A stretch of 41,889 nucleotides of DNA from Proteobacteria bacterium CG1_02_64_396 (GTDB lineage Bacteria; Pseudomonadota; MNWR01; CG1-02-64-396), in NCBI GenBank assembly GCA_001872725.1, contig MNWR01000105.1:574-42462 (forward strand). Direction: 5' to 3'. The position numbers and the translations under genes were made by a program. Below, piece by piece: positions 1 to 41,889 of the stretch. The notes beneath the pieces were generated by a model, which saw only the letters and a program-made list of their open reading frames with translations, was not told the DNA's origin and did not search any database. Each line of letters starts with the position of its first letter. Position 1 is the first letter of the stretch.

Positions 1-42
1 CACTCGGCTCGCTACGGACGCTCAAGCCCGACAGACTCCTAG
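1..42. mobile_element. Probable insertion sequence end (left window edge)
   Basis: Bases 21-42 match, in inverted orientation and with one mismatch in 22, the motif at 41795-41816 near the right edge. The shared core reads CTAGGAGTCTGTCGG, then R, then CTTGAG, when read outward from the unique DNA. The same motif pointing outward at both ends is what terminal inverted repeats of two copies of one insertion sequence would look like. No transposase is visible because the element would lie outside the window. The motif also supplies the last codons and the stop of speE. The family is not assigned; this is inference from the repeat alone. Confidence 0.45.
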
Positions 43-972
43 GCTGTGGTCCAGATTAAGCGCGATCTCATCTTCTAAGGCTGGAGAGCCCACGTGGATA
101 ATCTCAGCCGGTTGTTTCAACACTTCACGCACAAAGTTCGGCATTGCAAACACAGCCTTGTGCGTGGCGCCGTTATAATACTGAAGATCTGATAGGGCTC
201 GTTCGGCAATACGCCGATCCACTTCTCCTTCGCTCAGCGCCAAGGGGTCGACATCGTCTGATGCCACCGCCATCGCCCACCAAGTGCCATACAGCGGCAC
301 ATAGACCAAATAGGGGCAGACCACGCGAAACACCGACTCCAAGGTCTTGATGATCCGATTGAAAGTGTTCGGCCTGGATATGGGTGATTCGACATGAAGC
401 GACAACACCCCGCCCGGATTGAGCGTCTGCTTGCATGCCGCATAGAACTCATGGGTATACAGCGCCAGCGATGGGCCGAAAGGATCGGTAAGGTCGAGGA
501 TTACCTGATCGTATCGATCAGAGGTCTGTTCAATATAGGCCTTGCCGTCCATGATGCGAACATCAAGCCGTGGATCTGAAAAAACGCCCCGGTGGATTTC
601 GCCGAGGTATTCTTTGGCCGCCTCGACAACACCACCGTCGAGTTCCGCCATGACCACCTTTTCCATGCAGGCATGCTTAAGAAGCTCTTCGACCGTCCCG
701 CCGTCACCCCCACCCACCACCAGCGCAGACCGGGGCCGGGGGTGGGCAATGGCAGGGACATGAGCGATGTTTTCGTGGTAGAAGAATTCGTCCCGCTCGG
801 AGGTCTGGAAGACCCCATCCAGGCGAAGCAACCGACCAAACATCGGTGTCTCGAATACTTCGAGCGACTGAAACTCGGTTGCGCTTTGCACAATCCGCTT
901 GCCGACACGCAGGAAATAGCCGTAGTTGGGATTGAGCTGCTCTAGGAGGAAGCGCTCGTGCGAGTCGGCCAT
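22..972 (-). CDS. speE: Polyamine aminopropyltransferase (spermidine synthase family)
   Basis: This 316-residue cytosolic enzyme transfers an aminopropyl group from decarboxylated S-adenosylmethionine to a polyamine acceptor. The nucleotide-binding GGGDGG motif is at residues 87-92, followed by the acidic LD pair at 111-112 and MDG at 141-143. The catalytic Asp is D160 in the stretch LDLTDPFGPS. Many spermidine synthases have DSTDP or DSSDP here; the Leu resembles, from memory, thermophile enzymes that accept agmatine or longer amines, so the acceptor is uncertain. The ATG start has an AGGAGA ribosome binding site. It lies 46 bases after speD, the gene for the enzyme that makes its co-substrate, so they form an operon. 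The last residues (LGVCRA) and the stop fall inside the putative insertion sequence end, so the native C-terminus has probably been altered. Confidence 0.93.
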   Translation of the reverse strand: MADSHERFLLEQLNPNYGYFLRVGKRIVQSATEFQSLEVFETPMFGRLLRLDGVFQTSERDEFFYHENIAHVPAIAHPRPRSALVVGGGDGGTVEELLKHACMEKVVMAELDGGVVEAAKEYLGEIHRGVFSDPRLDVRIMDGKAYIEQTSDRYDQVILDLTDPFGPSLALYTHEFYAACKQTLNPGGVLSLHVESPISRPNTFNRIIKTLESVFRVVCPYLVYVPLYGTWWAMAVASDDVDPLALSEGEVDRRIAERALSDLQYYNGATHKAVFAMPNFVREVLKQPAEIIHVGSPALEDEIALNLDHSLGVCRA

Positions 973-1018
973 GCCTTTTCTCTCCTTCTACACCCGGAGG
1001 GCGGCGATTCGACGGTCG

Positions 1019-1417
1019 TTATTCCCGCTCAACGCAGTGAAACTTGGGATTGCCCGGCTGATAGGTTGCGACCAGAGAGTTAAACAACCGGCGCGCTTTG
1101 GCTCTGTTGTCGCTGGTGTAATTGCAGACGTACACATCCAACGTGACGTAACGCTTTTCTGGCCAAGTGTGGATCGACAGGTGCGATTCAGCCAAAACAA
1201 CCACCCCCGTCACACCTCCATCCTCGCCAAATTGATGGAAGTAATTACCAACCACGGTCAATCCCGCCGTCTGGACCTGCTCGACACAAAAATCGCGAAG
1301 GAAGTCGGCATCGAAGAAATAACGGTCTTCACCTTGGCATTCATAGAGATCCCCAATGAGATGAAGACCCACGCTGAGTTGCTCTACCTGGGGAACAGCT
1401 TCCACCGGTTGTGCCAT
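1019..1417 (-). CDS. speD: S-adenosylmethionine decarboxylase proenzyme
   Basis: SpeD decarboxylates S-adenosylmethionine to supply the aminopropyl donor for SpeE. The 132-residue product has the size of the short Thermotoga/Bacillus-type class. The self-processing site is visible as ESHLSIHTWPE: cleavage between E77 and S78 would make the pyruvoyl group from Ser78. H83 and C98 match the conserved catalytic His and Cys. The frame stays open 57 bases upstream to 1474, but the ATG at 1417 has a good GGGGGTGA ribosome binding site and gives the normal length. It is the first gene of the speD-speE operon. A small hairpin (1454-1473) lies in the leader just upstream. Confidence 0.92.
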   Translation of the reverse strand: MAQPVEAVPQVEQLSVGLHLIGDLYECQGEDRYFFDADFLRDFCVEQVQTAGLTVVGNYFHQFGEDGGVTGVVVLAESHLSIHTWPEKRYVTLDVYVCNYTSDNRAKARRLFNSLVATYQPGNPKFHCVERE

Positions 1418-1488
1418 CGTCACCCCCTGATGTCGGGACAGAGCCCACTTACGTGCCGCAAAAATCCGCGGCAACCCACAAAAGAAGA

Positions 1489-1519
1489 AACCCCGCCGGA
1501 GGTAAGCCCGGACGGGGTT
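1489..1519 (-). terminator. Rho-independent terminator of the tRNA cluster
   Basis: On the minus strand, AACCCCG, a CCGG inner stem and CGGGGTT form a hairpin, followed by a T-rich tract (complement of 1481-1490). It lies 13 bases beyond the 3' end of tRNA-Lys and separates the tRNA transcript from speD. Confidence 0.8.
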
Positions 1520-1532
1520 CGTGGCAAGGTAT

Positions 1533-1608
<76 letters not shown>

Positions 1609-1684
1609 ACACCTCGATGACCACCCACTTTAACCGGCTCGTGGCGCCAGAAATAAGTGGGGGCCTATGGATACACGCAATGAA

Positions 1685-1761
1685 TGGGGTGAGTGAAGGG
1701 ACTCGAACCCTCGACAACCGGAGCCACAATCCGGGGCTCTACCAACTGAGCTACACCCACC
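1685..1761 (-). tRNA. tRNA-His (GUG anticodon)
   Basis: Acceptor GTGGGTG pairs with CACTCAC (one G-T pair), anticodon loop TTGTGGC gives GUG. A G at position -1 (base 1761) faces discriminator C73, the tRNA-His identity pair, and CCA is encoded. Third gene of the tRNA cluster. Confidence 0.95.
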
Positions 1762-1781
1762 ATACAACACAACATTTAAAT

Positions 1782-1858
1782 TGGCGCGCCTGGCAGGAAT
1801 CGAACCTGCAACCTACGGCTTAGAAGGCCGTTGCTCTATCCGGTTGAGCTACAGGCGC
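1782..1858 (-). tRNA. tRNA-Arg (UCU anticodon)
   Basis: A 77-base tRNA with acceptor GCGCCTG/CAGGCGC, anticodon loop CTTCTAA (UCU, reading AGA and AGG), T-arm GGTTCGATTCC and encoded CCA. Second gene of the cluster. Confidence 0.95.
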
Positions 1859-1936
1859 TCACATTGCCGGTCGATCACAACGCTTCAAATGCCTCCTGCT
1901 CGGCTTGCAGGCCTGAGGGGACTTTCAAGCCAAGGT

Positions 1937-2013
1937 TGGTCGGGGCGAGAGGATTCGAACCTCCGGCCCTCTGCTCCCAAAGCAGATGCGCTACCAGACT
2001 GCGCTACGCCCCG
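1937..2013 (-). tRNA. tRNA-Pro (UGG anticodon)
   Basis: A 77-base tRNA with acceptor CGGGGCG/CGCCCCG, anticodon loop TTTGGGA (UGG) and encoded CCA. It is the first tRNA after the promoter at 2070-2098. Confidence 0.95.
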
Positions 2014-2069
2014 TCCCATCCGTGAGCCCCCAGACTCGGCTTTTGGGCCGGGATCTCCAGGGGGCGCGA

Positions 2070-2098
2070 ACTATACGGAGCCCCCCCTACCCCGTCAA
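2070..2098 (-). promoter_or_regulatory. Sigma70 promoter of the tRNA cluster
   Basis: On the minus strand a -35 TTGACG (2093-2098) and -10 TATAGT (2070-2075) are separated by exactly 17 bases. The start region just after is very GC-rich (TCGCGCCCCC). Such a discriminator is typical of stable-RNA promoters under stringent control; that regulatory inference follows from known families and has not been tested here. Confidence 0.85.
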
Positions 2099-2117
2099 TA
2101 ATCGTAGCGCCCCTTTT

Positions 2118-3497
2118 TCACCATAAATCCCCCCCCTCCAAACGGAACAGTTCCGTGACTTTGGCGACGTTTTTTGTCGAAGTCACGATCAGCAGGTGAT
2201 CGTCCGCCTGGAGTGTGGTTGCACCTGTAACCGGGATGCTGATTCCTGCCCGCACAATCCCGCCCACCACCGTACCCTTGGGAACCGGCAACGCAGCGAT
2301 GTTGACCCCTTCAAGCGAGGAGCCCGACGAAATCACCCCCTCCAATAGCTCAGCCCGCTCCCGCAGGGTCACCGAAGCAGCAATCAGCCCTTCACGCATC
2401 AACAGCAAAATTTGCGACACCGTGATGAGCCGCGGCGACAAGGGCACATCGACCCCCATCTGGCGGGCCAAGTGCATGTAGGTGGCATTGTTGACCAAGG
2501 CAACGGTCTTGCGAATACCGCTGCGCTTACCAAGCAGCGCCGAGAAAATGTTGATCTCGTCGCGGTCGGTCACCGAGATGAAGAGATCTTTGCCATGGGC
2601 CTCCTCCGCCAAGAGCTTTTCATCCAGCACCGAACCCATGACCACCGTAAAGTCTTCTTCTGAGGCATCTAGGATTGCACGGGCCCGCTCCTCATCGAGT
2701 TCAACCAACGTCACCCGGACCCCCTGTTCGCGGCATTGTTGGGCTAACTTAGCCCCAACCTGCCCTCCACCTGCGATCAGAACCGAACGGGCCGCGTGTT
2801 CCGGTTTGCCCATCAAACCCATGGCGCGTGGAAGTTGATCAACTGGACAGATGAAATAGACCTCGTCGTCGTCCTGGAGCACTGTGCGCCCCGTGGGCAT
2901 CTCGATCTCTTCGCCCCGAAAAACCGCCACAACCGTGAATGGAAGCTCTCCCAGCAAGGCGGGCAGGTCGCGCAGCGCATGGCCCAAAATGTAGGCGCCG
3001 ACATTCAGTCGCACCCCGATCAATGCCAGAAGACCATCCGCCAGGTACTGCACCTCGAAGGCGCCGGGGGTCATCACCAAACGCATGATCGCCTGGACGA
3101 CCTCCCGTTCGGGGGAAATCGCCAAATCCACAATTCCGGCGCCATCGCGCCCGAAGAGCTCGTCGGCGAATTCGAGCAACTCGTCGGTTTCCAACCGCGC
3201 CACCGTCGTTGGTGTATGAAAAATAGCCCGAGCCAACCGACAGGCGACCAAATTGACCGCCTCGTTGTCGGTCACCGCAATGACCGTCTCCATCTCGTGA
3301 GCGCCTGCCCGCTCCAAAACACTGGGCCGCAGCACATCACCCGCCACCGTGGCAACATCGGCTTTTTCGGCCAGATCGGCACACAACGCCTTATTGCGAT
3401 CGACCACCGTGACCATGATGTCGCGATTGCGCGAGAGCGACAGCGCCAAATTGGCACCAACTTCACCCGCCCCAAGAATCAGGATGCGTTTTTCCAC
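2118..3497 (-). CDS. trkA: Trk potassium uptake regulatory subunit TrkA
   Basis: TrkA is the peripheral NAD-binding gating subunit of Trk/Ktr potassium channels, on the cytoplasmic face of the inner membrane. The 459 residues hold two tandem RCK units, the normal bacterial layout. Each has an N-terminal Rossmann domain (GAGEVG at 9-14 with D33 after strand 2; GGGQVG at 243-248) and a C-terminal TrkA-C domain near residues 140-220 and 375-455. The start is GTG at 3497, supported by GGAGG five bases upstream. No trkH or trkG gene is in the window. The gene diverges from ubiX with only 71 bases between them, so both promoters must share that space. No terminator hairpin is evident before the tRNA promoter downstream. 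Confidence 0.95.
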   Translation of the reverse strand: MEKRILILGAGEVGANLALSLSRNRDIMVTVVDRNKALCADLAEKADVATVAGDVLRPSVLERAGAHEMETVIAVTDNEAVNLVACRLARAIFHTPTTVARLETDELLEFADELFGRDGAGIVDLAISPEREVVQAIMRLVMTPGAFEVQYLADGLLALIGVRLNVGAYILGHALRDLPALLGELPFTVVAVFRGEEIEMPTGRTVLQDDDEVYFICPVDQLPRAMGLMGKPEHAARSVLIAGGGQVGAKLAQQCREQGVRVTLVELDEERARAILDASEEDFTVVMGSVLDEKLLAEEAHGKDLFISVTDRDEINIFSALLGKRSGIRKTVALVNNATYMHLARQMGVDVPLSPRLITVSQILLLMREGLIAASVTLRERAELLEGVISSGSSLEGVNIAALPVPKGTVVGGIVRAGISIPVTGATTLQADDHLLIVTSTKNVAKVTELFRLEGGDLW

Positions 3498-3568
3498 CTA
3501 CCCCTCCAAGGTTGCATGAGACGGGACGGTCAGTGGCCGCCCTTCGTCGCTTTGACTACCATCTACCC

Positions 3569-4186
3569 ATGAACCCACAAACTCATCCCATCGTTCTGGC
3601 CGTGACTGGAGCTTCCGGCGCCCCATATGCGGTACGCCTGCTTGAGACCCTGATTCGCCAGGATATTCCTGTATCGCTGCTGCTCTCGGACGCGGCTCGC
3701 GTGGTCTTGAAAACCGAATGCGATTGGGTGCTTCCCGATGATCCGGCTGGCACATCCCAAGCGCTTCAATCGCGCTGGGCAGAACGGGCAACCCTTATTA
3801 CCCCCTACGGATTACGGGATTGGTTCGCCCCTCCCGCATCGGGCTCCGCCCCCTCTCGGGGAATGGTGGTCTGCCCATGCTCGATGGGAACCCTGTCGGC
3901 CATCGCCCACGGAGCCTCCGACACCTTGATCGAACGGGCCGCGGATGTGCATATTAAGGAAAAACGCCCTTTGATCCTCGTGCCCCGTGAGACCCCCCTT
4001 TCGCCCATCCATTTGGGCAACATGCTACGCCTCGCGGAGCTGGGGGTTCGCATAGTGCCCGCGATGCCAGGATTCTACCATCACCCCCAAGGGATCGACG
4101 ATTTGATCAACTTTGTTGTCGCCCGAATTCTGCAATCGCTGGCGCTCCCCCAAACCTTGGTTCCAGCCTGGGGCGAACCGTCGTGA
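3569..4186 (+). CDS. ubiX: Flavin prenyltransferase UbiX
   Basis: UbiX attaches a dimethylallyl unit to FMN, making the prenylated flavin needed by UbiD decarboxylases, for example in ubiquinone synthesis. The 205-residue product shows the FMN-binding start VTGASGAPYAVRLLE (12-26), the CSMGTLSAIAHG segment (104-115), RETPLSPIHLGNML (140-153) and MPGFYHHP (166-173), all characteristic of the family. The ATG at 3569 gives normal length, but no clear ribosome binding site precedes it; a TTG at 3512 would add 19 unlikely residues. First gene of a four-gene plus-strand operon; its stop overlaps the next start as GTGA. No ubiD is in this window. Confidence 0.94.
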   Translation: MNPQTHPIVLAVTGASGAPYAVRLLETLIRQDIPVSLLLSDAARVVLKTECDWVLPDDPAGTSQALQSRWAERATLITPYGLRDWFAPPASGSAPSRGMVVCPCSMGTLSAIAHGASDTLIERAADVHIKEKRPLILVPRETPLSPIHLGNMLRLAELGVRIVPAMPGFYHHPQGIDDLINFVVARILQSLALPQTLVPAWGEPS

Positions 4187-5313
4187 ATATCGCCTTGGGT
4201 ATGATTCCCCATTCGCTCCGTTTGCTCGGATTGTTTCTGACCATGTTCTGGACGCCTTTTACGGCTTGGAGCGCCGACGGCGGTTTAACGGTTGGCCACG
4301 CCACCGCTGAAATCGAATTGGGCAACAGTTCCGATCCCCAAAAGGAGGCGTTTGAGGCGGCCATCCGGGCCGGCTTTTTGCAGGTTGTCCACCGCTTTGC
4401 CCCCCGCTATCGCTGGAGCGATCTTGACACCAAAATCGCCCGCATCGCCCCGGCCCCATTGGTGAAAAACCTCTATCCTCGAACCGTGGAATGGCGCCCA
4501 AAAACCCTTTTTGTCGATCTGGCCATTCAATTTCATCCCCAGAAATTGGCCGAGGCTCTAGGATCGATCGGTTACTTGGTCTTCCCCCCGTTTCCCCATC
4601 TCAATATGGCCTTGCTCATTCAAGAGCCGTTCCGCTCCCTCACCCCAGACCCCCTTCACCCCGTCGAACCATCCCCCCCCACGAAACCCCTTCCTGCGAT
4701 GTTGAGCGACCTGAGCAAGGAGCACGGGTGGCCTACAACGACGATTCCGTTGGCATTTTCTGATTTTTCAATCGAACCGCCGACCCCCGAATGGTTAGAG
4801 GCGTTGTTGGTTCCAAGGATTCGCACCGGGGAGTTGGGCTGGGTTGTTGTCGGAACCACAGTAGAGTCCCGCAATGGCCCCCTTTTTACCGGTTGGTCAG
4901 GCTGGATAGACCAAGACGGGCAGGGAGAAGTCCACTCCTTGGATCAACTGGTGGGCGAAGGGGGCGTAGAGGCATTGGTACAAGAGCAGTTCAACGAATT
5001 GCTGGATCGTTGGTTGGAACTCAAGGGCAGTCAGGGGCAAGTGCGTTATTCGAGGCTGCTTCTGGTTCGCGGATTCGACGATATCTCAACTGTCTATCGC
5101 ATGACCGCGCAGCTGCGCCGCCTGCCCCAGGTCGACGACTGCCGCTTTTTACGGTACGACGACGAGGGGTTGACCCTGACCATCGACGCCCACGGTCCGG
5201 CCATCGACCTTCCTCGCGCCCTCGAACGGCTGGGGTTTGGACGACCTGAGGATGAAACCGACCGGCTCGCCATCAACCATTTGCGCTCCAGCCCCGTCAT
5301 CGAGGAACGGTGA
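4183..5313 (+). CDS. DUF2066-like exported protein
   Basis: A 376-residue protein of unknown function. An N-terminal hydrophobic stretch ending in FTAWSADG (to about residue 32) looks like a cleavable signal, so it probably acts in the periplasm. The early segment (AFEAAIRAGFLQVVHRFAPR) and the position just upstream of a phosphatidyltransferase and Hda match the DUF2066 family, whose genes often precede hda in gammaproteobacteria; I make this call from pattern and context. The GTG start overlaps the ubiX stop by four bases (GTGA); an in-frame ATG 18 bases later is an alternative and would keep the signal. The middle is rich in Pro. The stop overlaps the next gene, again as GTGA. Confidence 0.7.
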   Translation: MNIALGMIPHSLRLLGLFLTMFWTPFTAWSADGGLTVGHATAEIELGNSSDPQKEAFEAAIRAGFLQVVHRFAPRYRWSDLDTKIARIAPAPLVKNLYPRTVEWRPKTLFVDLAIQFHPQKLAEALGSIGYLVFPPFPHLNMALLIQEPFRSLTPDPLHPVEPSPPTKPLPAMLSDLSKEHGWPTTTIPLAFSDFSIEPPTPEWLEALLVPRIRTGELGWVVVGTTVESRNGPLFTGWSGWIDQDGQGEVHSLDQLVGEGGVEALVQEQFNELLDRWLELKGSQGQVRYSRLLLVRGFDDISTVYRMTAQLRRLPQVDDCRFLRYDDEGLTLTIDAHGPAIDLPRALERLGFGRPEDETDRLAINHLRSSPVIEER

Positions 5314-5888
5314 ATCCCTCCCCCTATCGCCACATCCCCAACACCTTGACCCTGCTTCGGATCGCGATGGTCCCCTGGCTGGGCTGGACCCTCTGGAAGG
5401 GCGAGTGGAGTTGGGCGCTGGGGATCCTGCTGGCCGCTGGCCTGAGCGATGCCCTCGACGGTTATTTGGCCCGGCGCTTTCACTGGCGCTCCCGGTTTGG
5501 TGCGGCGCTGGATCCATTGGCCGACAAATTGATGCTGATGACCGCCTTCGCCACCCTGGCCGCCAATGGCGCCGCACCCACGTGGCTGGCGTTTCTGGTG
5601 TTATGGCGCGACGGATTGATCCTTTACGGCGTTGTGCATTTTTTCCTTACCCGCGGTCCATTGCCGATGCGACCGACCTTGCTGGGCAAAACCACTACCG
5701 CAGCCCAGATCTTCTACGGGGTCTGCCTGATTATTCTCAATTGGTTGGGCATGGTGGCGCTGAGTCAAAACCCGATCTTGATTGCCCCGATTGTGGCGCT
5801 GACCATCTTTTCAGGGCTGGATTACATCCGCATCTGGTGGGGCGACATGCAGGCGGTCCCGCCGCGCCGTGTCCGCCCCCAGGTTTAA
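5310..5888 (+). CDS. pgsA: CDP-alcohol phosphatidyltransferase (PgsA-like)
   Basis: An integral inner-membrane enzyme of 192 residues. It carries the complete CDP-alcohol phosphotransferase signature D47-x2-D50-G51-x2-A54-R55-x8-G64-x3-D68-x3-D72, whose aspartates bind metal and the CDP-diacylglycerol headgroup. Around it are five or six hydrophobic segments. Size and signature fit phosphatidylglycerophosphate synthase (CDP-diacylglycerol plus glycerol-3-phosphate to PGP), but the acceptor alcohol cannot be read from the motif, so a cardiolipin- or other-alcohol-type relative is possible. The GTG start has GAGGAACG just upstream and overlaps the stop of the previous gene by four bases, so expression is probably coupled. 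Confidence 0.82.
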   Translation: MNPSPYRHIPNTLTLLRIAMVPWLGWTLWKGEWSWALGILLAAGLSDALDGYLARRFHWRSRFGAALDPLADKLMLMTAFATLAANGAAPTWLAFLVLWRDGLILYGVVHFFLTRGPLPMRPTLLGKTTTAAQIFYGVCLIILNWLGMVALSQNPILIAPIVALTIFSGLDYIRIWWGDMQAVPPRRVRPQV

Positions 5889-5891
5889 ACT

Positions 5892-6602
5892 ATGGCCCAA
5901 CCGACCCTTGACATCCTGGGACGTGCTCCGCGGCGCTTCGAGAGTTTTTTGGCCTCCTCCCACAACCGAAACACCGTCGCCTTTTTGGAACGCTTGGCCC
6001 GAGGGCAAGAACGGATGCCGCTCCATTCCCTGGGCATCGTCGGACCGGCCGGCAGCGGCAAGAGCCATTTGCTTGAAGCCTTCGCTGCGGTGCGCGGGGT
6101 CGAGGTCACCCGACCGGAGCAGGTCCCCTCCCCGGTTGACGAGGCCTTTGAGCCGTTTGTGTTTCACCACCTAACGGCGGGCAGCGTCGTGTTGGACGAT
6201 GTGCAGCGGTTGAATACGACAGCGCAGGAGGGAATGGTCCACCTGTATAACCGTCTGAAGAACCAAGGGGGGATGCTGCTGTATGCCAGCAGCGGCAGTA
6301 TTTTGGAGCTGGATCTGCTTCCCGACCTACGTTCTCGGCTTTTGTGGGGACCGGTTTTGCCGCTGTTCGAGCCGGAGGAGGAGGAGCAGCTGGCCATTGC
6401 GGCGCAGCTCGCCCAAGAGCGAGGGTTCAACCTACCAGAGGGAAGTGAGCGTTGGCTTACCGAACAGGGTCCACGGCGCATCGGCGAATTGATCGCCCTG
6501 ATGGATGATCTGCACCGGGGCTCGTTGACGCTGCGCCGTCCCATCACGCTGGTGCTACTGCGGCAACAATGGCGGGCGATGCACCCCTCCCTTCACGACT
6601 GA
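5892..6602 (+). CDS. hda: DnaA-related regulatory ATPase (Hda-like)
   Basis: A 236-residue AAA+ protein related to DnaA domain III. Walker A GPAGSGKS is at 51-58 and Walker B VVLDDVQ near 99-105. The N-terminal segment (FESFLASSHN) matches the DnaA/Hda start. It lacks the DnaA helix-turn-helix DNA-binding domain, so it is Hda-like: in E. coli Hda works with the DNA clamp to stimulate ATP hydrolysis by DnaA and limit re-initiation. No clear clamp-binding motif is obvious near the N-terminus (QPTLDIL is a weak candidate), so the regulatory role is inferred. Last gene of the ubiX operon; it converges on aroB with two bases between the stop codons and no hairpin terminator. Confidence 0.82.
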   Translation: MAQPTLDILGRAPRRFESFLASSHNRNTVAFLERLARGQERMPLHSLGIVGPAGSGKSHLLEAFAAVRGVEVTRPEQVPSPVDEAFEPFVFHHLTAGSVVLDDVQRLNTTAQEGMVHLYNRLKNQGGMLLYASSGSILELDLLPDLRSRLLWGPVLPLFEPEEEEQLAIAAQLAQERGFNLPEGSERWLTEQGPRRIGELIALMDDLHRGSLTLRRPITLVLLRQQWRAMHPSLHD

Positions 6603-6604
6603 CG

Positions 6605-7708
6605 TTACTCCGAAGCGCCCAAGGCTATCAGCGCCGAAATCACCTCCTCGGTGGCAACATCGTCGGCGATCACCCCTTGGCCGATCCCCTTGAGCAAAAT
6701 CCAGCGTGCCTTCCCGCCGATCCATTTTTTGTCGCGCCCCATCGCCTTCAGGTATTCGTCCACACTGAACGAAGGCAGGTCAACCGGCAGATTCAAACGC
6801 CGTAGTAGAGGTGCGATTCGACTGTAATCGGCATCGGGTAACCAACCCCGATTGCGAGAAATCAACGCCGCCACACAGTGACCAATAGCTACCGCCTCCC
6901 CATGCCGGAATTGGCAGTATCCGGTCAAGGCCTCCACGGCGTGCCCTGCCGTATGGCCCATATTCAAAAGCGCCCGAACCCCCCCTTCGCGCTCGTCTTC
7001 GCCAACCACCTCGGCCTTGATCCGGCAAGAATCGGCCACGATGCGGGCCATCATTTCGGGATCAAGGGCGGCAATGGCCTCGACGTGGTTTTCAAGCAGA
7101 TCGAACAATGCCGGATCGCGAATCAATCCGTATTTGACCACTTCGGCCAAACCGGCGGACCGCTCCCGGGGCTCCAGAGTCTGGAACACCTCCAAATCGG
7201 CCCAAACCAAAACGGGTTGATAAAACGCACCGATCAGATTTTTGCCCAGGGGATGGTTCACCCCGGTTTTGCCCCCCACCGATGAGTCAACCGCCGCCAA
7301 AATGGTGGTCGGCACCTGCACGAATGGAACACCTCGGTAATACGTCGCCGCGACAAAGCCGGTGATGTCTCCGACGACCCCCCCGCCCAATGCCACCAAT
7401 AAGGTCTGGCGATCAGCTCGAAAACGTTCGAGCAATTGATCGTAAATCTCGGAGACCGTCCCCAAGTGTTTAACAGTCTCGCCATCGTCGATGGTGACCG
7501 TCCCCACCTGAAAACCGGCCCGACTCAGACTTGCCTCCACTCGAGCGCCATAGAGGGGGCCAACCACCGCGTTGGTGACGACAACCGCCTTGCGACCGGC
7601 GTGTTGAGCCGCCAATCGCGCCCCCAGCCCGTCGAGGTGGTGCTGGCCAATGACGATGTCGTAGGCTCGTTCGCCCAGAGAAAGATGGACTACCGTGGGA
7701 GCGTTCAT
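6605..7708 (-). CDS. aroB: 3-dehydroquinate synthase
   Basis: Second enzyme of the shikimate pathway: converts DAHP to 3-dehydroquinate using NAD and a divalent metal, in the cytosol. The 367-residue product has the NAD-binding GGGVVGD (108-114), the long signature PTTILAAVDSSVGGKTGVN (133-151), EVVKYG near 189 (a metal ligand Glu in the family) and NMGHTAGHAVEA with the metal-binding His. The ATG at 7708 is chosen; a TTG nine bases upstream is open but has no better ribosome site. It is the last gene of the long minus-strand array. In many proteobacteria aroB directly follows aroK; here two membrane-protein genes separate them. Confidence 0.95.
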   Translation of the reverse strand: MNAPTVVHLSLGERAYDIVIGQHHLDGLGARLAAQHAGRKAVVVTNAVVGPLYGARVEASLSRAGFQVGTVTIDDGETVKHLGTVSEIYDQLLERFRADRQTLLVALGGGVVGDITGFVAATYYRGVPFVQVPTTILAAVDSSVGGKTGVNHPLGKNLIGAFYQPVLVWADLEVFQTLEPRERSAGLAEVVKYGLIRDPALFDLLENHVEAIAALDPEMMARIVADSCRIKAEVVGEDEREGGVRALLNMGHTAGHAVEALTGYCQFRHGEAVAIGHCVAALISRNRGWLPDADYSRIAPLLRRLNLPVDLPSFSVDEYLKAMGRDKKWIGGKARWILLKGIGQGVIADDVATEEVISALIALGASE

Positions 7709-7730
7709 GGGGAGCAACGATCTCGCAGAT

Positions 7731-8297
7731 TTAAGAAGAGGGGGAGGGATAACGCCGGCCGATCCACAGGATCAACGGCGCCATCAGCAACGCCGAAACG
7801 GCAGGCGTCACCAGGATGAAATCGCGTCCGATCAAGGTAAAAGCCACAAAGGTGGTCACAATCCCGGTCACGAAGCCGTTATTCTCCCAGAAGAAGAGCC
7901 ACTTGGCCCGCATCACGTGTTGCCGTGCCCGGAAGAAGAGCCCCGCGTAAAGCCCCGATCCCACAATCAGCAGACAAAGCACCGGCATCAACCAACCCTG
8001 AAACTGGAAGGTACTTAAGAGTGCGGCCCCCAGGTAATAGGACGCTGTTCCGCCCAGCAAAACCCAAACCTCAAGATCCTCACCCTTGCGCCAGGCTAGG
8101 CCAAGCACGCTGCCCACCAACCAGGCAACGGTGACCGTTAAATAGGTGGTGTAGGCGCTGGAGAGGTAGAACTCCACCGTGAAGAAAAAACTGAATTGAA
8201 GCACGGCGAACATCCAACCGATCCCGAAGAAGATCGCCGCCGCACCAAATCCAGCCCCGCTACGGGGGGGGTGAACAACTGCCGCTGAATCACTCAT
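7731..8297 (-). CDS. Small polytopic membrane protein of unknown function
   Basis: A 188-residue protein with about six hydrophobic segments and few polar stretches, so an integral inner-membrane protein; I do not recognise the family. Its ATG overlaps the TGA of the preceding spermidine-synthase-like gene (ATGA), so the two are translationally coupled and probably work together. Some larger membrane-bound spermidine-synthase-like proteins have more membrane helices than its partner; one idea is that this gene carries a second membrane half as a separate protein. That is speculation. A run of Pro/Ser ends the protein. It sits between aroK and aroB without any evident shikimate function. Confidence 0.7.
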   Translation of the reverse strand: MSDSAAVVHPPRSGAGFGAAAIFFGIGWMFAVLQFSFFFTVEFYLSSAYTTYLTVTVAWLVGSVLGLAWRKGEDLEVWVLLGGTASYYLGAALLSTFQFQGWLMPVLCLLIVGSGLYAGLFFRARQHVMRAKWLFFWENNGFVTGIVTTFVAFTLIGRDFILVTPAVSALLMAPLILWIGRRYPSPSS

Positions 8298-9805
8298 GGC
8301 TTAGCTCCATACCGAGACACAAAACGCTCCCACCCCCGCTCCAAGACCGTGTTGAGGTGGTCAATGGAGATCGGCTCGACCCCGGCAGTGATATCCCGAA
8401 CCTGTTCGGTGGAATATAGGGTTGCCTGACCCCGTTCGCGCCGGTTGACCCCAGCCTGTAGATCTTTCATGTCAAAACGCAGGTGGTCGCCTGCATAGGC
8501 AAATCCCCGGTCGGCCCAGCTGCTGGAAACCACGAAGACCTGGTCGTAGACCCGAAGCAACGCTGCCGAAATCTGGGCAGGACTGCGATCATTGCGCTGC
8601 AGCAAGCCCGAGAGCTGAACCGCAATGGCCCCATCGGGCTTTAATCGGCTCTTGACCATCCGGTAGAACTCCTCGGAGTGAAGGATCGCCTCCTGAATCA
8701 CCAACGGCGACGGCACATCCATGACCACCAAGTCGTACAGCTTGTCGTGGGTCATCAAAAAGTGTTTGCCGTCGTCGACTTCAAGGTGCCAGCGCTTTTT
8801 GTCGGCCAGGTGGTTGTAATCGGGGAAGAACTCCATCCCTGCGGCGGCCACAGCCCCGTCCAGCTCCACGGTGGTGACCTCCCTGGCATACGGGTAAACG
8901 TGATCGACCGAGGCCATCGTCCCCGAACCAACCACCAGCACATCGATGGGGCCGTTCTTGGATTGAAGCTCCGCCGGAAGCCCGGCCAAGTACACGTTGA
9001 GCGCTTCAAGATCTTGCTCGTCGAAATTCCGCAGCCCATTGAGGTAGATCATGCGCCCCCGAGCATCGGCGGCCCGCACCACCTCCACCTTTTGATAGGG
9101 GGAGTTAACGCTGTACATCACCTCAATTTTCGAAAATCCGTGTTTCTTTTCATACAGGTACGCAGTGGATGGAAAGTCGAAGCCGTTGAAGTCGAAGGGA
9201 TAAATCACGACGAAGAGGGCCAGCGCCGCCGTCACCTGTTTGTTACGCCAGAGCAGGTGCAAGATGAAGGTCAGGCTGACGAGGTAGACCAACATTACGT
9301 AGAGGAATCCTGCTTGACCTACCGTGAAGATCAGGGCAATGCCTGCCACCGCCCCCGACAACTCCAGGGCATAAGCACTGGGCAAACTCAGCCCCTCCCC
9401 GTCGTCCCGCGGTTCTTCGTCGATGAACAGGGGTAAAAAAATGCTGTAGAGGGCAGAAAGCAAAAGCGCCCACCCCAGCACCAACAGCACAAAACCCCAC
9501 CCGTTCAGCCCGATGTCATACAAGTATGCGGTCACCACCCGGGGCAAAACCGGCAGGCTCCAGTGCAACAAAAAACTGATGAGGGAAAAGGCGAAAAAAA
9601 CTTTTGGGGAGATACGATCCGAGAGGGCGTACCCCAGCGACAAGCCTAAAAAATAGGCCAACGTCACCAGAATAATCACCACCTCCTCGCCATAGAGGAT
9701 GGAGGTGAACTCCCGGACCATTACGAACTGCAGGATGAAAAGATTGATGCCGCTTAAGAAGAGGATCCAACGGCGGGTTGAAACTTGGGCAACGTGAGGC
9801 GTCAC
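8294..9805 (-). CDS. Membrane-anchored spermidine-synthase-like methyltransferase-fold protein
   Basis: A 503-residue fusion-type protein. The first 200 residues hold about six hydrophobic segments. The C-terminal part (about 225-480) has the spermidine synthase fold: IDVLVVGSGTMAS (287-299), VTTVELD (310-316), EVDDGKHFL (342-350) and YDLVVMDVPSPLV (357-369). The usual GGGDGG is reduced to VGSGTM and the DSTDP-type catalytic segment to DVPSP. True aminopropyltransferase activity is therefore doubtful; it may bind an S-adenosyl compound but act on another substrate at the membrane. The GTG start has AGGAG five bases upstream. It lies 21 bases after aroK and overlaps the next gene by four. It is the second speE relative in the window, unlike the soluble SpeE at the left end. 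Confidence 0.78.
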   Translation of the reverse strand: MTPHVAQVSTRRWILFLSGINLFILQFVMVREFTSILYGEEVVIILVTLAYFLGLSLGYALSDRISPKVFFAFSLISFLLHWSLPVLPRVVTAYLYDIGLNGWGFVLLVLGWALLLSALYSIFLPLFIDEEPRDDGEGLSLPSAYALELSGAVAGIALIFTVGQAGFLYVMLVYLVSLTFILHLLWRNKQVTAALALFVVIYPFDFNGFDFPSTAYLYEKKHGFSKIEVMYSVNSPYQKVEVVRAADARGRMIYLNGLRNFDEQDLEALNVYLAGLPAELQSKNGPIDVLVVGSGTMASVDHVYPYAREVTTVELDGAVAAAGMEFFPDYNHLADKKRWHLEVDDGKHFLMTHDKLYDLVVMDVPSPLVIQEAILHSEEFYRMVKSRLKPDGAIAVQLSGLLQRNDRSPAQISAALLRVYDQVFVVSSSWADRGFAYAGDHLRFDMKDLQAGVNRRERGQATLYSTEQVRDITAGVEPISIDHLNTVLERGWERFVSRYGAKP

Positions 9806-9826
9806 AGCAGCTCCTATCTGCGTTGG

Positions 9827-10366
9827 TCAATCAGGGCCAGCAGCGTTGTTCGAACTTCGTATCGCGTCGTGGTATCCGCTCACAAGTTCTTGAATGATTT
9901 GCGGGATTTTACCTTTGGCGTCGACTCGGCGATGACTTGCTTCGGCGTACAGAGGAGCCCGCTCTGTGAAAATCCTGCGCATGCGCTCGGCTGTATCTTG
10001 AGGATTGCCCGCCACAAGGGGGCGACTACTGCCGGTCACCCGCCGAATGAGCAACTCGATGGGGGCATCGAGCCAAACCACCCAGCCGGTTTGTTTCATC
10101 AAGGCCCTGTTGTCTGGCGACAGTATCGCCCCACCCCCCGTTGCCACCACTAGAGCCGGACCGTTGCACACCTTCTGCAGGGCCTCCAGTTCACGCCGCC
10201 GAAACCCCTCTTCCCCCTCACCGGCAAAAATATCGGGTATCGACATCCCCGCTTGATGCTCGATCAAGGTGTCGAGGTCGACAAAAGAAAGGCCGAGGGC
10301 TCTTGCGAGCCCCCGGCCGATGGTGGATTTTCCGGCGCCCATCATGCCGGTCAGAAAGATGTGCAT
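9827..10366 (-). CDS. aroK: Shikimate kinase
   Basis: Phosphorylates shikimate with ATP in aromatic amino acid synthesis (cytosol). The 179 residues show Walker A GMMGAGKST (7-15), the shikimate-binding DLD (30-32), FRRRE (55-59) and ATGGGA (75-80), plus the lid Arg in SSRPL near 115, so it looks intact. The ATG follows the stop of the giant Ig-like gene by only seven bases (all C), with no ribosome binding site of its own. Its translation is therefore likely coupled to ribosomes finishing the 12 kb upstream gene, or starts by re-initiation. In the common proteobacterial order it would directly follow pilQ. Confidence 0.94.
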   Translation of the reverse strand: MHIFLTGMMGAGKSTIGRGLARALGLSFVDLDTLIEHQAGMSIPDIFAGEGEEGFRRRELEALQKVCNGPALVVATGGGAILSPDNRALMKQTGWVVWLDAPIELLIRRVTGSSRPLVAGNPQDTAERMRRIFTERAPLYAEASHRRVDAKGKIPQIIQELVSGYHDAIRSSNNAAGPD

Positions 10367-10373
10367 GGGGGGG

Positions 10374-13300
10374 TTAGTTCACCGTGATATTGATGGTTGC
10401 GGTGTACCCACCACAATCGACCGTCACCGCGATGGTATCTGCCGGCGCCGCGGTACCCGGGATGGTCGCCGTCACCGTCACTTGCCCGCTGGCATTGGTA
10501 ATACCGGCTGCAGAGAGCGTTAGACCCGTCAAGGTTGCACTCGCCGCACTCGGCGCCTGCGATACGTTAGCTTGGACCCGAGGAACGATATTGCCGCCGC
10601 TGTCCTTGACCGTAACCACCGCAGAAATGGCGGTACCAGGCGCACTTTTAAGCGTTGCTGGCGATGCCGTCAGGGTCAACGGCGCCAAAGCCGCATATGA
10701 AGATGCGTTGTTATAGACATTCCACACCCCATTAGCCGCCGTCTCAGCATGCAACATTACGGGGTAATACATGTAGGCGACAGGGTAGGTCAGCACAACC
10801 TTGGCGATGCCGGACGTCGTCGTGGCACTTCCTCCAACCTTCGCGTACTGCGCCCGTCCAATCACATACTGATCAAGAGCACTGGTTTCGGCGAAATTAT
10901 TGAAGACGGTTAGGTTGGTCGTGCTGTTCACGGCACTGATGTAGTGAATCCCCATATCGGTACCTGCAGGGCTGCTGCTGACGTAAATTTTGTCGCCTAC
11001 TGCCACGCCACCCTGGCCATTGTTGCCCGTCGTATAGTCCAGAAGCGCACTGCCATCGGTGAAGGTCGCTGCACCGGCTGTCGTGCTGCCCTGCGTCACT
11101 GCCGCCGGGTAGGTCCGGGTCGTGTCGGTTTGCGCACCCATGGTCCAGTAATCGATCAAGCCGAAGTAAACAGCGGTCCCATCCGGAACAGGATTACCGT
11201 ACTGATCCAGGACCAAGGCCGAAACATCGCGGCTATACGATCCATTGTTGTTGTTGGTAATGGCGCTATTGCCATTGTTGAGCAAGACAACCAACGAGTT
11301 AGGAGCACCCGAATTGATGGCGATGGGAGCGCTGATGGCGGTTACCGGGGTTCCTAACAGCGCTCCGGTTTGATCCTTCACAGCCTGAAACTGAACCCGA
11401 ACCGTACCTGGAATCGTGCCCGCCTTCAGGTTGACCGAAGCCTGACCATTTACGGTGGTCAGCGGCAAAGCCGCCCCGCCATTCCCACTGGTGGTGACCC
11501 CATCGCTCAACAACTCGCCACCGTTGGGGCCGGAAAGAATCTTCACTTCAACGTTGTTTCCTGCGGTCGGATCCGTAATGGCATTGCCCGCTTCGTCAAC
11601 CACCGTCACCGTCAAGGTGGTGGTATCGGTTCCCTCTCCCAGAACAGAGATGGAAGCCCCACTCACCGCAACACTCATCGAGACAGGGTTGAACGAACCG
11701 GTCGCGGTACCCGTAATCGCTACTGTTTGAGTCAACGATCCACCGCTGGCCGTCGCCGTGAAGGTGACACTCGTGACACCCGACGAGGGGGCCGTCCAGG
11801 AGAAGGTCGCAATTCCAGACGACGTGGTGGCAGTCACTGCTGCCAACGTCCCGGCCGTAGCCGAAACGTTGAACACCGTGCCGTTGGCCAAGGGGTTGTT
11901 GTTGGCATCGACCGCCACAATCGTGAAGGTCGCGGTTGCCCCGGCGGCTACAGACGAAGGATTACTCAAAATTCGGGAGGTGGTTGCCCCGATGTTCATG
12001 ACCCCTGGATTGAAGGTCACCTGCTGAGTCGAGGTCAGCCCAGAAGCGGTCACGGTAATGGTGCGCATTTCAGCAACCTTACCCGCATCAACGGTCACCG
12101 TTGCAACACCACCTGTGGTCGTCGCCGTAACGACATTGGCCGTAGTCGCACCACTGGTCAGCGTTCCACGGTCGGTCACGAAACTGACCACCGTCCCATC
12201 GATAACGGCATTGCCGCTGCTGTCCTTCACCGTTGCCGTCAACGTCGACGTGTCGATGTTGTTTGCGGTCAGCTGAGAGAGGGAGACCGCTGTCGTTAGC
12301 GTCAGTGTGCTGCTTGAAGCCGAATTGACCGTCAACGTGCCACTTCCAGTGATCGCCGTACCCGTCACCGTTGCTGAAACGGTATGCGTCGCCACCGCAC
12401 TGGGGGTGAAGATGGTTGTCGCCGAGCCGCTGGAGGTCGACAGGTGGCTTGCTCCGAACGTCCCAGCAGACGTCGATGCCAGATCAACGCCGGTTCCATC
12501 CAATACAGCATTCCCGGTGGCATCGGTCACCCGGACCGTCACCGTCGTACTGCTTCCGGACTGAACGTTGTTGGGTGATAAACTCACAGCCACATTGCTT
12601 GCTGTACCCGGTACAAAGCTAATCGCTTGGCTCTGCGTCAAGCCGGATGCGGTTGCCGTCACCGCGCCAGCACCCACCGTGGTCGAGCTCAAGGTCACCG
12701 TGGCCACACCGCTGGCATTGGTCACCGCAGTGGTCGCTGACAACGAGCCGACCGTTGAGGTAAAGGTCACCGTCACTCCATTGACCCCATTGCCAACGGC
12801 ATCCTTAACGGTTGCCGATACCGTGATAACGGCGCCTGGCACCGCCACCAAATCGGCTGTTTGGGTGGTTTGATCCACAGCCAACGTCATCGAAGCGGCG
12901 CTCAAGGTGTTCACCGTGATGTTGGTGGTCACCTGAGCCAAAGCCCCCACCGTCGCGCCAATCGTCACCGTGCCGGCAGCCGCCGGAGTCACCGTAATCG
13001 AGGCGTTGCCGCTGGTTGTCGTCACATACAGGGACGACAGGGTCGCGCTGGTCGCCGTGGTCTCGGCAAAGGCCACCTGGGTCCCATTGGGAACCGGGTT
13101 GCCCTGGGCGTCGAGCACGCGCGCCGTCACCGTCGTGGTGTTGCCCAGCGAAACATTGTTCGGAGTCGCCGACACCGTCACCGAAGCCGCCGCTCCGCCA
13201 ATCATTTGCACCGTGCCGCTCGCACTTACACCACTGGCGGTCGCCGAAATCGTTGCCGTTCCCACCGTCGAACCGGCAGTCAGGGTCACCGTGCTGATAC

Positions 13301-16300
13301 CGGTGACGCCAGTGGCCGCGACCGCTCCCACCGTAACGTCACTGTCGACACTCACCGTCGGAGTCACCCCAGAAAGCGGAGCGCCCGTGGCGTCGCGCAC
13401 CGTCACATCCACCGTGATCGTCGAGGCGCCGTCGGCCACCAGCGTCGGTGCCGACGGGGTCACCGTCACGCTGCCCACTGCAAGGGCATTGGCCGTCAAG
13501 GTGGCGTTGGCCGTGGCCGCACCCGAGGTTGCGGTCAAGGTATGAGCGCCAGAGGCACTGGGGACGAAGCTGGTGCTCACCGAGCCGCTCACCGTCGAGG
13601 CTACTGTTACGCCAAACGTCCCGGTTCCGCCGCTGAAGGTCACCTGAGTGCCGTCAACCACAGCGTTGCCCTTCGCGTCGGTCACAACGGCGGTCACCGT
13701 CGTGCTGGATCCCACCTGAACATTGCTCGGAGACAACGTCACCGACACACCGCTGGCGCTCCCCGCCACAAAGCTCAGTGCTTGGCTCTGAGTCAGACCC
13801 GAGGCGGTCGCCGTCACCGTCGCGGTTCCCGTCGCCGGTGAGCTCAACGTCACCGTGGCCACACCGCCGCCCGCTGTCACAGCCGTCAGCCCCGACAGAG
13901 TCCCCAAGGTGCTGGTAAAGCTCACCGTCACCCCGTTCACCCCATTGCCCGCCGAATCCTTGACCGTCGCGGTCAAGGTGATCAGCGAAGCTCCGTCGGC
14001 GGTTTGAACCGTCTGATCCGCAGCCAACGTCATCGAAGCAGCGCTCAAGGTGTTCACCGTGATGTTGGTGGTCACCTGAGCCAAAGCCCCCACCGTCGCA
14101 CCAATCGTCACCGTGCCGGAAGCCGCCGGGGTCACCGTAATCGAGGCGTTGCCGCCGGCCGTGATGGCATACGTTGCCGACAAAGTCGAGCCGGTGGCAG
14201 TTGTCTCAGCGAATGCGACCTGAGTGCCATCAGGCACTGGATTACCTTGTGCATCCAAAACACGTGCAGTCACCGTCGTGGTTTGACCCAACGCAAGGTT
14301 ATTCGGGGTCGAGGACACCGTGGTGGAGGCAGCTGCGCCGCCAACGAGCGCTACCGTCACCGATCCACTCACTCCACTTGCCGACGCTGCAATGGTTGCA
14401 GTTCCAACAGCAGAACCGGCAGTCAACGTCACCGTACTGCTGCCATCGGCCCCTGTTGCTGCCACAGCCCCAACCGACATGCCGTTGTTGGCGATGACGC
14501 TGGGGGTCACCCCAACCATCGGGGCCCCACTGGTATCGTGCACTCTGACTGCAACGGTCATGGTTGCAGCACCATCAGCAACCAACTGGCTTGCAGATGG
14601 TGTGACCGTCATCGATCCCACCGCCAGACTAGCCACTTGCAAGGTCGCCGTACCTGTAATAGCGGAACCGGTCACCGTGGCAGTAATCGTGTGGGTGCCG
14701 TTGGCGCTAGGCGTGAAGGCGGTGCTGGCAATTCCATTGAAGGTTGCCACATGGGCTATCGAGAAAGCCCCTCCAAGATTCGAAACCAAGTCAACGCCGG
14801 TTCCATCGAGCACGGCATTTCCGGTGGCATCGGTGACTCGCACAGAGACTGTCGTACTCCCCCCCAACGTCACATTGCCCGCTGAGAGGGTTGTGCTTGC
14901 TGCGCTAGCGACTCCCGGCACAAAGCTCACCGATTTGGCTTGGGTCAAACCCGAAGCAGTGGCGGTGACAGCGGCGGTGCCAATGGTGGTTGAGCTCAGT
15001 GTCACCGTTGCCAAACCGCCCCCTGCCGTCGTTGCCGTTAAAGCTGACAACGCGCCCAGGCTACTGGTGAAGGTCACTGTTACACCGTTGACCCCATTAC
15101 CGGCGGAGTCTTGAACCGTGGTAGTGAAGGTAATCAGAGATGCGCCATCTGCGGTCTGTGAAGTCTGGCTGGCCCCCAGCGTCAGAGAAGCGGCGCTCAA
15201 GGTGTTCACCGTGATGTTGGTGGTCACCTGAGGCAATCCGCCAACCGTCGCTCCAATCGTCACGGCCCCTGCAACTGCCGGATTCACCGTAATTGAAGCA
15301 TTGCCGTTAACCGTAACCACGTTGAGGGCGGACAACACCGCTCCGGTGGCGGTGGTCTCTGCAAAGGTCACTTGAGTCCCATTGGGTACAGCATTGCCCT
15401 GAGCATCTACAACGCGTGCTGTGACCGTTGTGGTTTGACCCAATGCAACATTGTTCGGCGTTGCAGCGACCGAGACTGTTGCCGCAGCGCCGCCAATGAG
15501 GGTCACGGTCCCGGTACCACTGATACCGCCGTTGGATGCGGTGATGGTGCTAACCCCCACCGTTGCACCCGCCGTCAATGTTGCCGTGCTGACGCCGTTG
15601 GCATCGGTTGCAGTCGCAGCACCAACCGTGACCGCATTGTCGGCGGAGATCGTTGGGATGACCCCTACCACCGGCGCTCCACTGGTATCGAGCACCTTGA
15701 TGCTCACCGTTGTTGTTGAAACAACATCGGCCACCAACTGCGTCACCGCTGGGACCACCGTCACCGCTCCTACCGGCAAGCTTCCCACCTGCAATGTTGC
15801 AGACCCGGACACCGCGGGCGCCGAGCCTGTCACCGTAGAGGTGAGGGTATGGGCTCCCGCAGTGGTGGGGGTGTAGGTTGCGGTAGCAGCACCGCCCAAG
15901 GTCGAAAGATGGGTCTTTGAGAAGGTGCCGCCCAGGCTGGATGCCAGATCGACCCCTGTTCCATCGGCAGCTGCATTACCCGTCGCGTCGGTTACCGCTA
16001 CCGTCACGGTTGTTGAAGAGCCGAGGGAAACCGTGCTGGATCCAAGCGACACGGCGGTATTTGCCGCCGCACCGGGAACGAAAGTGACTGCTGCCGTCCC
16101 GGTCACTGTGGAGGAACTGGCTGTGACGTTTGCACTGCCTGCCACTGTGGAGGCTATGGTTACCGAGGCGGTGCCATCAGCCAGGGTCGTTGCCGATACC
16201 GCCGACAAAGTCCCGAAATTACCGGAGAAGCTGACCGGCTGCCCCGACATCAAATTGCCAGAGGTATCTGTGATCACGGCCGTCAAGGTCACCGCAGACC

Positions 16301-19300
16301 CATTTGCAATCTGTACATTTTGACTGGGCGTTAAACTAATACTGCCCACCGGCAGAGCGCTTACGTAAAGCGCGCCGGTGGTCGATACGCCCGCACCGGT
16401 CACCGTGGCAGTAATGGTGTGATTACCCGCCGCGGTCGGGGTGAAGGATGTCGTGGCAATGCCCCCGACCGTGCCCACATGAATTGCCGTGAAGGTCCCG
16501 CCCGCACTGCTGGAAAAATCGACCCCAGTGCTATCGGCCACCGGGTTGCCCTGCGCGTCGAACACACGGGCGGTTAGGGTGACCGCCGTCCCCAAAGCCG
16601 TGGCATTGGGCGCGACATCAAGCTGCGCCGTATTCGCATTGCCGGGAATAAACGAGATCGTTGTAGTTTGCGGCGTAGCCGATCCTGTCGTAGCCGTCAC
16701 GGCACCCTGACCGACTACGGTCGAACTCACGGTAATCGAAGCCGCTCCTGCCGTGGTGGTTGCTGAGGCAGCGCTCAACGTACCGAAGGTCGTCGCAAAA
16801 TCAACCGACGTACCATCCGCAACCGGACCACCGCTGATTTGCACCACATTGGCAGTGATGGTCTGCGCTGTGCCATCCGCCACCGCTTGGATTGAGGTGG
16901 GACTTACGGTCAAGAACGCCGCGCCAGGGGCTGCAAAGGGAGAATCGCCGAGCTTCCCGTAAAGGGCATCGTCATGGTTGGCAGGCAACCGGAAGAGATG
17001 CTCCGAGGATGTCTCGGTACCCGAGACCAATACAGAGGCGCGAAGCCGTGCGGTGATCCAGTTGGCGTTGGCCTTGGGGTAGATCATCTCGAAGTTGGCC
17101 ACCCCATTGGCATCGGTGGTCACGGTACGCGGAACCGAGCCAGATGCCGTGTTGGGGGGGGTCAAAAGACCGTCGCCGTTGGCATCTTCTGATACGTCGA
17201 GAACCAGGTTTTCGTTGGCATCTTCGTTGGGATAGGAGCCGGTAATTTGGGCACTGGTCAGTGGTGTTCCATCGAGCAATTGGCCATATACCACGTAAGA
17301 ACCCGTTGAATACTGGGACGGCCACAGACTCAGGGTCACAATGGAGTTTGCAACGGGGTTACCGCCCGCATCGGCCACCATAACCGCCATCGGCACTTTG
17401 TAGAGGGCCGAACTTCCTCCTCCAGCATCGACGACTTGATCCAACGCTGCTTCGCCGACAATTACCGACCCGGCAACCCCACCGATGATGATCGAGGTCG
17501 CTCCGGTCAACGTAGTCAAAGGCGCCTGCCGGAAGACGTCGGCCTGAACCGTGACCCCATTGGCACCTGAACTCAAAGCACCTGCCGAGAAGGTCGCAGT
17601 GGCAATGCCACTGCTGTCTGTGTAAGCGATGGAGGGACTGACCGACTCACCACCCCCAATGGGGTTGGGTAACGAAAATGCCACGGGCACATTTCCGACA
17701 GGCTGTCCGCTGCTCGTCTGAACCTGGGCCCGCAGTGTGGTTGTGTAGACGCTCGCCGCGGTGCTGATTGGCAACGTAGAGGCGGTCGCCTGGAGACGTA
17801 CGGTCGCTGCGGTCGAGATATCAGCAGAGAAGGCGATCTGGGTATTGGCCCTATTTGCTGAATTGGCGTCGTCATAAATCAGCACGTTGGCCAACCCAGC
17901 ACCGCTGGAGGTTAAGACCGCCGAAACGGAGGCGGGCGCCGCAAGGGCCGACACATCTTTCGAAACCACCCGTTGGCCTGCAACCCCATCCAACTCGCCC
18001 AAAGTGGTTGCAAAGGTGACAAAGTGAGTCTGACCGACCCCCAATCCAGGGTTGGGAACACTCACTGTGACCGTCACTGGAGAACCGATGGTCTGCGGGA
18101 ATGGGCTTGTTGCCGGAGCAGTTACAGATAGAACATTCGCAGCGGCATTGACCGTCAAATCGAGGTTCCATGAGGCGTTCAGCGCTGATGCGGTTAATGT
18201 CACCGTTCCTGCGGAAATACCGGTAATTGCGGTTTGAACCTGACCATTGATGTCGGTTGTCCCCAGTGCAATGGCCGCCGTCGTGAGCGGAGTAACTCCA
18301 GCTAAGACCTTGTTGTTGATGGACGCCTTCAACGACACAGCGGTGTTGTAAACCGGTTTCCCGCCCGCATCGAGCACTGTCACGGTTATGCTGGAGCTAT
18401 CGCTCCCGTTATCGGTTACAGAAGGGGCCGAGGCGGTTGCCGACACGGTGGAACCGCTGATCTGAACCGGGATTTGGCGTGACAAAACACCTATCGTGGC
18501 GGTGATGAGCACCACCTGATTTTGCGGATCGACCGATCCAGCAGAGAACGACACCGTCGCCTTGCCTGACGCGTCGGTCACGGCGTTTCCTGAGCCGAGT
18601 TGACCTGCCGCTGCTGCAAAGCTGACCGTGGCATTGGGGATGACGACGTTGTTGGCATCCAGCACGGTGGCGGTCAGGGTCGCAAAGTCGCTGCCGTCCG
18701 ACTTCACCGAAACTTGGCTCGTACCCAGTCCAAGGGAGGTGGGCACCGCTGGCGTAGTCACCGCAACAAAATCGACTGAAACAGTCTGAGGAGACGTACC
18801 CGTGACCGAGGCGGTAACCACCGCATTCCCCGTCACTGCCGAAGACAAATCGACGCTCGCTTGACCCGCCGCATTCGTTACTGCCGTTAGGGCAGTAAGT
18901 GCACCGAAGGTCGAAGTAAAACTCACCGTCACCCCAGATGCGGAGTTCCCTAATGAATCTTTCAAGGTCGCCGTCAAGGTTACCGGGGTGCCGTCCGCGT
19001 ATTGGCTGAGCTGCGACGCCAACAACGTCACGGAGGTCACCTGCGGCGACATCACCGTAAGGTTATTAGATGCGGTTGCGGCTGTTCCCGTCACGTCTGC
19101 CTGAATGGTGACGGTTCCCGTGGCGTTTGGGGTCACGGTTGTCGAAGCGACGCCACCGGTTGTGGTGGTGTAGACGGCCCCCAATGTTGCGCTGCCGGCC
19201 GTCACCGAGAATTTGATTTGGGTTCCATCCGGAATCGGATTCCCGTTGACATCGACGAATCTCGCCGACACGACGGGCAGGGTCGGATCGCCAACCGCCA

Positions 19301-22300
19301 CGTTGTTCGGACTGAAACTCAACGTACCGTTTGCAGCAACACCCCCCACAAATTGTACATCGGCGCTGGTTTGTACCACGCCAGATGTAACCGTGACCGT
19401 TGCGGTTCCTATTGTGTTTTGAGTCGTTAGCGTCACGCTGGTCAGACCAAACGAATCGGTCGCTAGCGGCGCACTCAATAGCCCCAGATTCGTTGAGACA
19501 ACAGGCACAATCCCCACAATTGGCGCCCCGGTTGCGTCGGTTACCGCTATATCGAGGACGACACTGGCGGCGCCATTCGCAACCAAGGGGGCATTGCTGT
19601 TGAGTTGAAGTGAAATGGCCCCCACCACAGGGGCGGCGACCTTCAGTGACGCCGTTCCCGGCGGGATTGTGACAATGCCTAACGGAAGATTTTGGACCAC
19701 GCTGGCAGACAAAGTCTCATTGCCAGCCGAAGTCGGGGTATATGTAGCCGTGGCGATTCCACCTGAGGTTTGCCCATATTGCTTGCTCCACAGGCCGCCT
19801 AGCCCAGTCGATTGAAAATTGACGACCGTGCCATCCTCAACCGGATTGCCATACTGATCGGAGACGACCGCACTTACACCCACCGAACTTCCCAACAATG
19901 TGTTGGTTGATGTCAGCGAAATACTGCTTTTTGCAGGAATCCCCGCAGCAACCGTAAATGTCTTAATCCCGGTTTGGTAGCCGGATGCCACGACCGAAAC
20001 GACCCCAGAGCCTGGCAAATAGGATTGAATCGTAAAAGTGACGTTACCACTGGCATCGGTTGCAGGCAGAGGGAATGGGGCAACCACACCCATGGTGGTT
20101 GAAATGCTAACCGGAACGTTTGATGCCGAGTTTCCAAGGGCATCCGTCAAGTTAACGGTGAAGCTCAAGGGGGTGTCTGTTCTCCCGCTGCCCCCCGTGA
20201 TCGTCATCGTCCCCGAGCCACCGCTGATAAACGGTGAATTCAAAACCAATCCAGCATCGACATCGGATTGCAAGACAGGAAGGCTAAATGGATAGGTGTA
20301 AAAATATTCGGTCCCCGAAACGCGCACGCTGGCCTTGATATCGTCGTCGATCCACGCCGCCATCGCCTTGGGATAGATCAGCACGAATGAGGCTAGCCCG
20401 TTTTTGTCGGTGGTCACCGAGGCGGGAATCGTGCCCCCGGCTGCGTTAGGCGGTGTCAGTACCCCATCACCATTGGTGTCTTCGTCTACCGGAGATCGAT
20501 CATGAATAAGGTTTTTGTTGGTGTCTTCGTTGGGGATGGGATTGGACCGAAACACCTGCCATTTTAATGTGGAAACGCTGGTGCTGGTCCCACCCGAGGT
20601 CGTTGTGATCGTCGAATCAGGAACCTGTGCCCAATAGCCCGTGCGGTAGTAGGACGGCCAGATTTTGAGGCTCACTGCGGTGTTGGCCATGGGGCTGCCG
20701 CTACCGTCGACCACCAGCGCCATCATGGGCATGGTGTAATAGGTATCGTCGCTGGATGCGGTCCCGACCGTGCTTCTGCCCAAAACAATGGATGCAGGTA
20801 CCCCCCCGATAATGATCGAGGTTTGCTGTGCCGTTCCAAGTAGGTTCGTCGTTGGATCGATGATCTGGGCTTGAACCGTGACCCCGTTGGCACCACTGGC
20901 CAACGAACCTGCCTTGAAGGTCGCCTGGACGACGCCCGATGCATCGGTAAAGCCCACCGTCGGGGAAACCGTTTCCCCTCCACCGGTCGGATTGGTGATC
21001 GAGAATAAAACCGGCACCCCCGCAATGGGCTGCGAGGGTGCTGGGGTTCGAACCGTGGCTCGAAGGATGGTCGAATTGGATGCCCCCCCAACGCTAGCTG
21101 GCAATTGAGAAACATCAGACTGCAGGGTCATGCTTGGATTTGCCACAAAGGGGGATGCAATGACTACCGTACGCACATCGCTGTACACATCGGGGTGATC
21201 GGGATCGTAAACCCTTATATTGGCCACGCCCGAAGTGGTGGAGGCCAAGGTTGCAGTCGCACTTGTCCCCGAAAGGGTGCAAACCACAACTGCTGTACCT
21301 AGCCCCGTTGCAGCTGGAGCTGGAGCGTTCCCTGTGACTGCGGTCCAAGTCCCTAATGTCGTTGCAAAGGCAATCCTTGTTTGAACAGGAGTTCCCGTTG
21401 CGGCTTTATTCACCGCTATTTTGATGGCATTGGCTTTGGGTGTGGCGGGGGTCCATAAAACCACCGGGGCACCGGCTGTTTCTAACGCGGGGGGCGTCGC
21501 GCTCACGACCGGAGAGGTAATCCTAAAAGCATTGGCTGCCGCACTCACCGTGTAGTTCTGCGTTTTGGTTTGATCCCCAAGACCCTTAGCCTCAATCACC
21601 AAGCTCCCTGTGCTCCCAGTGCCGGTTCCCTCAATCGTAACGGTGGCCACACCAAACCCATCTGTTTGCGCCGAAAGGGTCTGAAGTGGCTGGGGCGCAG
21701 AGGCGTTTACGTCCGTGATCGTACCCGTGGCGGGCAGTGGGATGCTTGGGGAAGTAACCGTGAAATCGATCAGTGCTCCCGCAATTGGGTTGCCCCCCGC
21801 ATCCAAGGCGGTCGCTTTCAACGTGTCTGTGATCGGGTTGGTCGGGGGTGCCGCCGTGGTCAGCGAGGTGGTCGTCGTCGCCAACGAAAGGGTCGAGCCC
21901 CCGACCGCGATTTGGAGGGTTTGTTGGGGGAGGGTGCCGACGTTAGCGGTGATCGTCGCGAGTTGGTTGTTTCGATTACCTGTTCCCGATGAGAACGTCA
22001 CGCTGGCTACGCCATTTACATCGGTCGTCGCTGAAGCTGAGCTTAATTGGCCCGCATCCGTCGTAAAAGTCACCGGGACTCCGGCGATCACCGCATTGGC
22101 GGTATCAAGAACGGTTGCCGAAACGGTTGAGGTATTGCTGTTGTCGGATTTAACGCTGTAGATGGTGGCGCCCAACGACAGGGTCGCAGGTATGGCCGAT
22201 ACCGTTGTACCCGCAGCGGTTACAATGACACTTGTTGTGCTGGAAACCGATCCGCTTGTTGCTGTGACGGTGACCGTTCCGGCAACATTATCTTTAATCG

Positions 22301-22631
22301 TGGCGGTGAAAACGCCGGATGATGAAGTTGTCCCCGAGAGCGGTGAGAGGCTTGCCGTCGCACTGCTCGTAGTCAGTGCAATTGTGGCCCCAGAGACCGC
22401 GGCCCCCGTGCTGTCCTGAGCTAGGACCGTGATGGTCGAAGTCGTGACGCCATCACCCTGGATTGAGGCAGGGTTCGCTGTCATTACCAAGGCTGCAACC
22501 GTTGGCGTCGTCGTTCCGCCAGAGCCGGAACTCGATGTAGGGTTCTGATTGCCGCAGCCTGAAGCGACCAACATCGCTGCAACCCACGCAACACCCCAAC
22601 CCTGCACCATCCAATTACGAAGACGATTCAT
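10374..22631 (-). CDS. Giant bacterial Ig-like repeat lipoprotein
   Basis: About 4085 residues in one uninterrupted frame. An export signal (MNRLRNWMVQGW, then a hydrophobic core) ends in VASGC, a plausible lipobox with Cys26 as the lipidated residue. Nearly all the rest is tandem Ig-like domains of about 85-100 residues of the Big_1/invasin type, each with a core like TVTARVLDAQGNPVPDGT, some 40 in total. The N-terminal half holds two diverged copies of a large module, each with an Asp/Asn-rich loop (NEDTNKNL, DTNGDGVLTPP). The middle has three to four copies of a four-domain unit. The C-terminal end resembles part of the N-terminal module. No beta-barrel, LysM, autotransporter or RTX end is visible. 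The ATG at 22631 has AAGGTGG upstream; a GTG at 22640 is an alternative. It lies 66 bases after pilQ. A surface adhesin or stalk role is inferred. Confidence 0.9.
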   Translation of the reverse strand: MNRLRNWMVQGWGVAWVAAMLVASGCGNQNPTSSSGSGGTTTPTVAALVMTANPASIQGDGVTTSTITVLAQDSTGAAVSGATIALTTSSATASLSPLSGTTSSSGVFTATIKDNVAGTVTVTATSGSVSSTTSVIVTAAGTTVSAIPATLSLGATIYSVKSDNSNTSTVSATVLDTANAVIAGVPVTFTTDAGQLSSASATTDVNGVASVTFSSGTGNRNNQLATITANVGTLPQQTLQIAVGGSTLSLATTTTSLTTAAPPTNPITDTLKATALDAGGNPIAGALIDFTVTSPSIPLPATGTITDVNASAPQPLQTLSAQTDGFGVATVTIEGTGTGSTGSLVIEAKGLGDQTKTQNYTVSAAANAFRITSPVVSATPPALETAGAPVVLWTPATPKANAIKIAVNKAATGTPVQTRIAFATTLGTWTAVTGNAPAPAATGLGTAVVVCTLSGTSATATLASTTSGVANIRVYDPDHPDVYSDVRTVVIASPFVANPSMTLQSDVSQLPASVGGASNSTILRATVRTPAPSQPIAGVPVLFSITNPTGGGETVSPTVGFTDASGVVQATFKAGSLASGANGVTVQAQIIDPTTNLLGTAQQTSIIIGGVPASIVLGRSTVGTASSDDTYYTMPMMALVVDGSGSPMANTAVSLKIWPSYYRTGYWAQVPDSTITTTSGGTSTSVSTLKWQVFRSNPIPNEDTNKNLIHDRSPVDEDTNGDGVLTPPNAAGGTIPASVTTDKNGLASFVLIYPKAMAAWIDDDIKASVRVSGTEYFYTYPFSLPVLQSDVDAGLVLNSPFISGGSGTMTITGGSGRTDTPLSFTVNLTDALGNSASNVPVSISTTMGVVAPFPLPATDASGNVTFTIQSYLPGSGVVSVVASGYQTGIKTFTVAAGIPAKSSISLTSTNTLLGSSVGVSAVVSDQYGNPVEDGTVVNFQSTGLGGLWSKQYGQTSGGIATATYTPTSAGNETLSASVVQNLPLGIVTIPPGTASLKVAAPVVGAISLQLNSNAPLVANGAASVVLDIAVTDATGAPIVGIVPVVSTNLGLLSAPLATDSFGLTSVTLTTQNTIGTATVTVTSGVVQTSADVQFVGGVAANGTLSFSPNNVAVGDPTLPVVSARFVDVNGNPIPDGTQIKFSVTAGSATLGAVYTTTTGGVASTTVTPNATGTVTIQADVTGTAATASNNLTVMSPQVTSVTLLASQLSQYADGTPVTLTATLKDSLGNSASGVTVSFTSTFGALTALTAVTNAAGQASVDLSSAVTGNAVVTASVTGTSPQTVSVDFVAVTTPAVPTSLGLGTSQVSVKSDGSDFATLTATVLDANNVVIPNATVSFAAAAGQLGSGNAVTDASGKATVSFSAGSVDPQNQVVLITATIGVLSRQIPVQISGSTVSATASAPSVTDNGSDSSSITVTVLDAGGKPVYNTAVSLKASINNKVLAGVTPLTTAAIALGTTDINGQVQTAITGISAGTVTLTASALNASWNLDLTVNAAANVLSVTAPATSPFPQTIGSPVTVTVSVPNPGLGVGQTHFVTFATTLGELDGVAGQRVVSKDVSALAAPASVSAVLTSSGAGLANVLIYDDANSANRANTQIAFSADISTAATVRLQATASTLPISTAASVYTTTLRAQVQTSSGQPVGNVPVAFSLPNPIGGGESVSPSIAYTDSSGIATATFSAGALSSGANGVTVQADVFRQAPLTTLTGATSIIIGGVAGSVIVGEAALDQVVDAGGGSSALYKVPMAVMVADAGGNPVANSIVTLSLWPSQYSTGSYVVYGQLLDGTPLTSAQITGSYPNEDANENLVLDVSEDANGDGLLTPPNTASGSVPRTVTTDANGVANFEMIYPKANANWITARLRASVLVSGTETSSEHLFRLPANHDDALYGKLGDSPFAAPGAAFLTVSPTSIQAVADGTAQTITANVVQISGGPVADGTSVDFATTFGTLSAASATTTAGAASITVSSTVVGQGAVTATTGSATPQTTTISFIPGNANTAQLDVAPNATALGTAVTLTARVFDAQGNPVADSTGVDFSSSAGGTFTAIHVGTVGGIATTSFTPTAAGNHTITATVTGAGVSTTGALYVSALPVGSISLTPSQNVQIANGSAVTLTAVITDTSGNLMSGQPVSFSGNFGTLSAVSATTLADGTASVTIASTVAGSANVTASSSTVTGTAAVTFVPGAAANTAVSLGSSTVSLGSSTTVTVAVTDATGNAAADGTGVDLASSLGGTFSKTHLSTLGGAATATYTPTTAGAHTLTSTVTGSAPAVSGSATLQVGSLPVGAVTVVPAVTQLVADVVSTTTVSIKVLDTSGAPVVGVIPTISADNAVTVGAATATDANGVSTATLTAGATVGVSTITASNGGISGTGTVTLIGGAAATVSVAATPNNVALGQTTTVTARVVDAQGNAVPNGTQVTFAETTATGAVLSALNVVTVNGNASITVNPAVAGAVTIGATVGGLPQVTTNITVNTLSAASLTLGASQTSQTADGASLITFTTTVQDSAGNGVNGVTVTFTSSLGALSALTATTAGGGLATVTLSSTTIGTAAVTATASGLTQAKSVSFVPGVASAASTTLSAGNVTLGGSTTVSVRVTDATGNAVLDGTGVDLVSNLGGAFSIAHVATFNGIASTAFTPSANGTHTITATVTGSAITGTATLQVASLAVGSMTVTPSASQLVADGAATMTVAVRVHDTSGAPMVGVTPSVIANNGMSVGAVAATGADGSSTVTLTAGSAVGTATIAASASGVSGSVTVALVGGAAASTTVSSTPNNLALGQTTTVTARVLDAQGNPVPDGTQVAFAETTATGSTLSATYAITAGGNASITVTPAASGTVTIGATVGALAQVTTNITVNTLSAASMTLAADQTVQTADGASLITLTATVKDSAGNGVNGVTVSFTSTLGTLSGLTAVTAGGGVATVTLSSPATGTATVTATASGLTQSQALSFVAGSASGVSVTLSPSNVQVGSSTTVTAVVTDAKGNAVVDGTQVTFSGGTGTFGVTVASTVSGSVSTSFVPSASGAHTLTATSGAATANATLTANALAVGSVTVTPSAPTLVADGASTITVDVTVRDATGAPLSGVTPTVSVDSDVTVGAVAATGVTGISTVTLTAGSTVGTATISATASGVSASGTVQMIGGAAASVTVSATPNNVSLGNTTTVTARVLDAQGNPVPNGTQVAFAETTATSATLSSLYVTTTSGNASITVTPAAAGTVTIGATVGALAQVTTNITVNTLSAASMTLAVDQTTQTADLVAVPGAVITVSATVKDAVGNGVNGVTVTFTSTVGSLSATTAVTNASGVATVTLSSTTVGAGAVTATASGLTQSQAISFVPGTASNVAVSLSPNNVQSGSSTTVTVRVTDATGNAVLDGTGVDLASTSAGTFGASHLSTSSGSATTIFTPSAVATHTVSATVTGTAITGSGTLTVNSASSSTLTLTTAVSLSQLTANNIDTSTLTATVKDSSGNAVIDGTVVSFVTDRGTLTSGATTANVVTATTTGGVATVTVDAGKVAEMRTITVTASGLTSTQQVTFNPGVMNIGATTSRILSNPSSVAAGATATFTIVAVDANNNPLANGTVFNVSATAGTLAAVTATTSSGIATFSWTAPSSGVTSVTFTATASGGSLTQTVAITGTATGSFNPVSMSVAVSGASISVLGEGTDTTTLTVTVVDEAGNAITDPTAGNNVEVKILSGPNGGELLSDGVTTSGNGGAALPLTTVNGQASVNLKAGTIPGTVRVQFQAVKDQTGALLGTPVTAISAPIAINSGAPNSLVVLLNNGNSAITNNNNGSYSRDVSALVLDQYGNPVPDGTAVYFGLIDYWTMGAQTDTTRTYPAAVTQGSTTAGAATFTDGSALLDYTTGNNGQGGVAVGDKIYVSSSPAGTDMGIHYISAVNSTTNLTVFNNFAETSALDQYVIGRAQYAKVGGSATTTSGIAKVVLTYPVAYMYYPVMLHAETAANGVWNVYNNASSYAALAPLTLTASPATLKSAPGTAISAVVTVKDSGGNIVPRVQANVSQAPSAASATLTGLTLSAAGITNASGQVTVTATIPGTAAPADTIAVTVDCGGYTATINITVN
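12895..14037 (-). repeat. Four-Ig super-repeat, unit 3 (1143 bases)
   Basis: A unit of about 381 residues made of four Ig-like domains in order, with starts such as LSAASMTLAAD, SVTLSPSNVQVG, LAVGSVTVTPS and ASVTVSATPNN. Its first domain boundary and the next unit's share an identical run of 59 bases (starting at 12896 and 14039 on the plus strand). Unit length is read from the recurrence of that run. Confidence 0.8.
14038..15189 (-). repeat. Four-Ig super-repeat, unit 2 (1152 bases)
   Basis: A second copy of the four-domain unit (about 384 residues: LSAASLTLGAS, ASTTLSAGNVTLG, LAVGSMTVTPS, ASTTVSSTPNN). It is highly similar to unit 3 at its ends and more diverged in its interior. The upstream unit from 15190 to about 16340 is a third, clearly weaker copy, and a two-domain partial copy lies at about 12330-12894. 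Confidence 0.78.
17150..17240 (-). other. Asp/Asn-rich loop, copy 2, in the giant protein
   Basis: Encodes NEDANENLVLDVSEDANGD followed by GLLTPPN. The spacing of Asp and Asn (DxNxDG type) resembles calcium-binding loops of dockerin or thrombospondin type. It is embedded in a module diverged from, but colinear with, the one around 20460-20550. Calcium binding is inferred from composition only. Confidence 0.55.
20455..20550 (-). other. Asp/Asn-rich loop, copy 1, in the giant protein
   Basis: Encodes NEDTNKNLIHDRSPVDEDTN followed by GDGVLTPPN. Flanking residues (KIWPSYYRTGYW before, VLIYPKAMAAWI after) match those around copy 2 (SLWPSQYSTGSY, EMIYPKANANWI), which shows the two belong to one duplicated module. 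Confidence 0.55.
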
Positions 22632-22697
22632 AGCCGCCACCTTGTCTTTTTCCTGCTTAGTGAGTTCAGCAAACAGCGCGCAAGTCCCATTGCTTGG

Positions 22698-25220
22698 TTA
22701 CAACGAGGTATCCGCCCGTTCGACTTTCTGAGGGATGTTGACGATTTTCGGTGTGATGAAGATCAACAACTCGCTCTTGATGTCCGCATCGGTATTTCTC
22801 TTGAACAACCAACCAAAGAACGGCAAGCGGGAAAGCAAGGGAACCCCCTCAGTCTGCTCCGACTTGTTTTGCTCAAAAATCCCCCCCAGCACCACGGTAT
22901 CACCGTTCTTTACAAGCACATGGGTTGTCAGGGTTTTTGTGTTGATTGAAGGTCCTGCCGCTCCCGCCGCAGTCGCGGTATCCACCGAATTTTTCGTGAT
23001 GCTCAGGTCAAGGCTGATTTGGTGGTCGGGGGTCACCGTGGGTGTTGCCTTGAGTGTCAGGGTCGCATCGGCGAATTGTGTCTGGGTTCCAGCGGCTGAT
23101 GTGGTTTGGTAGGGAACTTGCTGTCCTTGAGTGATCGTTGCCTCAACATTTTGGGTGGTAATGACCCGTGGGCTCGACACGATCTTTGCCTGATTCGCGG
23201 ACTCCATGGCGGAAAGCTCCAGATCCAATGAGATCTTCCCATCAAGCGACGCAAGACTAATCCCCAGCGCGCTACTTCCCGATGAAGCCGGTAAATTTAC
23301 CAACAATCCTCCGCCTCCAGACAAAGAACTACTAGAGGTTCCATTGATGCCCTGAATTCCTACAGACGCGGGAAAATTAAACACGCTATTCTGCCGTGAA
23401 AATTGACCACCCCAGGCGATGCCAAGTTGTTGATTGAAGTTGTTTCTAGCCTCCACAATACGCGCTTCAATTAACACCTGAGGCGTCGGAGAGTCCAGTT
23501 TAGAGATCAATTCTCTGAGCTTGGCAATATTTCGTGGCTGATCACGAATAATTAGCGCATTGGTACGCGCATCGACTGATATCACCGCGCTCTCAAAATT
23601 TGTTTCGTCTTGGGGTTGTCCGTCAGCGGCACCTGTTGCCGTGGCGCCCCCTGCTTGAACCGTTGTTTTGCCCTTGGTTTTAGCTCCAGCTTGGATCAAG
23701 GAATCAAGGACATCTTTGAGATCCGATGCTTTAGCCCGAAAGACCGGGACAACCTCGATCACCATCGGCTGATACAACGCATCAAGTGTTGTCTCTGCTT
23801 GAGCTTGAGTCGCTTTTCTTTTTTGCAGATCCGCAGCCCGCATCACATGAATAACATTACCTATTCGTTCTTTGACGAGATCTTTTGCACTTAAAATCAA
23901 ATCCAAGGCTTGATCCCATGGCACTTGATCCAGCTTAAGCGTCACCGACCCCGTTACCTCGTCCGAGGCAATAATGTTTAGACCGGAATATTCGGCAATA
24001 ATCTTGAGAGCCTCGTGTATCTCCAAATCATTGAAGTTCAAAGAAAGAGGCTCTCCAACATATTCGGGTGTCGGCGGAAGACCTGCCAACTCCCTCGCCT
24101 TTTGTGGTGTCATTACACGCAACAGAATTTTTCTGCCTTGAGTGAACAACTGGTGCTGAGCGTTTCTATTGGATACCTGGGCAACCAACTGCACACTTTC
24201 ACCTGACTGGTAAACATCCAGTGTTGAAACTTCGGTTTCGAAGTCGGCGACGGTCATGCGTTTTGGTCTCATCCCGAGACGAGAATTACTAATATTTAAA
24301 ATTAGGTTTTCGCCATCCCTTTTGGCTTCCACAGTGGGGCCAGCTTTATTAAGGCTGATTTCAATTTGAGCGATACCGTCGACCTTTTTAAATTTGACGT
24401 CTTCAACGGAAACCACCTCTCCCGAAGAAGCGGTCGCCCCCAAGCCCAAGCGAATCTTGAGATTATTGCCCTCTTTCTGAACTTGAAACGGCAATTCCCG
24501 ATCTTCTGCAAGGCTTACGACAATGCGCAATCGATCATCGTATTGCCCAATTTGAATCGTTTTCACCCTGGGGCTCTCGACCACAAAACGATTGCCTTGC
24601 ATGCGACTGACGGCGTGATCCAGGTCGATCACCAGTCGTTGAGGCCCCTTCAGCTGAAAAACCTTTGGATCGCTCCTCCACTGTCCCGAAACAGGAAGAA
24701 CGATCTCCGTACCGTCAACTACATCCCGCAACCTAAATTCACCAACTTGCAGGCGGTCATCTCCATTGGCCCCCATAACCCGGGTCTGCAAGCGAACCTT
24801 TAGCCCACCACCCGGTACCGGCTCTGTCGAAAAATCGACCGGCCCCACCAGCGCAAGCTCGATGCGCACAGAGGAGCCCGATAGCTCTTTTCTTACTTGG
24901 GGCACCACACTGCTCAACCATGTTGTCGGCTGAGACAATGCATTTACATTCTCACTAAGTCTTGCCCCAGGAAGATTAATCACGATACGGCGGGGTTGAT
25001 TCATTTCAAAAGCTTGAAACGTAAGATCACCATGCCAATCAATACGGACGTACGGACTGACACCATCCTCCATGAAGGCAAGATTGGTAACCTCAGGAAC
25101 GGAGACTACCGTCTCCTCTTCTTGCTGAGTCGTTGCGCACGAGCCAAGCAAAGCCGTTGAGCCTACGAGCAGGGCCACGGTCATTGTTCTGAGTTTAAAC
25201 CATTCAAATATTCGACTCAT
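22698..25220 (-). CDS. pilQ: Type IV pilus secretin PilQ
   Basis: PilQ forms the outer-membrane ring through which the pilus emerges. From ATG 25220 it has 840 residues. The signal ends in ALLGSC (C28), so a lipidated N-terminus is possible. Two AMIN-type domains that bind peptidoglycan follow (about 45-330, e.g. RIVINLPGARL and RLVIDLDHAVSRM). Next come an N0/STN domain (LSLNFNDLEIHEALKIIAEY), an N1 domain (VIEVVPVFRAKASDLKDVLD) and the secretin domain. The C-terminal signature is VPLLSRLPFFGWLFK with LLIFITPKIV. The frame stays open to 25244, but only the ATG at 25220 has a GAGG ribosome site at good distance. Last of the pilMNOPQ genes; 66 bases precede the giant gene. Confidence 0.95.
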   Translation of the reverse strand: MSRIFEWFKLRTMTVALLVGSTALLGSCATTQQEEETVVSVPEVTNLAFMEDGVSPYVRIDWHGDLTFQAFEMNQPRRIVINLPGARLSENVNALSQPTTWLSSVVPQVRKELSGSSVRIELALVGPVDFSTEPVPGGGLKVRLQTRVMGANGDDRLQVGEFRLRDVVDGTEIVLPVSGQWRSDPKVFQLKGPQRLVIDLDHAVSRMQGNRFVVESPRVKTIQIGQYDDRLRIVVSLAEDRELPFQVQKEGNNLKIRLGLGATASSGEVVSVEDVKFKKVDGIAQIEISLNKAGPTVEAKRDGENLILNISNSRLGMRPKRMTVADFETEVSTLDVYQSGESVQLVAQVSNRNAQHQLFTQGRKILLRVMTPQKARELAGLPPTPEYVGEPLSLNFNDLEIHEALKIIAEYSGLNIIASDEVTGSVTLKLDQVPWDQALDLILSAKDLVKERIGNVIHVMRAADLQKRKATQAQAETTLDALYQPMVIEVVPVFRAKASDLKDVLDSLIQAGAKTKGKTTVQAGGATATGAADGQPQDETNFESAVISVDARTNALIIRDQPRNIAKLRELISKLDSPTPQVLIEARIVEARNNFNQQLGIAWGGQFSRQNSVFNFPASVGIQGINGTSSSSLSGGGGLLVNLPASSGSSALGISLASLDGKISLDLELSAMESANQAKIVSSPRVITTQNVEATITQGQQVPYQTTSAAGTQTQFADATLTLKATPTVTPDHQISLDLSITKNSVDTATAAGAAGPSINTKTLTTHVLVKNGDTVVLGGIFEQNKSEQTEGVPLLSRLPFFGWLFKRNTDADIKSELLIFITPKIVNIPQKVERADTSL

Positions 25221-25275
25221 GGGTCGCCTCATGATGCACATCAAAGCAATGACAAACCAAGCCCATCGTTGGACG

Positions 25276-25833
25276 TCAATTTCCCTTAATTGACTTTGTG
25301 ATTAACCGCTCTTGCTGCTGACCAAACTGATCCACGTAGGGCTCAAGAATAATGAGCTCATTCGCGCCGATCCGAACGACTTTCCCCTCGTTTATGCCGA
25401 CATGATTCCCTACAAAAACCTGGTAGCTTCTACCCGATATGTCTCGCACAAGCGCAATTCTGTGCCCCTGCCTTCCGATAACAGCAACGAGTTTTAGTGT
25501 TGAAAGATCGAACTGTTCCAATGCTTCTTTCGGGCGACTTGGAGCTTCCTTCTCACCGCCTTGATGTTGGCTATCTGGAATGATGGGTTTTTTTGAAAAA
25601 AACGGGACAAACGGATCGCGACCCGCCGCGCCCGTGTAAGAATATTGCGGCAGGGAGGCATCAGGGATGTCGTTTTCGACTGGATCCATGATTTCTGAGT
25701 CTGAAGGTTGAACTTCTTCTTGGACCGATTTTTTTATCGGCGCAGGCGCAACCGCTGTGGTAACGGCTTCATCATCTCCACAACCTTCAATGAAGAAAAT
25801 CGCCGCAAACAATACGGCTTGAAAAAAACGCAT
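25276..25833 (-). CDS. pilP: Type IV pilus lipoprotein PilP
   Basis: PilP is an inner-membrane-anchored lipoprotein that connects PilN/PilO to the secretin. The 185 residues begin with a short hydrophobic signal ending in FIEGC, a somewhat unusual lipobox because of Glu at -2. A Pro/Asp/Glu-rich linker follows, then SYTGAAGRDPFVPFF (the conserved GRDPF motif of the family) and a C-terminal beta domain (LKLVAVIGRQGHRIALVRDISG). The ATG at 25833 overlaps the pilO stop (TGATG); a GTG three bases earlier is also open. GGAGG sits just upstream. Confidence 0.92.
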   Translation of the reverse strand: MRFFQAVLFAAIFFIEGCGDDEAVTTAVAPAPIKKSVQEEVQPSDSEIMDPVENDIPDASLPQYSYTGAAGRDPFVPFFSKKPIIPDSQHQGGEKEAPSRPKEALEQFDLSTLKLVAVIGRQGHRIALVRDISGRSYQVFVGNHVGINEGKVVRIGANELIILEPYVDQFGQQQERLITKSIKGN

Positions 25834-26459
25834 CACCTCCGCCTCCCCCCACCTGCCTGAGATGATGGTACAGCTTGCGCGGCCTTGCGCTCACCCTCTT
25901 CAAGAAATCTGAACGTGACCGCTTGGAAAGAGGCTTTGAGTTGCCCCCCCCCAACATTTTCCCCTCCGGTAATAGAAAAATCATAAATATTGACGATCCG
26001 CGGCATATTTGATACCGCCTCAAAAAACCCCCCCAGATCGTGAAAGTGCCCTTCCACAGCGATTTGAACTGGAATTTTTGCATAAAAATCTTCTTTAGAT
26101 TCCAGCTGCGGCCTGAAGCTTGTAAAGGTCAACCCCACCTGTTGCCCTGCCCGCGATATTTCACGCAAAAGGGACGCTACTTCTCTACTTTGCGGCAATT
26201 GAGTAACAACTACACTTAATCTCTTATCGATAATCTCAAGCTCTTTTTCAAGTTCCTTCATGCGCTGGGCTTTTTTAAGTTTATCCCCAACCTGTACCTT
26301 TATTTTTTCAACATCCGCCGTTAACGATTCGATTTCCTCAAATGAAGACTGAACCACAAGAAAAAAGAACCCAACAACCACCACCACTGCCGGTACTGTA
26401 AGCATCAACATTCGTTGCCACATCGGCAAAAATAGAAAGCGTAAAATCTGGTCGTTCAT
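25833..26459 (-). CDS. pilO: Type IV pilus inner-membrane protein PilO
   Basis: PilO pairs with PilN in the periplasm to align the pilus motor with the secretin. The 208 residues have one membrane helix (about 19-37), a coiled-coil stretch (about 40-85, rich in Glu and Lys), and a C-terminal ferredoxin-like domain (PVQIAVEGHFHDLGGFFEAV). A basic Gly/Arg tail ends the protein. It starts two bases after pilN stops. Confidence 0.92.
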   Translation of the reverse strand: MNDQILRFLFLPMWQRMLMLTVPAVVVVVGFFFLVVQSSFEEIESLTADVEKIKVQVGDKLKKAQRMKELEKELEIIDKRLSVVVTQLPQSREVASLLREISRAGQQVGLTFTSFRPQLESKEDFYAKIPVQIAVEGHFHDLGGFFEAVSNMPRIVNIYDFSITGGENVGGGQLKASFQAVTFRFLEEGERKAAQAVPSSQAGGGRRR

Positions 26460-26461
26460 TG

Positions 26462-27013
26462 CTACGCCTCCGGCTTCTTGATAACGGCCAGAATCCTGAA
26501 CCGACTTACAGCAACCCCTTGAACTTCTTGTTTTTCCACCGAGTTGATATTTGGCACATCACTAAAAAGGCCAGACTCATCCAACTCCCGAACCAAATCC
26601 GACACCTCCTGACTACTTCGTGCGTAGCCAGTCATCGTTAGATCGCGCCCCCTGAGAACCAAGTTGCTATACCAAACCTGGTCGGGCGTCTTTGCGACAA
26701 GAACATTCCAGAGATTTACCATGCTCCCACGATCAACCTGGAGGGAATCAATGATCGTGATTTTTTGCTCGGCCTCTTTCTTTGTCTTTTCAATTCGATC
26801 CACCGACTTAACCTTAGCCGTAAGAAAGGTTAATTGCGTTTGCTGTTGGTTCTTTTGTGACTTTAAGTTTTCGATCTCTTGATCCTGAAACCACCAAGCC
26901 ACGGCACACGCCATTGTGGCGATCAACGCCAACCCTGCCATCCCCGACATATGAAAAACCAAAAGCCGTCTTCGGGAAGCCTCGCGGTATGGAAGCAAAT
27001 TGATGGTAATCAT
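26462..27013 (-). CDS. pilN: Type IV pilus inner-membrane protein PilN
   Basis: The 183-residue product begins with ITINLLPYREA, the conserved cytoplasmic tail that docks into a groove of PilM. One membrane helix (about 22-42), a coiled-coil segment and a C-terminal periplasmic domain that dimerises with PilO follow. Its ATG overlaps the pilM stop (TAATG), so the two are coupled. Confidence 0.93.
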   Translation of the reverse strand: MITINLLPYREASRRRLLVFHMSGMAGLALIATMACAVAWWFQDQEIENLKSQKNQQQTQLTFLTAKVKSVDRIEKTKKEAEQKITIIDSLQVDRGSMVNLWNVLVAKTPDQVWYSNLVLRGRDLTMTGYARSSQEVSDLVRELDESGLFSDVPNINSVEKQEVQGVAVSRFRILAVIKKPEA

Positions 27014-28128
27014 TACGAAATGCCCCGAAGAGCCAAGCCTGCGGCAACATTGAACAGCGGCCCTACCGACTGAACCTTATCGTCTTCCATGTCTGGCACG
27101 CGGATATCCATCCCGGAGAATGGATTCCCGATTACAACTGGCACGCCAATTCGCTCGGTAAGTTGCGCTTGCGCATCCGGCAAAACCGCACCGCCGCCAC
27201 TTACAGACACCCTGCTCACAGACATACCACCGTGACTTGATGAGAAATAGTCGATTGAACGAATAATTTCCATCGCCATCGATTCATAAAAGCCCCCCAG
27301 CAAGTTCATGATGTCGTCCATGCCCCCCTGGGATCTCAAGATGCTTTCGGCCTCTTCGTATGAAATTCCCAGTTCCCCCTGGATCTCTTCAATAAACTGC
27401 CGCAACCCAAAGTTGGTATCGCGCGTGAACTGGCTGACACCATTCACCAAAATATTGATATTCATTAACGAAATGCCAATATCAACCAGGGCCACGATAA
27501 AGTCCTGGTCCTTGGTTTCTTCTCCATCTTCATGCGCTACAACAGATAGATCATCAAACCCCAAGGTCGGCTCGATAATTTCTTGGTAGATGTTTTGAAC
27601 CGCAAATAAATCGACATCCATGATCTTGGGCACAAGCCCAGCCTCTCGAACTACAAACAAACGATCCTCAACAGCCTCCCGCTTGCAGGCAACCAGTAAA
27701 ACATCTACTTCATCTTTCTCGGGCTTTTTACCCAATACCTGAAAATCAATATTCACATCTTTTATATCGAATGGAACCGCTTTTTCAGCCTCATCGGTCA
27801 CCACCGCTTCTAACTCCAATGGCCCCATATCCGGCAGGGTAAGCTTCTTAACAATCACCGCCGTTCCGCTAACGGACAAAACAACGTTTTTTGAAGAAAA
27901 ATGGCGCCGTGCGAACAGGTTGCGGATGGCTTCTGCGACGAGATTAGCATCCATGACCTGACCCTCGACGATCGTGTCCGGAGGAAGGTATTCAATGCCA
28001 ATATTTCGCAGGATAACGCCCGAAGCACCTTTGGAGCGACGCGCTTGGGTAATCTCGACCGCCTTGATTGCGGAAGTCCCAATGTCGAGCCCCACTAGCT
28101 GCGAGGCCCTACCACCAAACAGCTCCAT
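27013..28128 (-). CDS. pilM: Type IV pilus assembly ATPase-fold protein PilM
   Basis: PilM is an actin/FtsA-like cytoplasmic protein that binds the PilN tail. The 371 residues contain the phosphate motif LVGLDIGTSAIKAVEI near the N-terminus, a second motif around VALVDIGISLMNI and the adenosine motif VSGGGAVLP, matching the full-length family. A GGGGGAG ribosome site precedes the ATG. It is the first gene of the pilMNOPQ array and starts about 30 bases beyond the terminator of the minor pilin operon. No convincing separate promoter could be found in that small gap. Confidence 0.95.
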   Translation of the reverse strand: MELFGGRASQLVGLDIGTSAIKAVEITQARRSKGASGVILRNIGIEYLPPDTIVEGQVMDANLVAEAIRNLFARRHFSSKNVVLSVSGTAVIVKKLTLPDMGPLELEAVVTDEAEKAVPFDIKDVNIDFQVLGKKPEKDEVDVLLVACKREAVEDRLFVVREAGLVPKIMDVDLFAVQNIYQEIIEPTLGFDDLSVVAHEDGEETKDQDFIVALVDIGISLMNINILVNGVSQFTRDTNFGLRQFIEEIQGELGISYEEAESILRSQGGMDDIMNLLGGFYESMAMEIIRSIDYFSSSHGGMSVSRVSVSGGGAVLPDAQAQLTERIGVPVVIGNPFSGMDIRVPDMEDDKVQSVGPLFNVAAGLALRGIS

Positions 28129-28150
28129 AGCTCCCCCGTAGGAACGCCGA

Positions 28151-28194
28151 CAAGAAAAAAGCCTGCCAATGGGCTATTCGACCCATTGGCAGGC
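28151..28194 (-). terminator. Rho-independent terminator after the minor pilin operon
   Basis: A perfect 13-base-pair stem (GCCTGCCAATGGG, 28161-28173, with 28182-28194) with an eight-base loop, followed on the minus strand by TTTTTTCTTG. It lies about 100 bases after the pilX-like stop. Confidence 0.9.
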
Positions 28195-28297
28195 TATCAG
28201 AGAATCGCTTCAAGTCAAGACAAGCTATTGTTATTCAGCCTGTTACGGCGCTAGTTTAAACCTACCCATCAACAATATTCTTGGCCTGTGCGTTATC

Positions 28298-29188
28298 TTA
28301 CTGCGCAGTGTAGGTGCCGGGGACCGCAACAACGGCGCCGCTCGGGGTCAGATACTGCAACGTCACGGTAACGGTCGCAGTCGCGCCATTGTAGGTGCCG
28401 ACCGAGGTCACGTCGGCAACATCAACACCAGCAGGACATGCGCCTTGAATGTCGCCATGGGCCTCGTGTGCAGACCAAGCATTTTCAGAGATGCTGATGG
28501 TGTGCTGCCCTGAGCCATTACCGGTCACATGGCAAATAGTGATCTTGGTACCGTTGTCGTCGTTGTCCTTGCTGCTGTCGTTGTCGTCGTTGTCCTTGCT
28601 GCTGTCGTTGTCGTCGTTGTCCTTGCTGCTGTCGTTGTCGTCGTTGTCCTTGCTGCTGTCGTTGTCGTCGTTGTCCTTGCTGCTGTCGCCGGCTACAGCC
28701 GTTGGCACCAGGAAATTCAACAGGCGTTCAATAGAAGACTGGTCCTTGCCGTTGTCGTCGTTATCCTTGCCGTTGTCGTCGTTATCCTTGCCGTTGTCGT
28801 CGTTATCCTTGCCGTTGTCGTCGTTGCTGGCCGTCGAGGTGATCTGGAGGGTGTATTTAGCCTCACCAATGGAATGCTCCCCATCCACCCCAAGCGTAGT
28901 TGCATTAAAAACAGCGTCGGTTCCGTTTGCAGAGACATACTGGGCAATCGCTGCACGTGCAAGCTCAATCCCGGACTCTGCTGCTGATGTAGCCATTTGG
29001 GAATCACGATAGTTGGCGCTGATCGAAACATCGGTCTGCGACGATTGCATCGCCACCACGCCGACCACAGAAACAGCAGCCAGCATCACCAAGCCAAGCG
29101 CCAGAATGAAACCGTTCTGATCGACTTGATTATCCCCGTGGAGCCATTGGGTACGGCGGCTCTCTTGACCGTTCTCATTCTTGTTCAT
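28298..29188 (-). CDS. pilX: PilX-like minor pilin with acidic tandem repeats
   Basis: A 296-residue minor pilin. After a 26-residue leader it has G|FILALGLVMLAAVSVVGVVAM, the prepilin cleavage site and hydrophobic helix. Glu5 is absent, as is usual for PilX-type pilins. RDSQMATSAAESGIELARAA then matches the pilin helix end. The head is unusual: four copies of a seven-residue unit (DDNGKDN), a hydrophobic spacer (LLNFLVPTAVAG), five copies of a nine-residue unit (DDNDSSKDN), then a Cys/His segment (ICHVTGNGSGQHTISIS, continuing to AHEAHGDIQGACP). The last motif resembles ICHxxP...AHxxHGDxxGxC segments I know from secreted proteins of several phyla. AGGAGA precedes the ATG. It is last in the operon; pilY1, commonly found next to pilX, is absent. 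The PilX name rests on order and N-terminus. Confidence 0.8.
   Translation of the reverse strand: MNKNENGQESRRTQWLHGDNQVDQNGFILALGLVMLAAVSVVGVVAMQSSQTDVSISANYRDSQMATSAAESGIELARAAIAQYVSANGTDAVFNATTLGVDGEHSIGEAKYTLQITSTASNDDNGKDNDDNGKDNDDNGKDNDDNGKDQSSIERLLNFLVPTAVAGDSSKDNDDNDSSKDNDDNDSSKDNDDNDSSKDNDDNDSSKDNDDNGTKITICHVTGNGSGQHTISISENAWSAHEAHGDIQGACPAGVDVADVTSVGTYNGATATVTVTLQYLTPSGAVVAVPGTYTAQ
28551..28688. repeat. 27-base tandem repeat in the minor pilin gene
   Basis: About five copies of a 27-base unit (four perfect ones at 28572-28598, 28599-28625, 28626-28652 and 28653-28679). Each encodes nine residues on the minus strand (DDNDSSKDN). Copy-number change would keep the frame. Confidence 0.92.
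28744..28826. repeat. 21-base tandem repeat in the minor pilin gene
   Basis: Three perfect and one nearly complete copy of a 21-base unit (28744-28764, 28765-28785, 28786-28806, 28807-28826), each encoding seven residues (DDNGKDN) on the minus strand. It shares the GTTGTCGTCGTT core with the neighbouring 27-base array, so the two probably arose from one another. Confidence 0.92.
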
Positions 29189-29302
29189 GGCCGTTCTCCT
29201 TCATGCGATGTCGATTTGATAGGCCCTTGCCGGACCGCCCTGCCCCGCCCCCCCCTGTGGGGTTCGGGTGAATTGTGTTCAAAGGCTTTAGAAGCGAAGC
29301 AG

Positions 29303-29935
29303 CTAGTTGAATGCCAAATTTCGAGGCGAAACAAAACTCGTCAAGGTGTAGGTTCGGTAGCCATTGTTCAGGCTATATCCTTCATCTTTATTTGCGGTAC
29401 GCACTGTCAAGTTAATTTCAATCAAAACCACATCAGCCTCGTTTGTTGCCTGTTGTGATAAATCCAACGGGTCCGAATACATTGTGAAAGACAGGCTACT
29501 CGCATTCAAAGCCAAAGGCTGTTTCGTTTCCGTACCCCTCTTGCGCCCTATGGCTTTAACCCCCCCAAGGAGCGTGCTGTCGTAAAGGTCATACACAATG
29601 GTTTCAGGCACGAGCACTCCATTTGTTGGGCCATTAACATCCGCCTGAAAAATCACCTTGCTGTAGCTTCCGTCTTGATTTTTGTAAGACTGATTTGGAA
29701 AAGAAAAACTGCTGGCCATTCTCATTTCTCGGGTCATCATGTCCATTGCGACCCGCGCGCCTTGCATCATATCCGTGATTTCATCACGAACCTGATACCC
29801 TTTATTTTGTGCAATGAAGGCGCTTGTGATCGCGGCAAAAAAAATCCCTGCCAGCGCCAATGTAATCATCATCTCAATGAGGGTAAAACCACCTTCCCTA
29901 CACCCGCCAACACGATGATTTGTTTGATCGTTCAT
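29303..29935 (-). CDS. pilW: Minor pilin PilW
   Basis: A 210-residue minor pilin of the PilW/GspJ type. A 16-residue leader ends in Gly before FTLIEMMITLALAGIFFAAI (Glu5 present). TDMMQGARVAMDMMTREMRMA continues the helix as in PilW proteins. The rest is a beta-rich head. Minor pilins prime pilus assembly and may sit at the tip. The ATG overlaps the pilV stop (ATGA). A 114-base gap without a clear terminator separates it from the pilX-like gene. Confidence 0.88.
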   Translation of the reverse strand: MNDQTNHRVGGCREGGFTLIEMMITLALAGIFFAAITSAFIAQNKGYQVRDEITDMMQGARVAMDMMTREMRMASSFSFPNQSYKNQDGSYSKVIFQADVNGPTNGVLVPETIVYDLYDSTLLGGVKAIGRKRGTETKQPLALNASSLSFTMYSDPLDLSQQATNEADVVLIEINLTVRTANKDEGYSLNNGYRTYTLTSFVSPRNLAFN

Positions 29936-30456
29936 GGCATGACGTCCCTGAGCAGGGTGATGGAATAGGGCTCACCATTCGCCTTGGTTTTTCCATTCCA
30001 CAGCCACTGTACTTTAACGCTAATGCGTGTGAGCGTAATCCCACTAACGGCCGGCGCACTCTGGATCTCCAAACACCTGCGGTAATCCCAATCGCCTGCA
30101 GCCCCCTCGATCAGCCCACCTCCCGTGGTAGCATCGTTTTTGAAATATACTGCTCCGGAATAGCTATTCGTTGGATCGCAGATCTGGTTGGGAATCAGTC
30201 CAGAATAAAACGCATAAAGATCGGAGCCAGCAGTCGCCACAGAGATTGCCTCTTCCATCTTGTCATTAGCCATGGTCGCGGCATTGGTCATTTGTTTGCT
30301 AAAAACGGACGCCCTAGCAACACTGGCCATCATCCCCGCCATCCCAAGCATGCCGATCGCAACAATCACCATTGCTACCAACATTTCAATGAGCGTAAAA
30401 CCCGCAGCCGAATTGCTGCTCGAATGTTGAGACCGCATGTTGTGGTTTACGCGCAT
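29932..30456 (-). CDS. pilV: Minor pilin PilV
   Basis: A 174-residue minor pilin of the PilV/GspI type. The prepilin site AAG|FTLIEMLVAMVIVAIGMLGMAG includes the AIGMLGMAG pattern typical of PilV. Two Cys residues in the head (CDPTNS and RRCLEIQ) could form a disulfide. The start is ATG 30456, or M7 at 30438; either gives a workable leader for the prepilin peptidase. It follows fimT by three bases and overlaps pilW by four. Confidence 0.88.
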   Translation of the reverse strand: MRVNHNMRSQHSSSNSAAGFTLIEMLVAMVIVAIGMLGMAGMMASVARASVFSKQMTNAATMANDKMEEAISVATAGSDLYAFYSGLIPNQICDPTNSYSGAVYFKNDATTGGGLIEGAAGDWDYRRCLEIQSAPAVSGITLTRISVKVQWLWNGKTKANGEPYSITLLRDVMP

Positions 30457-30459
30457 CGC

Positions 30460-30987
30460 TCACTCCACATGGCTCGAGCCCGCCACATTTACCTTGACTA
30501 GGCGCGTAGTACCGTTGCTATCCGACAATTGAACATGGCCATTAGGCGTGGCGGTTCCCATGTACTTAAATGTGAAGACCGACCCACCACCAAAAGACGC
30601 TTGGGTAATCGCTATCCTCGGAAAGCTCTCTCCGATACTCCGTACCGAAACTTCACCGCTATCCTTCACATTATCGCCATCTTTATCCGACCAAATAATG
30701 TAGTGGGTGCCATCGGCCGTATACCCAACCCCTCCAGCTGTGACACTCTGATTAAACAAAAAGCTGACGTCATGCCGCTCCTTCACGGCCAACATTCTGG
30801 CATTGTTAAAATCGCCCAGCACAAACCTAGCCGCCCCCTTCAACTGCTGTCTGGCCATGATGTCGGAAATTGTTGGCATCGCGATTCCCGCCACCACACC
30901 CAATACGGCCAATGTGATCAGCAACTCGATCAAGGTAAACCCACGTGCTTGCTGCATCTTGGCCACCTTGGTTGGGGATACGTCCAT
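30460..30987 (-). CDS. fimT: Minor pilin FimT/GspH
   Basis: The first gene of the minor pilin operon encodes a pseudopilin of the GspH/FimT type. The prepilin site is ARG|FTLIELLITLAVLGVVAGIAMP, followed by QLKGAARFVLGDFNNARMLAVKE and the family's WSDKDGDNVKDSGE loop. Two starts compete. ATG 30987 (175 residues) has a strong GGAGGG site. ATG 30957 (165 residues, leader MQQARG) has AAGG eight bases upstream and fits the start point predicted from the sigma54 motif. The frame also stays open to 31041, without support. I give the stronger ribosome site precedence. Confidence 0.85.
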   Translation of the reverse strand: MDVSPTKVAKMQQARGFTLIELLITLAVLGVVAGIAMPTISDIMARQQLKGAARFVLGDFNNARMLAVKERHDVSFLFNQSVTAGGVGYTADGTHYIIWSDKDGDNVKDSGEVSVRSIGESFPRIAITQASFGGGSVFTFKYMGTATPNGHVQLSDSNGTTRLVKVNVAGSSHVE

Positions 30988-31001
30988 CTCGCCCTCCACT
31001 C

Positions 31002-31017
31002 TGCAACTTGAGTGCCA
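31002..31017 (-). promoter_or_regulatory. Sigma54-type (-24/-12) promoter before fimT
   Basis: On the minus strand TGGCAC, five bases, TTGCA: GG (-24) and GC (-12) are spaced exactly as in the RpoN consensus. Transcription would start near 30991. Sigma54 control is known for pilin genes in Pseudomonas. An activator site upstream was not identified. Confidence 0.6.
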
Positions 31018-31130
31018 TTTTCTTAAGTTGTTGTTATGCAATTATTTTTTTAATTCCAGCGAAAAGCTTCGACCAAAACATGGGCCAAGATCGGCTCACT
31101 TTCTTTCTTTAACGCGTCGAAGGCTACCCA

Positions 31131-33218
31131 TCAGAGGTCTGACAACTCCGGAAGTTTGCCTCCTCCGCCTAAGCCCAACAGGGTCAATCCGAATCCAAAA
31201 CGGACATCCAACCCACCATCCAACAACCGAAGCCGCTCGGCGACCAACCCCACCGCCCAGCAACCGAAGTCACCTCGCCAAGAAATGCCTGAGTTTAAAA
31301 AACCGGCCCCCTCGGGATCCCATTCATATCGAGCTTTAAACGTCCCCATATCAGAGGTTACTGCCCCCGACCACATCCACGAGTGTTGCACATTCGGAAT
31401 CCACGATTCGCTTAACCGCGTTTGAGCAAGCTGCGAGCGCCATTGCAACATTCGGTGGCGGTCGAGCACCCCACTATTGTCCCATCGAATATCCCCACCC
31501 GCCGACCACCCCTCATCCGAACCCAACATGACTCGGACGAACCAAGGGGACCAATGATCCACAACCCCCGTATTGTCGCTCAGCACCCGACTCGGGTCGG
31601 CCTCGAAAGAGCGCAACACCTCAAGTGCCCCAAATCGGCGAGTCCTGCGCTCATCCACTGGACCGTACCCGCCATCCAGGTTTTGCGACAAGCCCAAGGT
31701 GATTCTTCGAGCTCCGTTGATATAGTCCTCCCCGGCATAGCGGTTGAGCGCCCATAGATTGGACCAACCCAGCTGCCAGGGACCCGCTTCCTGGGCGGGA
31801 AGGGTTGATTGATCTTCGTATGGAATCCACACAGCCTGCATGTGTGGTTGAAGCCGGTGTCTTACCCGATTCCAACCCTGTTGTGTCGAGCCATGAAAAA
31901 CCTTTTCGAATCCTGTTGAAACATCTGCAGACACCGCCGGCACCACCCGCTGCACAACTCGACCATCTCGCTCTCGATAATGCGCCAACCAACTGCGGGC
32001 CTGCCACTGTGCAGCGAACCCGTCCACATTGATGGATTGACCTACGCTAGGAGTCGCCTGCCACCGGCTTAAATCGACCCCTTGCGGGGCATACCACCGC
32101 TTCTGGGTCATCTCCACATCCCACTGGAACGATAGAGCATCCACAATGCCGCTCATCGACCACATCCAGCCTGCGTCCGATACCACCTGTCCCTGGCTGC
32201 TGCCGATTAAATCTTGGCGGTGGTTCATAAACAGGCCCCCATTCCCCCATTCCCCGGCACCTGCCAATGTCGCGGTTTGCATCGCATAACGTCCAGTCGC
32301 ATCGCGCTGGAGAGGGAGCACGAAATCGCTGGCCATGCCCACATCTGAAAATAGCTCTCCCCTCGTTTCCCAATGCCACCCAGGCCCTACAATGCGCTGT
32401 TCCCATCCCTTCAACGAACGGCTTTGGCCTCCATCGTTGAGCAGAAAACCGCGCAACAACAACATCCCATCCCCCGGCTGGGCCAAGCGGATCTCCCCCT
32501 CATGCCCCCACCCTAAACGGCTCATCCAGTGGGGGGTGTAGGTGATGTCCATCCACGGGGTTGTCGCCCAATAAAGAGGCCAAGCGATTTCGCTGCCGCG
32601 ACGGTTACCCGAAGAAAAAAGGGGAAAGAGCAGCCCGGAATCGCGGGGTTTGAGGGTAGTGCGTAACCACGGTAAATAGGCGACCGGTATCCCCTCGACC
32701 TCGAAGCGAAGGTCTTGCAGGGTCATCGAGTGGTCGGGATCAATATCGGCCATCGAGGCGCGAAGTGCCCAGTCGCTGCGTCCGGGATCGCAGGTGGTAA
32801 TCCAGGGATTGGTCAGGGTCCAGGATTGCGGCCCCAATTCGAGAAGATCAACTCTGAAGTAGATGTCGTCGGCCCCGTGAATCGTACCACTCGCCTGCTC
32901 GACAGATCCCACTCGATCTTTCGGGTGGTAATGGCCTTTCGGCGCCGCAACGGTGATGTCAGGGCGTTGCAACAGCAGATCCTGGCCTGCCTCTATCCAA
33001 CCCGATCCTCGGTCGAACTGAAGGCAGCCGCCCGACAATGTCGTCTCATCGCGCTGCAAAACCACATCGCCCCGGGCCTCGATAGAGGCCTGGTTTTGCA
33101 CTATCTGCTGCGCTTGCAAATCGATCATGCCCGGAGGCGGTTCCTGTCCCCAGGCGAGCCCCCCTGCCATCAAGGTAGCGGCGGATAGACCCCAACCGCT
33201 TACGTTGCGCTTGAACAT
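31131..33218 (-). CDS. lptD: LPS-assembly outer-membrane protein LptD
   Basis: LptD is the outer-membrane barrel that inserts lipopolysaccharide at the cell surface. From ATG 33218 the product has 695 residues. A signal ending in LAWGQ is followed by an OstA/LptA-like domain (ASIEARGDVVLQRDETTLSG, to about 125), then the barrel (IPVAYLPWLRTTLKPRDSG and on). Conserved TTCDPG and a C-terminal FGCWAVGL are present, but only one Cys stands where E. coli has a pair, so the disulfide pattern must be simpler. The frame also begins at GTG 33224. It overlaps the end of folC by about 20 bases. Shorter than the E. coli protein (784). Confidence 0.92.
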   Translation of the reverse strand: MFKRNVSGWGLSAATLMAGGLAWGQEPPPGMIDLQAQQIVQNQASIEARGDVVLQRDETTLSGGCLQFDRGSGWIEAGQDLLLQRPDITVAAPKGHYHPKDRVGSVEQASGTIHGADDIYFRVDLLELGPQSWTLTNPWITTCDPGRSDWALRASMADIDPDHSMTLQDLRFEVEGIPVAYLPWLRTTLKPRDSGLLFPLFSSGNRRGSEIAWPLYWATTPWMDITYTPHWMSRLGWGHEGEIRLAQPGDGMLLLRGFLLNDGGQSRSLKGWEQRIVGPGWHWETRGELFSDVGMASDFVLPLQRDATGRYAMQTATLAGAGEWGNGGLFMNHRQDLIGSSQGQVVSDAGWMWSMSGIVDALSFQWDVEMTQKRWYAPQGVDLSRWQATPSVGQSINVDGFAAQWQARSWLAHYRERDGRVVQRVVPAVSADVSTGFEKVFHGSTQQGWNRVRHRLQPHMQAVWIPYEDQSTLPAQEAGPWQLGWSNLWALNRYAGEDYINGARRITLGLSQNLDGGYGPVDERRTRRFGALEVLRSFEADPSRVLSDNTGVVDHWSPWFVRVMLGSDEGWSAGGDIRWDNSGVLDRHRMLQWRSQLAQTRLSESWIPNVQHSWMWSGAVTSDMGTFKARYEWDPEGAGFLNSGISWRGDFGCWAVGLVAERLRLLDGGLDVRFGFGLTLLGLGGGGKLPELSDL

Positions 33219-34474
33219 GACCACCGACGCCGGATGAAACCCAACAGGTGCAGTGATCCCGCAACAACGACCCGATCCCCTCGACTGCAGTTGCCCAGGA
33301 TCTGCGCCAAAGCAAGGACCGGATCACCCATAAAGGGAAGCTGCGGCGCAATACGCTGCCAGCCCTGTCGATCCAGAGCGCGTGTCTCGTCCCAGCCCAC
33401 CGCCGCCATCTCGGCAGAAAGCCCTTCCAGGATTCGGATCATCTGGGATACATCCTTATCTCCCATCACCCCCAGTAGGATACGGGTCGTTCCCAGAGCA
33501 GGATAACCCCTCAAAAATCCTGCCAATGCGTCCATTCCGGCGGGGTTGTGCGCCCCATCCAATATGACTTCGATTTCATCGCCGGATGGCGAGCGCCATC
33601 GATACCGCTCCAATCGACCTTCCCATCGAACCTGGCCAAGGGCCGCGTTGATCGTTTCGGGGGCAAGATTCGGGAATAAATGCTCTGCCGCGGCAATCGC
33701 CAATGCCGCGTTTTCTACCTGATGATCGCCGGGAAGGGGCAGTTCGATTTCGGGCAGCCAATCGGCACGCCAACAAAATCGGGCATGCTGCCATGAACCG
33801 CCGAAATCGATTTGGGGCTGGAGCCGACGCCAAGGGGCACCATGGTTTTGCGCCGCTTGGTGCAGGACACCCCCTACCGACTCAACCTGGGGCGCACTAA
33901 TGGCCGGGGAGGAACAGCGAATGATTCCCCCTTTCTCGGCAGCAATCGCGCCCAGGGTTTCACCCAAGTAGGCGGTGTGGTCAATGTCGATGGGGGAAAA
34001 AAGATGCAGGCAGGTGTCGACAACATTGGTCGCATCCCAACGACCGCCCAGCCCCGTTTCAACCAACAGCAGGTCTGGTTTGGCAGCGTGCGCCAACAAA
34101 AACGAGGCTACAACGACCGATTCAAAGTAGGTCAAATCTTCGCCGCCCGGAGTCGACCATGCCTCCTCCAGAGCTTGTTCCATTGTAACCAAGGGGGTGA
34201 TCTGGCCGTCGATGCGCAGCCGTTCGCCGACATGAATCAAATGGGGGGAGGTTAAACGGGCGGTTTTTCGCCCGGCCGCTTGGGCCAGAGCGTCAAGAAA
34301 CGCCAGGGTTGATCCTTTGCCATTGGTGCCGGCAATGTGAACGGCAGGGGCACATCGTTCGGGGTGATTGAGGCGGTTCAGAACCGCCTTCATCCGGTCC
34401 AAGCCGGGTTGCGGGCGATCCATCCCCAACGCATCGAGCCTCCTCAAAAGGGGGGAGTCGCCTGGAACGGACAA
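33200..34474 (-). CDS. folC: Folylpolyglutamate / dihydrofolate synthase
   Basis: FolC adds glutamate to folates and makes dihydrofolate from dihydropteroate (cytosol). The P-loop AGTNGKGS (48-55 from the chosen start), TSPHL and ETGLGGRWDATNV are diagnostic; HNPAGMDAL is in the C-terminal domain. The open frame runs back to 34597 inside accD. Comparison with E. coli FolC (about 50 residues before the P-loop) favours the TTG at 34474, seven bases after the accD stop; ATG 34423 would give too short an N-terminus. No strong ribosome site is visible for the TTG, so coupling to accD is likely. The 3' end overlaps the lptD start. Confidence 0.9.
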   Translation of the reverse strand: MSVPGDSPLLRRLDALGMDRPQPGLDRMKAVLNRLNHPERCAPAVHIAGTNGKGSTLAFLDALAQAAGRKTARLTSPHLIHVGERLRIDGQITPLVTMEQALEEAWSTPGGEDLTYFESVVVASFLLAHAAKPDLLLVETGLGGRWDATNVVDTCLHLFSPIDIDHTAYLGETLGAIAAEKGGIIRCSSPAISAPQVESVGGVLHQAAQNHGAPWRRLQPQIDFGGSWQHARFCWRADWLPEIELPLPGDHQVENAALAIAAAEHLFPNLAPETINAALGQVRWEGRLERYRWRSPSGDEIEVILDGAHNPAGMDALAGFLRGYPALGTTRILLGVMGDKDVSQMIRILEGLSAEMAAVGWDETRALDRQGWQRIAPQLPFMGDPVLALAQILGNCSRGDRVVVAGSLHLLGFIRRRWSCSSAT

Positions 34475-34481
34475 GGGGCGC

Positions 34482-35387
34482 TCAAGCCTGCGCGGCGGGG
34501 ACCGAAAATCCCTGATCGCCGGTTGCTGCCTCGGGCAACCCCAACATGGTGGCCAACAATTGGGCAAGTTGGTCACGCATTTGTCGGCGGTCGACAATCA
34601 AATCGATATTGCCATGTTCTAGAAGATACTCTGCCCGCTGAAAACCCTCAGGCAGGGTTTGACGGATGGTTTGCTCGATCACCCGTGGACCGGCAAACCC
34701 AATAAGAGCCTTGGGTTCGGCCACAATCACATCGCCCAGCATGGCAAAACTGGCCGAAACCCCACCCATGGTCGGATCGGTCAAAACCGAGATGTAGGGC
34801 AGTTTGGCTTGCTCCAACCGCTGCAAGGCAGCCGAGGTTTTGGCCATCTGCATCAGAGACAGGGTCCCCTCCTGCATGCGCGCCCCCCCCGATGCCGAAA
34901 CCACCACCAACCCAGCCCGTCGCGCAATCGCTCGATTCACCGCGCGAACGATCTTCTCACCCACAACCGACCCCATGGAGCCGCCCTGAAAAGCGAATTC
35001 GAACACGACCAATTCGGTCGGCACGCCAGCGCATGCCCCCGAAAAGGCCAACGCCGATTCTTTCTCGCCGGTCTTTTTCTGGGTCTCTTTCACCCGATCC
35101 CGGTATTTTTTGCTGTCTTTAAAACCGAGGGGATCGCCCGGGACCAGCGCAGCATCACATTCGGTAAAGTGGGGATCGAGCAGCAAGGCGGCCCGACCAC
35201 GCGCCCCAAGGCGATGGTGCGCGCCGCAGCGGGGACACACATTGGCCTCGCGATCCATCTCTTTGCGATAAAGGATCGCTTTGCATTCGTCGCACTTGGT
35301 CCATAAACCGTCCGGAGCGCCGCGGTCGCTACGCTCCACCTTGGATGTCTTGATTTTGGGTCGCATCAAATTTGACAACCAGTTCAT
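34482..35387 (-). CDS. accD: Acetyl-CoA carboxylase carboxyltransferase subunit beta
   Basis: AccD with AccA transfers the carboxyl group from biotin to acetyl-CoA, the first step of fatty acid synthesis. The 301 residues start with the four-Cys zinc ribbon (C32, C35, C51, C54), then the crotonase-fold carboxyltransferase domain (VVSASGGARMQEGTLSLMQM, TDPTMGGVSASFAMLGD, AGPRVIEQTI). Length is normal. First gene of accD-folC-lptD. The upstream intergenic region has a TATGCT that could be its -10 box, but the -35 is weak. Confidence 0.96.
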   Translation of the reverse strand: MNWLSNLMRPKIKTSKVERSDRGAPDGLWTKCDECKAILYRKEMDREANVCPRCGAHHRLGARGRAALLLDPHFTECDAALVPGDPLGFKDSKKYRDRVKETQKKTGEKESALAFSGACAGVPTELVVFEFAFQGGSMGSVVGEKIVRAVNRAIARRAGLVVVSASGGARMQEGTLSLMQMAKTSAALQRLEQAKLPYISVLTDPTMGGVSASFAMLGDVIVAEPKALIGFAGPRVIEQTIRQTLPEGFQRAEYLLEHGNIDLIVDRRQMRDQLAQLLATMLGLPEAATGDQGFSVPAAQA

Positions 35388-35629
35388 TGAGCCCGCCCTG
35401 ATCTAACCAAAAAAAGAAAATGCCGTTCATCCGCACCAAAAGCATACCGGAGCCCGCCGAGCTGGAACAGCGGCCACCACGAAGGTGACATTGACATGGT
35501 GCCTCAAGCCCATGACGGTGCTTGTGATTCCGACCCTGGGACTGTACCGTCCCAAAGTGATTTCTGTCGCTTATTGTCTGTAAAACATCGTGCGTCCAAG
35601 TCGACGCACCGCTGCGCATAGAGGGTTTT
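35388..35629. promoter_or_regulatory. Divergent intergenic region with two inverted repeats
   Basis: This 242-base stretch between accD and the monooxygenase gene has no credible gene. It must hold both divergent promoters. Two dyads are visible: GGGAC and GTCCC around TGTACC (35538-35553), and GTGCGTC with GACGCAC around a six-base loop (35590-35609). The second lies about 20 bases before the monooxygenase start and could be an operator or leader hairpin. Function is unknown. Confidence 0.4.
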
Positions 35630-36742
35630 ATGTCCCATTTGTCCCTGCCCGCACTGCCCCCATTAAAAATCGGTCGCTGGACTGCATCGGTTCCCATCAT
35701 TCAGGGTGGGATGGGCGTCCGAGTCTCCGCCTCGGGGTTGGCTGCTGCCGTGGCCAACGAGGGGGGGATCGGGTTGGTTGCGTCGGTCGCGCTCTCGCTT
35801 AATTCCCCCCACTACAAGAAACCGGGCGACTATTACCGCGCCAACAAGCTGGCCTTGCTCGACGAATTACGGATCGCCCGCGAACTGAGCCCCGAAGGGG
35901 TCATCGGCACCAACTGTATGGTAGCCGTGCGCGATTACGAGGCGATGGTTCGGACCTCGGTCGAGGGTGGGGCCCAGGTGATCGTCAGTGGCGCCGGCCT
36001 GCCTTTGCGCCTGCCCGAATACGCCGCCGATAATCCCGAAGTCGCCCTGGTCCCCATCGTATCGTCGGTGAAGGCGGCCCAGGTGTTGTGTCGTCGCTGG
36101 GCCAAGGTCTACAAACGACTGCCCGATGCCCTGGTGGTCGAGGATCCCAACACCGCCGGCGGACACCTGGGGGTCGACCGGGAATCGCTCTTCGATCCGG
36201 CCTACAACCTTGAAAACGTGGTCCCCGATCTGGTCGCTTATCTCGAAAAAGAGTGGCAGGAGCCGATCCCGGTGGTTTCAGCTGGCGGCATTTGGGATCG
36301 CAAAGATATCGACTGGGCGATGTCCCTTGGATCTGCCGGGGTGCAAATGGCCAGCCGCTTCATCTGCACCCACGAGTGTGACGCCTCGCCCGCCTTCAAA
36401 ATGCAGTACATCAAGGCCAAGGCCTCCGACATCGTCATCGTCGACTCCCCTGTCGGCCTGCCCAGTCGCGCCATCCGCACCCCCTTCACCGGGGCGCTTT
36501 TCCAGGGGGAAGAGGTGCCCCACAAGTGCTTAGCCAACTGTCTGCAAAAATGTTTCTGTCGCGACGACGAAACCCATTTTTGCATCGCCGATGTACTCAA
36601 CCGGGCCCAAAAGGGAGACACCTTCAGCGGACTCCACTTTGCCGGGAGCAATGCCCATCGCCATGAGGCCATTGTTTCGGTTAGGGACATCTTCGACGAG
36701 TTACTGGGACGTCAGCGCCAAGAGCAGCAGGCCACCGCCTAG
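35630..36742 (+). CDS. Nitronate monooxygenase family flavoprotein
   Basis: A 370-residue TIM-barrel FMN enzyme of the nitronate monooxygenase / 2-nitropropane dioxygenase family, which also includes FabK enoyl reductase. Seen: PIIQGGMGVRVSASGLAAAV at the N-terminus, GTNCMVAV, VIVSGAGLPLRLP, the EDPNTAGGHLG loop with the conserved His, PVVSAGGIWD and the phosphate-binding SAGVQMASRFICT. A Cys-rich segment (HKCLANCLQKCFC, then FC) near residue 310 occurs after the barrel and is odd for an FMN enzyme. Substrate unknown; nitronate detoxification and an enoyl-reductase role are both possible. GAGGG precedes the ATG, and a bidirectional terminator follows. Confidence 0.87.
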   Translation: MSHLSLPALPPLKIGRWTASVPIIQGGMGVRVSASGLAAAVANEGGIGLVASVALSLNSPHYKKPGDYYRANKLALLDELRIARELSPEGVIGTNCMVAVRDYEAMVRTSVEGGAQVIVSGAGLPLRLPEYAADNPEVALVPIVSSVKAAQVLCRRWAKVYKRLPDALVVEDPNTAGGHLGVDRESLFDPAYNLENVVPDLVAYLEKEWQEPIPVVSAGGIWDRKDIDWAMSLGSAGVQMASRFICTHECDASPAFKMQYIKAKASDIVIVDSPVGLPSRAIRTPFTGALFQGEEVPHKCLANCLQKCFCRDDETHFCIADVLNRAQKGDTFSGLHFAGSNAHRHEAIVSVRDIFDELLGRQRQEQQATA

Positions 36743-36760
36743 TCGCCTTGCACACCAAAA

Positions 36761-36796
36761 CAACAAAAAAGGCGCCCATCGGCGCCTTTTTTGTTG
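36761..36796. terminator. Bidirectional Rho-independent terminator
   Basis: A symmetric hairpin: CAACAAAAAAGGCGCC, loop CATC, GGCGCCTTTTTTGTTG. It terminates the plus-strand monooxygenase gene and the opposing minus-strand genes. Confidence 0.92.
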
Positions 36797-36818
36797 GACA
36801 TCTCAGTACATGGATTCC

Positions 36819-37286
36819 TCAGGCGGAATACACCACACGGGACCAAGCCGCGATCACCATCCGGCCTTCGGCAGTTATTTCATAGAGGTCGACCCCGTCG
36901 CCCCCCAGAACCGTCACCTCGCCCCACTTGGGAACCTCGATCCGGCTGGGAAGTAATCCGTAGAGCATGTCGGGGGTACGTTCCAAGAAAAAACCGACCC
37001 GCTCCTCGAAACCCATCGGCTCGCCGTAGACATGGCAGTTGTCCACGACCTCCTCCATCCCCTCGGGGTATCGCGCCACCAGAGCAGCAATCGCCTTCTT
37101 AAGAGTCTCTGCGTCGTGCACAAACCGGGGCTCGTCGATGTTGACCTCGTCCCAGCGGCCCCCGTCGGCGGCGAAGATCCACAGCGCGATGCCGTCCGGC
37201 TCGGTCAGCGCTTCGCCCGCCCAAGCGGCCAGGATCGAGGCATCAAGCCCATCGAGATGACGATTCAATGCGACCGTCACATCCAA
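36819..37286 (-). CDS. Hypothetical acidic cytoplasmic protein
   Basis: A 155-residue soluble protein I do not recognise. It is acidic with an even mix of residues, no signal peptide and no membrane helix. Notable segments are WIFAADGGRWDEV, FLERTPDMLYGLLPSRIEVP and VDLYEITAEGRMVI. The start is uncertain. The frame opens at a TTG (37286) only one base beyond the stop of the preceding gene; GTG 37280 is another option, and neither has a ribosome site. Close packing with the upstream glycine-zipper protein suggests one transcript that ends at the shared terminator at 36761-36796. Confidence 0.68.
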   Translation of the reverse strand: MDVTVALNRHLDGLDASILAAWAGEALTEPDGIALWIFAADGGRWDEVNIDEPRFVHDAETLKKAIAALVARYPEGMEEVVDNCHVYGEPMGFEERVGFFLERTPDMLYGLLPSRIEVPKWGEVTVLGGDGVDLYEITAEGRMVIAAWSRVVYSA

Positions 37287-37287
37287 C

Positions 37288-37680
37288 TCAGAAAGCGACG
37301 TGAATCAGATCGGCGGAAAGCACCGGCACCATGTCGTTGCCCGCCACGATAAAGCCCACCTTGGGGGTCGGGACGGAGGCGATCATCTTGCCATCCTTAA
37401 CTTCGACCAGGGCGTTGCTGGCAACCACCGCGCCGTAAATCGCGCCGCCGATGATGCCGATACCGGCCCCTTTCACGATGTAGTTCCAGTGATCGGTCGG
37501 CTTGTTCTGCACCAGCATCAGGCCCAAACCAACCGCTGCGCCGATCCCGGCACCGTAGATGGCATCTTCGAACATATTCTTCACCTCGAAATCGGCAGCC
37601 TGGGCCGAAGCGAGGGGGGTGAATGCCAACCCGGAAGCAACCAAGGAGACCGCAGCAACCCGAACCAACGCGTTTTTCAT
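37288..37680 (-). CDS. Exported glycine-zipper-like protein
   Basis: A 130-residue protein with a clear signal peptide (MKNALVRVAAVSLVASG, core, then PLASAQA before ADFEVKN). Two glycine-rich hydrophobic segments follow (AIYGAGIGAAVGLGLMLV and GAGIGIIGGAIYGAVVA), a glycine-zipper pattern common in outer-membrane or membrane-associated proteins. The C-terminus is a short beta-rich stretch. Function is unknown. The ATG at 37680 has an AGGAGGA site; the frame stays open to 37725 but the extra part falls within a hairpin. Confidence 0.8.
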   Translation of the reverse strand: MKNALVRVAAVSLVASGLAFTPLASAQAADFEVKNMFEDAIYGAGIGAAVGLGLMLVQNKPTDHWNYIVKGAGIGIIGGAIYGAVVASNALVEVKDGKMIASVPTPKVGFIVAGNDMVPVLSADLIHVAF

Positions 37681-37705
37681 GGAACCATCCTCCTGTAACC
37701 CAGAA

Positions 37706-37726
37706 AATGCCGAGTAATTCGGCATT
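37706..37726. promoter_or_regulatory. Leader hairpin before the glycine-zipper gene
   Basis: An eight-base-pair stem (AATGCCGA with TCGGCATT, loop GTAAT) lies about 25 bases before the start codon, just upstream of the AGGAGGA site. No U-run strong enough for termination follows, so a translational or stability role is more likely. The region 37727-37880 holds nothing else I can identify. Confidence 0.35.
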
Positions 37727-37871
37727 GTTTAGTAACATTGTTTGCGCACGGCAAAAACGGTACCAGCACACTGAACTGATCGTCCCACCCCCAAAAGAGT
37801 GGAGGGATGATCGGCAACGTGCCCCTTGGAAGCAACCCAAGAGAGGTGATACCTGCCACAGGACAACCGGA

Positions 37872-37898
37872 CAAAAAAAAACCCCCGCACTGCGGGGG
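37872..37898 (-). terminator. Terminator after tRNA-Asp
   Basis: CCCCCGC and GCGGGGG form a GC-rich hairpin (37882-37898). On the minus strand it is followed by nine Ts (complement of 37873-37881), 18 bases after tRNA-Asp. A T-run also exists on the plus side, so it may act both ways. Confidence 0.8.
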
Positions 37899-37915
37899 CA
37901 TTTTTTTCTGGTGAG

Positions 37916-37992
37916 TGGCGGGGTCGACGGGACTCGAACCCGCGACCTCCTGCGTGACAGGCAGGCGTTCTAACCAACTGAACTACGACCCC
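37916..37992 (-). tRNA. tRNA-Asp (GUC anticodon)
   Basis: A 77-base tRNA with acceptor GGGGTCG/CGACCCC, anticodon loop CTGTCAC (GUC), T-arm GGTTCGAGTCC and encoded CCA. It lies 80 bases after rodA on the same strand, with its own likely promoter. Confidence 0.95.
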
Positions 37993-38009
37993 CCGAACCA
38001 GCGGCGCGT

Positions 38010-38037
38010 ATTGTTCACACCACCCAAGCGACGTCAA
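38010..38037 (-). promoter_or_regulatory. Probable sigma70 promoter of tRNA-Asp
   Basis: On the minus strand a -35 TTGACG (38032-38037) is followed after 16 bases by AACAAT (38010-38015), four of six matches to the -10 consensus, and then a GC-rich discriminator (ACGCGCCGC). Confidence 0.5.
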
Positions 38038-38072
38038 CCGCCTTGTGACGATTTTTTGGGCCACAGCAAACA

Positions 38073-39170
38073 TCACCGCAGCCAAACCTCCCCCCGCCGC
38101 ACATTCAGGAGCAACCCCACCCCCACAGACAAGGTCAACATCGCCGATCCGCCATAACTAATAAACGGCAGAGGCACCCCCACCACCGGGGCGAATCCCA
38201 ACACCATGGCAACGTTAATGACGATGTAGAGGGCGAGCATGCCGGTCACCCCCGACGCAATCAGGGCGCCGAACCGGTCACGGGCCAGCCAGGCGCTGCG
38301 CACCCCCCACAAGATCAACAGCCCAAAGAGCGCCAGTAAAAACATGCTCCCCACCAACCCCCACTCTTCGGCGAACACCGAAAAGATGAAATCGGTGTGG
38401 CGTTCGGGCAGAAACTGCAGGTGGCTTTGGGTCCCCTCCCCGTACCCCTTGCCCCAGACCCCCCCCGAGCCGACCGCAATTTTGCTTTGCAGGATGTGAT
38501 ACCCCGAGCCGAAAGGGTCCGACTCGGGGTTGATAAAGGTCAGGATGCGCTGTTTCTGGTAATCCTTGAGCCCGAACATCCACATCACCGGAGCCGCCGT
38601 GATCGCCAGCGCCCCCGAAATCATAAAAAAGAGCCGACTGACCCCGGCAGCAAATAAGATGATGCTCCCTACCCCGAACAGCAGCAGGGCGGTCCCCAGA
38701 TCGGGTTGCCGCGCGATAAGAACCGTAGGGATCGTCATGACGGCGATGGCGGTGGCGACGGTCCGCAACGGCACGGGGGGACCCTCGGACCAAGCGAACA
38801 GGCGGGCGAGCATCAAAATCAGGGCGATCTTCATCGGCTCGGAGGGTTGCAGCACCAGCGGCCCCAACACCAACCAGCGCTGCGCCCCCAGCCGCACCTG
38901 CCCCACTAGGGGGACCAGGATCAGCAACACCAGGAGCCCCATGAACAAGGGCACGCTCCAGCGGCGTAGAAACTCCACCGGCAGCTTGGCTACCACCAGC
39001 ATTGCCCCCAGCCCCAGCAACATACGCAGGAATTGATCGAACGCACGATCGGCCTCCATCTCTTGGGAGGCCGAGGAGACCGCCACCAACCCCACCCCCA
39101 TGATCGCCAACAGCAACACAATCCCCAGCCACTGGCCGGGATTAAAGCCCAGGATGCGCTGCGGCATCAT
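38073..39170 (-). CDS. rodA: Rod shape-determining glycosyltransferase RodA
   Basis: RodA is the SEDS-family peptidoglycan polymerase of the elongasome in the inner membrane, working with PBP2 and MreB. From ATG 39170 it has 365 residues and about ten hydrophobic segments. Diagnostic stretches are RQPDLGTALLLFGVG, the loop GSGGVWGKGYGEGTQSHLQF followed by LPERHTDFIFSVFAEEWG, and GVPLPFISYGGSAML. ATG 39170 has GGGAG at good distance; ATG 39167 and GTG 39185 are alternatives. No mrdA or mreBCD gene is adjacent within the window. It diverges from rep with about 44 bases between start codons. Confidence 0.95.
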   Translation of the reverse strand: MMPQRILGFNPGQWLGIVLLLAIMGVGLVAVSSASQEMEADRAFDQFLRMLLGLGAMLVVAKLPVEFLRRWSVPLFMGLLVLLILVPLVGQVRLGAQRWLVLGPLVLQPSEPMKIALILMLARLFAWSEGPPVPLRTVATAIAVMTIPTVLIARQPDLGTALLLFGVGSIILFAAGVSRLFFMISGALAITAAPVMWMFGLKDYQKQRILTFINPESDPFGSGYHILQSKIAVGSGGVWGKGYGEGTQSHLQFLPERHTDFIFSVFAEEWGLVGSMFLLALFGLLILWGVRSAWLARDRFGALIASGVTGMLALYIVINVAMVLGFAPVVGVPLPFISYGGSAMLTLSVGVGLLLNVRRGEVWLR

Positions 39171-39214
39171 CGTTGCTGCTCCCACAGGCGCGAGCGATCC
39201 GCTACCCTATCGGC

Positions 39215-41242
39215 ATGTCCGATCATCTCAATCCCCAACAAAGCGACGCCGTCCACTCGACCCAAGGCCCCCTGCTCGTATTGGCAGGTGCCGGGTCGGG
39301 CAAAACCCGCGTCATCACCCATAAAATCGCCTACATGATTCTCGGCCAAGGCATGTCGGCCCGAAACATTGTGGCGGTCACCTTTACCAACAAGGCTGCC
39401 GACGAGATGCGCCGCCGCCTCAAGGAGATGATCCCTGCCGCCAGCCTCAAGGGGATCCGGGTGGCGACCTTTCACTCCCTTGGACTGCAAATTCTCGAAC
39501 GCCATGGCCGCCTACTCGGTTACCACCCCCCGGTGACTGTTCTTCCCAGCGCCGATCAAAAGAAACTATTGACCGACGTGATGAAGGATGAGGGGATCGA
39601 CCCGGGGCGCCAACCGGCCGATCCGCTGCTGCACATCATCAGCAACCTCAAGGGGGCGGGGATCCACCCCGAAAACTTCACCCCCGGCGACAACCCGGTC
39701 GAGGCGATGGCGGCCCGTCTGTACCCCGCCTACCAGCAGGCGCTCCAGCAGATCAACGCGGTCGATTTCGACGATCTGCTGATTCAGCCGATGCGCCTTT
39801 TTGAACAAGAGCCGGAGATCCGTCAAAACCTCGCTGAGGGGATCCGGCACATGCTGGTCGACGAGTATCAAGATACCAACCGCGCCCAGTACCAGATGAT
39901 GCGCCAGCTGGTCTCGTTCCACGGCAACCTGACCTGCGTGGGGGACGACGACCAGTCGATCTACGGTTGGCGCGGCGCCGACATTCAGAACATCCTCAAA
40001 CTCCACGACGACTACCCGGCCCTGCGCATCATCAAACTCGAAGAGAACTACCGCTCCTCCAACCGGATTTTGCGGGCCGCCAACCGGGTGATCTCCCACA
40101 ACACCGAACGGATGGAGAAAAGCCTGTGGAGCCAGCGAGGCGACGGCGACGCGGTCACCCTGCACTGCGCCGAGGACGACGACGACGAGGCGCGGTGGAT
40201 CGCCGAGCAGATCCTGACCTTCAAATTTAAAGACAACGCCCGCTACAAAGACTTTGCCGTTTTGTACCGCTCCAACCAGCAGGCCCGCATTTTAGAGCAA
40301 CACTTCCGCGCTGCAGGAATCCCCTACAAGGTCTCGGGGGGGATCAGTTTCTATGAACGGGCCGAGATCCGCGATCTGATTTCGTACCTGCGGGCCATCG
40401 CCAACGACAAAGACACCTCGGCGCTGCTGCGCATCGTCAATACCCCGAAGCGGGGGTTGGGGGCGGTGGCGGTGGGTCATCTGGTGCAGGCCTCCCACCG
40501 CAAGAAAATCTCTCCGGTCGAGGGACTTTACGATCATGAGGCGCTGGCGGCACTGCCCAAGGCGGGTCAGGAGGGAGCCAAATCGCTAGGGGAGCTGCTG
40601 GCCAATTTCAGCTTTCGCTTCGAGCGTGAAGATCTGGTCGACACCATGGCCGACCTTTTTCAGAACTCCGGCCTGAAGGAGTCGATCCTGGGGGGGGGCG
40701 AAGATATGAAGACCATCGAGCGACGGCTGAGCAACGTCGACAGCCTGCTCGAATCGGTCGCCTATTACCGCGACACCAGCGAGGATCCTCCGACCCTGGC
40801 CGGTTTTCTGCAGCGCATCAGCTTGCAAAGCGACCTGGACCGGAGAAAAGAGGAGGAGCGGGACGAGGTGACCCTATCGACCATTCACGCCTCGAAGGGG
40901 CTGGAATGGCCCTATGTCTTCATCGTCGGGGTCGAGGAGGAGCTACTCCCCCACCGCAACGCCCTGGCCGAAGACAGCGTGGAGGAGGAACGGCGGCTGT
41001 TCTACGTTGCCATCACCCGCGCCCGCTACCGCTTGGCGATTAGCCAGTGTCAGCGTCGCCGCCGGGGCCGGGAATACGGTCCGGCTTATCCCTCCCCCTT
41101 TTTGGATGAGCTGCCCGACGAGGGGATGGAGTCGACCGGCATGGGACGGGGTCGCTCGCGGCAACACCAAGAACACGAAATCAAGATCGAGAAGGATGTC
41201 TTCTTCGATAAGATGAAAAACCTGCTTGCCAGCCGGGAGTGA
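39215..41242 (+). CDS. rep: UvrD/Rep-type ATP-dependent DNA helicase
   Basis: A superfamily 1A 3'-to-5' helicase of 675 residues, close to E. coli Rep (673) and shorter than UvrD (720). All motifs are in place: Walker A AGAGSGKT (24-31), VTFTNKAADEMRRR, FHSLG, LVDEYQDTN, GDDDQSIYGWRGAD, LEENYRSS, TIHASKGLEWPYVFIVG and FYVAITRAR. Rep helps forks pass bound proteins. The ATG at 39215 is chosen; the frame opens 42 bases earlier but those residues overlap the rodA start and match nothing. No clear ribosome site. A UvrD or PcrA assignment is possible. Confidence 0.93.
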   Translation: MSDHLNPQQSDAVHSTQGPLLVLAGAGSGKTRVITHKIAYMILGQGMSARNIVAVTFTNKAADEMRRRLKEMIPAASLKGIRVATFHSLGLQILERHGRLLGYHPPVTVLPSADQKKLLTDVMKDEGIDPGRQPADPLLHIISNLKGAGIHPENFTPGDNPVEAMAARLYPAYQQALQQINAVDFDDLLIQPMRLFEQEPEIRQNLAEGIRHMLVDEYQDTNRAQYQMMRQLVSFHGNLTCVGDDDQSIYGWRGADIQNILKLHDDYPALRIIKLEENYRSSNRILRAANRVISHNTERMEKSLWSQRGDGDAVTLHCAEDDDDEARWIAEQILTFKFKDNARYKDFAVLYRSNQQARILEQHFRAAGIPYKVSGGISFYERAEIRDLISYLRAIANDKDTSALLRIVNTPKRGLGAVAVGHLVQASHRKKISPVEGLYDHEALAALPKAGQEGAKSLGELLANFSFRFEREDLVDTMADLFQNSGLKESILGGGEDMKTIERRLSNVDSLLESVAYYRDTSEDPPTLAGFLQRISLQSDLDRRKEEERDEVTLSTIHASKGLEWPYVFIVGVEEELLPHRNALAEDSVEEERRLFYVAITRARYRLAISQCQRRRRGREYGPAYPSPFLDELPDEGMESTGMGRGRSRQHQEHEIKIEKDVFFDKMKNLLASRE

Positions 41243-41263
41243 TCCCGAAGCCCAGGAGCCCCC

Positions 41264-41740
41264 ATGTCCCGTCCCGCCCCCAAGCCAATGCGCGATTCCC
41301 AGACCATCATGACCGAGCTCATGATGCCCAACGCCACCAACTTCGCAGGCTCCATCTTTGGCGGCAACATCCTGGCGCTGGCCGACAAGGTCGCCTACGT
41401 CTGCTCGGTTAAACATGCCGGCACCACCACCGTCACCGCCTCGGTCGACCGGGTGAACTTCAAACACCCCATCCATGTGGGGCAGCTGGTGACCTGCTAC
41501 GCCAACGTGAACCTGGCGGGCAAAACCAGCATGGAGGTGGGGATCATGATCGAGGCCAAAGACATCCATACCCGGGAGATCACCACGACCAACTCCTGCT
41601 ACTTCACCATGGTGGCGGTCGACGATCAGGGCAACAAGGTGGCAGTCCCCGAGGCGATCCCCGAAAGCGCCGAAGAGATCAAGTGGCACGAAAAAGCCAA
41701 GATCCGCCGAGCGGTGCGCCTGCGCGAAATCTTCGGCTGA
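41264..41740 (+). CDS. Acyl-CoA thioesterase (YciA-like hotdog)
   Basis: A 158-residue hotdog-fold enzyme that hydrolyses acyl-CoA. The segment ATNFAGSIFGGNILALADKVAYV has the N/GG/D pattern of the YciA/BACH family active site, and VDRVNFKHPIHVGQLV completes the fold. Substrate chain length cannot be told. An AGGAG site precedes the ATG, and it follows rep by about 20 bases, so they may be cotranscribed. The last 50 bases before the repeat at 41795 hold G- and C-runs that pair only weakly; no firm terminator. Confidence 0.9.
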   Translation: MSRPAPKPMRDSQTIMTELMMPNATNFAGSIFGGNILALADKVAYVCSVKHAGTTTVTASVDRVNFKHPIHVGQLVTCYANVNLAGKTSMEVGIMIEAKDIHTREITTTNSCYFTMVAVDDQGNKVAVPEAIPESAEEIKWHEKAKIRRAVRLREIFG

Positions 41741-41794
41741 GGGGGGGCAATAGCCCCTTCCGCTGTATCCCCCCCATTGATCACCGCTTAACCG

Positions 41795-41889
41795 CTAGGA
41801 GTCTGTCGGACTTGAGATCGTCCTACTGCGCCGGCGGGTAATCGGTCCAAATTCCCCCGGTTTTTCGTCACATAGCCACCACTATGATC
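41795..41889. mobile_element. Probable insertion sequence end (right window edge)
   Basis: Bases 41795-41816 repeat, in inverted orientation, the motif at 21-42 (21 of 22 positions). The sequence beyond it (GATCGTCCTACTGCGCCGG and on to the window edge) differs from that beyond the left copy, as expected if these are opposite ends of two element copies. No transposase is visible within the 73 bases that remain. Family not assigned. Confidence 0.45.

Follow-up and report, generated by a model that had tools for sequence, protein, structure and literature searches.

The minor-pilin operon and its last gene

The DNA analyzed here, called the window below, is a stretch of 41,889 nucleotides from Proteobacteria bacterium CG1_02_64_396 (contig MNWR01000105.1). 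It carries, as the last gene of a fimU-pilV-pilW-pilX operon that lies ahead of pilMNOPQ, a gene for a minor pilin. The features are as follows, with the evidence for each in parentheses.

30460..31041, minus strand: FimU/GspH-like prepilin
29932..30456, minus strand: PilV-like prepilin
29303..29935, minus strand: PilW-like prepilin (N_methyl)
29196..29201, minus strand: a good Shine-Dalgarno, AAGGAG, 7 nt 5' of the pilin ATG (sequence)
28298..29188, minus strand: PilX-type modular minor pilin, 296 aa (ORF, PilX_N match, operon context)
29111..29188, minus strand: class III leader, residues 1-26, predicted cleavage after G26, DQNG/FILAL (sequence)
28928..29110, minus strand: N-terminal pilin helix, residues 27-87 (PilX_N; AF2 helix 24-87)
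28838..28858, minus strand: head strand YTLQITS, residues 111-117, directly before the insertion (AF2, of low confidence here; paralogue alignment)
28742..28822, minus strand: acidic array 1, (DDNGKDN)x3 + DDNGKD, residues 123-149 (TRF, codons)
28688..28741, minus strand: hydrophobic/amphipathic segment QSSIERLLNFLVPTAVAG, residues 150-167, ending AxA (sequence)
28553..28687, minus strand: acidic array 2, (DSSKDNDDN)x5, residues 168-212 (TRF, codons)
28430..28549, minus strand: CH/HGD/C module, residues 214-253, predicted beta-beta-alpha (independent profile, conservation, AF2 pLDDT 84-96)
28349..28417, minus strand: C-terminal head strands, residues 258-280, TSVGTYNGATATVTVTLQYL (AF2; the same strands follow the module in Ignavibacteria pilins)
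28160..28195, minus strand: intrinsic terminator, 15 bp stem and T-run, between the pilin gene and pilM
27013..28128, minus strand: PilM (PilM_2, E 6e-70)
reaching 22698, minus strand: PilN, PilO, PilP and PilQ-like ORFs after PilM (ORF positions)

That this ORF is a PilX-type minor pilin, as a preliminary description of the locus had it, is well supported, both in its identity and in its architecture. Residues 26-75 match PilX_N (PF14341) with an E of 4.6e-9 and 36.6 bits, against a curated cut-off of 25.5, and the operon is one of minor pilins. Here, a leader ending in DQNG is followed by a hydrophobic helix, FILALGLV, and mature position 5 carries no Glu. The residues before the cleavage Gly are Asp and Gln, not Lys or Arg, which counts against the reading set out in the last section. 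A Peptidase_A24 gene (prepilin peptidase) is present in the same genome.

The PilX_N helix, the missing Glu5, the minor-pilin operon and a small C-terminal beta head are all shared with PilX/GspK-type minor pilins (PF14341). What distinguishes the window pilin from that type is an insertion of about 140 residues in the head, holding two acidic arrays and a Cys/His module. A further difference is that no PilY1 was found in the genome, a partner that is usual, though not strictly defining.

Pilins of the PilX/GspK type without Glu5 sit at or near the pilus tip. A search for PilY1 (PF05567) gave no match in the genome of the window, although it did find the protein in 15 of 50 related genomes; there is thus no support for a canonical tip capped by PilY1. 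Directly 3' of the pilQ-like gene (window 10374-22640, minus strand) lies a gene for a predicted lipoprotein of 4088 amino acids with about 32 Big_1/invasin-type Ig-like domains, possibly a pilus-associated adhesin.

Two acidic repeat arrays

Tandem Repeats Finder (TRF) places array 1 at 28743-28825 (21 bp, 4.0 copies) and array 2 at 28552-28688 (27 bp, 5.1 copies), both with 100% identity. The codons are identical across all units save the last 7-mer, which reads DDNGKDQ. The preliminary description counted four DDNGKDN and five DDNDSSKDN units. Both numbers hold, if the fourth unit of array 1 is allowed its final Gln and array 2 is divided as DSSKDNDDN; as DDNDSSKDN, it has only four complete units plus flanking partial ones. 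From the perfect identity of the units at the DNA level, we infer a recent expansion by slippage or recombination. Because the unit lengths are divisible by three, copy number could change without a frameshift.

Perfect repeats also collapse easily in assembly, and the genome is a draft of 109 contigs. The copy number may, therefore, be wrong. This same consideration might be carried further, to the view that the feature is an artefact of misassembled repeats or a spurious ORF. A real gene is supported, however, by its Shine-Dalgarno sequence, its operon position, its family match, its in-frame units, and a homologous paralogue elsewhere in the genome. Artefact is thus very improbable as an explanation.

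More weight attaches to the reading of the preliminary description, in which calcium, other cations or mineral surfaces would be bound by the acidic repeats, and it is the repeats that would do the work of a tip in contact with metal. The net charge of the tether region is, after all, -22 over 95 residues, and array 1 holds four DxDxNG cores. Further, the GspK/XcpX tip pseudopilins are known to bind calcium, although they do so via a folded head (PMC6211770). Against this, the loop of EF-hand, dockerin and TSP3 units (DxDxDGxxxxxE/D) is not reproduced: DNDDNGKDNDDN has Asn at position 12 instead of an acid, array 2 has no Gly, and the window pilin has no match among calcium-binding Pfam models. 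The proposal in the preliminary description that the Asp repeats could bind calcium is, to this extent, not supported. Nor do the arrays recur: the paralogous pilin in the same genome has none, and comparable module-bearing pilins have Gly/Glu/Ser or Lys/Gly/Asp linkers whose sequences are unlike those of the window arrays. Failing the calcium-loop pattern and being absent from the paralogue, the arrays are likelier to be a spacer than an active part, and a direct binding role for them must be considered improbable.

A hydrophobic segment between the arrays

The two arrays are separated by QSSIERLLNFLVPTAVAG, a non-repetitive stretch of 18 residues that the preliminary description did not mention. 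Four pilins from different families of Pseudomonadota, all with low-complexity linkers, have a hydrophobic segment that ends AxA, then the linker, then the module. These segments are LLNFLVPTAVAG, FVLLGDVAYASG, FNALISDARADD / FDLLISDARAEE, and ILLDSISGEATAATYA, and the loci are the window (28688-28741), L032 (8954-10778), L199 (6145-8133) and L200 (6633-8807). Such segments resemble the c-regions of signal peptides, yet they are internal, and their hydrophobicity is well under that of a true membrane helix. The role of the segment may be to dock as an amphipathic helix or to be cut as a processing site; it may also be the relic of a captured secreted-protein gene.

Should a peptidase cut the AxA segment SSIERLLNFLVPTAVAG after AVA, the product would be a piece, separate or non-covalently held, consisting of array 2, the module and the C-terminal strands. 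The signal-peptide-like endings that precede the module in three other module-bearing pilins (DARA, DVAYA and ATYA) would fit a cut of this kind. The low hydrophobicity would not, and the segment is absent from the ignavibacterial pilins and from the same-genome paralogue; moreover, one copy in family G021 has the segment without any module after it. A second processing site is, on balance, quite improbable.

A Cys/His module shared with other secreted proteins

The module that follows array 2 has a CH near its start, then A-H-x-x-H-G-D, and then G-x-C at its end, over about 34 residues (218-251). Its key residues in the window pilin are C219, H220, H241, H244, D246 and C251. Against a profile built only from modules in other organisms, the window module scores 51.4 bits (E 3.7e-12 for a million sequences), while the best among 1000 shuffled versions of the module scores 8.3 bits. 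The match is not due to chance. None of the Pfam, NCBIfam and PHROG models or PDB sequences covers the module; a weak hit to LysR (E 0.039) was judged to be chance. Searching the literature with literal motif strings gave no paper on the module, although descriptions in other words could exist.

Scanning named genomes yielded 158 confirmed relatives, of which 80 were kept. These 80 include Bacteroidota, Ignavibacteria, Planctomycetota, Chloroflexota, Gemmatimonadota and Myxococcota, as well as archaea such as Nitrosopumilus and Pacearchaeota. The carriers are very different kinds of protein, many of them in organisms without an evident mineral lifestyle. The module is an uncatalogued mini-domain of secreted proteins in bacterial and archaeal phyla. 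The preliminary description noted that many bacteria have the motif in proteins that they secrete, and this is borne out.

Within the Pseudomonadota, 22 of 398 genomes have the module, most of them from one family, that containing Mariprofundus. There it appears in small secreted proteins, behind Ser/Asp/Lys/Asn-rich repeats. Those of Mariprofundus itself share with the window pilin the order of an acidic or Ser/Lys/Asp repeat linker and then the module; unlike it, they have a signal peptide, are not pilins, and have in common the C-terminal tail R[ES][IV]xGQ, for which the window pilin has no counterpart.

Two side observations came from the same relatives. First, of 70 module-bearing ORFs counted (none above 320 aa), 33 have R[ESTQN][IVY]xGx at the very C-terminus, for example REIHGQ or RSIYGQ, nearly all of them in the Mariprofundus family (the loci, mostly from that family, are L002-L009, L026, L036-L060, L183 and L185); the background is 97 in 3746 ORFs, with repeated copies of the same proteins included. 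Such a shared ending has the look of a C-terminal tag for sorting or recognition, of a kind not yet described. Second, two Chloroflexota loci (L103, L128) have a related type of module, CHATGSxTNPYVxITV...H..H.GDIIPAP..GC, in which the last Cys is displaced and which shares its protein with a standard module.

Among 145 distinct module matches, no variation is seen, wherever the match reaches them, in the two Cys, the first His, the Gly or the Asp; the remaining two His, in the predicted helix, are conserved at 97-98%. These statistics are partly biased, because the genome scan selected on VxAH[LIM]AHGD; the Cys-His start and the last Cys lie, of course, outside that pattern. The full set of key residues is found in 44 of 54 matches from loci outside the scan, and some of the others are truncated.

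An AlphaFold2 model of the window pilin, made from an alignment of 64 rows, has a mean pLDDT of 61.7. It shows a long N-terminal helix (24-87), disordered arrays and two C-terminal strands, with the head strands and arrays poorly predicted. The module is predicted with more confidence (pLDDT 84-96 by blocks), as two strands (215-221 and 228-234) followed by a helix (235-243), so the structure prediction called for in the preliminary description yields a beta-beta-alpha fold. The same fold is predicted in an ignavibacterial pilin (468 aa, mean pLDDT 80), there at lower confidence (block pLDDT 59-67). A fold search with the window model returned nothing below E 0.3, and no PDB match at E <= 0.001, as expected for a model of low confidence.

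Conservation of this kind can be read in two ways. The module could be purely structural, a protease-resistant knob made by a disulfide, with no ligand, the arrays being a neutral spacer; it would then owe its spread to being stable and readily inserted as a piece of protein surface. In favour of this view, neither Cys varies in any match that covers it, losses are seen at two of the three His, and the module is found in very different kinds of protein. The loss of helix histidines in some copies, including the paralogue in the same genome (His to Gln), in turn weakens the case for an essential metal site. However, His, Gly and Asp are 97-100% conserved over many phyla, which is more than a staple needs. 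A purely structural role is thus unlikely, although it carries more weight than any other alternative to a binding module discussed here.

The module in other pilins

The preliminary description did not know the motif from pilins. It does, in fact, occur in them. A second FimU-PilV-PilW-PilX cluster in the same genome (L031 9307-11688, contig C57) encodes a PilX that bears the module without arrays; its HGD is changed to QGD, and its PilX_N score of 23.7 is just under the cut-off of 25.5. In three other Pseudomonadota families (G021, G036 and G156), pilin-like proteins with one or two modules sit inside clusters of N_methyl-type prepilins. The PilX_N score falls below threshold in G036, and G021 and G156 give none; the assignment as pilins therefore rests on the N-terminal pattern and on the neighbourhood. 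The module is also found in two N_methyl prepilins of Planctomycetota and in one TadG-like protein. A motif search among pilin-like proteins, proposed earlier as a check, thus finds it in several pilin families; absence from orthologues had been named as the outcome that would tell against the earlier reading, and the motif is present in the relatives.

The Ignavibacteria/Melioribacter show where the module enters. Pilin-like proteins from 13 loci have the module in the position equivalent to that in the window pilin, and, again as there, an S-x-G-T-[YF]-x-G strand comes next. In two ignavibacterial genomes, a module-free paralogue directly adjoins the module-bearing pilin, and the two sequences align on both sides of the module: GGEINVSVVSDSAFKIVTSSGTFEG against GGIINVYISN-[module]-VIIISEGTFQG. 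This alignment of both flanks places the module in a turn between two head strands. The insertion point is, of course, taken from the ignavibacterial paralogues; the window pilin has the long arrays in its link as well.

At loci L159 and L160 (Ignavibacteria), adjacent paralogous ComZ-like pilins are found, one with and one without the module. They are a natural pair for testing what the module does.

Pilins that carry grafted modules are already known. PilB of Streptococcus sanguinis is a minor pilin onto which a vWA module has been grafted; that module binds Mg/Mn and mediates adhesion, which makes the adhesion of the pilus metal-dependent (PMC8179133). The window pilin likewise has a module grafted onto a minor pilin, and PilB's is thought to act at the tip; in the window pilin, by contrast, the module is a 40-residue CH/HGD/C mini-domain for which no Pfam model was found, not a vWA or lectin domain, and it stands on a long acidic tether. 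A second example is the GspK-like pilin ComZ of Thermus thermophilus (PDB 6QVI), in which an extra domain separates the last two strands; it has been proposed as a DNA-binding component of the pilus tip (PMC6561018). It, too, has its insert between head strands, and the ignavibacterial pilin model matches it (Foldseek E 3.9e-8); this fold match belongs to the ignavibacterial pilin. The ComZ insert is a large beta-solenoid, whereas the model of the window pilin contains none. The window module is, moreover, homologous to modules in secreted proteins that are not pilins. What the window pilin adds to the known modular pilins is thus an uncatalogued module and an array tether.

A proposed tip pilin with a tethered module

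The surprising component is, then, the widespread and uncatalogued Cys/His module, repeatedly fused to pilins, and not the acidic repeats. Since the module recurs in pilins, and in a paralogue that is free of arrays, it is the conserved part, the arrays being a local and recently expanded tether.

We consider it somewhat more probable than not that this is a modular tip pilin, in which an anionic tether carries a Cys/His module stapled by a disulfide, and that the module gives the tip a binding activity, probably adhesion to a ligand, metal-dependent or other. Here, prepilin peptidase would cut after G26, and the N-terminal helix would enter the pilus core; in the type IV pilus whose genes lie alongside, the pilin would most likely belong to the tip complex. 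Between two strands of the head sheet, some 140 residues are inserted, in the order array, amphipathic segment, array and 40-residue module. A C219-C251 disulfide probably staples the beta-beta-alpha module, in which H220, H241, H244 and D246 may form a small ligand or metal site. The arrays would be a flexible, strongly anionic tether that holds the module away from the tip, its length shifting in frame through repeat slippage. The module, in turn, would lend the tip adhesion to a surface, a polymer or metal. As the genome has no recognizable PilY1, one may speculate that the module takes over the role of tip adhesin.

The occurrence of the same module in pilus proteins of unrelated bacteria suggests a general-purpose sticking or metal-binding part. 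A broader hypothesis would have a ligand- or metal-binding mini-domain repeatedly grafted into the heads of tip pilins, in at least four Pseudomonadota families, Ignavibacteria and Planctomycetota, as a general type IV device for binding at the tip; in Pseudomonadota, its usual companions would be an amphipathic AxA segment inside the chain and an anionic tether whose length varies by slippage. This is a possibility to be held tentatively, and is less probable than the reading of the window pilin itself.

How type IV pili acquire new binding specificities is an open question, to which grafted modules are one proposed answer. With neighbours that have and lack the module, its insertion point and its function can be tested directly. 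Should it prove to bind metal or polymer, a single assay would annotate the module in a large number of genomes from numerous phyla.
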